The notes below the pieces were generated by a model that was not told where the DNA came from, did not search any database, and saw nothing but the letters and a program-made list of their open reading frames with translations. This document shows, piece by piece, positions 1-64,000 of a stretch of 64,000 nucleotides of DNA. The translations under genes were made by a program, and so were the position numbers. Each line of letters starts with the position of its first letter. The stretch's first letter is position 1. Origin of the DNA: Niveispirillum lacus. Lineage in GTDB: Bacteria; Pseudomonadota; Alphaproteobacteria; Azospirillales; Azospirillaceae. Where the stretch lies: the NCBI RefSeq assembly GCF_002251795.1, contig NZ_NOXU01000029.1, positions 248,001 to 312,000 on the forward strand, given 5' to 3'.

Positions 1-616
1 TGGCCGCCCGCTGGAAACCCTGCTGGCTACCTGGGGCCTGTCACTGGTGTTGCAACAGGCTGTGCGGTCCATCTTTGGGCCCACCAACATGGAAGTCGGA
101 AATCCAGCCTGGATGGCCGGCGCCTTCCAGGTGGGGGAAGTGACCATCACCTATGGCCGCATGTGGATATTTCTGTTCGGGCTGATGGTCTTTGCCGCCC
201 TGATGCTGTTGCTGCGCCGGACGCCACTGGGTTTGCAGATGCGGGCGGTGACGCAGAACCGTTCCATGGCGCGGGCCATGGGAATTCGCACGGCGCGCGT
301 CGATGCGCTGACCTTTGGCCTTGGCTCCGGCATCGCCGGGCTGGCGGGGGTCGCCCTGTCGCAGATCGACAATGTCAGCCCCAATCTGGGCCAGGGCTAC
401 ATCATCGACAGTTTCATGATCGTGATCTTTGGCGGCGTCGGTAACCTGTGGGGAACCCTGGTTGGGGCCCTGTCACTGGGCATCGTCAATAAGCTGTTGG
501 AACCCTTGGCCGGCGCCGTGCTGGGCAAGATTCTGGTGCTGGTCGGCATCATCCTGTTCATCCAGGCGCGTCCGCGGGGCCTTTTCGCCCTGAAGGGCCG
601 TGCCATCGAACATTAA
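1..616 (+). CDS. urtB: Urea ABC transporter permease UrtB (partial, 5' end outside window)
   Basis: This is the C-terminal two thirds of an inner-membrane permease of the branched-chain amino acid/urea transporter family. The reading frame is open from base 2, so the gene starts upstream of the window. Hydrophobic helices are seen throughout, and the ending with the RPRGLFALKGRAIE signature is typical of UrtB rather than LivH. The order permease, permease, ATPase, ATPase that follows supports urtBCDE. UrtA, the periplasmic binding protein, would lie to the left. It would form the transmembrane pore for urea or short amides together with UrtC. The subfamily call rests on the C-terminal signature and gene order. 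Confidence 0.9.
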   Translation, partial: GRPLETLLATWGLSLVLQQAVRSIFGPTNMEVGNPAWMAGAFQVGEVTITYGRMWIFLFGLMVFAALMLLLRRTPLGLQMRAVTQNRSMARAMGIRTARVDALTFGLGSGIAGLAGVALSQIDNVSPNLGQGYIIDSFMIVIFGGVGNLWGTLVGALSLGIVNKLLEPLAGAVLGKILVLVGIILFIQARPRGLFALKGRAIEH

Positions 617-626
617 GGGGACGCCC

Positions 627-1769
627 ATGCAAGGCGGAATTCTGTTGCCACGCCTGGACCGGGCAGGCCTGATCTTTGGGGCGGTAGCGCTGGGTCTGGC
701 CATTCTGATCCCCATCTTGAACCTGATCGTGCCGACGGACAGCGCCTTTCATGTGCCCCCCCATGTGGTGGCGCTGATGGGCAAATATCTATGCTATGCC
801 CTGCTGGCTTTGTCGGTCGATCTGGTCTGGGGCTATTGCGGGATCCTGTCGCTGGGCCATGGGGCTTTCTTTGCCTTGGGCGGCTATGCGATGGGCATGT
901 ATCTGATGCGGCAGATCGGGCCGCGCGGCATGTATGGCCACCCCACCCTGCCCGACTTCATGGTGTTCCTGAACTGGCAGGAACTGCCTTGGTACTGGCT
1001 GGGCTTTGACCAGTTCTGGTTTGCGGCCATCATGGTGCTGCTGGCTCCGGGGCTGTTGGCCGGCTTACTGGGCTGGTTGGCCTTTCGCAGCCGGGTGACG
1101 GGCGTTTACCTGTCGATCATCACCCAGGCCATGACCTTTGCCCTGCTGCTGGCTTTCTTCCGCAATGATATGGGCTTCGGCGGCAATAACGGCCTGACCG
1201 ACTTCAAGGACATCCTGGGGGCGCCATTGCAGGCTGATGGCACGCGCAGTGCCCTGTTCGCCGCCTCTGCCATCGCCCTGGCCTTCGGGTTCATCCTGTG
1301 CCGATGGATTGTGCGGTCAAAGTTGGGGCGTGTGCTGGTCGCCATCCGCGATGCGGAAAGCCGCACACGGTTTCTGGGCTACCGGGTGGAACAGTACAAG
1401 CTACTGGTCTTTGTTACATCGGCCTGCATGGCCGGTGTGGCGGGCGCGCTCTATGTGCCGCAGGTCGGGATCATCAATCCCGGTGAGTTCAGCCCTGCCA
1501 ATTCGATCGAAGCGGTCATCTGGGTCGCCGTTGGCGGGCGCGGCACCTTGATCGGGTCGGTAATTGGGGCGGTTCTGGTCAATTTCGGCAAGACGCTGCT
1601 GACCAACGCCTTGCCGGAGATCTGGCTGTTCGCGCTGGGCGGCCTGTTCATTGCCGTCACCCTGTTCCTGCCGCGCGGCATTGTCGGCCTATGGACCGGC
1701 TACTGGGCAAAACGGCGCGAGAAACAGGCCGCATCCATCGCCACTCAACCCGTGACGGAGGGGTCATGA
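627..1769 (+). CDS. urtC: Urea ABC transporter permease UrtC
   Basis: This 380-residue inner-membrane permease pairs with UrtB. An AAGGGGA ribosome site lies just before the ATG at 627, only 10 bases after the urtB stop; an earlier in-frame start at 600 would overlap urtB and has no such site. The protein shows about ten hydrophobic segments and the conserved permease loop around AIRDAESRTRFLGY, which contacts the ATPase. Its stop overlaps the start of the next gene by four bases (ATGA), which indicates translational coupling. Length and the C-terminal LPRGIVGL motif match UrtC. Confidence 0.9.
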   Translation: MQGGILLPRLDRAGLIFGAVALGLAILIPILNLIVPTDSAFHVPPHVVALMGKYLCYALLALSVDLVWGYCGILSLGHGAFFALGGYAMGMYLMRQIGPRGMYGHPTLPDFMVFLNWQELPWYWLGFDQFWFAAIMVLLAPGLLAGLLGWLAFRSRVTGVYLSIITQAMTFALLLAFFRNDMGFGGNNGLTDFKDILGAPLQADGTRSALFAASAIALAFGFILCRWIVRSKLGRVLVAIRDAESRTRFLGYRVEQYKLLVFVTSACMAGVAGALYVPQVGIINPGEFSPANSIEAVIWVAVGGRGTLIGSVIGAVLVNFGKTLLTNALPEIWLFALGGLFIAVTLFLPRGIVGLWTGYWAKRREKQAASIATQPVTEGS

Positions 1770-2524
1770 TGTTGACCAAACCCGATCCGCAGCACACCCA
1801 GCTTTATCTGGATGGCGTCTCTGTCAGCTTTGACGGGTTCCGGGCACTGAACAACCTGTCGCTGATCATCATGCCGGGCGAAATGCGTGCCATCATCGGC
1901 CCCAATGGCGCGGGTAAGACCACGATGATGGATGTGATCACAGGCAAGACCAAGCCGGACAGGGGCACGATCCTGTTTGATGGCGACACCAACCTGACAG
2001 AGATGGACGAGGCCGGGATCGCCACGCTGGGCATTGGCCGGAAGTTTCAGAAACCGACCGTCTTTGAGAGCCACACCGTCTGGGACAATATCGATCTGGC
2101 GCTTGCAGGCAGGCGTGGACCCTTCGCCACACTGTTCCATCGTGACGGGGCCGATGATGACCGTATCCTGGCGATCCTGGAGACGATCCGCCTGTCCGGG
2201 CGGCGCGATGTCCTGGCCGGGGCCCTCAGCCATGGGCAGAAACAATGGCTGGAGATCGGCATGCTGCTGGCACAGGAACCCAAACTGCTGCTGGTTGATG
2301 AGCCGGTCGCGGGCATGACCGATGCCGAAACGGCGGAAACAGCACGGCTGCTGCGGGAGATTGCGCAGACCCGCTCCGTCGTCGTTGTCGAACATGACAT
2401 GACCTTTGTCCGTGATCTGGATGTGAAGGTGACGGTGCTGCATGAAGGCTCCGTGCTGTCCGACGGGTCGTTGGATCATGTCAGCGCCGATCCGCGCGTC
2501 ATCGAAGTCTATCTGGGGCGGTGA
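1766..2524 (+). CDS. urtD: Urea ABC transporter ATP-binding protein UrtD
   Basis: This ATPase subunit has a Walker A motif (GPNGAGKTT), a Q-loop region with RKFQKPTVFE that is characteristic of UrtD, a signature-like stretch LSHGQKQWLEIG, a Walker B LLLVDEP and a switch His in VVVEHD. It couples ATP hydrolysis to urea import through UrtBC. The start at 1766 overlaps the urtC stop by four bases; a longer frame opening at 1691 runs inside urtC and was not chosen. It is followed after three bases by urtE. Confidence 0.92.
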   Translation: MMLTKPDPQHTQLYLDGVSVSFDGFRALNNLSLIIMPGEMRAIIGPNGAGKTTMMDVITGKTKPDRGTILFDGDTNLTEMDEAGIATLGIGRKFQKPTVFESHTVWDNIDLALAGRRGPFATLFHRDGADDDRILAILETIRLSGRRDVLAGALSHGQKQWLEIGMLLAQEPKLLLVDEPVAGMTDAETAETARLLREIAQTRSVVVVEHDMTFVRDLDVKVTVLHEGSVLSDGSLDHVSADPRVIEVYLGR

Positions 2525-2527
2525 TCC

Positions 2528-3223
2528 ATGCTGAGTGTCAATGAAATCAACTTGCATTACGGTGCTGCCCAGGCGTTGCGCAGCGTCAGCGTTCTGGCCC
2601 AACCCGGCAAGGTCACCTGCCTGATGGGCCGCAACGGGGTGGGCAAATCCTCCACGCTGCGCGCTATCATCGGCCACCGCCCGATCAGCAGCGGCTCCAT
2701 CATCTGGGAGGGGGCGGATATCAGCAGGCTGCCGACGGAGGACCGGGCCCGGCGCGGCATCGCCTATGTGCCGCAGGGGCGGGAGATTTTCCCGCTGCTG
2801 ACCGTGAAGGAAAATCTCGAAACCGGCTTCGCCCCCCTGCCCCGCCGCCAGCGGTCCATCCCTGCTGAAATCTTCGAGCTGTTTCCGGTGTTGAAATCCA
2901 TGCTGTCGCGGCGGGGGGGTGATCTGTCGGGCGGGCAGCAGCAGCAACTGGCCATCGGTCGGGCCCTGGTCACCCGCCCGCGCCTGCTGCTGCTGGACGA
3001 ACCAACAGAGGGCATCCAGCCCAGCATCATCAAGGATATCGGCCGTGCTATCTCCTGGCTGCGCGACCGCGGCGACATGGCAATTGTGCTGGTTGAACAA
3101 TATTTTGAGTTTGCCCGCGATCTGGCCGACCTTTACGCCGTCCTGGATCGGGGTGAGGTGGTTATCGCAGGGGACAAAGCCGGGCTGGTTGAAACGGAGG
3201 TGCGCAAATTCCTGACGGTATGA
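2528..3223 (+). CDS. urtE: Urea ABC transporter ATP-binding protein UrtE
   Basis: The second ATPase of the urea transporter is 231 residues long. It has Walker A (GRNGVGKSS), the UrtE-type stretch YVPQGREIFPLLTVKENLETGF, signature LSGGQQQQLAIGRAL, Walker B LLLLDEPTEGIQPSI and the switch-His motif VLVEQYF. UrtE usually closes the urtABCDE operon, which is also the case here. Downstream comes a transposase remnant rather than urease genes, so the local operon ends here. Confidence 0.92.
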   Translation: MLSVNEINLHYGAAQALRSVSVLAQPGKVTCLMGRNGVGKSSTLRAIIGHRPISSGSIIWEGADISRLPTEDRARRGIAYVPQGREIFPLLTVKENLETGFAPLPRRQRSIPAEIFELFPVLKSMLSRRGGDLSGGQQQQLAIGRALVTRPRLLLLDEPTEGIQPSIIKDIGRAISWLRDRGDMAIVLVEQYFEFARDLADLYAVLDRGEVVIAGDKAGLVETEVRKFLTV

Positions 3224-3668
3224 CGGAGGGCCCAGCCTGGGGAGAGTTGGTTGCATTGACCAGGCAGAAGACCCACCATCTGCGGCGTCAGGGGTATGTC
3301 GTCAATCACAAGCGGGTACGCCGGCTGATGGGCTTGGTTCACCATGGCGACCGTGGGCCCCAATATCTGTCCATCCGCTACACCGAGAGGCTCGCGGAAG
3401 CCGGCATTGAACCCTCGGTTGGCAGCGTCGGAGACAGCGACGACAATGCCCTGGCCGAAACGATCAACGGGCTGTTCAAGGCCGAGGTCATCCAGCGTCG
3501 CTGCCCCTGGCGCAGCGCCGGGGGCGTGGAATAAACCACCCTGGAATCGGTCGACGGGTTCAACAACCGACGCCTGCTCGCGCCCATCGGAAACATTCCG
3601 CCCGCGGAAGCTGCGGCCAACTTCTATGCTGCTCTGGAAACTACAGCCGAGGCAACGTGCGTCATAAA
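3220..3668 (+). pseudogene. IS3-family transposase (OrfB) remnant
   Basis: The frame encodes pieces of an IS3-type OrfB in the right order but with the middle missing. An N-terminal piece (HLRRQGYVVNHKRVRRLMGL) is joined directly to the catalytic piece (HHGDRGPQYLSIRYTERLAEAGI, then NALAETINGLFKAEVI). A TAA stop at 3532-3534 then interrupts it, although the C-terminal piece (GFNNRRLLAPIGNIPPAEA) continues in the same frame. The first catalytic Asp region is deleted, so it cannot be active. No terminal repeats were found around it. Its first codons overlap the urtE stop, so part of the left end may simply be junction sequence. Confidence 0.75.
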
Positions 3669-3934
3669 TTCAGGCCTCTGGCAAACCCGGAGTGGTTCAC
3701 AAAGCCAGGAACGGAAGGGTCATCCTCCAATCGTTCTGGAATTAACTGCCACCCAAACGCCAGTTGCCAACCATGTTCATCATGACTGTCGGGCATCAGA
3801 TCCGGCGGACAAAGGCTGACAGCATTGATGTCAGATCAAGCGTGGCTGACTTTGGTTGAAAATGGCCAGCTTGTTTATCCTCCCCTCTACGTCGTGACCA
3901 CCTGATTGATCAAAGCGTGATCTTGATTGCCGTT
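3669..3934. other. Intergenic stretch with no recognised gene
   Basis: About 265 bases lie between the transposase remnant and the end of the peptide-biosynthesis operon that runs in from the right. I see no open frame with family resemblance, no strong hairpin and no repeat here. It probably holds the end of the minus-strand operon transcript and decayed mobile DNA. Confidence 0.5.
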
Positions 3935-4750
3935 TCAACGTGCATTGTTGTAGCGGGTCGTCTGCTGAAGGATTGGGCCATCAATCTCGCCCAGCACCTG
4001 CCAGGCCAGAGCGGTCAACCGGGTCATATCCCCATTCAGCGCCTGTCGACAGGCCTCCTCAAGAGCCACCATCCGCTCTGGCGTGCGCTCGGCCAGCCGG
4101 TCGAGCGACCAGTTCCCCGGCAAGTACCAGTCACGCGCCTGTCCAGCACTGATTACCAGCACCATTTCCACAAGATTGATCAGCCCAAGCATGGTCTGCA
4201 CCGGCCCCTTACCGGCATGCAGATCCATGAAACGGTTGGTGGCGGTGCCGCGCAGATTCTCGATAAGGCGGGGATCTGGTGGCAACGGTCCCAGTTCCAG
4301 AATGGACCGCGCCTCCGCCTGTAGGCGGTTGAACAGGTTCTCATCACCTGTCAGGAGCGAGGCATGGTCCAGTGCGTTGGCGATGAACGGATATTGCCGG
4401 CGATCCTGGCGGGGACGCACCAGCAATTCATAAAAACTGTTCGTGTCAAACAGATTGCATTCCAGGGGCACGCCTTCAAAAATCAAACTGCGCTTTTCTG
4501 ACACTCTGCCAGAGGCGACAATGACATAAAGATCGATGTCGGACAGCGCACCCACCGTGCCACGCGCTACGGAACCGAACAGGAAGGCCATGGCAACATC
4601 CTTAAATTCCCGCCGGACATAACTATGGGCAATGTCCCGCAGTTCCGATGAACCAAGGCGGCCGGAAATGCTGTCCGCCCGCAAGCTGCCCAACTGGTCG
4701 AGGAAGGCTGTCCTGGTCTGTTCATCCAGCAGGTTTGCGTATGTCATCAA
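3935..4750 (-). CDS. Nucleotidyltransferase-domain protein at the end of the modified-peptide operon
   Basis: This 271-residue protein has a DNA polymerase beta-type nucleotidyltransferase motif. FLFGSVARG (around residues 57-64) is followed by SDIDL (around 70-74), giving the paired Asp residues that bind metal. The rest, to residue 271, is a predicted helical C-terminal part with no motif I recognise. Its start overlaps the Fic gene stop by four bases, so the two are translated together. Possible roles are modification of a peptide, a host protein or RNA, or the antitoxin half of a pair with Fic; none is shown by the sequence. Standalone MNT antitoxins are usually shorter (about 100-140 residues). 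Confidence 0.75.
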   Translation of the reverse strand: MMTYANLLDEQTRTAFLDQLGSLRADSISGRLGSSELRDIAHSYVRREFKDVAMAFLFGSVARGTVGALSDIDLYVIVASGRVSEKRSLIFEGVPLECNLFDTNSFYELLVRPRQDRRQYPFIANALDHASLLTGDENLFNRLQAEARSILELGPLPPDPRLIENLRGTATNRFMDLHAGKGPVQTMLGLINLVEMVLVISAGQARDWYLPGNWSLDRLAERTPERMVALEEACRQALNGDMTRLTALAWQVLGEIDGPILQQTTRYNNAR

Positions 4751-5589
4751 ACTCTTCCTTCACCGGGGGGAATGGAACCGATAAGCGCCGGAAGGCGCGT
4801 TAGGGCATGTGTCAGCATCTGCAACAGGAAGGCGACCCAGGCACTCCATTGGCCGGCCTGTGTGATCTGCCGCAGGCGGTAATCGTGATAAGTGCGGTTG
4901 GACCAGACCACGAGATCGATCGGCAGTTGGGACAGATCACGGTCCAGGCAGGCACCGATCCCGGCCAGCAACAGGCGGCGGCTGGTGCGGCCGTTGCCAT
5001 CGGCGAACGGGTGCAGGAAATTGATCGAGGCATAGCAGGCCGCCAGCAATGCCAGATTGCCGGCAGCGACCGCGCGATTGGCCTGCGCCATCAGCAAGGC
5101 CATCCCCTCTTCCAGCAACGGCGCGGGTGGTGCCTGGAAATCAATGCTCTCATCCGCCCGCCGCAGCGCAATGGAATCCTTGCGGATGCCCGACAGGGTT
5201 CCCGGCAGAAGTGCCGCCTGCAAAGCCACCAGATCGCGGGACATCGCCTGCCCGGTCTTGAGGCGCAAACCTAGGGTCCGCAGGGCATCTGTCACGGCGG
5301 GCATATCGGGGCGCGCGATCCGCGCGGCGATTTCTACGCTGATCGGTGCCCGCTGGATGCGACCGGCCGGAATCTGCGCAACCCTGTCGATCGGCAGGAT
5401 CAGTTCCGGCCATAAGGGCGCGGGCAGACAGGGCGGCAGGTCTGCCAGCAAGGGTGCCGTCTGCCGCACAGCCTGTACCAGTTCGGCCTGAAGACGCGGG
5501 TGGTCACCCCCCCACTCGGCGATATGGGCCAGGGCTTCCAAGTGTCGCTGCCGGTCAAACCCCGGCGGAATACCGGTATTAGCGGACAC
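4747..5589 (-). CDS. Fic-domain protein
   Basis: This 280-residue Fic protein carries a complete active-site motif HPFADGNGR at about residues 193-201. Fic enzymes usually transfer AMP (or another phosphate-containing group) to hydroxyl side chains of target proteins. I do not see a clear inhibitory helix motif of the (S/T)xxxE(G/N) type. Its start overlaps the exporter gene stop by 11 bases and its stop overlaps the nucleotidyltransferase start by four, so it is embedded in the peptide operon. It could act in regulation, self-protection or as an added modification enzyme; the sequence alone does not decide. Confidence 0.85.
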   Translation of the reverse strand: MSANTGIPPGFDRQRHLEALAHIAEWGGDHPRLQAELVQAVRQTAPLLADLPPCLPAPLWPELILPIDRVAQIPAGRIQRAPISVEIAARIARPDMPAVTDALRTLGLRLKTGQAMSRDLVALQAALLPGTLSGIRKDSIALRRADESIDFQAPPAPLLEEGMALLMAQANRAVAAGNLALLAACYASINFLHPFADGNGRTSRRLLLAGIGACLDRDLSQLPIDLVVWSNRTYHDYRLRQITQAGQWSAWVAFLLQMLTHALTRLPALIGSIPPGEGRV

Positions 5590-7684
5590 GGTTGAGCCTG
5601 CCCCCGGTCAGTTGGTAAACCTGCGCGGCGCGGCGCAGTGCCGCTTCGCGATGGGCGACGATCACTGTGGTCATGTGCAGAGAGGCGATATTGTCGACAA
5701 TCTTTGCCTCGGTCTGCGGATCCAGATTGGACGTCGCCTCATCCAGGATCAAAATCTGCGGCATCTGATAGAGGCAGCGGGCAATCAGCAAACGCTGACG
5801 CTGGCCCGCCGACAATCCGACGCCCGCCTCCCCCACCAGCGTGTCGTATCGCATCTGCATATTCCTGATATCATCATCCAGCGCCGCCATGCTGGCGGCC
5901 CAGTGCACGCGCGGCAGGTCCGGTTCGTCCTCGAACAGCGAGATATTGTCCAAAATGGTGCCGGCAAAGGGTGTTTCGCCTTGCATCACCACCGCCATGC
6001 GATGGGGCATCAGATGCCGGGTGGTGGGGGTGATACGGTCACGGTCCAGACGTATTTCCCCCGCTGTCGGGGCGCGCAGCCCCAGCAAGAGGTTGAGCAA
6101 GGTCGTCTTGCCGGCACCGGAGGATCCGACGATGCCCACGGTCTCACCCGGCTGAATTTCCAGGGAAATATCCTGGAACAGCCACGGCAGATGGGGTGCG
6201 TAACGAAAAGAGCAGCGGTCAAGAGTGAGACCGATCTGGCCTTCCGTCTTACCCGGCCGGTGGGCCGCACCGGCGGCTCCGGCCATATTGCCTGCCGTGA
6301 GCGGCTCTGCCACGAATTCTGCCACGCGCCCGACATGGGCGGCTGTGGTGGTCAGATCGACGATGGCAGATTCCAGCTTCGAAACTTTGCCGGTCAGTTG
6401 TCCCATGAAGGCCATATAAGCCACCAGCATGCCGACGCTCATGGTTTTATCATCCACAGACTGCACGCCAAGCGCCAAAACGGCCGCCGTTTGGACCAGC
6501 GTCAGCGCCTCGGTTGAGACCATCAAGGCGAGATTGCCCATCGCCGCACGCTCACCAGCATGCATGGAGTCGAACACCCGGCGCCCCCAGCGAGCGTGCA
6601 CCATGCTTTCCAGCCCGAAGATGCGCAGCGGCACAATGTTGCGGATGGCCTCTAGCAGTAGTGAACTTTCCGCCGAGGCGGCAACAGACGCCTCATTGGT
6701 CAGAATCTTCATGCGGCGACCGATGATGCGCACCAGAATGAGTTTCGCCGCGACCACCGCCACCACGATCACTGTGCTCCACAGGTCATAGAGAGCCATG
6801 ATCACCAGGAGCACCACCGACATCAGCCCTTCGGAAAGGGAGGTAACGACATTGTCCGTCAGGGTGCGCTGGATCTGCCGCAGTGGCGACAGCCGGGTCA
6901 GAATGTCGCCCGTTGATCGTTCCTCGAAGAAGGTGGTAGGCAGCCGCAGCAGGCGATAGACAATCCAGTTCATCAGGTCCAGCGACGCCGTGGTGCCGAG
7001 CGATACCGAGAAAAGACCCCGCGCGGCCATGGTCAGCAGCGACATCACAGCGACGATCGCAAAGACGACGAACATGGATGCCACCAGGTCGTGCCGCCCC
7101 CGCAAGATCACATCATCAATCAGGACTTGGCTGAACAGCGGCAGCCCCAAGGTCAGCAACTGCAACACAAGCGACAGGCCGATCAACAACGGAATGCCAC
7201 CCTGCATGGTCAGGGTGCGGGTCAACAGGGTGGCGACATTGAATTCCGATCCCGTCCTACCGGCCTTCGCAGCAGCGGGTTCGAAATGCGGTGATGGCCG
7301 CACCAGCATGACGAAGCCGGTGAAATGGTCGGAGATGACCGCCCATGGCACCCGCCTTTCGCCGATGGCGGGATCATGTATCCAGGCATAGCGGCGCGAT
7401 GCCCGCACCAGCACCACAAAATGGCGCATGTCCCAGTGCAGCACCGCCGGCAGCCGGATGCTTTTCAAATGCTCCAGTTCCAGGCGGTACGGTTCGCATT
7501 CCAGACCGTGATCCGTGGCAATGGCCATCATCTGCCGCAGGGTCGTACCCCGGAACGAAGTCGGGGTGGCGCGCCGCAGATCGGCGAGCGATACAGCGCG
7601 ACCGAAGGAGGCGAAGATCATCGACAGGCAGGCTAATCCGCACTCGCTCGGCTCAGACTGCAAGATGACCGGAGTTCTCGGCAT
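5579..7684 (-). CDS. C39 peptidase-containing ABC exporter for the modified peptide
   Basis: This bifunctional inner-membrane exporter has about 701 residues. The N-terminal C39 Cys-peptidase domain has Gln9, Cys15 (SECGLACL), His88 (RHFVVLV) and Asp104 (IHDPA), so all the residues for cleaving a leader after a double Gly are present. A six-helix membrane domain follows (about 165-440). The ATPase domain has Walker A GSSGAGKTT (about 519), signature LSAGQRQRLLIAR and Walker B ILILDEATSNLD. The start at 7684 was preferred because it opens directly on the peptidase domain and has AGGA upstream; a longer frame from 7753 would overlap the adaptor gene. It should cut the YGG site of the precursor encoded at 12324-12521 during export. 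Confidence 0.93.
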   Translation of the reverse strand: MPRTPVILQSEPSECGLACLSMIFASFGRAVSLADLRRATPTSFRGTTLRQMMAIATDHGLECEPYRLELEHLKSIRLPAVLHWDMRHFVVLVRASRRYAWIHDPAIGERRVPWAVISDHFTGFVMLVRPSPHFEPAAAKAGRTGSEFNVATLLTRTLTMQGGIPLLIGLSLVLQLLTLGLPLFSQVLIDDVILRGRHDLVASMFVVFAIVAVMSLLTMAARGLFSVSLGTTASLDLMNWIVYRLLRLPTTFFEERSTGDILTRLSPLRQIQRTLTDNVVTSLSEGLMSVVLLVIMALYDLWSTVIVVAVVAAKLILVRIIGRRMKILTNEASVAASAESSLLLEAIRNIVPLRIFGLESMVHARWGRRVFDSMHAGERAAMGNLALMVSTEALTLVQTAAVLALGVQSVDDKTMSVGMLVAYMAFMGQLTGKVSKLESAIVDLTTTAAHVGRVAEFVAEPLTAGNMAGAAGAAHRPGKTEGQIGLTLDRCSFRYAPHLPWLFQDISLEIQPGETVGIVGSSGAGKTTLLNLLLGLRAPTAGEIRLDRDRITPTTRHLMPHRMAVVMQGETPFAGTILDNISLFEDEPDLPRVHWAASMAALDDDIRNMQMRYDTLVGEAGVGLSAGQRQRLLIARCLYQMPQILILDEATSNLDPQTEAKIVDNIASLHMTTVIVAHREAALRRAAQVYQLTGGRLNRVR

Positions 7685-7715
7685 GATGGGTCCTGATGGT
7701 TTGGAATGCCGCTTG

Positions 7716-9092
7716 TCAGGCTTGTGGTGTCGGCGTTTCGGGCCGCAGCCCATAACGCTTCATCATCTCCCGCAGCATGAAGGCCATGGGGTCGATGAGG
7801 CGCAGCAGCAGCGGCCGCACGCTCATCACGATCTCGCCGTTCAGGGTCATGCCAGGCTTCAGGTCGATCACACGGCCCCGCACCATGAACGGTTCCGTCA
7901 GGCGGACCCGAATACGGTAGGCGGGGTTCGTGCGATCCATCCATTCCGGCAGATAGCTGGGCGGCACCAGGGCTTGGGATACGACGCGGACTTCACCGGA
8001 AATGGACCCGAACAGGTGGGCCGGAAACGCATCCAGTCGAAGTGATACCGGCATGGCAGCTTCCACGGCGCCGATGCTGTCGCTGCGGACGAACAGATCG
8101 ACCTCCAGCGGATCATCGGGCACCACCATGGTCAGCACGGGCTTGTCCGGTGCCACGGGTGCGCCGCGATTGACGCTGATGGAGGCCACGATCCCATCAT
8201 AGGGGGCGGTGATGCTGATGGCCTGATCGGTATCGATATCGACCAGCTTTTCCTTCAGTTCCGCAATTTCCTGGTTGATCAGTGCCGCGTTCATGTCGAC
8301 GCGGGCGCGCGCCTCGCTGATTTCGGGATCAAGCTGCTGGAGATGCAGGGCCAGCGTCCGCAGGCTGTTGCGCCGGTCGCGCAGGTCGACTTCTGCCTTC
8401 AGCAGATCCGTTTGCGCCTTCTCTGTCTGCAAGGCGGTTGAGTTGCCCGCCTGGCGCAGCACGCCCGCGCGTTCCATCTGCACCCGCAGGATTTCGACCA
8501 CCTGCCCTTGCTGTTCTACCGCCTGGCGGGCGATTTCAATACGGTCGGGCAACGTCAGCCGCTCCTGCTCCAGCCGCAGGACCGTTGCCAGATCAATGTC
8601 GCGCTGCCGTGCGGCCCGCTGTTCCAGTTGGGATATCTGGGCCCGCAATTCCTGAAAACGGGAACTGGCGGCACTGACACCCTTGGAGCCATGGAGATCG
8701 ATGGTCACCACCGCCAGGACCTCGCCGGCCTTTACGGCCTGCCCTTCATGCACCCGCAGTTCGGTGATGGTGCCACGGACGCTGGAAAGGACGCGGCCAA
8801 TACCGCCGACCGGCACCACTTCCCCCGGCGCTGTGACCACTTCGGAAAAAGGTGCTGCGGACAGACCGAGGATGAGGGCAAACCCCAGGGTCAACATCCA
8901 CTTGCCAAAGATACGCTTGGGACGGGGATCGAAGAAGGTCTCCGACCCCCAGGTGAGAAAGCGCCGCGCCTCGGCCACCTCGCGGCGGAAGCCTACCGGC
9001 TGTTCGGGCAGGGCCGACGATGCCGTCGCCTCGGGGTGGCCAGATGGGGGGTGCGGGGAATGCGCCGGTTTGCGGATGTCTGTCATGCTCAT
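7716..9092 (-). CDS. HlyD-family periplasmic adaptor of the peptide exporter
   Basis: The 458-residue protein has a cytoplasmic N-terminal tail, one membrane helix near residues 63-82 (MLTLGFALILGLSAA), a lipoyl/barrel-sandwich half-motif (GTITELRVHEGQAVKAGEVLA), a long coiled-coil hairpin rich in Glu, Gln and Arg (about 140-280), the second half-motif (APYDGIVASI) and a beta-barrel C-terminus. This is the membrane fusion layout of type I secretion. It would link the ABC exporter to an outer-membrane channel; no TolC gene lies in this window. It overlaps the S9 peptidase stop by four bases (ATGA). Confidence 0.92.
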   Translation of the reverse strand: MSMTDIRKPAHSPHPPSGHPEATASSALPEQPVGFRREVAEARRFLTWGSETFFDPRPKRIFGKWMLTLGFALILGLSAAPFSEVVTAPGEVVPVGGIGRVLSSVRGTITELRVHEGQAVKAGEVLAVVTIDLHGSKGVSAASSRFQELRAQISQLEQRAARQRDIDLATVLRLEQERLTLPDRIEIARQAVEQQGQVVEILRVQMERAGVLRQAGNSTALQTEKAQTDLLKAEVDLRDRRNSLRTLALHLQQLDPEISEARARVDMNAALINQEIAELKEKLVDIDTDQAISITAPYDGIVASISVNRGAPVAPDKPVLTMVVPDDPLEVDLFVRSDSIGAVEAAMPVSLRLDAFPAHLFGSISGEVRVVSQALVPPSYLPEWMDRTNPAYRIRVRLTEPFMVRGRVIDLKPGMTLNGEIVMSVRPLLLRLIDPMAFMLREMMKRYGLRPETPTPQA

Positions 9093-11032
9093 GGGCGGGT
9101 CCCGGCATGGATCATGCGCAATGGCGCCGGATCAACCGCGGCGGCGGACACCGCCCGTCCCAGACAGCGGCTAAGAAACCTGTCCTGCATGTCGACAGCA
9201 GCAATCGTCGCCTTGGGGTCTGTGAAGGAATGCCCCTCATCCGGCGCCACGGCGAGGGTGACCAGGGCCGGGTTCACGCGGCGCAGAGCGTCGGCATAGA
9301 GGTTCACGTCATCCAATGGCGCGCGCGGGTCCCTCCCCCCATGGATCAGCAGCACGGGTGCCTTCACCTTGTCCACGCGTGCGATCGGCGACAGGGCCGT
9401 CAACTGCTGGCGGACGGACGGGTCGTCGAAATCACCCAGCGCCCTTTTCAACTGCGCCTTGGAGGAACGTTCCGCCGCCGCATATTTCGGGGCGAAACTG
9501 CCCAGGTCCACGGCGGCAGCGATGGCAATCGTGCAGCGCGGCGGCAGTTCATTCTGGCTGGCCAGCATCAAGGCGGCATAGCCGCCATAACTTCCCCCGA
9601 CGAAGACGGGCGGGGCCGGATCGACACCCGGCTGGTCCAAGGCCCACCTTGTCCCATCGATGATATCGGTCAGCATGGCGCCGGCCCATTGCCCATCCCC
9701 CGCCCGGGTAAAGCCGACGCCAAAGCCCGTCGATCCGCGAAAATTGACCCGCAACACCGCATAGCCCCGAGCCGCCAACCAATGCAGTGTCCGGTCATAA
9801 TCAAACCGGTCGCGACGCCAGGGGCCGCCATGGATCAGCACCACCAGTGGCGCCTTGCCCGGACGGTCTGGCAGCGTCAGGTAAACCGGCAGGGACAGGC
9901 CGTCACGGGCCTTGACCCAGGTGGCAACCTGACGGGCCGGCATGGGCGGCCCCGGCATCTCCGCCAGCGGCACCGACCATTGCCGGCTTTCAGGCCGATA
10001 GAGGAAATAGGTGGCGGGACGGTCCGCATAACGACGCTTGATCAGCCAAACTCCGTTGCGGGCACGGGCGGCGATTTCAGCAAAGCCGTCATCCACCTTC
10101 AAGCCGGCCAGCAGATCGGCCATGGTTGGATCAACAACCTTACGTTCCGGCAGCAGGCTTTCCTGAACATAGGTCAGCAGGGTCGGTTCATCGCGCGCGA
10201 ACAGCGGCGCTGTCACCTCATGATCGGGTGTCAGGATCACTGTCGGTGCGGCACCATCAAGGTCGAAGCCTGTCAAACCCGGAAACTCCTGGTCTGGCTG
10301 GGCGGTGCGGAAGATGGCGATCCGCCGGCCGGTCGCAGTACGCATCAGGGAGACCGGCTCGTTGGTGCCGGCGGTGCCAGCATCCACCAGAACCGCACCC
10401 GGTTCCCCTTCTGCTGTCAGGGCGATCCACTGCATCTTGCCGCCGCTGGCGATCTGCAGCGCCACGGCGGGCCGGCCCTGGTCATCGGCAACAAACCAGC
10501 CAAAATTGCCGCTGGGGGTGATATCAGTCGCCGGGGCGCTGCCTTTGCCAGAGATCCGCACCAGCCGGACGGGTGCCCCCTGCCGGGGGGTGTGCATCAC
10601 TAGATAAGCACCGTCGCTGTCCGGTGTACCGGAAACCAGCCGTACCCGGCCCGGCAGATCGGGCGCCAGATCAGCCACGGATCGCCCCGCCATATCAACG
10701 GCATAGGTTCTATCGCCGCCGCTGGATGCCTCCACCGCGCGTAGGAAAAGCCGGCTGCCATCCTGTGCCCAGGTCATCGCCTGTACCCTGGTGGGCAGCT
10801 CGATGACAACCGGTGCCGCCTGAATGTTCCCGGTGTCCAGAATATGCAACACCGGCACATCGGCAACGGGGATGCGGGCGACACGAAGCCCATCGGGACT
10901 GAGCGACAGAAGGCCCGGTCCCGGAAGGGATAGGATGGCCCGGGGCGACGTCAGATCATCCGCAATTGCAACCTGCATGCTGGATACACCCATACCCAGT
11001 GAAAGAACCAGAAGCTTAAGAAGCGACCGCAT
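9089..11032 (-). CDS. Secreted S9-family (prolyl oligopeptidase-like) peptidase in the peptide operon
   Basis: The 647-residue protein opens with a Sec signal peptide (about residues 1-24, hydrophobic LLKLLVLSLGMG then AIADD). A beta-propeller-like N-terminal half follows, then a C-terminal alpha/beta hydrolase with nucleophile motif GGSYGGYAAL, an Asp in GGRDPRAP and a His in DEGHSF. This is the acylaminoacyl-peptidase branch of S9, which cuts short peptides. It begins inside the maturase gene (17-base overlap) and ends on the adaptor start, so it belongs to the same transcript. It could trim the exported peptide in the periplasm or degrade it for self-protection. The propeller half is weakly conserved and is assigned by length. 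Confidence 0.88.
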   Translation of the reverse strand: MRSLLKLLVLSLGMGVSSMQVAIADDLTSPRAILSLPGPGLLSLSPDGLRVARIPVADVPVLHILDTGNIQAAPVVIELPTRVQAMTWAQDGSRLFLRAVEASSGGDRTYAVDMAGRSVADLAPDLPGRVRLVSGTPDSDGAYLVMHTPRQGAPVRLVRISGKGSAPATDITPSGNFGWFVADDQGRPAVALQIASGGKMQWIALTAEGEPGAVLVDAGTAGTNEPVSLMRTATGRRIAIFRTAQPDQEFPGLTGFDLDGAAPTVILTPDHEVTAPLFARDEPTLLTYVQESLLPERKVVDPTMADLLAGLKVDDGFAEIAARARNGVWLIKRRYADRPATYFLYRPESRQWSVPLAEMPGPPMPARQVATWVKARDGLSLPVYLTLPDRPGKAPLVVLIHGGPWRRDRFDYDRTLHWLAARGYAVLRVNFRGSTGFGVGFTRAGDGQWAGAMLTDIIDGTRWALDQPGVDPAPPVFVGGSYGGYAALMLASQNELPPRCTIAIAAAVDLGSFAPKYAAAERSSKAQLKRALGDFDDPSVRQQLTALSPIARVDKVKAPVLLIHGGRDPRAPLDDVNLYADALRRVNPALVTLAVAPDEGHSFTDPKATIAAVDMQDRFLSRCLGRAVSAAAVDPAPLRMIHAGTRP

Positions 11033-12233
11033 GCACTGGCTCCTTTGGCTCGCGTGGTTTCAGCGCTTCCTGCAAACGCTCAAACGGCAGGCCGGAATTC
11101 AGCAGATAGGCGGCAACATGCCCGTAGAAATAGCGCAAATCGGCACAGATGACGCTCTCATTCGCAAAGCCCGTTTCCTTTGCATGCCGGTTAACCAGCC
11201 GCCCGCCACGGCACACATTGGACCAGTGGCAATCGTTGCAGGCTGGAGCCAGATTGACAAAAGCGTCGGACATTTCCCGCATATAGGGAAGTGCCATGAA
11301 GTCCTTCAGAGTGATATTACTGACAGAGTTTCCCGATGAAAACCAGTCACCATGGGCGGCGCGCAGCGTATCGTCGGGATTGACCTCGCCATTGCTGGAA
11401 ATGGTCAACGCGCAGTAGTTCTGCATGATGTCGGTTTCAAGCCGCTGCATGCCCGCCCGTCCAAAGGCCAGACGCATCATGTTCTGCCGGAAAAAGCGGA
11501 CATGGATCGCTGGGTTGTCATCCGCCGTCCATTCATCGAACGCTTCTGTCAGGAAACGGCCAAACTGCCCCACCTGATCGGCCGGCAGCGTGTCGTGGGT
11601 TTCCAGCGGCAGCAGGAAATCGATCCCACGCGCACCCAGTTCATCGACAAAGTGACGATAAACCTCGCGCCCACTGAATTCCGGATTGATCACACAAAGC
11701 ATGCCGGGTGTGCGGATACGTCCGGCGGCAGCGGCATCGCGCAGCAACCGCCATCCGGCAACAGTGGCGGCATAGGTGCCGCGGCCCTGATGATCCACTC
11801 GATACCGGTCATTTAACGCCGGGGGGCCATCCAGGCTGACGCCGACCACAAAATCGTAGCGTGAGAATATTTCCAGCCACTCATCGTCGACCAGGGTGGC
11901 ATTGGTCTGAATCTTCAAAACAAGATCAGCAACTGGGCTGATGATCGCACGGAACGTTTCACAGGCGTCGATGAATGACTCTTTCCTCAGCAGCATGGGC
12001 TCGCCGCCATGGAAATCCACCACCACCTGCTCAGCCCCTAGATCCAAAGCACCCTGTGCCAGAAAATGAGCGATCTCCTTCACCACTTTTGGCTTCATGA
12101 TGGCGGGGTGAAGTTCATAATCCTTGTTATGCTTGTTGAAAAAATAGCAGTAGGTACAATCGATGTTACAGCGTTCTGTCGTCTTTATAATGCATTCAAT
12201 CCGTCGTGTGCTTCTCTTGCGAATTTCATTCAT
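11016..12233 (-). CDS. Radical SAM/SPASM peptide maturase
   Basis: The protein has the radical SAM cluster motif CNIDCTYC at residues 22-29 (CxxxCxxC), a GGEP motif (HGGEPMLL) that helps bind S-adenosylmethionine, and a C-terminal Cys-rich SPASM region (NYCALT, then CNDCHWSNVC and VICADL) for auxiliary 4Fe-4S clusters. Enzymes of this build install crosslinks or other radical changes in ribosomal peptides. The start at 12233 (MNEIRKRSTRR) has a GAGG site upstream and directly precedes the motif; a frame extension to 12284 lies within the hairpin between genes. The adjacent precursor has no Cys, so thioether formation is unlikely; C-C crosslinks at Phe or Trp are the best guess, by analogy with cyclophane-forming rSAM/SPASM enzymes. 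Confidence 0.93.
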   Translation of the reverse strand: MNEIRKRSTRRIECIIKTTERCNIDCTYCYFFNKHNKDYELHPAIMKPKVVKEIAHFLAQGALDLGAEQVVVDFHGGEPMLLRKESFIDACETFRAIISPVADLVLKIQTNATLVDDEWLEIFSRYDFVVGVSLDGPPALNDRYRVDHQGRGTYAATVAGWRLLRDAAAAGRIRTPGMLCVINPEFSGREVYRHFVDELGARGIDFLLPLETHDTLPADQVGQFGRFLTEAFDEWTADDNPAIHVRFFRQNMMRLAFGRAGMQRLETDIMQNYCALTISSNGEVNPDDTLRAAHGDWFSSGNSVSNITLKDFMALPYMREMSDAFVNLAPACNDCHWSNVCRGGRLVNRHAKETGFANESVICADLRYFYGHVAAYLLNSGLPFERLQEALKPREPKEPVHAVAS

Positions 12234-12251
12234 GATCGCCTCGCGTCGGAA

Positions 12252-12277
12252 GGAGTGCAGGCTTTCACCTGCACTCC
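12252..12277 (-). terminator. Hairpin between precursor and maturase genes (possible attenuator)
   Basis: A 10-bp perfect stem (GGAGTGCAGG with CCTGCACTCC, 6-base loop) sits between the precursor stop at 12324 and the maturase start at 12233. On the transcript it follows the precursor. There is no T-run after it, so it is unlikely to be a full terminator. It could lower read-through or protect the precursor mRNA, giving more precursor than enzyme, as is common in peptide-natural-product operons. Confidence 0.6.
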
Positions 12278-12323
12278 CGGCCACTCGAACCCCCGGTCAG
12301 CAGGCGACCGGCAGGAACAGGAC

Positions 12324-12521
12324 TTAGCGCGACCAGCTCAGGTCGAAGCTCAGATCAAAGCTCAGGTCGAAGCTCAGATCGAAGCTCAGGTCAAAGCTGG
12401 CATCATCGCCGCCATATACGTCGTCGAGCATCGACGAGGTGAGCCGGGTAGCCGGCAGGCTGTTGCCTGACATTGACGGCACCCAACCATGTTGCGCGAG
12501 TTCAGACTGAAGTGTCTGCAT
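12324..12521 (-). CDS. Ribosomal peptide precursor with five Phe-Asp-Leu-Ser repeats
   Basis: This is a 65-residue peptide. Residues 1-38 look like a leader ending in LDDVYGG, a double-Gly export site. The 27-residue core after it is DDAS, five FDLS units, then WSR at the stop. The core is acidic and has five Phe, one Trp and no Cys, Thr, Tyr, Lys or His. The start at 12521 has a GGGAG ribosome site nine bases upstream. A radical SAM/SPASM maturase, peptidases and a C39 exporter follow on the same strand. I infer a modified, exported peptide; the exact modification is unknown. FDL and WSR units resemble the aromatic-X-X pattern crosslinked in three-residue cyclophane peptides, but this is analogy, not proof. 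Confidence 0.9.
   Translation of the reverse strand: MQTLQSELAQHGWVPSMSGNSLPATRLTSSMLDDVYGGDDASFDLSFDLSFDLSFDLSFDLSWSR
12336..12395 (-). repeat. Five tandem 12-bp repeats encoding FDLS
   Basis: Five perfect-length 12-base units lie head to tail inside the precursor gene. The units differ only at the third base of the Phe codon (TTC or TTT) and of the Asp codon (GAC or GAT); Leu (CTG) and Ser (AGC) codons are constant. The peptide repeat is thus exact while the DNA is not, which points to selection on the amino acids. Confidence 0.95.
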
Positions 12522-12530
12522 ATTCGTTTA

Positions 12531-12566
12531 CTCCCTGCCCATAGAAAAACCACCAATGTTTGGTGG
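12531..12566 (-). promoter_or_regulatory. 5' leader of the precursor gene: ribosome site and small hairpin
   Basis: On the minus strand a GGGAG ribosome site lies nine bases before the precursor ATG. Upstream of it, 12550-12566 is a 7-bp perfect inverted repeat (CCACCAA, loop TGT, TTGGTGG). It may shape the mRNA leader or be an operator. No convincing -35/-10 pair could be assigned in the AT-rich DNA further upstream. Confidence 0.5.
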
Positions 12567-13239
12567 CTATAAAAAGCTACATGAACAATTTTTCTATTGG
12601 TAGAGAGTCCATGATTTGTATGATTAACATGTAGATTCATATTATGATGAATTTTACGGGAATTTTTTTTCCATTATAGATTATGTATCAAGCACTAAAT
12701 AGAATTTGTCATATTACGATGATGCAGTACCGAAATCTTGCCAGAGAATTCCCAGGGAATACGATTGAACCCTCTCTCAAATTAACACCCACCTACGAAT
12801 TTGATTTGATTAAGCGCTGTTCGACCAGTTGCTTTTTGTTAATAAAGTAAACATGCCATTCAATTAATAGTGGCTAACACAAAATATGAATCCTCCAATC
12901 ATCGGTTAGACCTATCCAGAATCTCCCTGATGTTATCCTGCGACTCGGTGGTGTGAACTGATGATGTGTACAGCGCGAGTAATACTAGTTTGCGCTGGCG
13001 GAGACTCACGGGGAATTCCCAAAAGCGTGGGGATGTGAGCCTCGCTGGCGGTCAGGGAGAAATTTTCGGTCGTGTCCCGGGACGTGGTGTAGGAGCGCTG
13101 GCGCCGGTTCAGACCCTTAGGTCGGCGTAGCCGGCCGGAGGGTCTGAACCGGCGGGCAGTCATCGTGGTTCTTCGGTAAAGTCTGGTCACCACAACACAA
13201 GCCCAACCAAGGGTGACCACGATGACCGACGAGATGATG
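12567..13239. other. AT-rich gene-free spacer with a 15-bp inverted repeat
   Basis: About 12567-12930 is far richer in A and T than the rest of the window and contains no credible coding frame; it presumably carries the promoter of the minus-strand peptide operon. From about 12935 the base use returns to GC-rich. A perfect 15-bp inverted repeat lies at 13103-13117 and 13139-13153 with a 21-base loop; it may be a terminator or a relic of mobile DNA. The 95-codon minus frame at 12933-13220 runs through this repeat and shows no family resemblance, so it is not annotated. Confidence 0.6.
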
Positions 13240-13302
13240 GTGGACTTGCATTGGAAAAGTGGAGAGCCATCATCCTAAAATTCGGGATTGATGGAGGATT
13301 TG

Positions 13303-13593
13303 ATGGTTCGGGTAAAACAGGACAAGATCATGGCGGCCTTTAAGCAGGATGCGCTTCGTATTTTGTCGACAAGCGGTCGGACGGTGGCCGAAGTGGCCGC
13401 CGATCTTGGGATTGGGAAGTCGACACTGCAGCGATGGAAGTCGGACGCGGCGGAGACGGAACTTTTGTCTGGACCCCATCCGGACGTGGAGAAGGAACTG
13501 GCATGGCTTCGGCTTGAGAATAAGATTCTGCGTCAAGAGCGGGACTTATTAAAAAACGCGGCGGCCTTCTTCGCCAGGGAGACAAGTCGATGA
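13303..13593 (+). CDS. IS3-family transposase OrfA
   Basis: This is the DNA-binding half of the transposase. It has a helix-turn-helix (ALRILSTSGRTVAEVAADLGIGKSTLQRWKSD, cited from its ends around residues 14-45) and a leucine-zipper-like tail (ELAWLRLENKILRQERDLL region). The ATG at 13303 has GGAGG five bases upstream, so I chose it over the ATG at 13291. A slippery heptamer A-AAA-AAC at 13551-13557 is in the correct phase for -1 frameshifting, and the -1 frame stays open into OrfB, so a fused OrfAB protein is expected. Confidence 0.9.
   Translation: MVRVKQDKIMAAFKQDALRILSTSGRTVAEVAADLGIGKSTLQRWKSDAAETELLSGPHPDVEKELAWLRLENKILRQERDLLKNAAAFFARETSR
13551..13557 (+). promoter_or_regulatory. Programmed -1 frameshift heptamer A-AAA-AAC
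   Basis: Six A residues followed by C are read in OrfA as codons AAA (13552-13554) and AAC (13555-13557), the X-XXY-YYZ phase needed for slippage. OrfB lies in the -1 frame and no stop occurs between the slip site and the OrfB start at 13590. This is the usual way IS3 elements make the full transposase. Confidence 0.85.
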
Positions 13594-14444
13594 TCTACCG
13601 GCTCATCGACGCGAAGAAGGCGACAATACCGGTTCGCTGTAGCTATCGTTTATTGGGCGTGAGCAGTTCTGGCTATTATGCCTGGAAGCAACGGAAGCTC
13701 AGTCTTCAGAAATATGTGGACATGATACTGTTGGCGCATGTCAATCAGTACTTTACGCTTTCGCATGAAACTTACGGGAGCCCGCGTATGCACGCGGAGT
13801 TGAAGGCTGCCGGTCTGTCCTGCGGGCGGCACCGGATTGCCCGGCTGATGCGGGATAATGGACTGAAAGCGTTGATGAAACGGCGCTATAAGAAGACAAC
13901 CGACAGTGGCCATGGCGGACCTGTGGCTCCCAACCTGCTGGATCAGGATTTCAGCACCGAGGGCTCGAACCAGAAATGGGGCGTCGATATTTCGTACATT
14001 TGGACGGCGGAAAGCTGGCTGCACCTTGCCGTGGCGATCGACCTCTACTCCCGCCGCGTGGTCGGCTGGGCGGTCAGCGACCGAATGAAGAAAGATCTGG
14101 CGATAACAAATTTGCAGCGTGCCATCGCCACGCGAAGACCAAAGCCCAGCTTTGTCCATCATTCGGACCGGGGAAACCAATATTGTTCAGATGAATATCA
14201 GAAAATCCTGAAAGCCCACGGCATGGAGATTTCTATGAGCGGCAAAGGAAATTGCTACGACAACGCCATGGTGGAGACGTTTTTTAAGACGCTGAAATCT
14301 GAACTCATCTGGAGAACGATTTTTCTGTCACGTTTGCAGGCAGAACGTGCCATTGGCACATTCATCGACGGGTTCTATAATCCAACGCGGCGGCACTCGG
14401 CTTTGGGCTACAAAAGCCCGATCCTGTTCGAGGCCGCCGCCTGA
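13590..14444 (+). CDS. IS3-family transposase OrfB (DDE catalytic subunit)
   Basis: The 284-residue protein has an HTH_21-type N-terminus (YGSPRMHAELKAAGLSCGRHRIARLM region) and a complete rve/DDE integrase core: first Asp in WGVDISYI, second Asp in HHSDRGNQY, Glu in NAMVETFFKTLK, and the C-terminal YNPTRRHSALGYKSP typical of IS3 OrfB. It overlaps OrfA by four bases (ATGA) and is reached by frameshifting. No damage was seen, so the element is probably active. Confidence 0.93.
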   Translation: MIYRLIDAKKATIPVRCSYRLLGVSSSGYYAWKQRKLSLQKYVDMILLAHVNQYFTLSHETYGSPRMHAELKAAGLSCGRHRIARLMRDNGLKALMKRRYKKTTDSGHGGPVAPNLLDQDFSTEGSNQKWGVDISYIWTAESWLHLAVAIDLYSRRVVGWAVSDRMKKDLAITNLQRAIATRRPKPSFVHHSDRGNQYCSDEYQKILKAHGMEISMSGKGNCYDNAMVETFFKTLKSELIWRTIFLSRLQAERAIGTFIDGFYNPTRRHSALGYKSPILFEAAA

Positions 14445-14615
14445 CGGCGAGAAGATGGCTCTCCACTTTTCCAGGGCAAGTCCACAATGATGCTGGGCGC
14501 CGATTCAGGCGGGCCCCGATGTTGATACCAACACTCTGGAGGACAGCCGAACTGACCGCTACGCGCTGACGTAAGCCCATAAAGCCATCAAGGTGTCGCC
14601 ATTTGACTTCAACGG

Positions 14616-15326
14616 TCAGGACATTTTCAGCGCCAGCTTGGAATCGCAGCCAAGCATCGCACTGACGGCGTCCCCCAGGGCGACGACAAACCCATCGGGG
14701 TCGATGGCGCGGCGGCGGTACTTGCTGCGCTTGACGTACCAGTCCTGCAACATCGGCTTGATGAGGGCGGCAGCCATGGTCGGGTCCTGTGGGCGGAAGA
14801 GGCCGGCCGCGATGCCGTCGGCGATGACATCCCGCAACTGGCCTTCGGTCCAGAGTTCGCTTTCAATGGCCATCTCACGACCTTGTTTGCTGAAGGCCTT
14901 CGCCTCCATGAAGGCGAAGACGAACCAGGGGCCCATGCGTTCGGTGAGATAGACATGCCGGGCGATCAGCGCCCGCAAGCGGTTATAGACGCTGCCCGTG
15001 GTAACGTCAGGGACTATCAGGACCTGCTGGATGGCGTCCACGACCTGCCCGAGGATCATCAGCAGCAGCGTATCCTTACTATCGAAATAACTGTAGAGCG
15101 CCCCCATCGACAGGCCTGACTGTTCGGACAGGTCACGCAATGACGTGGAATGAAAACCCTTGCGATTGGCCAGCGTCAGGGTGGTGTCGATGATGCGCAC
15201 CAGATTGGCCACCGCCGTATCAGCCTTGCGCACCCGGATCGTGGCCTGATGGCGGTCAAGAATACGCCGGCACAGCGCCTCCATCGACAGGTCAAATTCC
15301 TGCTGAAACATGCGGTAACTGTCCAT
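14616..15326 (-). CDS. TetR-family transcriptional regulator
   Basis: This 236-residue regulator has the N-terminal helix-turn-helix (GFHSTSLRDLSEQSGLSMGALYSYF region, residues about 57-82) and an effector-binding C-terminal part. It is divergent from an acyl-CoA dehydrogenase operon. A 14-bp palindrome lies between them at 15403-15416 and is the likely operator. Regulators of this type next to acyl-CoA dehydrogenases often sense acyl-CoA thioesters; that ligand is an inference here. Confidence 0.88.
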   Translation of the reverse strand: MDSYRMFQQEFDLSMEALCRRILDRHQATIRVRKADTAVANLVRIIDTTLTLANRKGFHSTSLRDLSEQSGLSMGALYSYFDSKDTLLLMILGQVVDAIQQVLIVPDVTTGSVYNRLRALIARHVYLTERMGPWFVFAFMEAKAFSKQGREMAIESELWTEGQLRDVIADGIAAGLFRPQDPTMAAALIKPMLQDWYVKRSKYRRRAIDPDGFVVALGDAVSAMLGCDSKLALKMS

Positions 15327-15402
15327 GCCCTATCCCCACCCTTCCCTGTTCATCGCATAGCATGAACACGCATTGCCCGCGACGCCGAAACAAAGTATAT
15401 AG

Positions 15403-15416
15403 CGAGCGTTCGCTCG
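15403..15416. promoter_or_regulatory. Candidate TetR operator
   Basis: CGAGCG-TT-CGCTCG is a perfect inverted repeat with two central bases. It sits 20 bases before the acyl-CoA dehydrogenase start and about 77 bases before the divergent TetR start. Palindromes of this style are common TetR operators; the link to the neighbouring regulator is by position. Confidence 0.65.
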
Positions 15417-15435
15417 TTTTTTGAAAGGATCGAAA

Positions 15436-16632
15436 ATGGATTTCGTGCTGCCGCCCGAACTGGAGGAGTATCGCCGCCGCGTCCGGGATTTTGTCGATGC
15501 CGAAATCCTGCCCGTGGAGGCCGACCGCGCCAATTGGGATGAGCATGAGAATATTGCAGAGGAGCCGTTGGCCACTCTGCGCACCAAGGCCAAGGCGGCA
15601 GGCCTGTGGACCTTGCAACTACCAAAGGAAGCTGGCGGTCAGGGATTGCCCTTCATCGGGCTTGCCGCCTGTTATGAAGAGATGAACCGATCCATTTTCG
15701 GCCCAGTCTGTTTCAACGCCGCCGCACCCGATGATGGCAATATGCGCCTGCTGAACCAAGTGGGGACAGAGGCACAGAAGCGGCGCTGGCTGGACCCGAT
15801 TGTATCAGGCCAGGTGCGGTCTGCCTTCGCCATGACGGAGCCGCATCCTGGCGGCGGGTCGGACCCGACCATGATGCGCACCCGCGCCGAACGCCGCGAT
15901 GGGCGCTGGGTCATCCATGGCCATAAATGGTTCATAACGGGTGCCGGCGTGGCACAGCATTTCATCCTGCTGGCACGTACCTCTGATGATCCGCGTAAAG
16001 GGCTGACTGCCTTCCTGTTCGACCGGGACCAGCCGGGTTGGCGCATCGAACGCCGCATCCCCATCATGGGGCCAGAGGAACATGGCGGCCATTGCGAGCT
16101 GATCTTCGACGGGCTAGAGATTGCGGACGAAAATGTCTTGATGAATGTCGGCGACGGTCTGAAGGCTACCCAGATCCGCCTGGGCCCTGCCCGCCTGACC
16201 CACTGCATGCGCTGGACCGGCCTTGCCAAGCGTTGTCTGGAGATCGCCGGTGCCTATGTGAAGGAGCGCCGCAGTTTCGGCATGCCACTGGCCGACCATG
16301 AGGGGGTGCAGTGGATGCTGGGCGAAACGGCCATGCAGATCGAAATCGCCCGCCTCTTGACCATGCGGGCGGCGGCGGAACTGGATCGGGGCCATTTCGC
16401 GCGCAAGGAAGTGTCGATGGCCAAGGTGCAGGTGGCCGATACCCTGTCACGTGCCGCCGATACCGCCATCCAGCTGTGCGGGGCACGCGGCTATTCCCGC
16501 GATACGGTTCTGGAATGGATTTACCGATATGCACGGCAATCGCGACTGGTCGATGGCGCGTCAGAGGTCCACAAGATGGTGCTGAGCCGGTCCTATCTGA
16601 CGGAAGGTGACGGGTTCTGGGGGTGGTCGTGA
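15436..16632 (+). CDS. Acyl-CoA dehydrogenase
   Basis: The protein of about 398 residues has the three-part acyl-CoA dehydrogenase fold: helical N-terminus, a middle FAD-contact region (AFAMTEPHPGGGSDPTMM and KWFITGAG), and a C-terminal domain with RSFGMPLADHEGVQW and QLCGARGYSRDTVLEWIYRYAR. It oxidises an acyl-CoA to the 2,3-enoyl-CoA with FAD. The ATG at 15436 has AAAGGA upstream. Together with the next two genes it forms an operon seen in other proteobacteria; the phosphotransferase partner recalls human ACAD10/11, which act on 4-hydroxyacyl-CoAs. Confidence 0.92.
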   Translation: MDFVLPPELEEYRRRVRDFVDAEILPVEADRANWDEHENIAEEPLATLRTKAKAAGLWTLQLPKEAGGQGLPFIGLAACYEEMNRSIFGPVCFNAAAPDDGNMRLLNQVGTEAQKRRWLDPIVSGQVRSAFAMTEPHPGGGSDPTMMRTRAERRDGRWVIHGHKWFITGAGVAQHFILLARTSDDPRKGLTAFLFDRDQPGWRIERRIPIMGPEEHGGHCELIFDGLEIADENVLMNVGDGLKATQIRLGPARLTHCMRWTGLAKRCLEIAGAYVKERRSFGMPLADHEGVQWMLGETAMQIEIARLLTMRAAAELDRGHFARKEVSMAKVQVADTLSRAADTAIQLCGARGYSRDTVLEWIYRYARQSRLVDGASEVHKMVLSRSYLTEGDGFWGWS

Positions 16633-17669
16633 CCACACCACTTTCAGCGGAACCATTGACACCAGATCAGGTGCGCAGCCTCACAGAGTGGCTGACCCGA
16701 CAGGCCGGCGCGCGGTCGGTGGTGGTGGGAAATGTGCGGCGGCTGTCCGGTGGTGCCATTTCCGTCAATCTGGCCATCGACCTGATGATCGAAGGCGGTG
16801 ACGTGGCGGGCCCCTGTGCTGCGGTCTTGCGATCTGGATCGCCCAGCGGTGTCTCCGCCAGCCTGGACAAGGTGCGGGAAGCCGCGGTCCTGAAGGCCGC
16901 CTTCGACGCTGGCGTGATGGCCCCGGAACCGCTCTTCGTAGAAGCGACAGGCAATGTCCTGGGAGCCCCCTTCTACCTCATGCGCCGGGCCACGGGCCTG
17001 GCGGCCGGACACCGGTTGGTCAAGGCCCCTACCGTCCCGGCGCTGGCGTATGAGTTGGGCAGACAGTTGGGCCGCCTGCACGCCATCCGTCCCGGTGCGC
17101 CGGGCCTGGATTTCCTGCCCATGCCCACGAACAGCATCGTGGATGAGTGCCTGAACGCCTATCGTGACTGGCTGGGTGATGTGGCGGGGAAGGACCCGGT
17201 CTTGGCCTATGCCCTGCGCTGGCTGGACCGACGCCGCCCGGCCATGGGCGATCTGGTTCTGTCGCACCGTGATTACCGAACCGGCAATTACATGGTCGAT
17301 GATGGGCGGCTGACAGCCATCATCGACTGGGAATTTGCCGGCTGGTCTGACGCGATGGAGGATATCGGCTGGTTCTGCGCCGCTTGCTGGCGGTTTGGTC
17401 AGCGCGCGCGGGAGGCCGGTGGTATCGGCAACCGGGCCGATTTCTACGCCGGTTATGAACAGGCGTCGGGCCGCAGCATCGATCATACCGCAGTTGGCTG
17501 GTGGGAGGTGATGGCGCATCTGCGCTGGGCCGCCATCGCGGTACAGCAGGCGATGCGCCATGTCTCCGGCGCGGAGCCATCGCTGGAACTAGCCCTGACC
17601 GGTCGGATGGTGACAGAGATCAGCTATGACATGCTGCAGCAGATCGACCGGATGGAAGGTGGCGCATGA
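16629..17669 (+). CDS. Phosphotransferase of the aminoglycoside/choline kinase fold
   Basis: The protein of about 346 residues has the APH kinase motifs: the Brenner-type catalytic loop LSHRDYRTGNYMV (Asp and Asn) and the metal-binding IIDWEFAGW. Members beside acyl-CoA dehydrogenases are thought to phosphorylate hydroxyacyl-CoAs so that the hydroxyl can be removed, as in the ACAD10/11 proteins. The GTG start at 16629 overlaps the previous stop (GTGA); a GTG two codons earlier is also possible. The substrate is not evident from sequence. Confidence 0.85.
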   Translation: MTTPLSAEPLTPDQVRSLTEWLTRQAGARSVVVGNVRRLSGGAISVNLAIDLMIEGGDVAGPCAAVLRSGSPSGVSASLDKVREAAVLKAAFDAGVMAPEPLFVEATGNVLGAPFYLMRRATGLAAGHRLVKAPTVPALAYELGRQLGRLHAIRPGAPGLDFLPMPTNSIVDECLNAYRDWLGDVAGKDPVLAYALRWLDRRRPAMGDLVLSHRDYRTGNYMVDDGRLTAIIDWEFAGWSDAMEDIGWFCAACWRFGQRAREAGGIGNRADFYAGYEQASGRSIDHTAVGWWEVMAHLRWAAIAVQQAMRHVSGAEPSLELALTGRMVTEISYDMLQQIDRMEGGA

Positions 17670-18007
17670 CCCCAGAACTGCCCGACGCCGGAAACCTGCT
17701 GGAAACGGCCTTGAACAGCCTGCGGACCGACCTTTTGCCCTACCTGCCCGACCATGCCCGCTACACCGGCCTGATGGTCGCCAATGCCTTGAGTATCGCC
17801 CTGCGTGACCTGCGCGCGGAGCCGGCACGGGCAGAGATGGAAGCCGCCATGACCCGTCTGATCGGTCGCAATGACGCGACAACCCTGTGTCGCGCCATCC
17901 AGGCCGGCAGATTTGACGCACCGGACCACGACAGCGCCCTTCGCCTGAACCTGCTGTTGATCACCAAGGCACGGCTGTCGATCAATAATCCGAAAGCCCT
18001 TGGCTGA
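17666..18007 (+). CDS. DUF6285 domain protein
   Basis: This small, mainly helical protein of 113 residues overlaps the phosphotransferase stop by four bases. Its content (RYTGLMVANALSIALRDL, then TTLCRAIQAGRFD) fits the DUF6285 family, which is regularly found directly after such phosphotransferases. Function is unknown; it is probably a partner of the kinase. It ends 20 bases before the -35 box of the next operon. Confidence 0.75.
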   Translation: MTPELPDAGNLLETALNSLRTDLLPYLPDHARYTGLMVANALSIALRDLRAEPARAEMEAAMTRLIGRNDATTLCRAIQAGRFDAPDHDSALRLNLLLITKARLSINNPKALG

Positions 18008-18026
18008 CCCTGCCCTTTGAGGCCCG

Positions 18027-18075
18027 TTGACGGCGGCCGGCCATGCACATACAGTGACCAATGACTCATCATTCA
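18027..18075 (+). promoter_or_regulatory. Promoter with shared regulon operator (site 1)
   Basis: A -35 box TTGACG (18027-18032), 17-base spacer, -10 TACAGT (18050-18055), then the inverted repeat TGACT-CATC-ATTCA at 18062-18075. The repeat would cover the transcription start of the Rieske oxygenase gene at 18124. The half-site ATTCA differs by one base from the consensus AATCA or AGTCA. Confidence 0.75.
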
Positions 18076-18123
18076 TAATAATGCGGCGACAGGCCGCCGA
18101 TTGAACAGCGGAGGATGCAACCC

Positions 18124-19449
18124 ATGTCCGTGATCAATACCCAGCCGCCCCGACCCGCCGTCGAGCCCTCGCCGCCGCCGCCAATCCTGCGCGGCGACCC
18201 GATTACAGGCAACCGCTACACCAGCCGGGACTTCATGGCGCTGGAATGGGAGCGGATGTGGACACGTGTCTGGCATATTGGTGGCTGGGCGGCCGACCTG
18301 CCGCAGCCGGGTGATTACATCACGCACGCCATCGGGCAGGAAAGCATTCTGATGGTGCGGCAGGAGGATGGGTCGGTCGCCGCCTTCTACAATGTCTGCC
18401 CCCACCGCGGAAACCGGCTGGTGCATGGCGATCTGGGCCATGCCAAGGTTTTCACCTGCTCGTACCATTCCTGGCAGTTTGACCGGGCAGGCACCACCTG
18501 CCGCGTTCAGGACCCCGACGATTTCCCGCAGGGAAATCCCTGTGGCAAAGTCCGCCTGTCGGCCATCAAGTGCGAGGTCTGGGGCGGGTTTGTTTGGTTC
18601 AACATGGACCCCAACGCTCCGCCGCTGCGCCAATTTCTCGACCCTGTCGCCCCGCAATTTGACAAATACAGCATGGATGGTCAGGTTCGCGTCTTGTACC
18701 TGACGGCGGAAGTGAATTGTAACTGGAAGATCATCCACGACAATTTCAACGAAAGTTACCATCTGCCGACCCTGCATCCTGAATTATCGACCTTCATCGA
18801 AGATGCCTACCAGGACACGATGTTCGACCTGTACGCATCGGGCCACAACCGGATGCGGATGAAGGGCGGGCTGCCTTCCTTACGCGCACACAGCGTGACC
18901 GATGTAGCGCAGCCGTTGGACGATATCCTGCGCACCTGGGACCTGGACCCGACCAGCTTTCAAGGGCATGCCCGCGATGCCCGCCAGGCCCTTCAGCAGC
19001 AGAAACGCCGCCTGGGCACGGGACGCGGCTTTGCCCATTATGATCTGCTGGATGATGACCAACTGACCGATTATCACCACTATACGCTGTTTCCCAACGT
19101 ATCCCTGACCATGAGTGCGGATGGGTTCCAGCTGCTGCGGCCACAGCCGCACCCGACCGATCCGGAAAAATGCATTTTCGACCATTGGTTCATGGTGCCC
19201 GTCGTGCCGGGCCAGACAGAAGCGATGACCCCCGTGGGTCCCCGCCCCCTGGCTGAAGCCGAACATGAAATCTTCAAGCATGGCGAGCAGACACTGGGCT
19301 TCGTCGCCGATCAAGACCTGTCAATTGCCGTCGGACAGCAACTCGGCCTGCGGTCCCGTGGCTTCAAGGATGCCTATCTGACAGGGCAGGAGTCGCGGGT
19401 GCGCCGGTTCCATGAAATGATCAATGATTATATCGAAGGGCGGCGCTGA
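18124..19449 (+). CDS. Rieske non-heme iron oxygenase, alpha subunit (first of three)
   Basis: This protein of about 441 residues has a Rieske 2Fe-2S centre (CPHRG, 20 residues later CSYHSW) and a catalytic domain with the mononuclear iron ligands in NFNESYHLPTLHPE. It would hydroxylate a ring or demethylate a substrate with electrons from a ferredoxin. The start at 18124 was chosen because GGAGG lies nine bases upstream; the ATG at 18115 is too close to that site. No small (beta) subunit is encoded nearby. It converges on the TetR gene 10 bases downstream. Confidence 0.92.
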   Translation: MSVINTQPPRPAVEPSPPPPILRGDPITGNRYTSRDFMALEWERMWTRVWHIGGWAADLPQPGDYITHAIGQESILMVRQEDGSVAAFYNVCPHRGNRLVHGDLGHAKVFTCSYHSWQFDRAGTTCRVQDPDDFPQGNPCGKVRLSAIKCEVWGGFVWFNMDPNAPPLRQFLDPVAPQFDKYSMDGQVRVLYLTAEVNCNWKIIHDNFNESYHLPTLHPELSTFIEDAYQDTMFDLYASGHNRMRMKGGLPSLRAHSVTDVAQPLDDILRTWDLDPTSFQGHARDARQALQQQKRRLGTGRGFAHYDLLDDDQLTDYHHYTLFPNVSLTMSADGFQLLRPQPHPTDPEKCIFDHWFMVPVVPGQTEAMTPVGPRPLAEAEHEIFKHGEQTLGFVADQDLSIAVGQQLGLRSRGFKDAYLTGQESRVRRFHEMINDYIEGRR

Positions 19450-19458
19450 TGCCGCTGC

Positions 19459-20199
19459 TCATGCCTCCACCGTTGCCTTCGCGCGGCGGCGTGGGGCGGG
19501 TTTTGGGGTGGGTTCCGGCACTGATGTCAGCTCCTGTGCAGCCAGAAGCGGGGCCAATGGCCCTGCTTTGAGGCCTGTCGCCACGAACCGCAGATAGGTA
19601 TCAAGGATATCGGGCGACAGCGGCTTGATCTTGCCATCGACCGCGCAGAACCGCATCAGCAGGTAAGAGCGCGCGCCCATCAGCATGCTGGCCACCTGTT
19701 CCAGCTCAATATCGCTGTAAAGCGGCGGGTCCTGGTCCTTCAGGCTGCGCCGCAGCGAGCGGACATAGCGTTCGACCAGCATGCCGATATGGGCGCGGAA
19801 GGCAGTGGGGGCAAAAAGCTCCGCCTCCATCATCAGCCGATACATATAAGGGTGCGCCACCAGATAGGCAAAATTCGCCTCCAGGCCCCGCCGCTCCACC
19901 TCCAGCAAGGAGGTGGCGTTGCGCACAGCATCGCTGATCTTATCCAGCATGCGCGCGCCCAGCGTGGGCAGCAGCAGGTCAAACAATTCCTGCTGCGATT
20001 TGAAATGCAGGTAGAAGGTGCCATGCGCCACCTTGGCCTTGGCCGTCACCCGCGCGATGGAACAGCCGGCATAGCCATAACGACCGACAATCTTCGCCGC
20101 TGCCTCAATCAAGGCAAGCCGCGTCGCCTCATTCTTCTCCACCTTTTCGGCAGAAGGCTTTCGTTTGCGAACCTGTGCGCTTGCCCCCACCGTCGACAC
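19459..20199 (-). CDS. TetR-family regulator 1 of the catabolic cluster
   Basis: This 246-residue regulator has a helix-turn-helix GYAGCSIARVTAKAKVAHGTFYLHF region (residues about 42-66) and a basic Pro/Ala-rich C-terminal tail. It is a paralogue of the regulator at 22836-23609: the recognition helix SIARV, KVAHGTFYLHFKSQQ is nearly identical, so both may read related sites. Its own promoter carries a different palindrome at 20244-20260. It may control the regulon jointly with, or in opposition to, the second TetR. Confidence 0.9.
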   Translation of the reverse strand: MSTVGASAQVRKRKPSAEKVEKNEATRLALIEAAAKIVGRYGYAGCSIARVTAKAKVAHGTFYLHFKSQQELFDLLLPTLGARMLDKISDAVRNATSLLEVERRGLEANFAYLVAHPYMYRLMMEAELFAPTAFRAHIGMLVERYVRSLRRSLKDQDPPLYSDIELEQVASMLMGARSYLLMRFCAVDGKIKPLSPDILDTYLRFVATGLKAGPLAPLLAAQELTSVPEPTPKPAPRRRAKATVEA

Positions 20200-20243
20200 T
20201 CCCTGCCCCTCGAACCATCATCGGCCGGATATCGGCCTACCTC

Positions 20244-20260
20244 ATCATTAAGGTAATGAT
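20244..20260. promoter_or_regulatory. Palindrome before TetR 1
   Basis: ATCATTA-AGG-TAATGAT is a perfect 7+7 inverted repeat about 45 bases before the TetR 1 start. It overlaps a possible minus-strand -10 (CTATCA) that has TTGAAC 17 bases upstream. It differs from the shared regulon operator in spacing and core, although both contain TCATTA/TAATGA. Probable autoregulatory site. Confidence 0.6.
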
Positions 20261-20281
20261 AGCAAGGGTTGTGGCAAGGGT

Positions 20282-20593
20282 TCAATCCGGGGCAACCACG
20301 ATGGAGAGGCCGGCCAACGTTGGCGTCACCGGGATTTGACAGGACAGGCGCGAGTCCGCCGTCACGTCGGGCAGATCGGCGAGCAAGGCCGCCTCATCCG
20401 CGCTGACCGGCGGCAATTGGCCGGGGGCCGCGTTTTGCACATAGATGTGACAGGTACCGCAGGACATGTTCCCGCCGCAGGTACCCTCCACCGACAGCCC
20501 GGCATTGCGGAGCGCGACCATCAGGCTGTCACCATCAGCGGCTGCAAGTGTGTGGGCGGTTCCGTCGCGATCTTTTGCCAGAATAGGGGGCAT
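20282..20593 (-). CDS. 2Fe-2S ferredoxin
   Basis: The roughly 103-residue protein has the plant/putidaredoxin-type cluster motif: CGGNMSCGTC, with the fourth Cys in SRLSCQI. It carries single electrons, most likely from the ferredoxin reductase at 48743-49909 to the P450 and the Rieske oxygenases of this regulon. The ATG at 20593 (MPPILAKDRDG) opens directly on the ferredoxin fold; an upstream frame to 20659 would run through the operator and was rejected. Confidence 0.9.
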   Translation of the reverse strand: MPPILAKDRDGTAHTLAAADGDSLMVALRNAGLSVEGTCGGNMSCGTCHIYVQNAAPGQLPPVSADEAALLADLPDVTADSRLSCQIPVTPTLAGLSIVVAPD

Positions 20594-20602
20594 GACACTT
20601 CC

Positions 20603-20655
20603 TTGACTGACTTCTGATTCATCGATCATAATCACGCTGAAGCGGGACAGGTCAA
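20603..20655. promoter_or_regulatory. Divergent promoter with shared regulon operator (site 2)
   Basis: The repeat TGATT-CATC-GATCA lies at 20615-20628. On the minus strand it follows TTGACC (20655-20650), a 17-base spacer and ATTATG (20632-20627), serving the ferredoxin. On the plus strand TTGACT (20603-20608) with an 18-base spacer and CATAAT (20627-20632) could serve the enoyl-CoA hydratase, so one repressor site could silence both. Confidence 0.7.
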
Positions 20656-20701
20656 GCACCGGTTATCGCCGTTCGTGCAAAATGACAGGGGAGAGAAACC
20701 G

Positions 20702-21509
20702 ATGACAGCGGCGGAGTTGGTCGGGATTGAACGGCGCGGTGCTGTGGCACAGGTCACCGTCAACCGTCCGGAAGCGTTGAATGCCCTGAACATGGGGCTG
20801 GCGCGCGCTGGATCAGGCGCTGGCGACGGTAGAGGCTGACCGATCTGTGCGGTCCGTCATCCTGACCGGCGCCGGCCGTGCCTTCATGGCCGGGGGGGAT
20901 GTAAGGGAATTCGCACAGACCCTGGACGGGACCGCCACAGAGCGTCGGCAGTATTTCAACCGGCTCATTGACCATGCCCATGGCGCGGTACAGCGCATCT
21001 GGCGCATGCCCAAACCGGTGATCGCCGCAATCAACGGGCCTGTTGCAGGCTTTGGCATCGGGCTGGCCGCGGCCTGTGATGCCTCCATCGCCGCAGAGGG
21101 AGCGATGCTGTCGCTGGCTTACTGCCATCTGGGTGCCACACCCGACGGGGGGGCCACCATGATCCTGCCGCATCTGTGTGGCCTGAAACGCGCCAGCGAA
21201 CTGGTGATGCTGGGCGACCGGATCAGTGCAGCAGACGCCAGGGTATTGGGTATCGTCAACCAGGTCGTGCCTGCGGACGCCCTTCCCACCACGGTGGAGG
21301 ACCTAGCTCAGCGTCTGGCCAAGGGCCCCGCCGGCGCACATGGGGCTGGCAAGGCGCTGTTGCGCGGGCCGCTGACCGCCGCCTTCATGGCCCAGCTTTT
21401 GGCCGAAAAAGACCAGTTCGCCGCCCGCGCCGACAGTGCTGAGTTCGCCGAGGGGTTGCGGGCCTTTCTGGCGAAACGACGCCCGGATTTCATGGGCTGC
21501 GGCGCTTGA
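20702..21509 (+). pseudogene. Enoyl-CoA hydratase/isomerase, frameshifted
   Basis: The first 35 codons from 20702 (VTVNRPEALNALNM) match the enoyl-CoA hydratase N-terminus but then hit a stop. The remainder continues in another frame, with RSVILTGAGRAFMAGGD and NGPVAGFGIGLAAACD, the two loops of the oxyanion hole, and runs to 21509. The shift falls in the GC-alternating run at about 20801-20810. It is either a real inactivation or a sequencing error in a GC repeat. If intact it would hydrate or isomerise enoyl-CoA. Its stop codon lies within the -35 box of the next promoter. Confidence 0.8.
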
Positions 21510-21547
21510 CAAGGCCGGACACATCACACAATGTGACTGCCGGATCA
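21506..21547 (+). promoter_or_regulatory. Promoter with shared regulon operator (site 3)
   Basis: TTGACA (21506-21511), 17-base spacer, CAATGT (21529-21534), then the repeat TGACT-GCCG-GATCA at 21534-21547, starting on the last base of the -10. It precedes the NTF2-fold/SDR gene pair. Confidence 0.7.
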
Positions 21548-21616
21548 CTAATCAGCAATGACGCCTTGCGGCTGGACCAACCGGCCCCGCACATCATCAT
21601 AAAACGGGAGGATAAG

Positions 21617-22030
21617 ATGCCGTTCACGGGACCGGTGGAGGACCGTCTGGCCATCCGCGAATTGAACGAAACCTATGCAGATGCCGTCAACCAGCATAGT
21701 GCCGAAGATTGGGCATCGACCTGGGCCGAGGATAGTTTCTGGTGCCTGCCGCATGTGCCGGGCATGGAGAAATTGTCGGGCAAACAGACCATCGTCGATG
21801 CCTGGGTGGCGGCGATGAAACATTATCCCGACATTGTGTTCCTGGTGCTGCCTGGCTCCATCACGGTTGCGGGCGATCAAGCAACCGCGCGCATGTACAC
21901 CGCAGAATCCTACACCGATGCCGAGGGTGTGGCGCGGCGCACCCATGGCCAGTATGACGATATCCTGGTGAAGATTGATGGGCGCTGGGCCTTCAAATCC
22001 CGCACATTCTCCGTGCGCTATTGGGTCTGA
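21617..22030 (+). CDS. NTF2-fold (SnoaL-like) protein
   Basis: This is a 137-residue single-domain protein of the SnoaL/NTF2 cone fold, seen in the opening helix (DRLAIRELNETYADAVNQHSAEDWASTWAEDS region) and closing beta strands (GRWAFKSRTFSVRYW). Such folds act as small isomerases, hydratases or binding proteins in steroid, polyketide and aromatic pathways. The ATG at 21617 follows a GGGAGG site. It shares an operon with the SDR that starts 11 bases after its stop. Confidence 0.8.
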   Translation: MPFTGPVEDRLAIRELNETYADAVNQHSAEDWASTWAEDSFWCLPHVPGMEKLSGKQTIVDAWVAAMKHYPDIVFLVLPGSITVAGDQATARMYTAESYTDAEGVARRTHGQYDDILVKIDGRWAFKSRTFSVRYWV

Positions 22031-22041
22031 GGAGGGGTGTG

Positions 22042-22830
22042 ATGGGACGTCTTGCCGGCAAGGGCGCCATCGTCATCGGCGCTGCCAATCGCGACAATAT
22101 GGGCCAGGTCATCGCCCGCCGCTTCGCCGCCGAGGGGGCGACGGTGGTAGTGGCCGGCCGCAAGCGGGATGAGCTGGACCGGTTGGCCGATGAGATCGGT
22201 GGCCATGCCGCCCTGTGCGACATTACCAGTCGGGCCGATATCTTCGCCCTGGCGGCGTTCGCGAAGGATAAGCTGGGCCATGTCGACATTGCCCTGAATG
22301 CCACAGGCTGGGGCCTGTTGAAACCCTTCCTGGAGACGACCGAGGAAGAGTTTGATCAGATGAGCGCGCTTCAGTTCAAAGGCCCGTTCATGTTCTATCA
22401 GGCCGTGATCGGGGTCATGGATCGCGGCGGGTCGATCATTCAGATCAGTTCGGCCACCGCTACCATCATGTTGAACGACCACGCCGCCTATATGGGGGCC
22501 AAGGCCGGCACCGATCACATCATCCGCGTCGTCGCCCATGAATTCGGGCAGCGGGGCATCCGCGCCAATTCCATCTCCCCCGGCCTGACCGCCACACCAA
22601 TGACGGCCGGCCATATGGCCATCCCCGGCCTGACAGAGGCGTTCCTGCCGGAATATCCGCTGGGGCGCATCGGCACGTCGGACGACATCGCCGCCGCCGC
22701 CGTCTGGCTGGCGTCTGATGAATGCTTCATGACGGGCGAGAATTTGCAGGTGAATGGCGGCCTGACCCTGCGCCGCAACCCCACACGCGAAGAGGTGGCG
22801 GCGTCCATTGCGCGGGCGGCGGGGGCCTGA
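22042..22830 (+). CDS. Short-chain dehydrogenase/reductase
   Basis: The 262-residue SDR has a variant nucleotide motif IGAANRDNMGQ, a Ser in QISSATAT and the YMGAK catalytic Tyr/Lys pair. The glycine pattern is closer to enoyl-ACP-reductase-like SDRs than to the classical TGxxxGIG form. It would reduce or oxidise an alcohol/ketone with NAD(P). GGAGG lies just before the ATG at 22042, chosen over the upstream GTG/ATG at 22021. Coding ends six bases before the convergent TetR gene. Confidence 0.88.
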   Translation: MGRLAGKGAIVIGAANRDNMGQVIARRFAAEGATVVVAGRKRDELDRLADEIGGHAALCDITSRADIFALAAFAKDKLGHVDIALNATGWGLLKPFLETTEEEFDQMSALQFKGPFMFYQAVIGVMDRGGSIIQISSATATIMLNDHAAYMGAKAGTDHIIRVVAHEFGQRGIRANSISPGLTATPMTAGHMAIPGLTEAFLPEYPLGRIGTSDDIAAAAVWLASDECFMTGENLQVNGGLTLRRNPTREEVAASIARAAGA

Positions 22831-22835
22831 CGTCC

Positions 22836-23609
22836 CTACGCCCCCGCGACCTTGCGCTTGCGACGTGGTGTCAGGGGTACCACCTCCGCCGCTGATGCCG
22901 CTGGTGCTGCTGTCGCTTTGGCTGGTGCTTCCGGCTTGACCCCCAAACCCTCGGCGACAAAGCGCAGGTAGGTTTCGGTCAACTCGCGGGTCAGCGGTTT
23001 GAGGCAGTTGCCCTGCACGCAGAAGCGGGTCAGGAGGTAATAGCGCGCGCCCAGCAGCATGGAGATGACGGCGTCCAGCTGTTCCTCGCTGAAGGCAGGC
23101 TGGCTTTGGGCGGCCATGGAGCGGCGGAGCGATTTCTTGTAGGGTTTGGCCAGTTCCTCAAAATATTGACGATAGGCGACGGGGGCGTAGAGTTCCGCCT
23201 CCGACGTCACACGGTGCAGGTACGGGTGCTGCACCAGGTAATCAAAATTGGCCACTAGGCCACGATGTTCCAGTTCGATGAGGCTTCTGCTGTCGCGCAC
23301 CGCCTTGCCGATCACCTCTAGCATCTCAGCGCCTAAGGCCGGCAGAAGCTGGTCGAACAGATCCTGCTGCGATTTGAAATGCAGATAGAAGGTGCCGTGC
23401 GCCACCTTGGCCCGCGCCGCCACCCGTGCGATGGAACAGCCAGCATAGCCATATTTGCCGATGACGCGCGCCGCAGCATTCAACAGACGCACCCGCGTCT
23501 CTACGTTCTTCTGCTGCTGTGCCTCTGACCGTCGGCGGCGGGGGGGAACAGGCTCCCCCTCGGGCCGATCTTCGGCAGGGGGGGCGGCTTTCGGCTTCCT
23601 GGATGGCAC
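22836..23609 (-). CDS. TetR-family regulator 2, best candidate for the regulon repressor
   Basis: This regulator of about 257 residues has a low-complexity charged N-terminal tail (about 45 residues), a helix-turn-helix (YGYAGCSIARVAARAKVAH region) and a basic C-terminal tail. The start is uncertain: a GTG at 23609 with AGGG upstream is preferred, because the longer frame to 23771 would run through its own operator and promoter. The promoter contains the only perfect copy of the shared inverted repeat, so autorepression and control of the other sites is the simplest reading. It is a close paralogue of the TetR at 19459-20199. Confidence 0.85.
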   Translation of the reverse strand: MPSRKPKAAPPAEDRPEGEPVPPRRRRSEAQQQKNVETRVRLLNAAARVIGKYGYAGCSIARVAARAKVAHGTFYLHFKSQQDLFDQLLPALGAEMLEVIGKAVRDSRSLIELEHRGLVANFDYLVQHPYLHRVTSEAELYAPVAYRQYFEELAKPYKKSLRRSMAAQSQPAFSEEQLDAVISMLLGARYYLLTRFCVQGNCLKPLTRELTETYLRFVAEGLGVKPEAPAKATAAPAASAAEVVPLTPRRKRKVAGA

Positions 23610-23663
23610 GGGATCACCCTGACTGATGCGGGTTGTGCGGACGGGCGCACATGAAATGATTAG

Positions 23664-23705
23664 TGACTCGAAAGTCATTTTGTCACAGTTCATTCCTGAC
23701 TGCAA
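23664..23705 (-). promoter_or_regulatory. Promoter of TetR 2 with the perfect regulon operator (site 4)
   Basis: On the minus strand TTGCAG (23705-23700), 17-base spacer, CAAAAT (23682-23677), then TGACT-TTCG-AGTCA (23677-23664), a perfect 5+5 inverted repeat. The operator begins on the last base of the -10, as at most other sites. Confidence 0.75.
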
Positions 23706-23753
23706 TCCCAGTCTCGGTCCCATCAATTCGCCGTATTGAGCGAGCGAGAGCCG

Positions 23754-23795
23754 TTGACGGACAGGGATCACGACGTTATAATGACTAATGAATCA
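23754..23795 (+). promoter_or_regulatory. Promoter with shared regulon operator (site 5), near-consensus
   Basis: TTGACG (23754-23759), exactly 17 bases, consensus TATAAT (23777-23782), then TGACT-AATG-AATCA at 23782-23795. It drives the E1/E2 dehydrogenase operon whose first ATG is at 23925. This is the clearest sigma-70-type promoter of the set. Confidence 0.8.
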
Positions 23796-23924
23796 AAAAT
23801 CATTGTCAGGAGGATGGGGCCCTGCCCCAAGGCCGCTTCAAGACCGGGAACCGTCATGGCACCCTATGCCCTGACCAACCGCGGCGGCCCCACCATGACC
23901 GCCTGACAGCACAGGGAGATTTCC

Positions 23925-24893
23925 ATGCAGATCAGCCGCGAGCAGATGCTGCGGGCCTACCGCCAGATGGTGACAATCCGGGAGTTTGAGGAACGGATTC
24001 ATGTCGATATCCAGCGCGGCGGAATCGCCGGCTTCACCCATCTTTACGCGGGCCAAGAAGCAGTGGCCGTCGGGGTGTGCGAACACCTGACGGATACGGA
24101 CACCATCATCAGCACCCATCGTGGTCATGGTCACTGCATCGCCAAGGGCTGTGACGTCATCGGCATGATGAAAGAGATTTATGGCCGCCAGGATGGGCTG
24201 TGCAAGGGCAAGGGCGGGTCGATGCATATCGCCGATCTGGACCGGGGCATGCTGGGGGCCAACGGCATTGTCGGCGGCGGCCCCCCCATCGCCGTTGGGG
24301 CTGCCATCTCTGCCAAGGTGCTGAAGACAGGCGGCGTCGCCGTCTCGTTCAGCGGCGACGGGGCCAGCAACCAGGGCACCGTGTTTGAGGCCATGAACAT
24401 GGCGGTGGTCCTGAAGGTCCCGAAGATTTTTGTGTTCGAAAACAATGGCTACAGCGAACATACCGGCTTCAGTTATGCGGTTGGCAGCAAGGATATCGTG
24501 CGCCGTACCGAAGGGTTCGGGATGCCGGTGTTCAAGGCCGACGGGTATGATTTCTTCTCCGTCTATGAGGCGATGCGTCAGGCCACGGAATTGTCGCGCC
24601 AGGGTGGCGGCCCCTGCGCCATCTATGCCGAATGCACCCGCTTTTTCGGGCATTTCGAAGGCGACCCCCAGCTTTACCGTGCCAAGGACGAGGTGGCGCG
24701 GCTGCGGGCCGAAAATGACAGCCTGAAAATCTTCCGCCAGCGGGTGACGGAAGCCAACCTGCTGCCCGGCGGGGACCTGGATCAGGTCGAAGGGGAGGTT
24801 CGTGATCTGATTGATCGCGCCGTGCGCGAGGCGGTTGCTGCCCCCGCCCCGACCGCCGCCGATGTCCTGACCGACGTCTATATCAGCTACTGA
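23925..24893 (+). CDS. 2-oxoacid dehydrogenase E1 component, alpha subunit
   Basis: The 322-residue thiamine-diphosphate enzyme subunit has the cofactor motif GDGASNQGTVFEAMNMA to ENNGY (GDG...NN) and the phosphorylation-loop-like GKGGSMH. It decarboxylates a 2-oxoacid and hands the acyl group to the E2 lipoyl arm. The family includes pyruvate, acetoin and branched-chain 2-oxoacid dehydrogenases; sequence alone does not fix the substrate, and in this regulon a carboxylic fragment of the main substrate is likely. E1 beta follows within 16 bases. Confidence 0.9.
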   Translation: MQISREQMLRAYRQMVTIREFEERIHVDIQRGGIAGFTHLYAGQEAVAVGVCEHLTDTDTIISTHRGHGHCIAKGCDVIGMMKEIYGRQDGLCKGKGGSMHIADLDRGMLGANGIVGGGPPIAVGAAISAKVLKTGGVAVSFSGDGASNQGTVFEAMNMAVVLKVPKIFVFENNGYSEHTGFSYAVGSKDIVRRTEGFGMPVFKADGYDFFSVYEAMRQATELSRQGGGPCAIYAECTRFFGHFEGDPQLYRAKDEVARLRAENDSLKIFRQRVTEANLLPGGDLDQVEGEVRDLIDRAVREAVAAPAPTAADVLTDVYISY

Positions 24894-24908
24894 GTGGGAA
24901 CCGTACCC

Positions 24909-25922
24909 ATGCCCAAGATTTCCATGCGCCAGGCGATCAACGACGCCCTGCATCTTGAAATGGAACGTGACCCCCGCGTGATCGTGCTGGGGGAAGATGT
25001 ATCCGGTGGAGCCGGCGGCACATCCGGGGAACGTGAGGCCGCCGGCGGCGTCTTCGGTCTGACCAAAGGGCTGCTGCCGCGGTTCGGTGAGGACCGCGTC
25101 ATCGACACGCCGATCAGCGAAAGCTGCATCGTTGGTGCCGCCAATGGGGCGGCGCTGACGGGCCTGCGCCCCGTGGCGGAGATCATGTTCGCCGATTTTG
25201 TCGGTGTGTGCATGGACCAGCTGCTCAACCAGGCGGCCAAGTTCCGCTATATGTTTGGTGGCAAGGCGCGCACGCCGCTCGTCATCCGCATGACCTGTGG
25301 CGGCGGCATGAATGCGGCCGCCCAGCATTCGCAAACCATCTATCCCATCCTGACCAGCATTCCGGGCTTGAAGGTGGTGATCCCCTCCAACGCCTATGAT
25401 GCCAAGGGCTTGCTGCTGACCGCCATCCGCGATGATGATCCGGTCATCTTTTTTGAGCATAAATCCCTGTACATGGATGAATGCGAGGTGCCGGACGGAG
25501 ATTACACTATTCCCTTTGGTGAGGCCGCGATGGTGCGTGAAGGGGAGCATGTGACCGTCGTGGCGCTGGCCCGCATGGTGCCGCTGGCCATCGGCGTGGT
25601 GGATAAGCTGGCGGCAGAAGGCATCACCTGCGACCTGATCGACCCGCGCACCACCAGCCCGTTGGATGAGGAATCCATCCTGGAAAGCGTGCGGGCCACG
25701 GGCCGGCTGGTCGTCGTGGATGAAAGCCCCCCGCGCTGTTCCGTTGCCGCCGATATCGCGGCCATGGCCGCAGAGAAAGCCTTTCACCACCTGAAGGCCC
25801 CCATCATTCAGGTGACAGCCCCGCACACGCCGGTGCCGTTCGCGCGGGAATTGGAGGCCGCCTATCTGCCCTCGCCCGAGAAGATTGAAGCGGCCATCCG
25901 CAAAGTGCTTTCCGGCCGTTGA
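24909..25922 (+). CDS. 2-oxoacid dehydrogenase E1 component, beta subunit
   Basis: The 337-residue partner of E1 alpha has VLGEDVSGGAGGTSG, then DTPISESCIVGAANGAALTGLRPVAEIMFADF, the characteristic E1 beta stretch, and a transketolase C-terminal domain. The ATG at 24909 (MPKISMRQAIN) matches the family start; a GTG at 24894 directly after the E1 alpha stop is the alternative. The extra Gly-rich loop GGAGGTSGEREAAGG recalls acetoin-type E1 beta proteins. Confidence 0.9.
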   Translation: MPKISMRQAINDALHLEMERDPRVIVLGEDVSGGAGGTSGEREAAGGVFGLTKGLLPRFGEDRVIDTPISESCIVGAANGAALTGLRPVAEIMFADFVGVCMDQLLNQAAKFRYMFGGKARTPLVIRMTCGGGMNAAAQHSQTIYPILTSIPGLKVVIPSNAYDAKGLLLTAIRDDDPVIFFEHKSLYMDECEVPDGDYTIPFGEAAMVREGEHVTVVALARMVPLAIGVVDKLAAEGITCDLIDPRTTSPLDEESILESVRATGRLVVVDESPPRCSVAADIAAMAAEKAFHHLKAPIIQVTAPHTPVPFARELEAAYLPSPEKIEAAIRKVLSGR

Positions 25923-25940
25923 TAAAGGGGTAACGCCGCG

Positions 25941-27551
25941 ATGAACGCCATCACCCCGATCATCATGCCCAAATGGGGGCTGGAAATGTCGGAAGGGACG
26001 ATTTCCAACTGGCATGTGGCAGAGGGTCAGACCCTGTCGCGTGGCATGGAAATCGTCGATATCGAAACCGCCAAGATCGTCAACACACTGGAATCCGATC
26101 TGGAAGGGGTGGTCCGACGCCTGATCGCCCCTGTCGGCCAGACCCTGCCCGTGGGTGCCCTGATCGCCATTGTCGCCGATGCCGCTGTGTCCGATGCCGA
26201 TATCGACCGTTACCTGCGCGGCGATACCCCGGCACAGACGGCCGCCAACAGTGCGCCCACCAGCGCACCCACGCTTGACACAGCACCGGTGATTGACAGA
26301 ACGGAACCGGCCGCGGCAGAGCGGGCGGCTGATCCCGATCTGGCGCGTCGCAACGAAGGGGTTCCCGCCACCCCCCTGGCGCGGCGCATCGCCAACCGCC
26401 ATGGGGTGAACCTGTCGCGCATCACCGGCACCGGTCGCAACGGCCGCGTCAATCAGGAAGACGTGGAGGCATTTATCGCGGCCAATCCGGCGATGACATC
26501 CGCACCAGCACCGGCACCCGCAGTGACAGCAGCCCTGGACAACCGGTCGGTGCACGCCACCTCTCACGCCATCCGCATGGCCAACCGTCTGGGTATCGAC
26601 CTGAAGCGCCTGGCCGGTACCGGTCGCCATGGCCGGGTGAATGTGGCGGATGTGGAACGGTTTGCGGCCGCCAGCGGCCTCACCGCCCCCGCCCCGGTGG
26701 CCAGCATCGCCCCGCCCGCAGGTCCTGCCGCGCGCAAACTGGCGGCCGACCTGGGTGTGTCGCTTTCTAGTGTCAACCCCACCGGACCCAAGGGGCACGC
26801 CACGAAAGAGGATGTGCGCAATGCCCTGGCGGCACCGGCAGGCGGCTTGGACCCGGACCCGATCCCAAAGGGCCGCGATCTGGTGCCCCATACGGCCATG
26901 CGCCGCGCGATTGCCACGGCCCTGACGGCCGCAAAGCGGGATGTGCCGCATTTCTATCTGACGGCCGACATCCTAATGGACGAGGTGCTGAGCCTGCGCG
27001 GTCAGTTGAACGCCATGGCGGGGGCGAAGATATCTGTCAATGATTTCATCGTTCGTGCCTCTGCCCTGGCGCTGGGCGATGTGCCGGACGTGAATGTGCA
27101 ATGGACCGATGCCGGCATGCGCCGGTTCAATATGGCCAATATTGCCATTGCTGTGGCGATTGAGGGCGGCCTGGTCACGCCGGTCGTGCGGGATGCCGGT
27201 GGCAAACCCTTGAGGACCATTGCGGCAGAGACAGCGGCCCTGGCCAGCCGGGCACGTGATCGCCGGCTGACACAGGCGGACCTGTCTGACGGCAGCTTTA
27301 CCGTTTCGAACCTGGGCATGTTCGGCGTCCGGGATTTCCAGGCGATCATCGCCCCGCCCCAGGCTGCCATTCTGGCCGTCGGTGCCACACGGCGGGAGGC
27401 GCGGGAGGAAGCGAACGGTGCCATGCGGTTCCGGTCGGTCATGTCGGTCACCCTGTCTTGCGACCACCGCGCCATTGATGGTGCCATCGGCGCCCGGTTC
27501 CTGGCCGCCCTACGCCAGCATCTGGAACAGCCATTGGGCCTGTTGAGCTGA
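25941..27551 (+). CDS. 2-oxoacid dehydrogenase E2 (dihydrolipoyl acyltransferase) with three subunit-binding domains
   Basis: Domains in order: one lipoyl domain (lipoyl Lys at about residue 45 in DIETAKIVN), then three successive peripheral-subunit-binding-like modules at about 141-178, 205-243 and 261-292 joined by Ala/Pro linkers, and the acyltransferase core (about 312-536) with the active-site DHRAIDG. Usual E2 proteins carry a single such module, so the triplication is unusual. The third copy is the most divergent. No E3 gene lies in the window, so a housekeeping lipoamide dehydrogenase would be shared. Confidence 0.9.
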   Translation: MNAITPIIMPKWGLEMSEGTISNWHVAEGQTLSRGMEIVDIETAKIVNTLESDLEGVVRRLIAPVGQTLPVGALIAIVADAAVSDADIDRYLRGDTPAQTAANSAPTSAPTLDTAPVIDRTEPAAAERAADPDLARRNEGVPATPLARRIANRHGVNLSRITGTGRNGRVNQEDVEAFIAANPAMTSAPAPAPAVTAALDNRSVHATSHAIRMANRLGIDLKRLAGTGRHGRVNVADVERFAAASGLTAPAPVASIAPPAGPAARKLAADLGVSLSSVNPTGPKGHATKEDVRNALAAPAGGLDPDPIPKGRDLVPHTAMRRAIATALTAAKRDVPHFYLTADILMDEVLSLRGQLNAMAGAKISVNDFIVRASALALGDVPDVNVQWTDAGMRRFNMANIAIAVAIEGGLVTPVVRDAGGKPLRTIAAETAALASRARDRRLTQADLSDGSFTVSNLGMFGVRDFQAIIAPPQAAILAVGATRREAREEANGAMRFRSVMSVTLSCDHRAIDGAIGARFLAALRQHLEQPLGLLS

Positions 27552-27571
27552 ACGGAAAGGAGCGCGTCACC

Positions 27572-28075
27572 ATGACCGACCTTGATATCCTTCTGGCCAA
27601 GCAGGCCTTGCATGATCTGAACATGGCTTATAATCGGGCCGTGGACCGTGCCGATGAGGCGCTGTTGCGCAGCGTCTGGCACCCGGGTGCCACGGTCGAT
27701 TTCGGGTATTTCACGGGATCGGCGACGGAATTCTGCGGTCTGGCGGTGGGGGCGACGGGCGGGCTGGCCCGATCCTTCCATATGGCCGGCAATGAATGGT
27801 TTGAGGTGCGGGGGGACAAGGCGGTGGGCGAGGTTTACAGCCTGACGCTGGCGGCCGCCGCGGGGGCCGACACCGACAGCATCCTATATGGTCGCTATTT
27901 GGACCGGTATGAACGGCGCGACGGCGTCTGGAAGTTCAGCCACCGCCAGTATCTGATGGACTGGAATGCCAGCCCGCCGCGCAGCGTGTCCTGGGATCAA
28001 GGCGTCTTCGCGCTGATGCGGCACCGGGGCGGCCACGCGCCCAACGATGCTGTTTATGCGCTGTGGGACACGTAA
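27572..28075 (+). CDS. NTF2-fold (SnoaL-like) protein
   Basis: This 167-residue protein has an NTF2-type start (ALHDLNMAYNRAVDRADEALLRSVWHPGATVDFG region) and the closing segment RYLDRYERRDGVWKFSHRQYLMDWN. It is the last gene of the E1/E2 operon and ends one base before the first arm of a terminator. It may be a lyase, isomerase or dehydratase for a pathway intermediate. Similar proteins at 21617 and 39542 belong to the same regulon. Confidence 0.8.
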   Translation: MTDLDILLAKQALHDLNMAYNRAVDRADEALLRSVWHPGATVDFGYFTGSATEFCGLAVGATGGLARSFHMAGNEWFEVRGDKAVGEVYSLTLAAAAGADTDSILYGRYLDRYERRDGVWKFSHRQYLMDWNASPPRSVSWDQGVFALMRHRGGHAPNDAVYALWDT

Positions 28076-28165
28076 ATCAGGGCGTTTGGCAGGCGACCCA
28101 GGTTGATCGCCCTGATCACCCTATTCTGTCTTCCCAGCCAAACGCCGGGAAGACAGAAGATTTTC
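28076..28165. terminator. Double-hairpin terminator between convergent operons
   Basis: Two perfect inverted repeats lie in the gap between converging genes: a 9-bp stem (28076-28084 with 28108-28116) and a 12-bp stem TTCTGTCTTCCC (28124-28135) with its complement at 28147-28158. The second is followed by GATTTTC on the plus strand, weak for a T-run but the best placed. It likely stops transcripts from both sides. Confidence 0.75.
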
Positions 28166-28202
28166 GCCCTTCATCATTGGCATGAAAACGTGGGCCCTGG
28201 TG

Positions 28203-29348
28203 TTATCGCGCCAGGATGGTCACGGCCGATACGCCCGGCGCCCCGTAAACATGGGTATAGCCGGTGCGCAGCGTCTTCGGCACCTGCCGCGCCCCCGCAT
28301 CCCCGCGCAGCTGCAGCACCGTTTCATAGACCTGCCGAAGACCCGATGCGCCTATCGGCTCGCCATTGGCCAGACAGCCACCGTCGGTGTTGACAGGCAG
28401 CTTGCCTTCCAGCCGGGTCATACCCTCACGCAGCCATTTCTCCTGCTCTCCGTCCTGGCAGAAGCCGTTTTCGGCCATATGCATGATCTCCGCCCCGCTT
28501 TCCGTGTCCTGCAACTGGGCAATGTCGATCTCATCCGGGCCGATGCCGGCCATGGCAAAGGCACCGCGCGCGGCGATGGGGGTCGCCCCCTCCCCATCCT
28601 CAACCGACAGGCTGGGGCTGAACACCTCAAACGACCCGGCCCCGCGCGTACGCATGGCCGCCGCCTTCAGCCAGACAGGTTTGCGCGTTAGTTGCGCTGC
28701 CCGCTTCGGGCTGGCCAGAATCAAGGCAACCGCCCCCTCACCCGGAGAGCAGAACATGTATTGGCGCAGCGGATCGCTGATCATGGTCGACTGCGCAATC
28801 TCTTCGTACGACAAGGCCCGCCGACGCCAGGCGTTGGGGTTCAACGCCCCATTGGCAAAGGCCTTTTCCGCCACCCGGATCAAGGTATCATCAGTAATGC
28901 CATGCAGGGCCATATAGCGCTGGATCTTCATGGCGAAGAACTGTGTGGTCAGCGCGAAACCGACCTCCCCATACCATTCCGGCAGGCCCCAATCGGCAGG
29001 GCGTACCCGGAACGAACCCTGTTCATGCTTGTCGAAACCGACCACAAGGCCCAGATCATACTGGCCCGACCGGATGGCCCCATAGGCGGAGATAAGCGCG
29101 CTGCCGCCTGTGGCGCAGCCATTGGCGACATTGATGAATTGCAGGCCGGTCAATCCCAGGTCCGACACCAGTGTGTCGGCATTTCCGGCATCCTGGCTGC
29201 CGCCATAGGCGAACTGCACCTGATCCCAGCCGACACCGGCATCGCCCAGCGCCTGCCGCACGGCAAAGGCACCCTGTTCCAAACCGGTGCGGTCGGGCGT
29301 CCGCCCGAACGGATGGATGCCAATCCCTACAATCGCCACATCCGACAT
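28203..29348 (-). CDS. Thiolase-fold acyltransferase/aldolase (SCP-X/Ltp2 type)
   Basis: The 381-residue protein has the thiolase fold with a Cys in VANGCATGG and the C-terminal GGCLANGEPIGASG loop. The family covers acetyl-CoA acyltransferases, lipid-transfer proteins and the aldolases that split side-chain beta-hydroxyacyl-CoAs in steroid degradation (Ltp2). Its partner is an OB-fold protein just upstream (49-base gap), a pairing known for such complexes. The C-terminus lacks the thiolase GGGxG-CxG motif, favouring the lipid-transfer branch. Which reaction it performs here is inference. Confidence 0.85.
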   Translation of the reverse strand: MSDVAIVGIGIHPFGRTPDRTGLEQGAFAVRQALGDAGVGWDQVQFAYGGSQDAGNADTLVSDLGLTGLQFINVANGCATGGSALISAYGAIRSGQYDLGLVVGFDKHEQGSFRVRPADWGLPEWYGEVGFALTTQFFAMKIQRYMALHGITDDTLIRVAEKAFANGALNPNAWRRRALSYEEIAQSTMISDPLRQYMFCSPGEGAVALILASPKRAAQLTRKPVWLKAAAMRTRGAGSFEVFSPSLSVEDGEGATPIAARGAFAMAGIGPDEIDIAQLQDTESGAEIMHMAENGFCQDGEQEKWLREGMTRLEGKLPVNTDGGCLANGEPIGASGLRQVYETVLQLRGDAGARQVPKTLRTGYTHVYGAPGVSAVTILAR

Positions 29349-29397
29349 GGCCCAACCCTCCCCCTTCTTCTTTCAACCAGCGGGATGACCGGTGTTC

Positions 29398-29808
29398 TCA
29401 AGCCACCGGTTGGAACGCAAACATCAGCAGGTCCTGTCCCTGTTCGTCGCGAAACAGCGGGCGGATGGTGAGGCGCATGGGCATGCCGATCCGCAACTGT
29501 TCTGGCGCGCAATCGACAAGCCTTGTTTCCACCCGCACCTGCCCCGGCAGTTCCACATAGCCCAGCGCAAACGGCCTGAACTCCCCCTTGGTTTCCCGAC
29601 CCAGATAGGGGGGCTGCTTGGGCAGGAACCGTTGCACGGTCCAGCTCCACAACAGGCCTTCACGCGCCAGTTCGACCGGTGTTTCCCCCGGCCGACCCAT
29701 AAATGGAAAACGCAGACGTCCCCTGCTATCCACCCCACCGATCAGGGCGGGATTGTCGCTGGGCCAGGTGAAGACATGGTCGGCAAGCGGCCTGCCCTCC
29801 ATCCCCAT
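29398..29808 (-). CDS. OB-fold protein (DUF35 type) without a zinc ribbon
   Basis: This protein of about 136 residues is the partner of the thiolase. The C-terminal part (FALGYVELPGQVRVETRLVDCAPEQLRIGM) is the DUF35 OB fold. The N-terminal rubredoxin-like zinc ribbon usually present (paired CxxC) is absent: the region RLRFPFMGRPG has no Cys. The start at 29808 has GGAGG upstream; the longer frame to 29886 runs into the operator. It should stabilise the thiolase or help bind substrate CoA. Confidence 0.75.
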   Translation of the reverse strand: MGMEGRPLADHVFTWPSDNPALIGGVDSRGRLRFPFMGRPGETPVELAREGLLWSWTVQRFLPKQPPYLGRETKGEFRPFALGYVELPGQVRVETRLVDCAPEQLRIGMPMRLTIRPLFRDEQGQDLLMFAFQPVA

Positions 29809-29870
29809 GATGGTTCCTCCGTTACTATGCCGTTTTCGGGGGTGATCAACATCATGGCGGCGCCGATGCG

Positions 29871-29923
29871 TTGACTTTTGATTCATCAGTCATGATAATG
29901 GCGCCGACACGGGTGCTTGTCAA
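29871..29923. promoter_or_regulatory. Divergent promoters sharing one regulon operator (site 6)
   Basis: The repeat TGATT-CATC-AGTCA is at 29879-29892. Minus strand: TTGACA (29923-29918), 17-base spacer, CATTAT (29900-29895) for the OB-fold/thiolase operon. Plus strand: TTGACT (29871-29876), 17-base spacer, GATAAT (29894-29899) for the SDR/ThuA operon, with the operator in the spacer. Confidence 0.75.
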
Positions 29924-30010
29924 TTGCGCAGCGGTCGCTAACCTGACCCGCAACAATCAAGCGCCACAGAACCAAAAGCCAATGAACAGGACAGAACGGG
30001 AGGACATCCG

Positions 30011-30772
30011 ATGGACCTTCGGCTGACAGGGCGCAAGGCGCTGATCACCGGTTCCACACGCGGCATCGGCCGGCGCATCGCCGAGGCTCTGGCGCGGGAG
30101 GGCTGCGCCATCGCCATCGGTGCGCGCAAGATCGAGGAGGTGGAGAGTGCGGTGTCCGATCTCTCCGGCCTGGGTGTTACCGTGGTCGGTGCTGCCATGG
30201 ATGCGGCCGAAGCGGGGTCGATCCGGGATTGGGTCACCCGCATGGGCGACGCCCTGGGCGGCATTGATATCCTGGTTCCCAATGTCTCAGCCGGCGGCAG
30301 CTTGAATGGCGAGCAGAGTTGGAATGATGCCTATCAGGTGGATGTGCTGGGGACATTGCGTGCCATTGAGGCCGCATTGCCGGCCCTGGAAGCATCGGAC
30401 CAGGGGGCCATTACCATCACCGGTACCACGGCGGCTGTGGAGACCTTCATGGCGCCCATGGCCTATAACGCCATGAAGGGCGCGCTGATCGTGCATGCCA
30501 AGCAACTGTCGCAGACCCTGTTGCCCAAGGGTATCCGCGTCAACGTCGTCTCCCCCGGTCCCATTGAGTTTCCGGGCGGTGCCTGGGAGGGGATCAAGGC
30601 CGGGATGCCAGAACTTTACGCCGCCACCCTGGCGTCACAGCCGTCAGGCCGCCTGGGCACACCAGAGGAAGTGGCGGCCTGTGTCGCCTTCCTGTCCAGC
30701 CCGGCCGCCAGTTGGGTGACCGGGGTCAACCTCGTGGTTGACGGCGGCTACACCAAGCGCGTGCAGTTGTAA
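30011..30772 (+). CDS. Short-chain dehydrogenase/reductase
   Basis: The 253-residue SDR has TGSTRGIG, the helix-stabilising region PNVSAGG in place of NNAG, and YNAMK. At the usual catalytic Ser position (13 residues before the Tyr) the sequence reads Thr (TITGTTAAV), which is uncommon and may slow or alter catalysis. The C-terminal VDGGYTKRVQL is standard. It opens an operon with the ThuA-like gene 21 bases downstream and is under the divergent promoter at site 6. Confidence 0.85.
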   Translation: MDLRLTGRKALITGSTRGIGRRIAEALAREGCAIAIGARKIEEVESAVSDLSGLGVTVVGAAMDAAEAGSIRDWVTRMGDALGGIDILVPNVSAGGSLNGEQSWNDAYQVDVLGTLRAIEAALPALEASDQGAITITGTTAAVETFMAPMAYNAMKGALIVHAKQLSQTLLPKGIRVNVVSPGPIEFPGGAWEGIKAGMPELYAATLASQPSGRLGTPEEVAACVAFLSSPAASWVTGVNLVVDGGYTKRVQL

Positions 30773-30793
30773 CAGCCGGCGGGAGCGACAGGC

Positions 30794-31552
30794 ATGTCCA
30801 ACAGGATCGACGTCTATCTGGTGGCCGGTGGCAAATACCACGATATCAATTTCGCACGGCTAGAGCTGTTGAAGCTGCTGGCCGAACATGAAGATATCCG
30901 CGTCGAGGTCGGCCCCGACTACAGTCGCATCGACGAAATCGAAGCAGCCGATATCCTGGTCACCTATACCTGTGACGTGCTGCCGACGGTCGAGCAGCAG
31001 GCAGGTCTGCGCCGCTTCTTGGCTAAGGGCGGCCGGTGGCTTGCCCTGCATGGCACCAACTCTGTCATCCGATTCCTGGATGACGGGCGCATCGACTGTC
31101 CAGACCTGGATGCCGACCTGTCGGACATGCTGGGCAGCCAGTTCCGCGCCCATCCGCCCATCTGCAGGTATGAGATCCAGGTCACGGACAGCGCCCACCC
31201 CCTGATGCGGGGGATAAAGAATTTCTGGGTGGAGGATGAGCTTTATCTAGGCACGGTCAGCCCTGGCAATAAAACCCTGCTGCACACACGCTGGGGCGGC
31301 ACCTGCGCGCCGTTTGTGCATGAGGATTGGCCGGAGGCAGACCACCCCGTGATGTATCTGCGCGACCATGGGGCGGGTCAGGTTCTGTATTTGGTGCTGG
31401 GCCATTGCCGGGGCAAGCATGACCTGCGCCCCCTGATGGAGGAATACCCCCATAACGAGCGTTGCTCGTGGCAAAGCCCGGTATTCTATGATCTGCTGCG
31501 TCGGGGTATCCGCTGGGGGATGGCGCGCAGCGATGATGGCGCGGGGTTTTAA
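30794..31552 (+). CDS. ThuA-like protein
   Basis: This 252-residue protein belongs to the ThuA family, a glutamine-amidotransferase-like fold, with VYLVAGGKYHDINFARLELL at the N-terminus, a central ADILVTYTCD, the ALHGTNS loop and the ELYLGTVSP segment that marks this family. The family is linked to sugar (trehalose, 3-keto-glucoside) metabolism, but members in catabolic clusters have no proven role. A second ThuA-like protein is encoded at 43656-44405. It converges on the Rieske ferredoxin with a 4-base gap. Confidence 0.8.
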   Translation: MSNRIDVYLVAGGKYHDINFARLELLKLLAEHEDIRVEVGPDYSRIDEIEAADILVTYTCDVLPTVEQQAGLRRFLAKGGRWLALHGTNSVIRFLDDGRIDCPDLDADLSDMLGSQFRAHPPICRYEIQVTDSAHPLMRGIKNFWVEDELYLGTVSPGNKTLLHTRWGGTCAPFVHEDWPEADHPVMYLRDHGAGQVLYLVLGHCRGKHDLRPLMEEYPHNERCSWQSPVFYDLLRRGIRWGMARSDDGAGF

Positions 31553-31556
31553 TCCC

Positions 31557-31895
31557 TCAACCCTTCATCCCCAGCAGCACGCGCCCACCCTCTACCTTCA
31601 CCGGAAAGCAGGTCAGGGGGCGGTAGCCGGTGCCACCCAGGGCACGGCCACTGACAAGGTCAAAACGGGCGCCGTGCAGGGGACAGGAGATGCTGTTCTG
31701 TCGCAGCCGCCCCTCATGCAGGGGCGATTCCGCATGCGGGCACCGGTTGCGCAGGGCAAAAACCCCCGCCGGCACCCGGCACAGCAGAACCTCCTCCCCC
31801 GCTAACATGAGAAGCCGCTTCTCGCCGGTGGGCAGCTCATCTATCGAAATCAGATCATGATAGGTCAGTTTTTCGGCGGAGTTTTCACCGGACAT
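31557..31895 (-). CDS. Rieske-type ferredoxin
   Basis: The 112-residue protein is a small Rieske ferredoxin: CPHAESPLHEG, then CPLHGARFDL give the Cys-His pairs that bind the 2Fe-2S cluster. It would pass electrons to the Rieske oxygenases. The ATG at 31895 opens on the family fold; the frame extends to 31985, through the operator, and this part was excluded. It is alone on the minus strand in this section. Confidence 0.88.
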   Translation of the reverse strand: MSGENSAEKLTYHDLISIDELPTGEKRLLMLAGEEVLLCRVPAGVFALRNRCPHAESPLHEGRLRQNSISCPLHGARFDLVSGRALGGTGYRPLTCFPVKVEGGRVLLGMKG

Positions 31896-31958
31896 ACGTG
31901 CACCCTGGACAAAATCGGCAAGGAACAAGGGGTTCACTGGATGATGATTGCTGATCAT

Positions 31959-31972
31959 TGAATCATCAGTCA
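31959..31972 (-). promoter_or_regulatory. Shared regulon operator (site 7) before the Rieske ferredoxin
   Basis: TGAAT-CATC-AGTCA matches the consensus except for one base in the left half-site. It lies 64 bases before the Rieske ferredoxin start. No -35/-10 pair of the usual spacing could be assigned around it. Confidence 0.6.
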
Positions 31973-32005
31973 ACGCAAAAATCATCAGGACGCCACTCCA
32001 GACCG

Positions 32006-32054
32006 TTGACGAACAGACAGCGCCACACTAGTCTGATTTGTGACTCACCAATCA
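32006..32054 (+). promoter_or_regulatory. Promoter with shared regulon operator (site 8)
   Basis: TTGACG (32006-32011), 17-base spacer, TAGTCT (32029-32034), then TGACT-CACC-AATCA at 32041-32054, six bases past the -10. It precedes the six-gene acyl-CoA dehydrogenase to P450 operon; a GGAGG ribosome site follows at about 32067. Confidence 0.75.
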
Positions 32055-32077
32055 TAACAAAAATCTGGAGGAAGGCC

Positions 32078-33283
32078 ATGTTAGGGATCGACCTCATGCG
32101 CGACCCGGCCATCCAGGCGTTCCGGGCAGATGTGAAGCAGTTCTGTGAAAAGAACCTGCCCCGCGACATCCGCGACAAGGTGCTGGCGGGCCAGCATCTG
32201 GCCAAATCGGACTATGTCCGCTGGCAGAAGATCCTGTTCGATAAGGGCTGGATTGTCGGCCATTGGCCGCGTGCCTATGGCGGGCAGGACTGGACGCCCC
32301 TGCAACGCGCCATCTTTGACGATGAAACCAGCAAGGCGGGCGCACCCTGGCTGACACCGTTTGGCGTTTGCTATGCCGGACCCGTCATCTACACCTTTGG
32401 CAGCGCGCAGCAGAAGGAACGGTATCTTCCCGGTATCCGCAGTACTGACACCTGGTGGTGCCAGGGCTATTCAGAGCCGGGTGCCGGGTCGGACCTAGCC
32501 AACATCAAGACCCGCGCCGTCCGCGACGGCGATCAATACGTCGTCAGCGGGCAGAAGACTTGGACAACCATGGCGCAATGGGCCGACATGATGTTCGCCC
32601 TGGTCCGCACCAGCAATGACGGCAAGCCGCAAAACGGCATTTCCTTCCTGCTGATCGATATGAATTCGCCCGGCGTCACGGTCCGGCCTATCATCAGCAT
32701 CGATAAATGCCATCACCTGAACGAAGTGTTTCTGGACGATGTTAGGGTGCCGGTCGAGAATCTGGTGGGGGTGGAAGGGCGCGGCTGGACCTATGCCAAG
32801 TTCCTGCTGAACAATGAGCGCCTGTTGGGCGCGGAGGTGGGGAAATCTACCCGCCTTCTGCATCAGCTGCGCCAGACCATGGCCGATATCCGCGAGGGAG
32901 GCCGCCCCCTGACAGACGATCCGCACTGGCGGCGACGTCTGGGCGAACTGCGCGCCCGGCTTCTGGCGCTGGAGGCTGTATGTAATGAGTATCTGGCCGC
33001 GGCTGAGGCGGGATCCACGCCCGGACTGGAAGTCTCAGCGCTGAAGATCATGGGATCAGAACTTATCCAGGGCATCACCGGCGCCATGGTTGACGCCCTG
33101 GCCATCAAGGGACTGGTCTATCAGACAGAGGGGCTGGAACCGGGCTGGCAGGCACCGCTGGTCGGTGTGCCCGGGGCACCCGGAATGATCCGCGAACATC
33201 TGCATGATCGCGCCACGACCATCTATGGCGGCGCCAACGAGATACAACGCAACATCCTGGCAAAGGCCGTCCTTGGCCTCTAG
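32078..33283 (+). CDS. Acyl-CoA dehydrogenase, larger partner
   Basis: This protein of about 401 residues has the acyl-CoA dehydrogenase domains with WCQGYSEPGAGSDLANIKTRA and KTWTTMAQWADMM around FAD, and an intact C-terminal region (RATTIYGGANEIQRNILAKAVLGL). It is followed after 8 bases by a shorter acyl-CoA dehydrogenase. Such pairs form heteromeric enzymes on steroid side chains and rings (FadE type alpha2beta2), one subunit often lacking the catalytic base. GGAGG precedes the ATG at 32078. Confidence 0.9.
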   Translation: MLGIDLMRDPAIQAFRADVKQFCEKNLPRDIRDKVLAGQHLAKSDYVRWQKILFDKGWIVGHWPRAYGGQDWTPLQRAIFDDETSKAGAPWLTPFGVCYAGPVIYTFGSAQQKERYLPGIRSTDTWWCQGYSEPGAGSDLANIKTRAVRDGDQYVVSGQKTWTTMAQWADMMFALVRTSNDGKPQNGISFLLIDMNSPGVTVRPIISIDKCHHLNEVFLDDVRVPVENLVGVEGRGWTYAKFLLNNERLLGAEVGKSTRLLHQLRQTMADIREGGRPLTDDPHWRRRLGELRARLLALEAVCNEYLAAAEAGSTPGLEVSALKIMGSELIQGITGAMVDALAIKGLVYQTEGLEPGWQAPLVGVPGAPGMIREHLHDRATTIYGGANEIQRNILAKAVLGL

Positions 33284-33291
33284 GGAGCATC

Positions 33292-34413
33292 ATGTCGGCA
33301 TTCACCCAAGAAGACCGCAACATGCTGGCCGACAGCCTCAACCGCTTCGTGGAGGAGGCCTATGACGGGGAACGGCGGTTCGCGATCCTGAAATCAGACG
33401 ATGGGTTCGGCCGTCAGGAATGGGCCACCTATGCAGAACTGGGTTGGCTTGGTATCGCCATTGACGAGAGGCATGGCGGTTCGGGCGGCGGGCTGGCTGA
33501 ACTGGCGGTTCTCATGCGGGCCGCCGGGCGTGGCCTGCTGATGGAACCGCTGCTGCCGACCCTGATCCTGGCGGCGGGCGCCATTTCGCAGGGCGGCAGT
33601 GCGGAACAGAAGGCCCTGTGGCTGCCCGCCATCGCCGAAGGCCGGGCCATCCTTACCCTGGCACAGGATGATGCCGCCCAAGACGCGGCACCCGTGACCG
33701 CCACCAAGGCTGGCGACGACTATATCCTGTCTGGCCAGCGGGGCTTTGTTCTTTATGGCGCTGCGGCTGACCGCATCATCGTGAAGGCCGATCTGGCGGG
33801 CAATACGGCGCTGTTCCTTGTCCCCCCCACCGCGCACGGTGTCAGTCTGGCCCACGCGCGCAGCATCGATGACCGCCCCGTCGCCGATCTGGTGCTGGAC
33901 AATGTCCGCGTTGCAGCGGGCGACTGTTTGCCAGGCGGCGATGCCCGCCTGCTGGAGAGCCTGAACCAGACGGCGGCGCTTGCTGTCTGCGCGGAGGCCG
34001 TGGGTGCCATGGAAATTGCAAACCGCCTGACCTTGGACTATCTGAAAACCCGCACACAGTTCGGCACCACCATCGGCAGCTTTCAGGTGCCACAGCACCG
34101 GATGGTCGATATGACCTTGGCCGCGCAGGAAGCCGCTGCCATCACCTGGGCCGCCATTGGTGCAGCCAGCGTCCAGGCCCCGGATGCCGACCTTCTGACC
34201 GCCGCTGCCAAGGCGCGCAGCGCCGCCGCCGCCCGCCTGATCGGCGAACAGGCTATCCAATTGCATGGCGGCATCGGCATGACAGAAGAGTATGTTATCG
34301 GGCATTACTATCGACGCCTGATGCTGCTGGAGACCTTGTTTGGAGGTGCGGGCTGGCATCTGGACCGATTGGGCGGTTGGACAGCCGCCGGCATGGCGGA
34401 AGGAAGTGTGTGA
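33292..34413 (+). CDS. Acyl-CoA dehydrogenase, second partner
   Basis: The 373-residue partner has a shorter middle domain and the C-terminal LKTRTQFGTTIGSFQVPQHRMVD and QLHGGIGMTEEYVIGHYYRRL segments. In the region where FAD-contact motifs usually sit the sequence is weaker (AQDDAAQDAAPVTATKAGD). Together with the preceding gene it fits a heteromeric FadE-type dehydrogenase. Its stop overlaps the CoA-ligase ATG (TGATG pattern), so the genes are coupled. Confidence 0.88.
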   Translation: MSAFTQEDRNMLADSLNRFVEEAYDGERRFAILKSDDGFGRQEWATYAELGWLGIAIDERHGGSGGGLAELAVLMRAAGRGLLMEPLLPTLILAAGAISQGGSAEQKALWLPAIAEGRAILTLAQDDAAQDAAPVTATKAGDDYILSGQRGFVLYGAAADRIIVKADLAGNTALFLVPPTAHGVSLAHARSIDDRPVADLVLDNVRVAAGDCLPGGDARLLESLNQTAALAVCAEAVGAMEIANRLTLDYLKTRTQFGTTIGSFQVPQHRMVDMTLAAQEAAAITWAAIGAASVQAPDADLLTAAAKARSAAAARLIGEQAIQLHGGIGMTEEYVIGHYYRRLMLLETLFGGAGWHLDRLGGWTAAGMAEGSV

Positions 34414-36044
34414 TGGCATTGCCCACGGCATTGGTCCCGGCAAAGGCACGCCCAACCTGGACGGCACAGCCGCTGGCCGTGCTGGCCCGTCAGCATGCCG
34501 AACAGTCGCCGGATACGGTGGCCTTCCTGAACCAGGATCAACATGCCTGCACATATGCCAGCCTGCTGACGGACGCTGAAGCCCTGGCGGTGGGGCTCTG
34601 GGACCTGGGTCTGCGGCCGGGCGACGTCATCAGCTTCCAATTGCCCAACTGGATGGAGGCCGTACTGGTAGACATAGCGGCCAGCCTACTGGGACTAGTC
34701 TGCAACCCCATCGTACCCATCTACCGGGGGGCCGAGGTGGGCCTGATCCTGGCCGACTGCAAAAGCCGGCTGATCTTCATCCCCGATACCTATCGCGGTT
34801 TCAGCTACACCGACATGCTGACGGGACTGCGCCCATCCCTGCCTGACCTGCGCCATGTTGTGCACGTGCGCGCGGCCGGGGCACCGCTGTCACTGGCGGC
34901 GCTGATCCAATCCGGTCGGGGGCGACGCATCGACTGGCCGACCGTCGCCGCCGATGCGTTGAAGCTGGTCATGTACACGTCGGGCACAACAGGCCGGCCC
35001 AAGGCCGTGATGCATAATCACCATTCCATTGCCCGCGTGTCCCACATCTATATGGGCTACTGGGGGCTGGTGCCAGGCGACCTGATGCTGATGCCCTCGC
35101 CCGTTACCCATATCACCGGCTATTCCAACGGCATCGAGCTTCCTTTCACCGACGGCACCCGCACCCTGTTCATGGAACGCTGGAACGCGGACGAGGCGGT
35201 GGCGCTGATCGACCGGTACGGGGTGAACATCACCATCGGCGCGACGCCGTTCCTTCAGGAACTGCTGGAGGCGGCGGAGCGGGCGGCGTCGCGCCTACCC
35301 TCGCTAAAGATTTTCGCCTGCGGGGGGGCTGCGGTCCCGCCGGACCTCATCCGCCGCGCCAACGCGCTGTTCGCGTGTGGCCGGGCCTTCCGGGTCTATG
35401 GCAGTACCGAGGCCCCGCTGATTACCCAGGGCTGCATGGGGGCGGACGAACTGGAGATGGCGGCCACCACAGACGGCAAGGTCATCGACTACGACATCCG
35501 CATTGTGGACGAGGCCGGCACCGCCCTGGACTGCGGCCAGGATGGCGAAATCCTGGTGCGGGGCCCGTCCTTGTTCATGGGCTATGCCGATGCAGAGCAG
35601 ACGCGCGAGGCCCTGGACAGCGATGGCTATTTCCGCACAGGCGATATCGGGCACCTGACGCCTGCTGGCGCGATTGTCATCACGGGCCGCAAGAAGGACC
35701 TGATCATCCGGGGCGGTGAAAACCTCTCCGCCAAGGATATTGAGGATGTGCTGCACCGTCATCCCGGTGTGCAGGAAGCGGCGGCTGTATCCATGCCACA
35801 TCCGCGGCTGGGCGAGACAGTCTGCGTCTATGTGGTGCCACAGCCGGGGGCAACACCCGATCTGGACAGCGTCACCCGGCACGTGGCAGCGGCGGGGCTG
35901 GCCAAGCAGAAATTCCCCGAACGGGTGGAACTGGTGTCCGACCTGCCCCGCACTGCGTCGGGCAAGGTGCGTAAGGACATCCTGCGCCAACGGATCGCGG
36001 CACAGATCGCAGAAGAACAGGGAGGCGTGAATGGCAAGGCTTGA
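34413..36044 (+). CDS. Acyl-CoA synthetase (AMP-forming)
   Basis: The 543-residue ligase has the P-loop YTSGTTGRPKAVMH at about residues 187-200, the YGSTEAP motif, the GYFRTGDIG hinge and the C-terminal GRKKDLIIRGGEN with catalytic Lys in ASGKVRKD. It activates a carboxylic acid to CoA ester at the cost of ATP. The start at 34413 gives the coupled overlap with the previous gene; the frame opens earlier at 34377. It probably loads the acid product of side-chain or ring opening for beta-oxidation. Confidence 0.92.
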   Translation: MALPTALVPAKARPTWTAQPLAVLARQHAEQSPDTVAFLNQDQHACTYASLLTDAEALAVGLWDLGLRPGDVISFQLPNWMEAVLVDIAASLLGLVCNPIVPIYRGAEVGLILADCKSRLIFIPDTYRGFSYTDMLTGLRPSLPDLRHVVHVRAAGAPLSLAALIQSGRGRRIDWPTVAADALKLVMYTSGTTGRPKAVMHNHHSIARVSHIYMGYWGLVPGDLMLMPSPVTHITGYSNGIELPFTDGTRTLFMERWNADEAVALIDRYGVNITIGATPFLQELLEAAERAASRLPSLKIFACGGAAVPPDLIRRANALFACGRAFRVYGSTEAPLITQGCMGADELEMAATTDGKVIDYDIRIVDEAGTALDCGQDGEILVRGPSLFMGYADAEQTREALDSDGYFRTGDIGHLTPAGAIVITGRKKDLIIRGGENLSAKDIEDVLHRHPGVQEAAAVSMPHPRLGETVCVYVVPQPGATPDLDSVTRHVAAAGLAKQKFPERVELVSDLPRTASGKVRKDILRQRIAAQIAEEQGGVNGKA

Positions 36045-36810
36045 CGGCAAGGTGGCACTGGTCACCGGCGGCACGGCGGGCATTGGTGCTGCGGCGGTGC
36101 GGCGTCTGTCGGCCGATGGGGCCAAGGTGGTGTTCACGGGTTCCAATGCTGCCGCCGCCGAAGCGGTGAGCCAGGAGACGGGTGCCCATTTCCAGGCCCA
36201 TGACGTGACGGATGAGGCCGCCTGGCCTGCCCTGATGCAGACCATTGCTGAACGGTTCGGGCGGCTGGACATCGCCTTTGCCAATGCCGGCATTGAAGTC
36301 GGCGATGGCAGTATCGAGACCATCGGGCTTGCCGCCTGGAACCGCATCATGGCCGTCAATGTGACGGGCACCATGCTGACCTGTCAGCATGCGATTGCCG
36401 CCATGAAGGCCAATCCCGGCGGTTCCGGCGGGTCGATCATCATCAATTCCTCCATTAACGGTCTGGTGGGCCTGCCGGCGAACATCGCCTACACGACCTC
36501 CAAGGGGGCCGTCCGCCTGCTGGCCAAGTCGGTGGCGGTGCATTGTGCGCGGACGAAGACCAATATCCGCTGCAACTCCATCCATCCGGGCATCATTGAC
36601 ACGCCGATCATCCGCCGGGCCGTGGCCGACACAACGGACCCCGAGGCCTCGCTGGCCTATCTGGGCAACATCTCGCCCCTGGGCCGCCTAGGCCAGGTGG
36701 AGGAAGTGGCGGCCCTGGTCAGCTTCCTGGCCAGCGAGGACTCCTCCCTGATCAACGGGGCGGAACTGGTGGCCGATGGCGGCACCACCGCAGGGCTGGT
36801 CGGGGTGTAA
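36031..36810 (+). CDS. Short-chain dehydrogenase/reductase
   Basis: The 259-residue classical SDR has TGGTAGIG, ANAG, Ser in NSSING and YTTSK. The C-terminal region (ADGGTTAGLVGV) is a typical end. The ATG at 36031 lies inside the CoA-ligase gene (14-base overlap). Such enzymes oxidise hydroxyl groups on alicyclic acids or steroids; substrate not determined. It is the fourth gene of the operon starting at 32078. Confidence 0.9.
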   Translation: MARLDGKVALVTGGTAGIGAAAVRRLSADGAKVVFTGSNAAAAEAVSQETGAHFQAHDVTDEAAWPALMQTIAERFGRLDIAFANAGIEVGDGSIETIGLAAWNRIMAVNVTGTMLTCQHAIAAMKANPGGSGGSIIINSSINGLVGLPANIAYTTSKGAVRLLAKSVAVHCARTKTNIRCNSIHPGIIDTPIIRRAVADTTDPEASLAYLGNISPLGRLGQVEEVAALVSFLASEDSSLINGAELVADGGTTAGLVGV

Positions 36811-36854
36811 GTCGGAACAGGCTTTGTAAAAACAAAAGGTTCAGGGAGGTTGCC

Positions 36855-38237
36855 GTGCCAGATGATCTTTCGTCACAACCCAAACCCGGCGAGGCCCGCT
36901 GCCCCGGCACGTCGTGGAACGATCTGATGGATACGGACACGCGCCCCGTGCCCGATTTCCTGCGTCAGGAAAGCTATCAGTATATGGGCAGCGCGCCGTT
37001 GCAGGCCGATCGCTACACCAGCCCCACCTTTTTCCGCCAAGAGCTGGAAAAGATGTGGCCGCGCGTCTGGCAGTTTGCGGCCCGTGAAGAGGATATGCCG
37101 GAACCGGGCGACTTCGTGCTGTATGAAAATGCCGGCCGGTCCTATCTGGTGACAAGGCAGCAGGATGGGTCCATCCGCGCCTTCCATAATGTCTGCCTGC
37201 ATCGCGGGCGCAAGCTGCGCCTAGAAAGCGGATCAGCGGCGGAGTTCAAATGTCCCTTCCATGGATTTGCCTGGAGCACCGATGGCAGTCTGAAGAACAT
37301 CCCCTGCCGCTGGGACTTTCCGCACCTGCAGGACGAAGAGCTGGCGCTGCCCGAAGCGCAGGTGGGACGTTGGGCGGGCTATATCTTCATCCGCGAGTCC
37401 GCCGAAGGCCCCAGCCTGGAGGACTACCTGGCCCCCCTGCCCGACTTCTTCAAACGTTGGCGGCACGAGGAGTGCACCACCGTGATCTGGGTGGGCAAGG
37501 TGGTGAATGCCAATTGGAAGGTAGTGGCGGAAGCCTTTATGGAAGCTTGGCACACGGTGGAGACGCACCCCCAGATCCTGCCCTTCACCGGCGATGCCAA
37601 CACCCAGTACAGCACCTATGGCGACCATGTGAACGCCGCCCTGACGCCGTTCGCCGTCATGTCCCCGCATATTGACCCCGCCGGCAAGGCGCAGCAATGG
37701 ATCGTGGATGAGTTCCTGAAGTATAATGGGCGCGCCGGTGGCACTGAAATGTCAGTTGATGTGCCAGACGGGATGACCGCACGCCGGGCCATGGCCGCCG
37801 CCAACCGCGAAAAATATCAGGCGGACAGCGGTTATGATCACAGCCATGTGACCGATGCCGAGCTGCTGGACGCCTTTGTCTATAACGTGTTCCCGAACTT
37901 CGCTCCCTGGGGCGGGTTCATGCCCAACATCGTCTATCGCTGGCGGCCCTGGCCTGATCAGGACAAGACCCTGATGGAGGTGCGCATCCTGGTCCGCCTG
38001 CCCGCGGATGCACCAAAGCCGCCACCCGTGGAGATGAACTTCCTGGGGCCGGACCAGCCCTGGACCGACGCCAAAGAGCTGGGCGTGCTGGGTGATGTGT
38101 TCCAGCAGGATATGGAGAACCTGCCCTTTGTTCAGGACGGCCTGAAATGTTCCAAGAACGGTCAGGTGCAACTGGGCAATTACCAGGAAATCCGGGTGCG
38201 GCATCTGCATGCGACCCTGGACAAGTACTTGGCTTGA
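36855..38237 (+). CDS. Rieske non-heme iron oxygenase, alpha subunit (second of three)
   Basis: The 460-residue oxygenase has CLHRG and CPFHGFAW for the Rieske cluster and FMEAWHTVETHP for the catalytic iron. GTG at 36855 follows GGGAGG at the right distance, so it is taken as the start although GTG is less usual. It lies 44 bases after the SDR and before the P450, so the two oxygen-using enzymes are co-transcribed. No beta subunit is present; the electron source is probably the ferredoxins of the regulon. Confidence 0.92.
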   Translation: MPDDLSSQPKPGEARCPGTSWNDLMDTDTRPVPDFLRQESYQYMGSAPLQADRYTSPTFFRQELEKMWPRVWQFAAREEDMPEPGDFVLYENAGRSYLVTRQQDGSIRAFHNVCLHRGRKLRLESGSAAEFKCPFHGFAWSTDGSLKNIPCRWDFPHLQDEELALPEAQVGRWAGYIFIRESAEGPSLEDYLAPLPDFFKRWRHEECTTVIWVGKVVNANWKVVAEAFMEAWHTVETHPQILPFTGDANTQYSTYGDHVNAALTPFAVMSPHIDPAGKAQQWIVDEFLKYNGRAGGTEMSVDVPDGMTARRAMAAANREKYQADSGYDHSHVTDAELLDAFVYNVFPNFAPWGGFMPNIVYRWRPWPDQDKTLMEVRILVRLPADAPKPPPVEMNFLGPDQPWTDAKELGVLGDVFQQDMENLPFVQDGLKCSKNGQVQLGNYQEIRVRHLHATLDKYLA

Positions 38238-38296
38238 ATGAGCCGTGGCGGGGCGCGTTGCCCCTCGCCCCGTCCACCCCCTTGTCGGAGCCTCCC

Positions 38297-39496
38297 ATGC
38301 AAGGAAACGCGCGCCCGACCCATGACTGGTCCCTTGCAGCCGACCCGGAGGCTGCGATCTGCCCGTTCAGGGCGGCGGCAAAGCTGCATGAGGGGCCGGA
38401 CATCTTCTTCGTGCCGGGGGAGGCGCATGTCCGCGCGGCCGGGTTGGGCGGCAACTGGGTGGTGACACGCCATGCCTTGCAGGAGGAAATCCTGCTGGAC
38501 CCCGTGCGGTTTTCCAGTCACCTGTCCATCGGCTTTTCGCGTCTGGTCGGCGACAACTGGCCGCTGGTGCCGCTGGAATTGGACCCGCCGGAACATGCGC
38601 TTTACCGCAAGGTTCTGCTGCCCTGGTTCAGCCCAGGCAAGGCCAGGGAAATGGCCGGAGACATCCGGCGGCTGGCCGTCACCTTGATCGAGGGGTTCCG
38701 GGAGAGCGGTGGTGTCGACTTCATCACGGGCTTTGCCCAACCCTTTCCCGTTACCGTCTTCCTGCTGATGATGGGACTGCCGGCCGACAGGATGGCAACC
38801 TTCATCGCCTGGGAGGATGATCTGCTGCGGGGCGCTGATATGCAGGTCCGGGCGGCGGCCGCGGCGCAGATCAAGACATTTCTGCTGGATCTGATCGAAC
38901 AGCGGCGCCGTTCCCCAGGCGACGACATCGTCTCCTACCTCATCGCCTACGATCTGGACGGCGCGCCCATTCCCGATGACAGGCTGTTGGGTCTCTGCTT
39001 CATGCTGTTTGCCGGTGGGCTGGACACCGTGACCTCAGTGCTTGGCTTTGTCTTCCGCGAGCTGGCGATGCGCCCGATACTGCAAGCAAGCCTGCGTGCG
39101 CACCCCGACAATGCCAACAAGGCGGCGGATGAATTCATCCGTGCCTTCGGGGTGGTCAATACCTTCCGCTACGCCACGTGCGACATGCATTTCCATGGTG
39201 TGGCCATCGCCAGGGGCGACCTGATCCAACTGCCCCTGGGGTTGGCGTCGCGCGATGCGCGGATGCATGCCGATCCACATCGGATCGACTTTGGCCGCAC
39301 CACGAAACGCTCCCTCTCCTTCTCAACCGGCCCCCATACCTGCGCCGGGATGCATCTGGCCCGAACGGAGATCCGCATCGCCCTGGAAGAATGGATCGCC
39401 CGCGTGCCGGAATGGCGCATCAGCGACGCAGAACGCATTACGACCGCCACGGAAAGTGTGTGGGCCCTGCACCATCTGCCTTTGGCTTGGGGATAG
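38297..39496 (+). CDS. Cytochrome P450
   Basis: The 399-residue bacterial P450 has the oxygen-binding I-helix FAGGLDTVT, the ExxR motif in DEFIRAF and the heme-binding FSTGPHTCAG (heme Cys near residue 349). It would hydroxylate an unactivated C-H bond, fed by the 2Fe-2S ferredoxin (20282) and its reductase (48743). The ATG at 38297 (MQGNARPTHDW) matches the P450 start; an upstream frame overlaps the oxygenase gene and was rejected. It is the last gene of the operon. Confidence 0.93.
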   Translation: MQGNARPTHDWSLAADPEAAICPFRAAAKLHEGPDIFFVPGEAHVRAAGLGGNWVVTRHALQEEILLDPVRFSSHLSIGFSRLVGDNWPLVPLELDPPEHALYRKVLLPWFSPGKAREMAGDIRRLAVTLIEGFRESGGVDFITGFAQPFPVTVFLLMMGLPADRMATFIAWEDDLLRGADMQVRAAAAAQIKTFLLDLIEQRRRSPGDDIVSYLIAYDLDGAPIPDDRLLGLCFMLFAGGLDTVTSVLGFVFRELAMRPILQASLRAHPDNANKAADEFIRAFGVVNTFRYATCDMHFHGVAIARGDLIQLPLGLASRDARMHADPHRIDFGRTTKRSLSFSTGPHTCAGMHLARTEIRIALEEWIARVPEWRISDAERITTATESVWALHHLPLAWG

Positions 39497-39541
39497 CCGG
39501 TAACGGGGCCGTCTGCTGACCGCGGCGGCCCCGGTACATCG

Positions 39542-39964
39542 TCAGCCGTTTGCCCGCGCCACGGCGGCGGTGACCGCAGCGCTGTTGTAGTAATAGGGCT
39601 TTATAGCTGCCACCCGCCCATCCTCGGCAAAGTGGAAAACCTCCACCAGCTCAAGCGGTTCGCCAACAGGTGGCACCAGTTGCAGCAGATAGACGACATG
39701 ATTGCCAGCGGCCATCTTGTTCAGCACCTCAATCCGCGCTTCGCCCAGGGAGGTGCTGAGCACCTTTGCATACAGCTCACGCAGGGCCCCCTTGCCACTG
39801 TAGGTGCCAGCGAAGGGCAATGTCTCTGCCTCGGTGATGATCAGGTCATCACATAGCATGCTTTCGGCCAAGGCCCAGTTGCCGGTCGCGGTGGCACCGT
39901 ACAGGGCCTCAGCGGTCGCCAGGTTGCGGGCGGGGATATCAATCTGTGCCACTTCTTCCTCCAT
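39542..39964 (-). CDS. NTF2-fold (SnoaL-like) protein
   Basis: The roughly 140-residue protein is a single NTF2 domain (AEALYGATATGNWALAESMLCDDLIITEAE region, then a central YSGKGALRELYAKVLSTSL). It is transcribed alone from a regulon promoter. Start is either the ATG at 39964 or at 39988; the former opens closer to the domain. Related small folds at 21617 and 27572 suggest three separate isomerase/hydratase steps or binding functions. Confidence 0.75.
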   Translation of the reverse strand: MEEEVAQIDIPARNLATAEALYGATATGNWALAESMLCDDLIITEAETLPFAGTYSGKGALRELYAKVLSTSLGEARIEVLNKMAAGNHVVYLLQLVPPVGEPLELVEVFHFAEDGRVAAIKPYYYNSAAVTAAVARANG

Positions 39965-40019
39965 GATCGCCCCACCAAAAGCCTGCAAGCGGGCCCGCCG
40001 AGATGGGTTGTGTGATTTA

Positions 40020-40061
40020 TGATTCGATAGTCATTAGGATGGTACGACACGGCGCTGTCAA
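40020..40061 (-). promoter_or_regulatory. Promoter with shared regulon operator (site 9)
   Basis: Minus strand: TTGACA (40061-40056), 17-base spacer, CCTAAT (40038-40033), then TGACT-ATCG-AATCA (40033-40020) for the NTF2-fold gene ending at 39542. The operator starts on the last base of the -10. Confidence 0.75.
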
Positions 40062-40151
40062 GCCCGGCCATCAACCCTCTGGGCGGTTTCCCACCCCAAG
40101 ATTTCATGTCTGTTTTCACCGATAAATCGTCAATCGGAATGCAAAGGTGGA

Positions 40152-40200
40152 TTGACGTCGGTGAATGGCTTCGATAGAGTGATTAATGACTCATGAATCA
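40152..40200 (+). promoter_or_regulatory. Promoter with shared regulon operator (site 10)
   Basis: TTGACG (40152-40157), 17-base spacer, TAGAGT (40175-40180), then TGACT-CATG-AATCA at 40187-40200, six bases past the -10. It drives the TonB receptor operon starting at 40316. Confidence 0.75.
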
Positions 40201-40315
40201 TCAAATCTAGGCAGGAGTGTATCGACGCTCGACACCCCGAAGCCGATGCAACGCCCATAAGAGTCGCTGCACACAAGCCCACAAAAAGAAGACATCCACA
40301 GGGAGGATTTTCACC

Positions 40316-42553
40316 ATGGCTTGCGCACCCGCCTTTCGCCCCACCCTGCTGGCCGCTGCGGCCCTGGCCGCGCTTGGCGCACCGCCAGCCCTGGCCCAGG
40401 CGCCTGGGAGTGCAACCGGCACTCAACTTGAAGCGCTGGAGGAGATCATTGTCACGGCTCGCCGCCGTTCTGAAACCTTGCAGGAGACGCCGCTGGCCGT
40501 CACGGCCATTACCCCAACGCAGTTGGAAAGCAAGGCGACCCTGAACATTGGCGACCTGATGGGCTCTGCACCCAACGTTCTCATTACGCAGCAGAATTCT
40601 GGTGCCGCCGCCGCCAACGTCTCCATCCGGGGGCTGTCTTTTGCCGACGTGGAGAAGTCTTTCGACCCAACCGTGGCTATCGTGGTCGATGGTGTCTTCA
40701 TTGGCACCAGCACCGGTGCCTTCCTGGATTTCTTTGACATTGACAGTATCGAAGTGCTGCGTGGCCCGCAGGGGACATTGTTCGGCCGTAATACCATCGG
40801 CGGCGTGATCAATATCCGCCGCTCCCGCCCCACCGGAGAGAATGGCGGCAAGCTCGAATTCAGCTATGGCAAGTACAACACCTGGGCTACCCGTGCGATC
40901 CTCAATACCAGCCTGATCCAGGACAAGCTGGCCGCAAAGTTTTTTTACTTTCACAATGAAAGTGACGGTTACTACCGGCAGGGCATCACCGGCAAGCGGG
41001 TGGGCGGCAACAATAATGAGAATTTCGGTGCAAGCTTCCTGCTGACCCCAACCGAGAATTTCGAAGCCTTGCTGACGCTGGAGAAGCAGGTTCAGGACTT
41101 TGAGCCGGTAAATTCAAACATCTCCAAGACGGGGGAGGTGTTCTGCGCCTTTGTGCCCGCCAACCAGTGCAATCGCAACACTCGCAGCGACCTTTACACT
41201 GTCTTCAATAGCCCAGCCCATTCCAACTACAAGTCACCCGCAGCGACGTTGGAGATGAACCTCGATACAGACGGCATCGACTTCACTTCCGTCACGGGCT
41301 ATCGCACCTCGGATGAAGCCCAGACCCAGGATTTTGACGCCTCCTCCGCCGACCTTTACTACACGAACCGTATTCAGGATTACTGGCAGTTTAGTCAGGA
41401 GCTGCGCGGCGCCGGTAATCTGACCGATAGTTTCGACTATGTGATCGGCGGCTTTTACTATGAAAGCAAATTCGACCTGTTCCAGGCGACCCGCCTGTTC
41501 GGGGCCGTCAACGCGGCCGCCGATCAGTATAATACCGGCCGCGCCAAATCCTATGCTGTGTTCGGTGACTTCAACTGGAAGCTGGCGGATCAATGGCGCC
41601 TGTCGGGCGGTGCCCGCTGGACCCATGATGAAAAGCAGCAGGTGAACAGGGTCGGTCCCGCGCAATATCCCAATGCCAAGTATAGTGGAAGCAAGTTCAC
41701 GCCGAAGGTCGTGCTCGACTATCGACCCGATGACGACAACATGCTTTATGCTTCCTGGTCGCGCGGCTACCGTTCGGGCGGCTTCTCCAGCCGTGGTCAG
41801 ACCCTGGTCTCTTCCACCACGCCGTTCGGCCCGGAAACCGTCGACAGCTATGAGGCGGGCATCAAAAGCGCGTTGCTGGAAAACCGCCTGCAAGTGAACC
41901 TGGCCGGTTATGTGTCGGACTATAGCGACCTGCAGCAAAACACGACCATTCCCACGACCATTGGCACAGGCAACGAAACCATCGTCACTAATGTCGGCAG
42001 CGCCAAGATCAAAGGCATCGAACTGGATGTCACGGCCCGGATCAGCTACGCCTTTAAGGTCACGGCGTCATTGGGTATCCAGGACAGCAAGTTCAGCGGT
42101 TTCATCACCTCTGCCCCGAATGCCGCCGGCCGGCTGGTGCGGTTCGACTATTCCGACGTGAAGATGATCTATTCACCCGACCTTACTGGATCGCTAACGG
42201 CGGAATATACGGTCCCGCTGGATGCCGGCGATCTGGTGTTCAGCGGCAGCTACCGGTACATTGGCGACTATGATCAGCAGATTTCGCTGGGCGCGACACA
42301 AGTGGATGCCGCCGGAAACGTAAAGGTTCTGTCCAACGATCCGCGCGTACGCTCCGACAAGCAGAACCTCTTTGATGCGTCGGCCACCTTTAACTTCGAC
42401 GTGGGCGACAACAAGGGCAAGGTCACGCTCTATGGCCGCAACCTGTTCGATGATCGCGGCCCCAATGCCGCCTTCACCGTCGCCGGGCTCTGGTCTTTCT
42501 CCTCCGGGCGTGAGCCCCGGACCTATGGCATCTCGCTCGGGTACGAGTTCTGA
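40316..42553 (+). CDS. TonB-dependent outer-membrane receptor
   Basis: The 745-residue receptor has a signal peptide (about 27 residues, ending ALAQA), a TonB-box-like stretch IIVTARRR, a plug domain with the RGP/FGRNTIGG region (VLRGPQGTLFGRNTIGG) and a beta-barrel ending in an aromatic residue (YEF). It would import the growth substrate or an iron complex. GGAGG precedes the ATG at 40316; the longer frame from 40217 was rejected. Being under the regulon operator argues for uptake of the catabolic substrate. Confidence 0.92.
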   Translation: MACAPAFRPTLLAAAALAALGAPPALAQAPGSATGTQLEALEEIIVTARRRSETLQETPLAVTAITPTQLESKATLNIGDLMGSAPNVLITQQNSGAAAANVSIRGLSFADVEKSFDPTVAIVVDGVFIGTSTGAFLDFFDIDSIEVLRGPQGTLFGRNTIGGVINIRRSRPTGENGGKLEFSYGKYNTWATRAILNTSLIQDKLAAKFFYFHNESDGYYRQGITGKRVGGNNNENFGASFLLTPTENFEALLTLEKQVQDFEPVNSNISKTGEVFCAFVPANQCNRNTRSDLYTVFNSPAHSNYKSPAATLEMNLDTDGIDFTSVTGYRTSDEAQTQDFDASSADLYYTNRIQDYWQFSQELRGAGNLTDSFDYVIGGFYYESKFDLFQATRLFGAVNAAADQYNTGRAKSYAVFGDFNWKLADQWRLSGGARWTHDEKQQVNRVGPAQYPNAKYSGSKFTPKVVLDYRPDDDNMLYASWSRGYRSGGFSSRGQTLVSSTTPFGPETVDSYEAGIKSALLENRLQVNLAGYVSDYSDLQQNTTIPTTIGTGNETIVTNVGSAKIKGIELDVTARISYAFKVTASLGIQDSKFSGFITSAPNAAGRLVRFDYSDVKMIYSPDLTGSLTAEYTVPLDAGDLVFSGSYRYIGDYDQQISLGATQVDAAGNVKVLSNDPRVRSDKQNLFDASATFNFDVGDNKGKVTLYGRNLFDDRGPNAAFTVAGLWSFSSGREPRTYGISLGYEF

Positions 42554-42560
42554 TGCCAAC

Positions 42561-42596
42561 GCCGGCGAGGGCCTGCGGTCCCGCCGGCGGTTTTCT
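42561..42596 (+). terminator. Hairpin with T-run after the TonB receptor gene
   Basis: Stem GCCGGCG (42561-42567) with CGCCGGC (42582-42588), then GGTTTTCTTTATT. This is a good intrinsic terminator or attenuator between the receptor gene and the following dehydrogenase gene; the latter may be expressed by read-through. Confidence 0.75.
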
Positions 42597-42616
42597 TTAT
42601 TGAGGGAGCCTGAGCA

Positions 42617-43630
42617 ATGGCATCCAATCGCCGCATCACCCTGCGCGCGCATCCTTCCGGCAACCCGCTTCCCAGCGACTTTTCCCTGATCGAAGAGGCG
42701 GTACCCCAACCCGGTCCTGGGGAAATGCGGGTCCGCAACCTGTACTTCTCCATGGAACCCGCCATTCGCGGCTGGCTGGATGGCAAGGACAATTATTTCC
42801 AGGCGATCCCCTTGGGCGGCGTCATCCGGGGGCCGTCCCTGGGCATCGTGGAGGTCTCCAACCTGGAGGGGTTTAAACCCGGCGACCATGTCTGGGGCCT
42901 GACCCATTGGGAGGATTATTCCATCCTGTCCGCAGAGACCATCCTGCTGGAGCGCTTGGATGTCAGTTGGAATGTGCCCCTGTCTCACTATGTCGGCGCA
43001 TTGGGACCATCAGGACTAACGGCCTATGTTGGTCTGCATGATGTGGGCCGGATCAAGGCGGGGGACACGGTCGTCATCTCTGCGGCCGCCGGTGCGGTTG
43101 GCAGTGTGGCCGGGCAGATCGCCCGGTTGCGTGGCTGCCGCGTGGTCGGGCTGGCCGGATCGGCGGAAAAGGCAGCAATCCTGACCGAGAGGCTGGGCTT
43201 CCACGCTGCCATCAATTACCGCGCCGTTGGTGACCTGGGGGCCGCTATCGCCGATGCCTGCCCCGACGGGGTGGATGTCTATTTCGATAATGTCGGCGGT
43301 CGCACCCTGGATGCCCTGCTGCCGCGCATGCGGGATTTCGGGCGCATCATCTGCTGCGGCATGATTTCCGACTATAACAATCAGGCTAGCCCCACGCCCG
43401 TCCACAATCTGTGGCAGGTGGTGGCCAAGCAATTGACCATGCGCGGCTTTTTGCTGTTTTCCCACATGGACACCCTACCCCAGGCACGCCATGACCTGCA
43501 CCAATGGGCGGCGGATGGAAAGCTGGTGGCGCTGGAGAATGTCACCCATGGCATTGCCAACGCGCCCGACAGTTTCTGCCGCCTGATGGCAGGGGAAACA
43601 ATCGGGAAAACGGTCCTGGCGGTGGACTGA
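42617..43630 (+). CDS. NADP-dependent medium-chain reductase (CurA/leukotriene-B4 dehydrogenase type)
   Basis: The 337-residue zinc-free medium-chain dehydrogenase has the nucleotide fold AAAGAVGSVAGQIARLRGCRVVG and the family stretch FDNVGGRTLDALLPRM. These enzymes reduce the double bond of alpha,beta-unsaturated ketones. It could saturate an enone formed from ring oxidation. It lies 63 bases after the TonB receptor, past a terminator-like hairpin, and before a ThuA-like gene. Confidence 0.88.
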   Translation: MASNRRITLRAHPSGNPLPSDFSLIEEAVPQPGPGEMRVRNLYFSMEPAIRGWLDGKDNYFQAIPLGGVIRGPSLGIVEVSNLEGFKPGDHVWGLTHWEDYSILSAETILLERLDVSWNVPLSHYVGALGPSGLTAYVGLHDVGRIKAGDTVVISAAAGAVGSVAGQIARLRGCRVVGLAGSAEKAAILTERLGFHAAINYRAVGDLGAAIADACPDGVDVYFDNVGGRTLDALLPRMRDFGRIICCGMISDYNNQASPTPVHNLWQVVAKQLTMRGFLLFSHMDTLPQARHDLHQWAADGKLVALENVTHGIANAPDSFCRLMAGETIGKTVLAVD

Positions 43631-43655
43631 CCCGATTGCACCGGGAAGAGCAACC

Positions 43656-44405
43656 ATGGTCATCCGGTATGATGCGCCAAGGAAAATGCTGTTGGTCACG
43701 CGGGGCCACCCTTTCGACCAACCCGCTTTCTTCGCCCTGTTCGATGCGTTGGAGGGATTTGCCTGGGCCCATGTCGAACACCCGGCCGCCCCCTATCTGA
43801 TGGAGCCGGAGCGGCTGGTGGAATTCGACTGCCTGGTTTTCTATGACATGCCGGGCCTGCTGTTCCAGCCTGGTCAGCCGGTCCGGCAGGTCGAGCCACC
43901 AGAGATGATGAAACGCGGCATTGAGCGACTGCTGGAACAGGGAAAGCCAATGCTGTTCCTGCACCATGCACTGGCCGGCTGGCCCGCCTGGGACCGCTGG
44001 GCCCAGATCATGGGCGGGCGGTTTCATTACAGCCCGGATGCCGCCCGCGACCTGCATGACAGTGGCTATCGCCATGATGTCAGCCACCATGTCCGCGTGG
44101 TGGCGGATCATCCCGTGACAGCCGGACTGGGCACCGGCTTTGACATCACCGACGAGCTGTATCTGGTTCAGATTGAAGAGGGCGACAAGCTGCCCCTGCT
44201 GCGCAGCAGCCACAGCTTCACCCGCGACAATTTCTATTCCGCGGACCTGGCCGTGCAGGGACGGATGTTCTGCAATGAGGACTGGATGCATCCGCCCGGC
44301 AGCGACCTGATCGCCTGGGCCAAGCGCGCGGGCGATGCGCCCGTGGTCTATATCCAGTGCGGGGACGGGCCATCAGCCTATGATAACCCGCCTATCGCGG
44401 GTTGA
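43656..44405 (+). CDS. ThuA-like protein, second copy
   Basis: The 249-residue ThuA-family protein (VTRGHPFDQPAFFALFDAL, then FLHHALAGWPAW and ITDELYLVQIEEGDKLPLLRS) is distant from the copy at 30794 but shares the core DELY segment. It follows the reductase by 25 bases. Two members in one regulon is uncommon; they may act on different intermediates. Function is not known. Confidence 0.78.
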   Translation: MVIRYDAPRKMLLVTRGHPFDQPAFFALFDALEGFAWAHVEHPAAPYLMEPERLVEFDCLVFYDMPGLLFQPGQPVRQVEPPEMMKRGIERLLEQGKPMLFLHHALAGWPAWDRWAQIMGGRFHYSPDAARDLHDSGYRHDVSHHVRVVADHPVTAGLGTGFDITDELYLVQIEEGDKLPLLRSSHSFTRDNFYSADLAVQGRMFCNEDWMHPPGSDLIAWAKRAGDAPVVYIQCGDGPSAYDNPPIAG

Positions 44406-44483
44406 TCGCAAATGCCGTGACCTGGTTGACCGGGCCGGAGGCGGCTGAATGGGCGCGGCACTTTCCGGCCGCGCCCTGATCCC

Positions 44484-45266
44484 TCACCGGGCGGTATAGC
44501 CGCCATCAATCACCAGTTCCGACCCGACCATATAGCTTGACGCCGGTGAGGCCAGGAACAGCACGCCGGCGGCAATCTCTTCCGGCTTGGCTTGACGCCC
44601 GATCGGGTGCATGGCGTTCACGGCCTGCGTCGCCTGCTCCACCGAGGCCATCGACCCCAGCTCCACATAGCGGTTGATGATATCCTCGATCATGGCCGTT
44701 CCCACCGCCCCCGGATGCACGGAATTGACGCGGATCGGATAGCCAAGGGCACAGAATTCCAGCGCCGCCGATTTGGTCAGCATCAGCACCGCCGCCTTGG
44801 AGGTGCAGTAGGCGGCATTGAACGGCGCCCCGCGCAGGCCCCCCACCGACGAGATATTGATGATCGACGCGCCGCCGGGCCGGTCAGCCCCGGCCTCGCG
44901 CAACAGGGGAAGTGCCGCCTGGATGCCCAGCAGCGTGCCTTCGACATTCACCGCCTGACACAGGCGCCATTGATCCAGGGTGGTTTCCGCGATGCTGGCC
45001 ACCAGCGGGATGCCGGCATTGTTGACCAGCACATCCAGCCTGCCATGCCGCTTGCGGATATCCCGCATCAAGGTGGACCAGGCGTCACCGTCACGCACAT
45101 CCAGAACAGCCTTTTCCCCGGCCACCGGGGCGGCATCCGCCGGCCATTGACGGTCGGCAGCCACGACATGGGCGCCTGCATTCGATAGCGCGGTACAGAT
45201 CGCGCGGCCGATGCCGCCGCCCGCCCCGGTCACCAGGGCGACAGCCCCGCTCAGATCCTGGCTCAT
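44484..45266 (-). CDS. Short-chain dehydrogenase/reductase
   Basis: This is the last of three tandem SDRs on the minus strand. It has TGAGGGIG, NNAGIP, Ser in ISSVGG and YCTSK, and ends VIDGGYTAR. Length is 260 residues. It follows the middle SDR after 12 bases. SDR trios in one transcript suggest oxidation of several hydroxyl groups or stereoisomers of one ring system. Confidence 0.9.
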   Translation of the reverse strand: MSQDLSGAVALVTGAGGGIGRAICTALSNAGAHVVAADRQWPADAAPVAGEKAVLDVRDGDAWSTLMRDIRKRHGRLDVLVNNAGIPLVASIAETTLDQWRLCQAVNVEGTLLGIQAALPLLREAGADRPGGASIINISSVGGLRGAPFNAAYCTSKAAVLMLTKSAALEFCALGYPIRVNSVHPGAVGTAMIEDIINRYVELGSMASVEQATQAVNAMHPIGRQAKPEEIAAGVLFLASPASSYMVGSELVIDGGYTAR

Positions 45267-45278
45267 GACCCTTTCCCC

Positions 45279-46097
45279 CTATTGTGCCGTCCAGCCGCCA
45301 TCGACCACCAGTTCCGACCCGGTCATATAGCTGGCATCGCTGCTGGCCAGAAAGGCGATGGCGGCGGCGATCTCATCAGGCTGGGCCAGGCGCTTCACCG
45401 GCGTCATGCCGGCAATGGCATCCATCAGGTCCTGGGCCTTGGCGGCCTTGCCCTGGTCGACCCAGCGCTGCATGCCGACATGCAGTAAAGGCGTTTCGAC
45501 AAAGCCCGGATGGATGGAATTGACCCGGATCGGCTTCTGCGCGTGGGCGAATTCAATCGCCACTGCCTTGGTGAACAGGCGCACCGCCCCTTTGCTGGTA
45601 TTATAAGCCGATGTCTCGGCAAACCCGACCAACCCCATGATGGAGGCGACATTGATGACGCTTGCTCCACCGCGCCGCCCTGCCCCGCCGGCCGCCAAGG
45701 CCGCCGTAAAGGTGCGCACGCCCAGGAACACACTGTCGACATTGATGCTCATCAGCCGGTGCCAGGCGGCAAGGCTGGCCTGATCGACAGGCCCGACCAT
45801 GTCGGTACCGGCATTGTTGACCAGCACGTCCAGCCCACCCCAGCGGTTCTCCACCCAGCCGCGCGCCAGATCCCAATCGGTCTCCGACGTGACATCCAGG
45901 CGCAGATAGACGGCCGCCGGACCCAGCCGGCCCAGGACCTGCCCCACAAGCGGGTCGTCGGGTGGCGACAGGTCGGTGACGATCACCTGCGCCCCTTCCG
46001 CCGCCAGCCGTTCGGCCGTGGCCAGACCGATCCCGCGCAAGGCGCCGGTCACCAGGACTCGCGCCCCCTTCAAACCGCGATCAAGCATATCGTCCAC
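45279..46097 (-). CDS. Short-chain dehydrogenase/reductase
   Basis: The middle SDR of the trio, 272 residues, has TGALRGIG, NNAGTD, Ser in VASIMG and YNTSK, and ends VVDGGWTAQ. Its ATG at 46097 is three bases after the stop of the first SDR, so translation is probably coupled. It is most similar in layout to its two neighbours, which suggests local duplication. Confidence 0.9.
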   Translation of the reverse strand: MDDMLDRGLKGARVLVTGALRGIGLATAERLAAEGAQVIVTDLSPPDDPLVGQVLGRLGPAAVYLRLDVTSETDWDLARGWVENRWGGLDVLVNNAGTDMVGPVDQASLAAWHRLMSINVDSVFLGVRTFTAALAAGGAGRRGGASVINVASIMGLVGFAETSAYNTSKGAVRLFTKAVAIEFAHAQKPIRVNSIHPGFVETPLLHVGMQRWVDQGKAAKAQDLMDAIAGMTPVKRLAQPDEIAAAIAFLASSDASYMTGSELVVDGGWTAQ

Positions 46098-46100
46098 CGT

Positions 46101-46862
46101 TCACTGCGCCCACATGCCGCCATCGACATACAGCTCGATACCCGTAATGTACCGGCTTTCATCCGAGGCCAGGAACAGCACGGCATTGGCAATATCGTCG
46201 GGCTCGCCCATCCGGCGCAACGGGATGGCCGCCATCAGCGCGTCCTTCACCGCTTCGGCACTGACGGCCGCCTGCTTCATCATATTGGTCCAAATCATGC
46301 CCGGATGGATGGAATTACAGCGGATATTGTCCGGTGCGCCCTCGATGGCGATGGTCTTGGTCATGGTGCGCACCCCGCCCTTGGCAGCCGCATAGGCTGA
46401 CAGGCCATGGATGCCCAGCGTGCCCGCGATGGAAGACAGGTTGACGATGGACCCGCCACCCGACCGGCGCAGCAAGGGCAGCGCCGTTTTAACGCCCAGG
46501 AAGGTACCGACCAGATTGACATCCAGTTGCCGCTGGAACTCCTTGGGCGTGGTATCATCCACACTCTTGGTCAGGTGGATGCCGGCATTATTCACCAGAA
46601 TGTCCAGACGGCCGAACCTGTTGTCCGTTTCCGCAATGACGCGGGCCCAGTCCTCCTCCGACACCACGTCATGGCGCAGATGGATGGCCTCTCCACCCAC
46701 ATCGCGGATAGCCGCGGCGCAAAGGCCGGCGCCGGCTTCATCCATGTCGGTGGTCACCAGCCGCGCCCCCTCGGCCGCCAGACGGCAGGCCGTGGCATAT
46801 CCAAGGCCGGGATTGGACGACGCACCCGTGACAAGGGCGACCTTGCCTTGCAAACGACCCAT
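46101..46862 (-). CDS. Short-chain dehydrogenase/reductase, first of the trio
   Basis: The 253-residue SDR has an extended glycine motif TGASSNPGLG, NNAGIH, LSSIAG and YAAAK, ending YVDGGMWAQ. The GGGAGG site sits just before its ATG. It is the promoter-proximal gene of the three-SDR operon and is controlled by site 11. Confidence 0.9.
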   Translation of the reverse strand: MGRLQGKVALVTGASSNPGLGYATACRLAAEGARLVTTDMDEAGAGLCAAAIRDVGGEAIHLRHDVVSEEDWARVIAETDNRFGRLDILVNNAGIHLTKSVDDTTPKEFQRQLDVNLVGTFLGVKTALPLLRRSGGGSIVNLSSIAGTLGIHGLSAYAAAKGGVRTMTKTIAIEGAPDNIRCNSIHPGMIWTNMMKQAAVSAEAVKDALMAAIPLRRMGEPDDIANAVLFLASDESRYITGIELYVDGGMWAQ

Positions 46863-46950
46863 TCTGACATCCTCCCGATCTCTATCAGGGCCGGCGGGCG
46901 CGGACCGCTGGGAAACGCGCCTTGCCCATATCGACCCTTATTGCGATTTA

Positions 46951-46993
46951 TGATTCACCAGTCATTAATCGATGCAAGCCCGCGACCTGTCAA
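46951..46993 (-). promoter_or_regulatory. Promoter with shared regulon operator (site 11)
   Basis: Minus strand: TTGACA (46993-46988), 18-base spacer, ATTAAT (46969-46964), then TGACT-GGTG-AATCA (46964-46951). It drives the three-SDR operon. Confidence 0.75.
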
Positions 46994-47054
46994 GCGGCAA
47001 CCGGCCCTGGTTGGGCGGTTTATTCAAATTCACTGAAACGCCATCGAACCTGCC

Positions 47055-47096
47055 TTGACAAGCTCATCACGGACGGTGACGATGACGTATGAATCA
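47055..47096 (+). promoter_or_regulatory. Promoter with shared regulon operator (site 12)
   Basis: TTGACA (47055-47060), 17-base spacer, GACGAT (47078-47083), then TGACG-TATG-AATCA at 47083-47096. One base of the left half-site is off consensus. It drives the third Rieske oxygenase operon, divergent from site 11. Confidence 0.7.
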
Positions 47097-47172
47097 TAAA
47101 TCACTGTGGATGACTTGCCGGCGGCTCAAGTCCGTCTGCATCGCCGCTTTGAACGATATTATGGGGAGTGAG

Positions 47173-48351
47173 ATGACGGCGCTCGCGGAACAGATCAACC
47201 GGTCGGTTGAAGCGATGCTCACCTATGTGGAGACGCAGACCACCGATCAGGCGGCGGACATCCTGAAGGTGCCGGCCCGCGACTATCTGGACCCGGTCCG
47301 GTTCGAGCGGGAGATGGCCCTGATTTTCAAGCGTCTACCGCTGATGCTGGCCCTGTCAATCGAACTGCCCAATCCGGGTGATTACAAGGCGATGGAGGTG
47401 ATGAATGTCCCCGTCCTGATCACCCGCGACCGCGAGGGGCGGGTGCATGCCATGCTGAATGTCTGCACCCATCGCGGTGCGCCCTTGGTGAAGCCGGGCC
47501 AGGGATCGGCCAACCGCTTCTCCTGTCCTTATCATGCCTGGACCTTCCACAATGATGGGCGTCTGCTCGCCATCTCGGACAGGGCCAAGTTCGGCGAGGT
47601 GGACAAGGACTGCCACCGCCTGAAACAGCTGCCCTGTCAGGAAGTGGCCGGGATGATTTTCGTCACCCTGACACCGGGCCTGGAAATGGATGTTACATCC
47701 TTCCTGGGCGGGATGCTGGACGATCTGGAAAGCCTGGGCTTTGCCAACTGGCACTTCTGCGGCAACCGGGAGATTTTCGGGGCTAACTGGAAAATCGCCT
47801 ATGATGGCTATCTGGAAGGCTATCACTTCGCGGCGGCACATCCGGAAACGGTGCATCCGCGCACCTTCTCCAACATCATGCATTTCGACGGGTTCGGGCC
47901 GCACCTGCGTATCGGCTTTCCCCAGCGCAGCATCGGCAGCCTGCGGGATGTCCCGCGTGAGGAATGGTACCGGCACCAGAATGACGGCTACGATTTCGTG
48001 CGTACCCTGTTCCCCAACCTGTCAATCTTCGTAGCACCGGAGATTGCGCAGATTGCCCTGCTGCTGCCTGGACCGACGCCGGGACAGAACCGCACCATCC
48101 TCACCTATGTCACGCCTAAGCCCCCGGCCGACGAGGCGGAACGGGAGAAGATGGAAATGATGGCCAGCTTCTTTGGCGATGTGACCAATCAGGAAGATTA
48201 CGTACTGGGCCTGTCCATCCAGAAAGGGCTGGAAGCGGGCGCACTGGACCACGTCACCTTTGGCCGCAATGAACGCGGCAATCAGTATTTCCACCGCTGG
48301 GTTGATCATTACCTGAAGGATGATCCGGCCGCCCCGCCCCCTAGCCTCTGA
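47173..48351 (+). CDS. Rieske non-heme iron oxygenase, alpha subunit (third of three)
   Basis: The roughly 392-residue oxygenase has CTHRGAPLV and CPYHAWTF for the Rieske cluster and YLEGYHFAAAHPE for the catalytic iron. The ATG at 47173 with GGGAG upstream is preferred over the in-frame start at 47089, which lies in the operator. It heads an operon with a small monooxygenase-fold protein and the ferredoxin reductase, so oxygenase and reductase are made together. Confidence 0.92.
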   Translation: MTALAEQINRSVEAMLTYVETQTTDQAADILKVPARDYLDPVRFEREMALIFKRLPLMLALSIELPNPGDYKAMEVMNVPVLITRDREGRVHAMLNVCTHRGAPLVKPGQGSANRFSCPYHAWTFHNDGRLLAISDRAKFGEVDKDCHRLKQLPCQEVAGMIFVTLTPGLEMDVTSFLGGMLDDLESLGFANWHFCGNREIFGANWKIAYDGYLEGYHFAAAHPETVHPRTFSNIMHFDGFGPHLRIGFPQRSIGSLRDVPREEWYRHQNDGYDFVRTLFPNLSIFVAPEIAQIALLLPGPTPGQNRTILTYVTPKPPADEAEREKMEMMASFFGDVTNQEDYVLGLSIQKGLEAGALDHVTFGRNERGNQYFHRWVDHYLKDDPAAPPPSL

Positions 48352-48376
48352 CATCCCCGAGCAAGGACGCACGATC

Positions 48377-48721
48377 ATGCCCATCGTCATCATGGCCACG
48401 CTGGACGTGGACCCCGCCCTGCGCGCGCAGTTCCTGACCGATGCCGACCCGCTGATCCAGGAAGCGCTGGCGGAGGATGGGTGTGTGGAATATAGCTGGG
48501 GGGCTGATCACAAGAACGCGGCCCGCGTGAACGTGTTTGAGGAATGGCGCGATGAGGCGGCCTTGCGTGCCCATTTTGCCGCTCCTGCTTACAGCACCAT
48601 GGTCGGGCTGCTGCAAAAGGCCGGGATGACAGCGGCAGAGGCGCGCAAATACCGTGTCGATCTGATCGAACCGGTCTACGACCCACAGGGCCAGGCGCGG
48701 GCAGACTTCTTTACGGCGTGA
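48377..48721 (+). CDS. Antibiotic-biosynthesis-monooxygenase (ABM) fold protein
   Basis: The 114-residue dimeric alpha/beta-barrel protein (MPIVIMATLDVDPALRAQFL, then NVFEEWRDEAALRAHFAAPAY) belongs to the ABM family, which includes cofactor-free quinol monooxygenases. It may oxidise a quinol or hold an intermediate. It follows the Rieske oxygenase by 25 bases and precedes the reductase. Confidence 0.82.
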   Translation: MPIVIMATLDVDPALRAQFLTDADPLIQEALAEDGCVEYSWGADHKNAARVNVFEEWRDEAALRAHFAAPAYSTMVGLLQKAGMTAAEARKYRVDLIEPVYDPQGQARADFFTA

Positions 48722-48742
48722 TCAGCGCAGGGGCGGGCAGGC

Positions 48743-49909
48743 ATGGCGGGGACCATCATCGTTGGCGCGGGTCAGGCCGGTGCGCAGGTTGCCATCTCCC
48801 TGCGCCAGGGTGGCTATCGCGATCCCATCCTGCTGCTGGGAGCGGAGGCATACCCGCCTTATGAACGCCCGCCCCTGTCAAAGGAGCTGTTGGCTGGCAA
48901 GCGTCAGACTGAACAGTTGGCCCTGCGCAAGCCCGATTTCTATACCGCACAGGGGATCACGCTTCGTACCGGCGCGCGGGTGACAGGGGTGGACCGGGCG
49001 GCAAAGACGGTGCTGCTTGCCGATGGCGAGGTGGCAGCCTTTCACCAGCTGGTATGGGCAGCCGGCGGTCGCGCACGGCGGCTGACCTGTCCCGGTGCGG
49101 ATGCGGCTGGCGTGCATGTTATCCGCACCATTGACGATGTGGCCGCCCTTTCCAATGACTTGACCGGTGGACGACGCCGCGTAATCGTGATTGGCGGCGG
49201 CTATATCGGCCTGGAAGCGGCGGCCGTGCTGCGTGAACAGGGCCATGCCGTCACCATTGTCGAGGCGCAGGATCGGCTGCTGGCGCGGGTCACCGCTCCA
49301 CCCATCTCCGATATCTATCGACAGGCCCATCATGCGAAAGGGGTGTTGATACGGCTGGGTACGACCCTGTCAGCCATGACCACCCAGAATGACCGCATTA
49401 CCGGTCTGCGCCTTGCTGATGGGGAAGAGATACCAGCGGACCTGATCATTGTCGGGATCGGTATTCAGCCCAACATCGAACCGCTGGCCGATGCTGGGGT
49501 TGAGTGTCCCAATGGTGTTCGCGTCGATGCCGCCTGCCGCAGCAGTGACCCTGATATTCTGGCCGTCGGCGATTGCGCGCTGTTTCCCAACCCTTATGCC
49601 GTTGACCCGGTGCGCTTGGAATCCGTACCCAACGCGGTGGAACAGGCCAGGATTGCCGCCGCCAGCATCCTAGGCACGCCCGCTCCCGCCCCTGCCATCC
49701 CCTGGTTCTGGTCTAACCAATATAACCTGCGCCTGCAAAGCGCTGGTCTCAACCGGGACTGGGACCGGTTGGAACCCGTGGGCAACCCCGACGGCGGCCC
49801 CTTCGCCCTGCGCTATTTCCGCCAGGACCGATTGATCGCCGTGGACTGCATCAACATGACGGCGGAGTTCAATCAGGCTAAAAGGGAAATATTGCCCGTC
49901 GGTTGTTGA
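48743..49909 (+). CDS. FAD-dependent NAD(P)H:ferredoxin reductase
   Basis: The 388-residue flavoprotein has two nucleotide-binding motifs (IIVGAGQAGAQVA for FAD; VIVIGGGYIGLEAAAVL for NAD) and the second FAD motif DILAVGDCALF. It resembles putidaredoxin/rhodocoxin reductases, which reduce 2Fe-2S ferredoxins serving P450 and Rieske enzymes. It is the only such reductase in the window, so it probably feeds all four oxygenases through the ferredoxins at 20282 and 31557. A mobile-DNA region follows. Confidence 0.9.
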   Translation: MAGTIIVGAGQAGAQVAISLRQGGYRDPILLLGAEAYPPYERPPLSKELLAGKRQTEQLALRKPDFYTAQGITLRTGARVTGVDRAAKTVLLADGEVAAFHQLVWAAGGRARRLTCPGADAAGVHVIRTIDDVAALSNDLTGGRRRVIVIGGGYIGLEAAAVLREQGHAVTIVEAQDRLLARVTAPPISDIYRQAHHAKGVLIRLGTTLSAMTTQNDRITGLRLADGEEIPADLIIVGIGIQPNIEPLADAGVECPNGVRVDAACRSSDPDILAVGDCALFPNPYAVDPVRLESVPNAVEQARIAAASILGTPAPAPAIPWFWSNQYNLRLQSAGLNRDWDRLEPVGNPDGGPFALRYFRQDRLIAVDCINMTAEFNQAKREILPVGC

Positions 49910-49956
49910 TTTACACACGGAGCTGACTCGGCGTTTCGGCCTGCGGGCTGTTACCC

Positions 49957-50211
49957 TACGGCGGGGCCGATCTCTGCGCCCAGCCCACGATGTCACGGCT
50001 GGAGAACACGCCCCGCTTGCGCGACGTCATCCGCCTTGGCGGCGTGCTGGTCGATCTGTGGTGCGCCAGCTATGCCAAGCCGCCCGCCTCGATGACCTTG
50101 GATATCGACGACACCGTCGATGTCGTGCATGGCCATCAGCAACTCCCGCTATTCAATGTTCATTATGACGAGCGCGGATTGGCATGCGCGCTCAGGCCAG
50201 CACCGGCATGA
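49957..50211 (+). pseudogene. IS1380-family transposase fragment
   Basis: An open stretch encodes GADLCAQPTMSRLENTP, then DIDDTVDVVHGHQQLPLFNVHYDERG, which is the internal part of IS1380 transposases including the first catalytic Asp region. Both ends of the protein are missing and no inverted repeats were found. It is a relic. Confidence 0.8.
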
Positions 50212-50365
50212 GCAACGGGACGGCGTGTCCCGGCAAACCCACAACCCAGAAACGTCGACCCAACATCAAGATAACATCGCGCCATTCGCACAATCAAGGC
50301 GTGCGCCCTTAGACACGACACCGTCACACGGAGCAGAACCGGTGAATGAGACGGGATAGAAGATC
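50212..50365. other. Gap with no recognisable gene
   Basis: This stretch between the IS1380 relic and the DUF1593 relic shows no coding frame with family resemblance and no strong repeat. Confidence 0.45.
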
Positions 50366-50611
50366 TCATTTCGGTATCACTGTGACGATGACGCGGCGGT
50401 AACGCGTGATTGACGGTGTACCCTTATCCGAAACCCGCAGGATGAAATGGATAGTCTGCGGCGCGTCGACAATAGGGGCATTGACCCAGACGCCAATGGC
50501 GTTTTCAGTGCTGATTTCAATCTTACCCTTAAAGGTTCTCGCCTCTGGATAGGTGAACCAGAGATAACTGAGGCTGTCACCATCGGGATCAGTGGTGCCG
50601 CCGGCGTCCAG
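50366..50611 (-). pseudogene. C-terminal relic of a DUF1593 (nucleoside-hydrolase-like) protein
   Basis: The frame encodes about 81 residues beginning LDAGGTTDPDGDSLSYLW and ending SITRYRRVIVTVIPK, the Ig-like C-terminal domain of DUF1593 proteins. The rest of the gene is gone. At 50611/50612 the homology switches abruptly to the end of an istA gene on the other strand, so the break is a recombination or insertion junction. Confidence 0.75.
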
Positions 50612-50782
50612 GCCAAAACCCATGTCCTGAACATCCTGCATCGCCTGATCGATGGCAAGCCGACCGACGGGCCGACCATCAGTGCACCGCAGACCCTGCT
50701 CCTGCGCCATGAACCCAAGGCCGATGTCGAACGCTATGATGACCTGCGCGCCCACAGCACCGGAGGCCATCATGCGTCATGA
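50612..50782 (+). pseudogene. istA 3' fragment
   Basis: The last 56 codons of an IS21 transposase ([13 protein letters not shown], then [15 protein letters not shown]) remain. The catalytic part is absent. The stop overlaps the istB start by 11 bases, as in complete IS21 elements. Confidence 0.75.
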
Positions 50783-51566
50783 CCCCGCCAGCGCTGCCAT
50801 CGTCATCATGCTGCGAAGTCTCAAGATGTATGGCTTGGCGCAGGCCGTCATCGATCTGATTGAGCAGGGCGCTCCCGCCTTTGAGGCCGCCATCCCCATT
50901 CTGAACCAACTGCTGAAAGCCGAGATGGCGGAACGTGAGGTGCGTTCCATCGCCTATCACACCAAAGCGGCACGGTTCCCAGCCTACAAGGATATGGCAG
51001 GTTTCGATTTCCAGGCCAGTGAGATCAACGAGGCCACAGTGCGCCAGCTCCACCGCTGCGCGTTCATCGATGGTGCGCAGAACATCGTGCTGATCGGTGG
51101 ACCCGGCACCGGCAAGACCCACATCGCGACAGCCATCGCCATCCAGGCGATCGAACATCATCGCCGCAAAGTCCGGTTCCTCTCGACCATCGAACTCGTC
51201 AACGCGCTCGAGCAGGAGAAGGCCAAGGGAAAAGCCGGGCAGTTGGCCGAGGCCATGACACGCCTGTATCTCGTGATCCTGGACGAACTCGGATACCTGC
51301 CGTTCAGCGCATCTGGCGGTGCGCTGCTTTTCCACCTGCTCAGCAAACTCTATGAGCGGACCAGCGTCATCATAACCACCAACCTCAGCTTCAGCGAATG
51401 GGCCACCGTCTTTGGCGATGCCAAAATGACCACCGCCTTGCTCGATCGCCTGACACATCGCTGTCACATCGTCGAAACCGGAAATGACAGCTTTCGCTTC
51501 AAAGCCAGCACTGCCGCAGCATCCGGCAAGAAAAAGGGAAATCCACATGCCTTGACCCAATCATGA
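50772..51566 (+). CDS. IstB helper ATPase of IS21 family
   Basis: The roughly 264-residue AAA+ ATPase has a Walker A motif GGPGTGKTH, Walker [13 protein letters not shown] and a sensor region [13 protein letters not shown], all typical of IstB. It normally activates IstA on target DNA; as istA is destroyed here, it is an orphan. The ATG at 50772 ([11 protein letters not shown]) is the family start. Confidence 0.9.
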
Positions 51567-51616
51567 ACCAAGCCGCATAACTCAATGGTGGGTCAATTCT
51601 CGACGGAAACCCCGGG

Positions 51617-52317
51617 TCAGTTCCGCGTATAAATCAACACCGAGGCCGTCAGCGGACCGATCCCGGGTACTGCCGCCAGACGCTCACTGGCAGCGTTCGC
51701 CTTGTGCCAGGTTAAAATCTCTGCCTCGACCGTCTCAGCCCGCTCCCGCAACTGGTCAACATGTTCAAACAGGCTTGTGATTGCCTGTCTTGCTTCATCG
51801 GGTACGGTGTCCTTATCAGCTTGGGACAGCCGACGGCGAAGATCCTCTGATCTGGCAGTGCCCTTGCCGGCGATCAACCCAAACTCGCCCAGCAGACCGC
51901 GAAGCGCGTTGATGGTGGCAGTCCGTTGACGCACCAGCAAGGCGCGGGTGCGATGAAGGGCCAAAACCGTCTGCTGGGATACGCTCTTGATTGGCACGAA
52001 GCGCATGGTCGGACGGACCACTGCCTCGCAAATCGCCTCGGCGTCGGCCGCATCCGTCTTGTTGCGTTTGACGTAGGGTTCACATATTGCGGCGGAATCA
52101 GCCGAACCTCATGGCCCAGGCGGGTCAATTCCCGCGCCCAATGATGAGCGCTGGAACAGGCCTCAATGCCGACAAGACAAGGGGGCAGCTTGGCAAAGAA
52201 CCCCGCCAGTTGCCCTCTGGCCAGCCGCTTGCGCAACACCGGCTGACCTGCACTGTCCACGCCGTGGACCTGGAAAACCGACTTGGCGATATCAAGACCG
52301 ATCATCTGGACAGACAT
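51617..52317 (-). pseudogene. IS110-family transposase, frameshifted and truncated
   Basis: The N-terminal part (MIGLDIAKSVFQVHG, then GIEACSSAHHW) gives the first Asp and Glu of the DEDD nuclease. At about 52071-52080 one base is missing, and the rest continues in another frame (VRPTMRFVPIKS to VPGIGPLTASVLIYTRN), ending at the IS21 right end. The C-terminal transposase domain is cut off. Not functional. Confidence 0.85.
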
Positions 52318-52517
52318 GGCATGCCTCCTGATGTTGGAACCGTCATTGCCCCGTTGCAGAGATATGGAGATGAGGGGCGGTTCATGCCATCAAATGGACC
52401 GTGCAACGTGCACGCTACATGACACTGGAAACAATCGCCCCACTCAGCGATGATCCCATCATCATGCTGCCCGCCGTGGCCGCGTGAGACAACCGCCCAG
52501 ACAAGCCGGAGAGCGCG
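52318..52517. other. Mobile-DNA debris, no intact gene
   Basis: No complete gene is seen. A short open stretch at about 52395-52487 ending PLSDDPIIMLPAVAA may be the end of a lost recombinase gene, but the evidence is thin. Confidence 0.35.
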
Positions 52518-52760
52518 ATGATGCCGCCGCTCCTACACCACGCCATGGGACACGATCTCTTTCAGGAATGCCGGAAGGGTCAGGAACGGCTGAAAGCCGG
52601 TTCATTATTCATCCGCTATCTCAAGGGAATGGGGCTGGTGGCGCGTCCGTTGCCGCCGACATCGCCGACGCAAATCTGGCCGTTGCTGGGCGCGTTCCGA
52701 ACCTGGATGCAGGATCAGCGCGGTGTTGCCCGGTCCATCGCTTCATACTGCAGGCCATGA
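52518..52760 (+). pseudogene. N-terminal fragment of a tyrosine recombinase
   Basis: The 80-codon frame contains FIRYLKGMGLVARPLPPTSP, then PLLGAFRTWMQDQRGVA, like the SAM-like core-binding domain of phage-type integrases encoded in multi-integrase cassettes. The catalytic domain (R-H-R-Y) is absent and the frame ends before the IclR gene. Identification is tentative. Confidence 0.5.
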
Positions 52761-52779
52761 CGGTTATGGTTGATGGTCG

Positions 52780-53574
52780 TCACGACGCGTTCAAGGCCGA
52801 ATAATCTTGCAGAATATTGGATATAGAAGAAGAAACAAGTCGCATTTCATCTAAATACCTTAACAACGCCACATCAACTGACATTGATGAAACAAAAAAC
52901 ACTACAGTCATAGCCGCTATAAAATCACCATCCTTTAATATCGGCACCGCAATTGATGCGGTCTTTCCAGGTGTCAAATTGTGAAGGTTGCGGCCTTGAA
53001 CCGCATACCCTTGTTCTTTTATCTGATCGAGATTTAGAGCGTCAGATGCACCTTTCAGATACTCTGAGTCCACCAACTTTGAAACCCGTAGCCAACGCAG
53101 AAGCGCCTCTCGTTCTTCCACGGGGGTAAAGGCCAGACAAAGACGACCAGAGGCGCTGTCCAGAATAGGCAAAGTGAACCCAGGGTAGTAACGCTCGAAC
53201 GTCAAGGACGTGTTCGCATGCGTACTGTCCCTCAGAATCATATTATGTCCAACTCGGGAGGAGATGGACACGGGCCAGCCTATACGCCGTGTGAGAGATA
53301 TTATATGTGGCCGTGCGACTTCAACAAGCAGCTCGCCGTCCTGAAAGCCACAGGAGAGTGACTGAACCAGTGCAGTAGGCTTGTATCGTTTTAGGTCCGG
53401 GTCCATCTCGATTATACCTTCATAGATCAACGTCTGTACCAACCGAAACGCCGTCGGATATGGCACGTCCGCCGCTCTAGAGATTTCCATCATCGTCAGG
53501 GGCCCCATGCGGTTTACCGCCTGTAGGACCGATATGGCGCGACATATCGCGCGGATTGGCACTCCCTTTTCCAA
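52780..53574 (-). CDS. IclR-family transcriptional regulator
   Basis: The 264-residue regulator has a winged helix-turn-helix N-terminus (AISVLQAVNRMGPLTMMEISRAADVPYPTAFRLVQTL region) and the IclR effector-binding domain (SGRLCLAFTPVEEREALL region). Base composition here is lower in GC than its neighbours, which suggests separate origin. It lies beside a transporter and catabolic genes on the same strand and likely controls them in answer to an aromatic or sugar-like effector. Confidence 0.9.
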   Translation of the reverse strand: MEKGVPIRAICRAISVLQAVNRMGPLTMMEISRAADVPYPTAFRLVQTLIYEGIIEMDPDLKRYKPTALVQSLSCGFQDGELLVEVARPHIISLTRRIGWPVSISSRVGHNMILRDSTHANTSLTFERYYPGFTLPILDSASGRLCLAFTPVEEREALLRWLRVSKLVDSEYLKGASDALNLDQIKEQGYAVQGRNLHNLTPGKTASIAVPILKDGDFIAAMTVVFFVSSMSVDVALLRYLDEMRLVSSSISNILQDYSALNAS

Positions 53575-53711
53575 GGTATTGCTTCCTTAGTGTGAAAACG
53601 GCAGAGTTTGAGGAGAACACGTTAATTGTACTGGGTGATGCATTCTCAACTAAGAAAATTATAGGTTGTTGTTTCTCTGCTTTCCGGGACTAAGAATCCT
53701 GGAACACTCGT

Positions 53712-55064
53712 CTAAAGCCGAAATTTTCTGAATACCACCAAGGCAAGAATCTGCATCAAGGCCGGGATGACGCTGTATAATAGTAGAATACCGAAAAGCG
53801 CTCCATCACTTTGCGTGATCATGCCCTGTGTAGAAGATTGAAAGCCAAATAGGCTCAGTACAATTCCAGAAAGAAGCGGCCCGACAGCAAATGCCAACTT
53901 CTCCATTGCTGAGAACAGGCCAGCGAAGACCCCTTCATTTGCTGCCCCCGTGGACCGGCGCTGATAATCCACAGTGTCGGTCATCAACGAAAGCGCCAGC
54001 AGGACAAAGCCGCCATTGGCGACACCGATTACCACCGACCGCAACAGGATGAGGAGATGTTCGCCGGTCAGCGCCTGCCCCCACGGCAGGTGGACCATTT
54101 CGTCACCACCGGCACCCAGGAATAGCCAACTGAAGGTCACCGCGATCCAGACAATTGAAGCAAGGACGTAAGAACGGGCTTTACCAATCTTCCGGGGCAA
54201 CCATAGCCAAATAGGCTTGGCCGCAAGGCTGGATGACGCCATGACCAGAATATAGAGTGGGATAAGCCAGACTGCCTGCGCTACATACAAGAACACAAAG
54301 CCGATTACGGTGTAGCTGGCGGCCTGCCCAATGTTCGATAGGAAGCTGGCCGAGAGCAAAATGAGAAACGGCCGGTTCTTCGATACCACCTTGATCTGCC
54401 GAAAAAGATTGCCTGGCACCCAAGCAACGCCGATCAATGGCACCCCGCGAAGGCCGACGGCCGTAATCAGCATGGACGCCAGACATATGGAACCTAGTAT
54501 CCAGCTCATCGCGTGCCAGCCGTCCGCACCGCCGCCGAAATGAACTATCAGCAACTGAGGTGCCCCAACCCCAACAAGCACACCGAAGGAGCCAAAGATC
54601 ATACGCAGAACCATGACGCGGTTGCGTTCAAACGGATCGGGAGAGAGCTCTGCGGCGACGGCGAGATAGGGAACGGAGTATATGCTGAAGGCTGTCGAAG
54701 CCAAAAAGAAGATGACACAGACCGATATCGCCGCCAGCCAGGGATTGGGATAGCCGACCACCAGAAACAGTGAAAGGAAGCCTAACGCCGTACCCAGCGC
54801 TCCAAATAGCAGGAAGGGCGTGCGACCCACCGTTCCTTTTACCCGGTCTGACCAGAGCCCAACGAGGGGATCGCAAGCGATTAACCATAGTTTGGGGATG
54901 AGTACCACGATCCCGGCCAACCAAGCCGGTACTCCCAACATGGTTGTCATGAACAGTGGCAGTAAGACGGCAGGCGTGTCCCGGAAAATCTGCGCACCCA
55001 GTTGTCCGACGCCGTAGCGCAGAACGACCGATGTCGGCAACCGGTGCGCGGATCCTGTGTTCAT
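53712..55064 (-). CDS. GPH-family (MFS_2) cation symporter
   Basis: The roughly 450-residue membrane protein has 12 predicted helices and the GPH/MFS_2 loop DPLVGLWSDRVKGTVGRTPFLLFGA between helices 2 and 3. The family takes up glycosides, pentosides, hexuronides and some other organic acids with Na+ or H+. The ATG at 55064 is preferred; the frame extends to 55100. Its downstream partner genes are enzymes on the same strand, so it probably imports their substrate across the inner membrane. Confidence 0.88.
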   Translation of the reverse strand: MNTGSAHRLPTSVVLRYGVGQLGAQIFRDTPAVLLPLFMTTMLGVPAWLAGIVVLIPKLWLIACDPLVGLWSDRVKGTVGRTPFLLFGALGTALGFLSLFLVVGYPNPWLAAISVCVIFFLASTAFSIYSVPYLAVAAELSPDPFERNRVMVLRMIFGSFGVLVGVGAPQLLIVHFGGGADGWHAMSWILGSICLASMLITAVGLRGVPLIGVAWVPGNLFRQIKVVSKNRPFLILLSASFLSNIGQAASYTVIGFVFLYVAQAVWLIPLYILVMASSSLAAKPIWLWLPRKIGKARSYVLASIVWIAVTFSWLFLGAGGDEMVHLPWGQALTGEHLLILLRSVVIGVANGGFVLLALSLMTDTVDYQRRSTGAANEGVFAGLFSAMEKLAFAVGPLLSGIVLSLFGFQSSTQGMITQSDGALFGILLLYSVIPALMQILALVVFRKFRL

Positions 55065-55138
55065 GCCAACAAAGCCCCTTTTACTTGATGCACATCCCAC
55101 CTCGGCTGGGTTTGCCAGGAAGGCTGGCTTGTAACATG

Positions 55139-56995
55139 CTATTCAGTCAGCGTAATCACGACCTTGCCGAAGGGACCGGTTGCAGCATGGCGGTACGCTG
55201 CGTCGGCGGCGTCGAAGGCGAATACTCGGTCAATGATCGGCTTGATCCGGTGCTCAGCCATGAAATTCAACAGGTCCTGATGATCCTGGCGCGAACCCAC
55301 CAGGACTGCGCTGACCCGCAGGGCAGAGAAGATAAGAGGCATCGCGTCGATTTGGCCACCGAACCCGTCGAGTGCGCCAATCAGCGCGAGGTGCCCACCC
55401 AATCCCAGGCAGGCGATGGAATTCGCCAACGTGCCGACGCCACCCAGTTCAACGACATGATCGACCCCCATGCCGCCAGTCAACTTACGTACAGGCTCCG
55501 CCCATTGCGGGTGGTCACGATAATTGACGCCGTCCACCGCCCCTAGTTTTCTGGCGCGGTCGATTTTGTCAGCACTGGATGACAGGATGATGGGACGCGC
55601 ACCGGACGCCGCCACGATCTGCAGCGCGAACAAGGCGACACCACCCGTGCCCAGGATCGCAACATGGTCGCCCGACTTCAACCCACCCAAAGTCTTCAGC
55701 GCGCTCCAGGCCGTAACACCGGCGCAGGGAACGCAAGCCGCTTCCTGATAGGTCCAACCATCAGGGATGGACAGCACGCCCGTTTCCGCCAGCACGACAT
55801 GGTCAGCGAAAACGCCGGAGCCACCCGCCCCAAGAGAAGACAGTACAGCCGGCAATGTCGGACGACCGCCTGGATAGTTCTGAAAGAAGGTAGACATTAC
55901 CCGGTCACCGGGTTTGAACGCTGTCACCCCCGAACCAACGGCGACGACATCGCCGGCGGCATCCGAAAGGGGCGTGAAGTGGTCGGCTCCATTCACGGGG
56001 TAGGAAAGGTCGCGGACCCCAAGATCGCGGCGGTTCAATGATACCGCCCGCACCCGAACCAGCACTTCTCCTGGTCCAGGAACTGGTATGGTGCCATCGG
56101 CCCTGGCGAGGCCATATCCCGCTTCGCCCCGTACCAATGTGTACCGACGGCTGTCCATGCCCTTGTCCCCTGTTATGAAGCTGATAATGGCGCGCGTAAA
56201 GGCACCGGTCTGCCGCTCGGGCGTCGCTAGGAATGCCGGTCCTGTGATCGCCACCGGAACCGTTGGAAACATCTCCCGAAAGCGGGTCAGCATGCCATTC
56301 AGCGTCAGCGGGTCGTCGGATGCTTGCACGGCCTGCACCGGCACGCGGCCATCATCAATGATCCGGCGCATAACGCTGGCGAAGTCCTGATCAAAAATGG
56401 CGTCAAAGGCCAGGTCGCGTCCCCGCCCCGCCATCAGGGCGCCAAGCGCCTCGGCATGGACAAGGTCCGGCACGGGGTCCAGGAACAGACCCTTCATTTG
56501 CCGGTAGGTGCCAGCAAAATACGTCCCCTCGGCGTCGACCGGGGGCGCGTAGCCGATATCCGCCCTCAGCTTCCGCCGCTCATCCTCCGGTGCCAGAAGA
56601 ATACCGGAGAGTGTCAAGGAGCGCACACGATCCGGCACCGAGGCCGCAATTTCGGCTGCGAAATGGGAGCCGGTATGGTGGGCCACCAAATGAAAGTTGC
56701 CGACGCCCAACGCGTCAAGAGCCTGCAATATCCATCTGGCGTAATCGGTCGTACGGGGGACGCCCTCGGGCAGAAAGCTTTCACCAAACCCCGGTGTGTC
56801 CAGGGCAACCGCGGAAAAACCAGCATCCGCCAGCATACACATCACCCGCTCAAAGCCGGCGGAGCTGACCGGTGTGCGGTGAAGGAGCACCACTGTCTCG
56901 CCACTGCCCAGGACGCGACGCCCATGGATCTGGCCTGCTTCTGTCTGGGCGTAGAATTTCGTAATCATTTTGCGCGCCCCTTTGACGATGGTCAT
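55139..56995 (-). CDS. Fusion of an alpha/beta hydrolase and a medium-chain dehydrogenase
   Basis: One open frame of 618 codons contains two enzymes. Residues about 1-275 form an alpha/beta hydrolase (VVLLHRTPVSS oxyanion loop, DTPGFGES), but the nucleophile elbow reads AHHTG, so the usual Ser is His107. Residues from about 280 form a zinc-type medium-chain dehydrogenase (GEVLVRVRAVSLNRRDL, then LGTGGVALFALQIVAASGA). An ATG at 56158 with GGGACAAGG before it could also start the dehydrogenase alone. No stop separates the halves. It overlaps the flavin monooxygenase stop by four bases. Confidence 0.85.
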   Translation of the reverse strand: MTIVKGARKMITKFYAQTEAGQIHGRRVLGSGETVVLLHRTPVSSAGFERVMCMLADAGFSAVALDTPGFGESFLPEGVPRTTDYARWILQALDALGVGNFHLVAHHTGSHFAAEIAASVPDRVRSLTLSGILLAPEDERRKLRADIGYAPPVDAEGTYFAGTYRQMKGLFLDPVPDLVHAEALGALMAGRGRDLAFDAIFDQDFASVMRRIIDDGRVPVQAVQASDDPLTLNGMLTRFREMFPTVPVAITGPAFLATPERQTGAFTRAIISFITGDKGMDSRRYTLVRGEAGYGLARADGTIPVPGPGEVLVRVRAVSLNRRDLGVRDLSYPVNGADHFTPLSDAAGDVVAVGSGVTAFKPGDRVMSTFFQNYPGGRPTLPAVLSSLGAGGSGVFADHVVLAETGVLSIPDGWTYQEAACVPCAGVTAWSALKTLGGLKSGDHVAILGTGGVALFALQIVAASGARPIILSSSADKIDRARKLGAVDGVNYRDHPQWAEPVRKLTGGMGVDHVVELGGVGTLANSIACLGLGGHLALIGALDGFGGQIDAMPLIFSALRVSAVLVGSRQDHQDLLNFMAEHRIKPIIDRVFAFDAADAAYRHAATGPFGKVVITLTE

Positions 56996-58230
56996 ATCTG
57001 GGTGCCAATGATCACGCGCTCAACCTTGGGGTCCGTTGTCTCACGGTCAATCAGCGGATCACCGGTGGGCAGGCCCAAGGCCAGCATCCCGGTCGGTGCC
57101 ATGCTATGGTCCCAGTGCAGTTCCACATGGGTGGTGATGCTGCGACAATCCGTGTAGAGGCGCGGCACTGGATTGGATTGAAGCTGGCCACCGGCACCCA
57201 AGCCCGCCGACAGCCGATCCGCCGCCGACAGGCACATCCTTGACGCGAATGTTACATTGCGCTTACCCCACAAAAGATCATCAGGCGCAATGTCATTGCC
57301 TGATAGTCCCCAGGCGTGCAGGCGGCGAACATACTCATCGAAGACCAGCGTTGCCGCATCAATCTCGGCCGTAGCGACGCCGAGATTGACCTGTACAGGG
57401 GTTTGAACAGCAACACGTTCGCCGACGATCTGCCCACGGCGCTTGGCCGTTTGTTCAATGGTTGCGTTCAACGCACCCTTTGCCGTGCCCAGCAGAGGCC
57501 CCATGAAGTAGCTTTTCTGCAAGGGGGCCGGTCGCAGGCGATAGACGTAGCTGCTGTGGATTTCCGATCCCGGCGGGTTGGGTGCCAGATATACGTCCCG
57601 CTCAACCAGCCGTTCGTCGGGAATGAACTGGTTTACGATCTTGACGTGATGGCTGCCCGTCGCATGCAGGCCGGCCGAGTCCCATGTATCCTCAATCGTG
57701 TATTCACCAGGCAACAGCAGGCAGAAATGCGTAAACAGCGGCCCGTCACCTTCCTTGGCGATGACCATCAGCCCCCCAGCATGGCGCACCCCGCTGGCCC
57801 AGCCCCATCGGCCGCTGAGCTGCATTCCCCCCGGCACCCGCTCCAGAACGCCGGAACCCGCTGAGGCTGTCGCCAGGATTCCGTCCGGAGACGCGGTGAA
57901 GAAGGCGTCTTGTGCCTTCTCCGGAAAGCGACCGATGCACATGACATGGGTGAAAACCAACCCGGCGATCCAACCCGCCGACCCACAGGCCTGGGCAATT
58001 TCGCGCGAGATGTAATAATGCGCGCCCCAATCTAGCTCATAGCCGCCGTATCGGCTGGGCATGTAGGCTTTGTGCAGGCCTGCCTCCTTCATGGCCGCAA
58101 TCACGGACACCGGAAGATCGCGGGCACCGCGATAAGACGGAACAGCGGCAGCGATTTCCGGGACCAGATCACGGGCGGCGGTGACGAGATCGGCGCACTT
58201 CGCCGAAATCTCAGGTCGGCTGACGGTCAT
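56992..58230 (-). CDS. Flavin-dependent monooxygenase of the acyl-CoA dehydrogenase fold
   Basis: This 412-residue protein resembles group D flavin monooxygenases (HsaA, HpaB-type oxygenase components): the N-terminal helical part ending GLHKAYMPSRYGG, central WGWASGVRHAGG, and C-terminal SNPVPRLYTDCRSITTHVELHWD. Such enzymes use reduced flavin from a separate reductase to hydroxylate phenols; no flavin reductase gene lies in the window. It is first in the four-gene minus-strand group (monooxygenase, fusion, symporter, IclR). Confidence 0.85.
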   Translation of the reverse strand: MTVSRPEISAKCADLVTAARDLVPEIAAAVPSYRGARDLPVSVIAAMKEAGLHKAYMPSRYGGYELDWGAHYYISREIAQACGSAGWIAGLVFTHVMCIGRFPEKAQDAFFTASPDGILATASAGSGVLERVPGGMQLSGRWGWASGVRHAGGLMVIAKEGDGPLFTHFCLLLPGEYTIEDTWDSAGLHATGSHHVKIVNQFIPDERLVERDVYLAPNPPGSEIHSSYVYRLRPAPLQKSYFMGPLLGTAKGALNATIEQTAKRRGQIVGERVAVQTPVQVNLGVATAEIDAATLVFDEYVRRLHAWGLSGNDIAPDDLLWGKRNVTFASRMCLSAADRLSAGLGAGGQLQSNPVPRLYTDCRSITTHVELHWDHSMAPTGMLALGLPTGDPLIDRETTDPKVERVIIGTQI

Positions 58231-58633
58231 GGGGCACTCGACATTCTGATTGGACGGAATGTGACGATGTTATTGCAGGCTCAATGTTCGAGCCAAAAAC
58301 TGTTCGGGAATCATGACCCCATTTGGTTGTCTGCCTGCGCGCCCCCTCCTGCGACACCGCCTAGGGCTCAAATGTGGTCTATCCGCCTGGTGGTAAGCGC
58401 AAGGCAGAAGGTGTTGAGCAAAAAAATTGCCGGAATAATCTGAACCACCAAAGTTGGTTCCGGTACTGCTTTCTGATTTCGCTCAAGCACATTCGACGAT
58501 CAGAGGGGTGCCTAACCGGGCAGCACCCCCACGACATGATGTGCGACTGGTGCCGCGCAGATCGGAGACGCGACTTTGGAAATGCGGCGTGTCCGCGCTG
58601 TTTCCCAATACACTCAATAATGCAGGGGGCTTC
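58231..58633. other. Intergenic region between divergent genes
   Basis: About 400 bases lie between the flavin monooxygenase and the TonB receptor, transcribed away from each other. Promoters must lie here, but no -35/-10 pair stands out, and the shared operator of the upstream regulon is not present. A GGGGG ribosome-site-like run precedes the receptor ATG at 58634. Confidence 0.5.
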
Positions 58634-61069
58634 ATGTACCGTTCTAAAATCGTTGCCCTGACCACGTCTGCCCTGGTCAGCGCCTTCGCTGCTTCCGCTG
58701 TCGTTCCTGCCGCCCTGGCAGCAGAGGACGAACTGGTGCTGGAAGAAATCATCGTTACGGCTCGTAAGCGTAAGGAGGACATTCAGACCGTTCCCATCAC
58801 CATCCAAGCCTTGACGGCGGGTGATCTGGCCGAACGGAATATCAACAGCCTGACTGACCTCGGCAGTTCGACACCTGGGATCACCGTTTCGAACATCACC
58901 GGCGGAACGTTCACCAACGTGATGGTCCGGGGTCTGGCACCGGCAAACTCGTCGTCAGACCTGAATATCGAGGCAAATGTCGGCATTTTCATTGATGGCA
59001 TTTACCAGACAAGCCGGAATGCCGCAGATGTCCTGTCAACGGTGGATATTGCCCAGGTTGATGTCGTTAAGGGGCCGCAGAGCGCGCTTTACGGGCGGTC
59101 CACCTTCGCCGGCGCATTGGGCATTACCACCGTGCGGCCTGGCAATAATCCGGAAGGCAAGGCGACGGTTACCATTGGTAACAATGGTGATTACCGTGGC
59201 AAGGTATCGCTGTCCAAGCCGATCATCGAAGACAAGCTCTCGGGATCTATCGCGGCCAACTGGTCCAGTTATGGTGGCGAGTTCGATAACCTCAACAATC
59301 CGTCAGACAAGCTGGGGGGGTATGAAAAGCGCGGCGTCTCTGGCGCACTTGTCTTCACACCGACGGAGAATTTCACAGCGACGTTTACGGGTTTTGCGAC
59401 CAAATCCACCATGGAATTGCCGGGCCTCTCGCGCAACCCACTCTCCACTCATAATTGCGGTGGCTTCAACGCGCAGACGCAGGCTTACTTCATCTATTGC
59501 GGCGAAGTGGCCACCAATCTGCCGATTGATGTCAGCCGCAATATCCCGGACAGCACCTCCAAATCACGTCAAGGGGCGCTGGAGCTGGAATATGAGTTCG
59601 ACGCCTTTTCCATCGTCAGCGTCACCGGCATCTCCGCATCGGAAGTCTATGCATCGAATGATGCAGACACGATCGGCGACGGTGCCCTTTATGGCGTCTG
59701 TACCGTCGGCAGCACCTGCGGCGCCACCACGGGCACCTATACCCGCACTGTCCGGGGGAACTCCATCACGGTCAGCAATGATCACGTTGTAACGAAAAGC
59801 CAGGAACTGCGCATCCAGTCGCCCGACACGGATCGGTTCCAGTGGCTGGCCGGTGCCTTCTTCTTCCAGTCAAATGTCGATGCCAAGACATGGTCGGGCA
59901 CCACGGCTGCGGGACTTACCACGACTGAGCGTCTGGTCCAGATTCTGCCCGGCCTGGCGGCGGGTACCGGTCCGCTGGCAGCCACGGCGAATTCCGGCTT
60001 GGTCTTTGAGCCCGGATCATTCGTTCGGATGTCCAGTTTGGCCTATAAGCAAAACATCACCCGCTCCCTGTTCGGCTCCCTGGGCTATGAGGTGCTGGAC
60101 GGTCTGCGTGTTTCGGCCGAGGGGCGGTACAACATCGACCGTAAGACCGATGATTGCCGTTTGAGCTTCTTTGCACCCTGCGCCGGCGTACAACCGTTGT
60201 CGGGCGAGTTCACCAGCTTTACCCCGCGTTTTACCGTGGACTACAAGGCATCGGAAGACATCTTTCTGTTTGCATCTGCCGCGAAGGGCGTGCGTTCCGG
60301 TGGCTTCAATACAGTGGCCGGTCTGACCGACAGCGAGCGGACCTTTGATGAAGAAGAGAATTGGACATACGAAGCAGGGCTGAAGTCCTGGCTGTTTGAT
60401 CGCCGCCTGATGCTGAACGCGTCGCTGTTCCGCGTGAACTGGAAAAATCTGCAGATTTCCACCTTCTCCCCCAATACCACCGTTGCACAGGCCATCATCA
60501 TGAATGCCGGGGGGATGAAGACCAACGGCGTCGAGGTTCAGACCGAATTCAAGGCGACGGATATTCTGTCAGTTGGCGGATCGGTGACCTACTCCGATCC
60601 CCAATATGGCAACGGTGCCTATGATCCTGCCTATACGACCCAGTGTGGCAACCCATCGACCATTTGCGACCTGGTCACCATTGCTGGCCGCGGACTGCAG
60701 GCCTCTATCGAGGGCAATCGGCCTGCCCGCTCTGTGAAGCTGCAGTATAATCTGCATGCTACGGCTGACGTGCCGGTTTCTGCCGACTGGACCCTCTCCG
60801 GTCGCGTGGATGTCAGTTATGTTGGGCCGACCTATACCAACAGCCTCAACTTGACCAGCTTTGGCGAACGGACACTGACCAACCTGCGGGTCGCGCTTGA
60901 TAATGATGTTTATTCCATCGCGGCCTGGGTGACCAACCTGACCGACGAGCAGTACAACGCCAATGTCATCCAACAGCCGCGCAACTACTCGATCGGCACC
61001 CAACGCATCCTGGAGGCCTACCGTGGCGATGGACGGCGTTTTGGCGTGACGGCATCGGCCAAGTTCTGA
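58634..61069 (+). CDS. TonB-dependent outer-membrane receptor
   Basis: The 811-residue receptor has a signal peptide ending AALAA, a TonB box-like IIVTARKRK, a plug domain (VVKGPQSALYGRSTFAG) and a barrel ending in Phe (ASAKF). It is larger than the receptor at 40316 and is grouped with a Tat-exported amine oxidase. It likely takes up the substrate of this island. The start at 58634 opens on the signal peptide; an upstream frame to 58454 was rejected. Confidence 0.92.
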   Translation: MYRSKIVALTTSALVSAFAASAVVPAALAAEDELVLEEIIVTARKRKEDIQTVPITIQALTAGDLAERNINSLTDLGSSTPGITVSNITGGTFTNVMVRGLAPANSSSDLNIEANVGIFIDGIYQTSRNAADVLSTVDIAQVDVVKGPQSALYGRSTFAGALGITTVRPGNNPEGKATVTIGNNGDYRGKVSLSKPIIEDKLSGSIAANWSSYGGEFDNLNNPSDKLGGYEKRGVSGALVFTPTENFTATFTGFATKSTMELPGLSRNPLSTHNCGGFNAQTQAYFIYCGEVATNLPIDVSRNIPDSTSKSRQGALELEYEFDAFSIVSVTGISASEVYASNDADTIGDGALYGVCTVGSTCGATTGTYTRTVRGNSITVSNDHVVTKSQELRIQSPDTDRFQWLAGAFFFQSNVDAKTWSGTTAAGLTTTERLVQILPGLAAGTGPLAATANSGLVFEPGSFVRMSSLAYKQNITRSLFGSLGYEVLDGLRVSAEGRYNIDRKTDDCRLSFFAPCAGVQPLSGEFTSFTPRFTVDYKASEDIFLFASAAKGVRSGGFNTVAGLTDSERTFDEEENWTYEAGLKSWLFDRRLMLNASLFRVNWKNLQISTFSPNTTVAQAIIMNAGGMKTNGVEVQTEFKATDILSVGGSVTYSDPQYGNGAYDPAYTTQCGNPSTICDLVTIAGRGLQASIEGNRPARSVKLQYNLHATADVPVSADWTLSGRVDVSYVGPTYTNSLNLTSFGERTLTNLRVALDNDVYSIAAWVTNLTDEQYNANVIQQPRNYSIGTQRILEAYRGDGRRFGVTASAKF

Positions 61070-61087
61070 TTGCCAATTGTATCCGCG

Positions 61088-61112
61088 TCCCCCTGCCATC
61101 TTGGCGGGGGGA
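61088..61112 (+). terminator. Strong hairpin after the TonB receptor gene
   Basis: TCCCCC-TGCCA pairs with TGGCG-GGGGGA around a 3-base loop (one G-T pair). It is followed by a modest T-rich tract (ATCTTTCTT), so it can act as terminator or attenuator before the amine oxidase gene. Confidence 0.65.
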
Positions 61113-61136
61113 CCACATCTTTCTTCGGAGAATGCC

Positions 61137-62600
61137 ATGAGAAACAGTACGGTTCCTCTGTCTCGCCGTACAGTCGTCGGTGGCCTGCTGGCCGCCGCCC
61201 CCCTGGTCATCGCGTCGCGCGGTTGGGCCGCTGGCCCCAAAGAGGTGGATATCATCGTTGTCGGTGCCGGTCTGGCCGGCTTGAACGCGGCAATGTTGCT
61301 ACAGGAACAGGGGCTTTCCGTACAGGTGCTTGAGGCATCCGACCGTGTGGGGGGACGCCTGCGCACGGGTCGCGCGGAGGGCTATCAGGCTGAGTTGGGC
61401 GGCAGTGAGGTCGGCGACCTTTACGGACGTGTTCGTGATGCCTGTCAGCGTCTGAATGTCGGTCTGACGAACAAGGCGATCAAAAGCGCTGAAGCCATGT
61501 TCCATATCGATGGCACCACGGTTCTGGCATCCGACTGGTCGGGCTCTGCGGCTAATCACACACGCGGCAGGGAACGGGCCTTTCTGCCTAATATTCTGCA
61601 AAACCGCCTGATGCATGATTGGCTGCCGTTCAAGCAGACCAATGCCTGGCTGCAGCCCGAGAACATGCAGTATGACGTATCCGCAGCGGAGTTCATGCGC
61701 GCCAAGGGTGTGTCAGAGGCGGCTATCCGTCTGGCAGATGTTGATCTGAATGGGTCCAGCCTGGAGGGTGTGTCTGCCCTGTCGATCTTCCGCGATATGG
61801 CCCGTGCCCAGGTAGAAGGCTATGTCGATCCCAACCGGCCACAATACGGGTCAAATTCCGAAGCCGCCCGCAGCTTCATTGTTGGTGGTTCCGATATGTT
61901 GCCCAAAGCCATGGCCGCCAGTCTGAAATCGCCCGTCCGCCTGCACAGTCCCGTATTGGCCATCGACCAGTCGGGGGATAAGGTGAAGGTGCTGCTGGGC
62001 AGCGGTGAGGTGCTGACCAGCCGGTTCGTGGTGGTCGCGGCCCCGTTCAGTGCCGTTGCCCGTATCCGCTTCACCCCGGGCCTGCCCGACGCCCAGGCGG
62101 ATGCGGTCGCAGGCGCACGCTATTCCGCGACAACGCAGTTCCATTTCAAGATCGTCAAACCCTATTGGGAAAAGGACGGCCTGCCGCCATCGATCTGGAG
62201 CAACGCGTCGTTCGAACGGGCCTTTGCCCGCAAGGATCCCGATACGGGCGCCATCGATACCATGATCGTCTGGGTCAATGGCGATGGGGCGACCCGGTGG
62301 GATGACCGCGATACGGACAAGCAGGTGGAACTGGTGCTGTCTGAGCTAGCCCGCATTCGCCCCTCTATGGCCGGCGCCTTGAAGTACCAGTTTGGCTATA
62401 GCTGGGGCCGCAATCCCTATGTCGGTGGCAATAAGCATTTCTATGCTCCCGGCCAGGTAAAGCGGTTTGCCGCCGACATGGGCAAGCCCGCCGGGCGCAT
62501 CCATTTCGCGGGCGAACATCTACGCCGTCTGGAACATGGTATGGAAAGCGCCATGGAAACCGGTGAAGCCGCAGCTATGGAGATCATGGAACGGCTCTGA
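61137..62600 (+). CDS. Flavin-containing amine oxidase with Tat signal
   Basis: The 487-residue protein starts with a Tat-type signal (SRRTVVGGLLAAAPLVIA, twin Arg). The FAD domain follows (IIVVGAGLAGLNAAMLLQ, then RVGGRLRT) and the C-terminal GRIHFAGEHL is the usual FAD-binding end of monoamine-oxidase proteins. It would oxidise an amine or a C-N/C-C bond in the periplasm and is probably co-transcribed with the receptor. The substrate is not evident. Confidence 0.88.
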   Translation: MRNSTVPLSRRTVVGGLLAAAPLVIASRGWAAGPKEVDIIVVGAGLAGLNAAMLLQEQGLSVQVLEASDRVGGRLRTGRAEGYQAELGGSEVGDLYGRVRDACQRLNVGLTNKAIKSAEAMFHIDGTTVLASDWSGSAANHTRGRERAFLPNILQNRLMHDWLPFKQTNAWLQPENMQYDVSAAEFMRAKGVSEAAIRLADVDLNGSSLEGVSALSIFRDMARAQVEGYVDPNRPQYGSNSEAARSFIVGGSDMLPKAMAASLKSPVRLHSPVLAIDQSGDKVKVLLGSGEVLTSRFVVVAAPFSAVARIRFTPGLPDAQADAVAGARYSATTQFHFKIVKPYWEKDGLPPSIWSNASFERAFARKDPDTGAIDTMIVWVNGDGATRWDDRDTDKQVELVLSELARIRPSMAGALKYQFGYSWGRNPYVGGNKHFYAPGQVKRFAADMGKPAGRIHFAGEHLRRLEHGMESAMETGEAAAMEIMERL

Positions 62601-62613
62601 TCGCCAGACCGTT

Positions 62614-62647
62614 GACAGGCCAGACAGCGCGCGCTGTCTGGCCTGTC
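62614..62647. terminator. Perfect 34-bp palindrome between converging genes
   Basis: The stretch is a perfect 15+15 inverted repeat with a 4-base centre (GCGC). It lies between the stops of the amine oxidase (62600) and LysR (62654) genes. No T-run follows it, so it is a candidate bidirectional terminator or a protein-binding palindrome. Confidence 0.65.
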
Positions 62648-62653
62648 TGCGTT

Positions 62654-63565
62654 TCAATCGCTGCTGCTCATAAGGCAGGAACGCATAACGGTCTGGAAAT
62701 CCATCATTTTACGCGCCGGGCTATAATCCCGCCTGGTCACCATGACCAGATCCCATGGCGTGTCAGGCGGATCCACGGGCAACACCACGATGCCCCCGCT
62801 GTGCAGTCGGCTGCGCACCATGATATGGGGTGCCACCCACCAGGAATCCGAACCGGCAACACGCTCAAGGCTCAGATGTGTGGATTCCACGGTTAACGCA
62901 GGGCGCGGAACCCGCATAGTGGCGGCGGCGGCCAACCGCTCAATATAGGCGGCACCGCGCGGATAATTCAGCGTCGCAATCTGCGGATAACCGGCAAGAT
63001 CGTCAAAAGCGATGCGGTCCTTGCCGACAAGCGGATGCCCAGACCGAACCACAATGACATTCCGATCCTGCCCAACCGTTATCTTTCTGACTAGATGGGC
63101 GCTGTTCTCTGCCGGAGCGGTGGAATAGAACAGATCAATGTCGCCCCGCATGAGCAAAGTGCATAGGTACGCGAAATCACCGCGTTCGACCTTGATCGGC
63201 GTGGTCGGGTAGCGCTGCTGGAAGGCGTTCAGCGCCTCCGGGATCACGCTTTCCAGGAAGGTCGGGGTGGCCCCGATGGAGAGTGAGCCGGTGCGCACAT
63301 CGCCTGCGGATGCGACCGCATCATCCAACCGCCGCGCGGCGGCAAGCACTTCCTGTACATAGGGCAGCAGGTATTTCCCCTGCTCTGTCAACACAACGGA
63401 CTGACGGTCACGGTCCATCAGCCGCAGGCCTAATTGGGACTCCAACTGGATGATGCTTTTACTGATGGCCTGCTGTGACAGATTTACCTTCTCTGCCGCC
63501 CGGTGGAAATTCAGGGTTTCCGCAACGACCGCGAAATGGCGCAGAACGCGCAGCCTCATGTCCAT
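62654..63565 (-). CDS. LysR-family transcriptional regulator
   Basis: The 303-residue LysR-type regulator has an N-terminal winged helix (HRAAEKVNLSQQAISKSIIQLESQLGLRLMDR region) and a periplasmic-binding-like effector domain. It is divergent from the aldo/keto reductase at 63813, the classical arrangement for LysR control of the neighbour. The 247-base gap between them should hold the operator; I see no clear T-N11-A palindrome in it. Confidence 0.9.
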   Translation of the reverse strand: MDMRLRVLRHFAVVAETLNFHRAAEKVNLSQQAISKSIIQLESQLGLRLMDRDRQSVVLTEQGKYLLPYVQEVLAAARRLDDAVASAGDVRTGSLSIGATPTFLESVIPEALNAFQQRYPTTPIKVERGDFAYLCTLLMRGDIDLFYSTAPAENSAHLVRKITVGQDRNVIVVRSGHPLVGKDRIAFDDLAGYPQIATLNYPRGAAYIERLAAAATMRVPRPALTVESTHLSLERVAGSDSWWVAPHIMVRSRLHSGGIVVLPVDPPDTPWDLVMVTRRDYSPARKMMDFQTVMRSCLMSSSD

Positions 63566-63776
63566 TCACCGATTTGGTTGTCACGAAAAATGCAATATTT
63601 GTTTCTCTCGCCACACCGATAATCAATACCATGATGTTAGCTTTGAACAACGACGCCTGGGATACAAGCCTGATGTATCTGTCGGCGTTCGATCGCTTCT
63701 TTGGCCGTCACGTTGACGCCTCATGTAGTAGCGCGCCATTCGCTGCCATATTCGCAATCCGTTTATCCACCTCTGA

Positions 63777-64000
<224 letters not shown>

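Follow-up and report, generated by a model that had tools for sequence, protein, structure and literature searches.

A histidine at the nucleophile elbow of an alpha/beta-hydrolase fused in frame to a medium-chain dehydrogenase/reductase in Niveispirillum lacus

A protein that joins two enzyme folds in one reading frame, and that carries a histidine in place of the usual nucleophile of its alpha/beta-hydrolase half, is encoded in Niveispirillum lacus. The window in which it was found is the whole stretch of DNA analysed here, 64,000 nucleotides in length (contig NZ_NOXU01000029.1, positions 248,001 to 312,000). It is a genuine fusion that has been conserved, though its distribution is rare and patchy. 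Its 618-aa open reading frame (ORF) encodes, in a single frame, an alpha/beta-hydrolase half that a short linker connects to a medium-chain dehydrogenase/reductase (MDR) half. The main parts, in window coordinates, are:

55139..56995, (-) strand: whole fused ORF, 618 aa (open frame, Pfam domains, homologues)
56171..56995, (-) strand: alpha/beta-hydrolase half, residues 1-275 (Pfam, and a model of residues 1-276 with pLDDT 95.3)
56156..56158, (-) strand: internal ATG (M280) at the joint, invariant in 17/17 fusions, a possible second start
55139..56158, (-) strand: MDR half, residues 280-618, QOR/enoyl-reductase-like (Pfam, fold match, alignment with 9flz)

Pfam domains on the fused protein are Abhydrolase_1 (34-158), ADH_N (307-412) and ADH_zinc_N (452-580). 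The original prediction had placed a hydrolase and a dehydrogenase half in one stop-free frame, and the ORF, its strand and its ends are as it gave them. It had also considered that a sequencing error might hide a stop near 56158. This position is the first base of the in-frame ATG of M280, and in relatives of 92%, 63% and 55% identity no stop interrupts this joint; these relatives and the stop-free translation of all 17 fused ORFs rule out such an error. The true start of the protein may be M10 (56968), giving 609 aa, since this codon is preceded by AAAGGGG and matches the starts of L031 and L034.

A search for the same fusion in other genomes, as originally proposed, led to 17 distinct full-length fusions, that of the window counted in, after the removal of duplicates; they are from a paralogue in the same genome (55% identity over nearly the whole length), Azospirillaceae, Caulobacter, Novosphingobium and a Steroidobacteraceae MAG. 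The L022 fusion, L028, L029, L050 and L051 were dropped before the residue counts as second copies of the same genome. The fusion of genome G002 is 92% identical to that of the window and the one of G028 63%, while in G003 both fusion ends were present on two contigs, each broken at the contig end. Scanning contigs with an alignment of the hydrolase half confirmed 106 relatives, and the best 80 loci comprised 14 fused genes, 2 cut at contig ends and 64 standalone. Among these best 80 of the 106, identity to the window was at least 50% for fused and cut genes and at most 42% for standalone ones. Separate genes in all homologues, a possibility raised at the outset, are not the case: at identities of at least 50%, 14 of 16 loci are fused and the other two are cut by contig ends, and none of the 16 has separate adjacent genes.

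Identity to the window is alike in both halves (51-91% and 54-94%). In the hydrolase tree, a single change of state accounts for the fusions when the two cut rows are left out (L069 and L087 were also left out of this tree), and in the tree of the MDR half the fused halves form one side of a branch (100/99). As unrooted trees, both fit a single fusion event, kept in frame across several bacterial families. Among 59 relatives, the fusion was full-length in three genomes (our own included) and split at contig ends in one. Only our own genome carried it, at E 1e-85 or better, in a sample of the class (1/385) and in a sample of the phylum (1/398). A match in G149 that apparently reached into the hydrolase half proved to be an ordinary standalone MDR gene. 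Viral contigs gave 27 pattern matches with no relative among them, and no plasmid record contained at least 80% of the fusion at a single site. Neither the elbow His nor this fusion was found in literature titles and abstract openings, a search that had most subscription journals outside its range.

The joint between the halves is variable in length. Counted from residue 262 up to, but not including, M280, it has seven lengths (18 to 30 aa) among the 17 rows, all in frame and free of stops, which argues that read-through is kept. Columns 275-279, just before M280, are highly variable, and M280 is the sole invariant Met (17/17) among the 14 Met of the window protein. Furthermore, anti-Shine-Dalgarno pairing upstream of M280 exceeds that at randomly drawn positions within genes (p 0.0017 with 11 rows, about 0.006 with eight lineages), p values for a site that was chosen after it had been seen. 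An internal start at M280, also giving a free MDR protein, may exist on these patterns. One could go further and suppose that the cell makes largely two proteins, with M280 as a separate start and the fused frame mattering less. The invariant Met directly behind variable columns and the pairing at this post hoc site are in keeping with two proteins, but the frame preserved through seven joint lengths and the weak Shine-Dalgarno-like signal in L032, L033, L036 and L037 make them rather improbable in our judgement.

The residues on which the interpretation of the hydrolase half depends are:

56675..56677, (-) strand: codon of His107, at the nucleophile elbow (alignments and both models)
56876..56878, (-) strand: Arg40, Arg in 17/17 fused members and Gln in 55/73 standalone rows; presumably the Gly of an HG oxyanion motif is usual here
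56312..56314, (-) strand: Asp228, at the acid position after strand 220-225 (17/17 fused, 70/73 standalone rows)
56231..56233, (-) strand: Phe255, aligned with the beta8-loop catalytic His of other hydrolases (no His in 17/17 fused)

AlphaFold2 modelled the whole protein with pLDDT 92.9 and pTM 0.89 from a 64-row alignment (63 of 105 listed entries plus the window), and the hydrolase half alone with pLDDT 95.3 and pTM 0.92 (44 rows). The model has an alpha/beta-hydrolase fold with a strand-elbow-helix, in which His107 lies between strand 101-106 and helix 108-119, as it does in the hydrolase-only model. The elbow reads V-A-H106-H107-T-G. That His107 takes the place of the Ser nucleophile, the central claim of the original prediction, is thus borne out by 17 of 17 fusions and by the elbow position in a confident model. 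Ser, Cys or Asp was found at the elbow neither in the fused members (His in 17/17) nor in 72 of the 73 standalone rows, which likewise have His. The acid after beta7 is present as Asp228. The catalytic His of the loop after beta8 is absent from 17/17 fused members, position 255 being Phe in eight and Gly in nine, as read from alignment and not from a solved structure. With His at the elbow and the beta8 His lost, the fused hydrolase half has no classical Ser-His-Asp triad. Invariant in the 17 fusions are H39, R40, H106, H107, T108, G109, H111, E182, D204, D227 and D228.

In the available part of a 2024 classification of alpha/beta-hydrolases, the elbow residue is Ser, Cys or Asp, or there is no Ser, and the His after beta8 is called 'totally conserved'; families of this fold without a triad are described as well (PMC11878206). 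Could His107 itself be the covalent nucleophile of an otherwise hydrolytic enzyme? It sits at the nucleophile elbow, next to T108 and G109, which 17/17 fusions share. However, the nucleophiles named in that part of the classification are Ser, Cys and Asp only (PMC11878206), and the fused members lack the beta8 His needed to activate water. We consider a covalent His decidedly unlikely.

The elbow His was originally presented as a feature of the fusion. It is indeed present there, but it is not peculiar to it and marks a larger group of standalone proteins. Judged by its sequences, this x-HTG group is many-membered and unnamed, has His at the elbow and consists mostly of standalone proteins, with the elbow H-T and Asp228 among its most conserved positions. 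One of the two search patterns contained HH[TS]G. Of the 91 rows, 45 do not match this pattern (13 fused, 2 cut, 30 standalone), and the His is not owed to the search motif, because 44 of them still have His (one has Ala). A search of 59 relatives by similarity only was read at 46 loci, 26 taken automatically and 20 from the top of the list. The 49 aligned stretches of these loci, among which weaker Ser/Asp matches are under-sampled, had 29 His, 9 Ser, 7 Asp, 3 Gly and 1 Phe at the elbow, the Gly stretches being the second stretches of three long proteins. Twenty-nine stretches scored above the first Asp or Ser protein, 28 with His and one with Phe. The long proteins encoded at L122:384-2063, L156:1589-3280 and L159:2021-3799 each have two alpha/beta-hydrolase stretches: the elbow is HTG or HTS in one, and the other has Gly at the nucleophile position.

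A tree built without the elbow columns, with 65 rows (47 His, 9 Ser, 7 Asp, 1 Phe, 1 Ala), requires three changes of the His label, or one if the Phe and Ala rows are either added to the His group or removed. A single branch (97/85) parts the His, Phe and Ala rows from the Ser and Asp rows. The tree fits one gain of His followed by two later changes, to Ala in L101 and to Phe in L140. The similarity-only loci, the rows outside the pattern and the elbow-free tree together rule out a one-off decay of the elbow. Unlike the fused members, 41 of 68 standalone rows have a His at 254-256 in the beta8 loop, so a moved catalytic base would not be group-wide.

Existing family models and structures do not capture the group. 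None of ten standalone HTG proteins passed an NCBIfam cut-off among the matches listed, and the fused protein passed none among the best 25 of 34 families. Sequence searches of the PDB with the window half, profile A4 and five standalone members found no close relative; single sequences scored 44-63 bits at best and the profile 102 bits, and the elbow in the alignments, among the matches listed, was Ser, Asp or, in one mutant, Asn. Plasmid-borne members in annotated records are named merely 'alpha/beta hydrolase'. A standalone HHSG hydrolase in the same cluster as the window fusion (L022:12416-13615) adjoins, with two orthologues, the fused clade in the hydrolase tree. At L045, an HTG hydrolase occurs with HyuA/HyuB homologues on a contig whose label, a Klebsiella pneumoniae MAG, looks doubtful.

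By VIA-align, the hydrolase half resembles the feruloyl esterase 7dq9 (Z 30.8, rmsd 2.4, 258 aligned), the E2AMS hydrolase 3kxp (29.9) and the enol-lactonase 2xua (29.8), which are tied within about 1, are 17-22% identical to it and which we take to be Ser-His-Asp enzymes. It also shares its fold with the meta-cleavage-product C-C hydrolase DxnB2 (4lyd; Z 28.0, rmsd 2.5, 248 aligned). Z values of this kind do not point to one function. Compared with BphD, MhpC and DxnB2, the fusion has His for Ser at the elbow and has lost the beta8 His, and the HsaD model gave the fused protein 34.1 bits against a cut-off of 400. Haloalkane and fluoroacetate dehalogenases and epoxide hydrolases, with an Asp elbow, held the first Foldseek ranks, and DmmA was the best phmmer match (43.6 bits); their elbow Asp is His here, and the beta8 His is missing in the fused members.

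MKS1 and HOD are alpha/beta-fold enzymes in which, as here, the elbow Ser is not needed as nucleophile, according to the accessible portion of the source (PMC10548524). Their base is a His elsewhere, whereas x-HTG has its His at the elbow. The same portion states that HOD-type enzymes can do without the elbow Ser, which may be replaced by Ala, and that the triad His with Asp serves as the base (PMC10548524). A cofactor-free dioxygenase of the HOD/QDO type, one of the roles first proposed for the hydrolase half, would agree with the dispensable Ser and with the flavin monooxygenases encoded nearby. However, the position aligned with the triad His that HOD uses is Phe or Gly in 17/17 fusions, and for this reason the dioxygenase proposal is left without support and appears very improbable.

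For the MDR half, an MDR fold with a nucleotide-binding domain of the QOR/enoyl-reductase type was found. Its closest fold is 3uog (Z 46.5, rmsd 2.2, 337 aligned, 39% identity), and 9vey matched it with 225 bits; both are MDR quinone oxidoreductase-like. The chains of 3uog, 9vey and 7vem have 336-363 aa and no hydrolase half, unlike the window protein. Aligned with 9flz, which we take to be a zinc enzyme with the ligand roles assumed for these positions, two of the three catalytic zinc ligands of zinc alcohol dehydrogenases are replaced (Cys by Asn321, His by Ser344), which leaves Cys424 as the one retained ligand; 17/17 fused members share Asn321 and Cys424. With two of three ligands missing, the MDR half should be a zinc-independent NAD(P)H oxidoreductase, QOR/enoyl-reductase-like.

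The gene neighbourhood of the fusion in the window contains:

56992..58230, (-) strand: HsaA-like flavin-dependent monooxygenase (acyl-CoA dehydrogenase fold), directly upstream (NF045629, 202.7 bits, below the cut-off of 450)
53712..55100, (-) strand: GPH/MFS-type transporter, downstream in the same direction (Pfam/NCBIfam)
52780..53574, (-) strand: IclR-type regulator (Pfam/NCBIfam)
61077..62600, (+) strand: flavin amine-oxidase-like protein of a divergent unit (Pfam; signal peptide by eye)
58454-61069: TonB-dependent receptor, neighbour of the amine oxidase (read by eye)

The HsaA-like ORF overlaps the annotated ATG of the fusion by 4 bases. About 1.7 kb beyond the right end of the window, the same cluster encodes an alpha/beta-hydrolase half fused to a flavin reductase (PF01613; L022:13706-14851), which might feed the HsaA-like monooxygenase. 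The window cluster (L022) and L021 (G000:C22) are paralogous clusters of one genome, both with a fusion, a 79% identical amine oxidase, a DUF1838 protein and, by eye, a similar outer-membrane receptor. Insertion-sequence remains were seen by eye at window positions 50652-52317; they comprise an IstB-like ORF (50652-51566) and an IS110-like transposase whose coding sequence is broken into two frames.

What lies next to a fused gene varies from lineage to lineage. Across the 17 fused loci, homologues of SDR (11), methyltransferase (9), FAD monooxygenase, ALDH, amine oxidase and LysR (4 each), DUF1838 (3), HsaA-like proteins (2) and IclR (2) were counted, and those of DmpG, MhpD and LigB occurred in 0/17 within limited flanks of differing length. 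Among 62 standalone loci, homologues of the meta-cleavage genes DmpG and MhpD occurred together beside the hydrolase in 15, LigB in 4, an FAD-linked oxidase in 5 and DUF1838 in 4. The 15 DmpG/MhpD loci, their genes called with an ad hoc GC3 rule, were searched roughly for a Ser-elbow motif: 13 gave none, and the other two gave one GESAG esterase-like protein each. This meta-cleavage context belongs to distant standalone relatives (at most 42% identity). Rhodococcus sp. YL-1 has a separate HHTG hydrolase gene that shares one base with a distantly related MDR gene. Across 83 loci (L028-L110), ten pairs of a standalone hydrolase with a nearby MDR gene were listed, and in three pairs (L059, L064, L108) the two genes share a strand and lie within 1 kb of each other; as MDR genes are common, this pairing is weak. 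The neighbourhoods suggest catabolic bond cleavage and an occasional pairing with an MDR enzyme, with no defined reaction.

The catabolic clusters around standalone relatives also bear on whether the hydrolase half could have lost catalysis and serve the MDR enzyme as a scaffold or regulatory domain. Two of three triad residues are changed, and triad-less families of the fold are on record in the portion of the classification available (PMC11878206). A dead domain would, however, not need the elbow H-T and Asp228 that are among the best conserved positions of the group, and we think such a domain unlikely.

On the observed elbow His, Asp228, lost beta8 His and conserved fusion, and on the modelled fold, we would instead build a bifunctional catabolic enzyme, in which base-catalysed cleavage by His107/Asp228 is followed by MDR reduction; we hold this reading with some reserve, as plausible but short of probable. 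In this mechanism, the most economical one, His107 paired with Asp228 would be a general base and not a Ser-type covalent nucleophile, so that in the fused members the catalytic base would in effect have shifted from the beta8 loop to the elbow. The hydrolase half would carry out a C-C or C-O cleavage of the retro-Claisen, retro-aldol or lactone type, its substrate might be an oxygenated intermediate from the neighbouring flavin monooxygenases, and the MDR half would use NAD(P)H to reduce the product, whether unsaturated or a carbonyl compound. The passing of a product to the dehydrogenase, as originally suggested, would be part of this scheme. The internal start may supply extra free MDR subunits. 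Counted against base catalysis are the two members without the elbow His and the 0/17 fused loci with DmpG, MhpD or LigB.

A broader proposal, which we put forward more tentatively still, is that x-HTG would form a catalytic class of its own within the alpha/beta-hydrolase fold, with the elbow His, aided by the beta7 acid, as the base and no need for a Ser, Cys or Asp nucleophile in bond cleavage. One lineage would have been fused to an MDR enzyme, for cleavage and then reduction, with a built-in second start for the reductase. If this is true, an elbow His, partly without a beta8 His, would be a further active-site arrangement of the fold, and one that is directly testable. The fusion itself gives a handle on the chemistry, since its reductase half is expected to serve the pathway of the hydrolase half.
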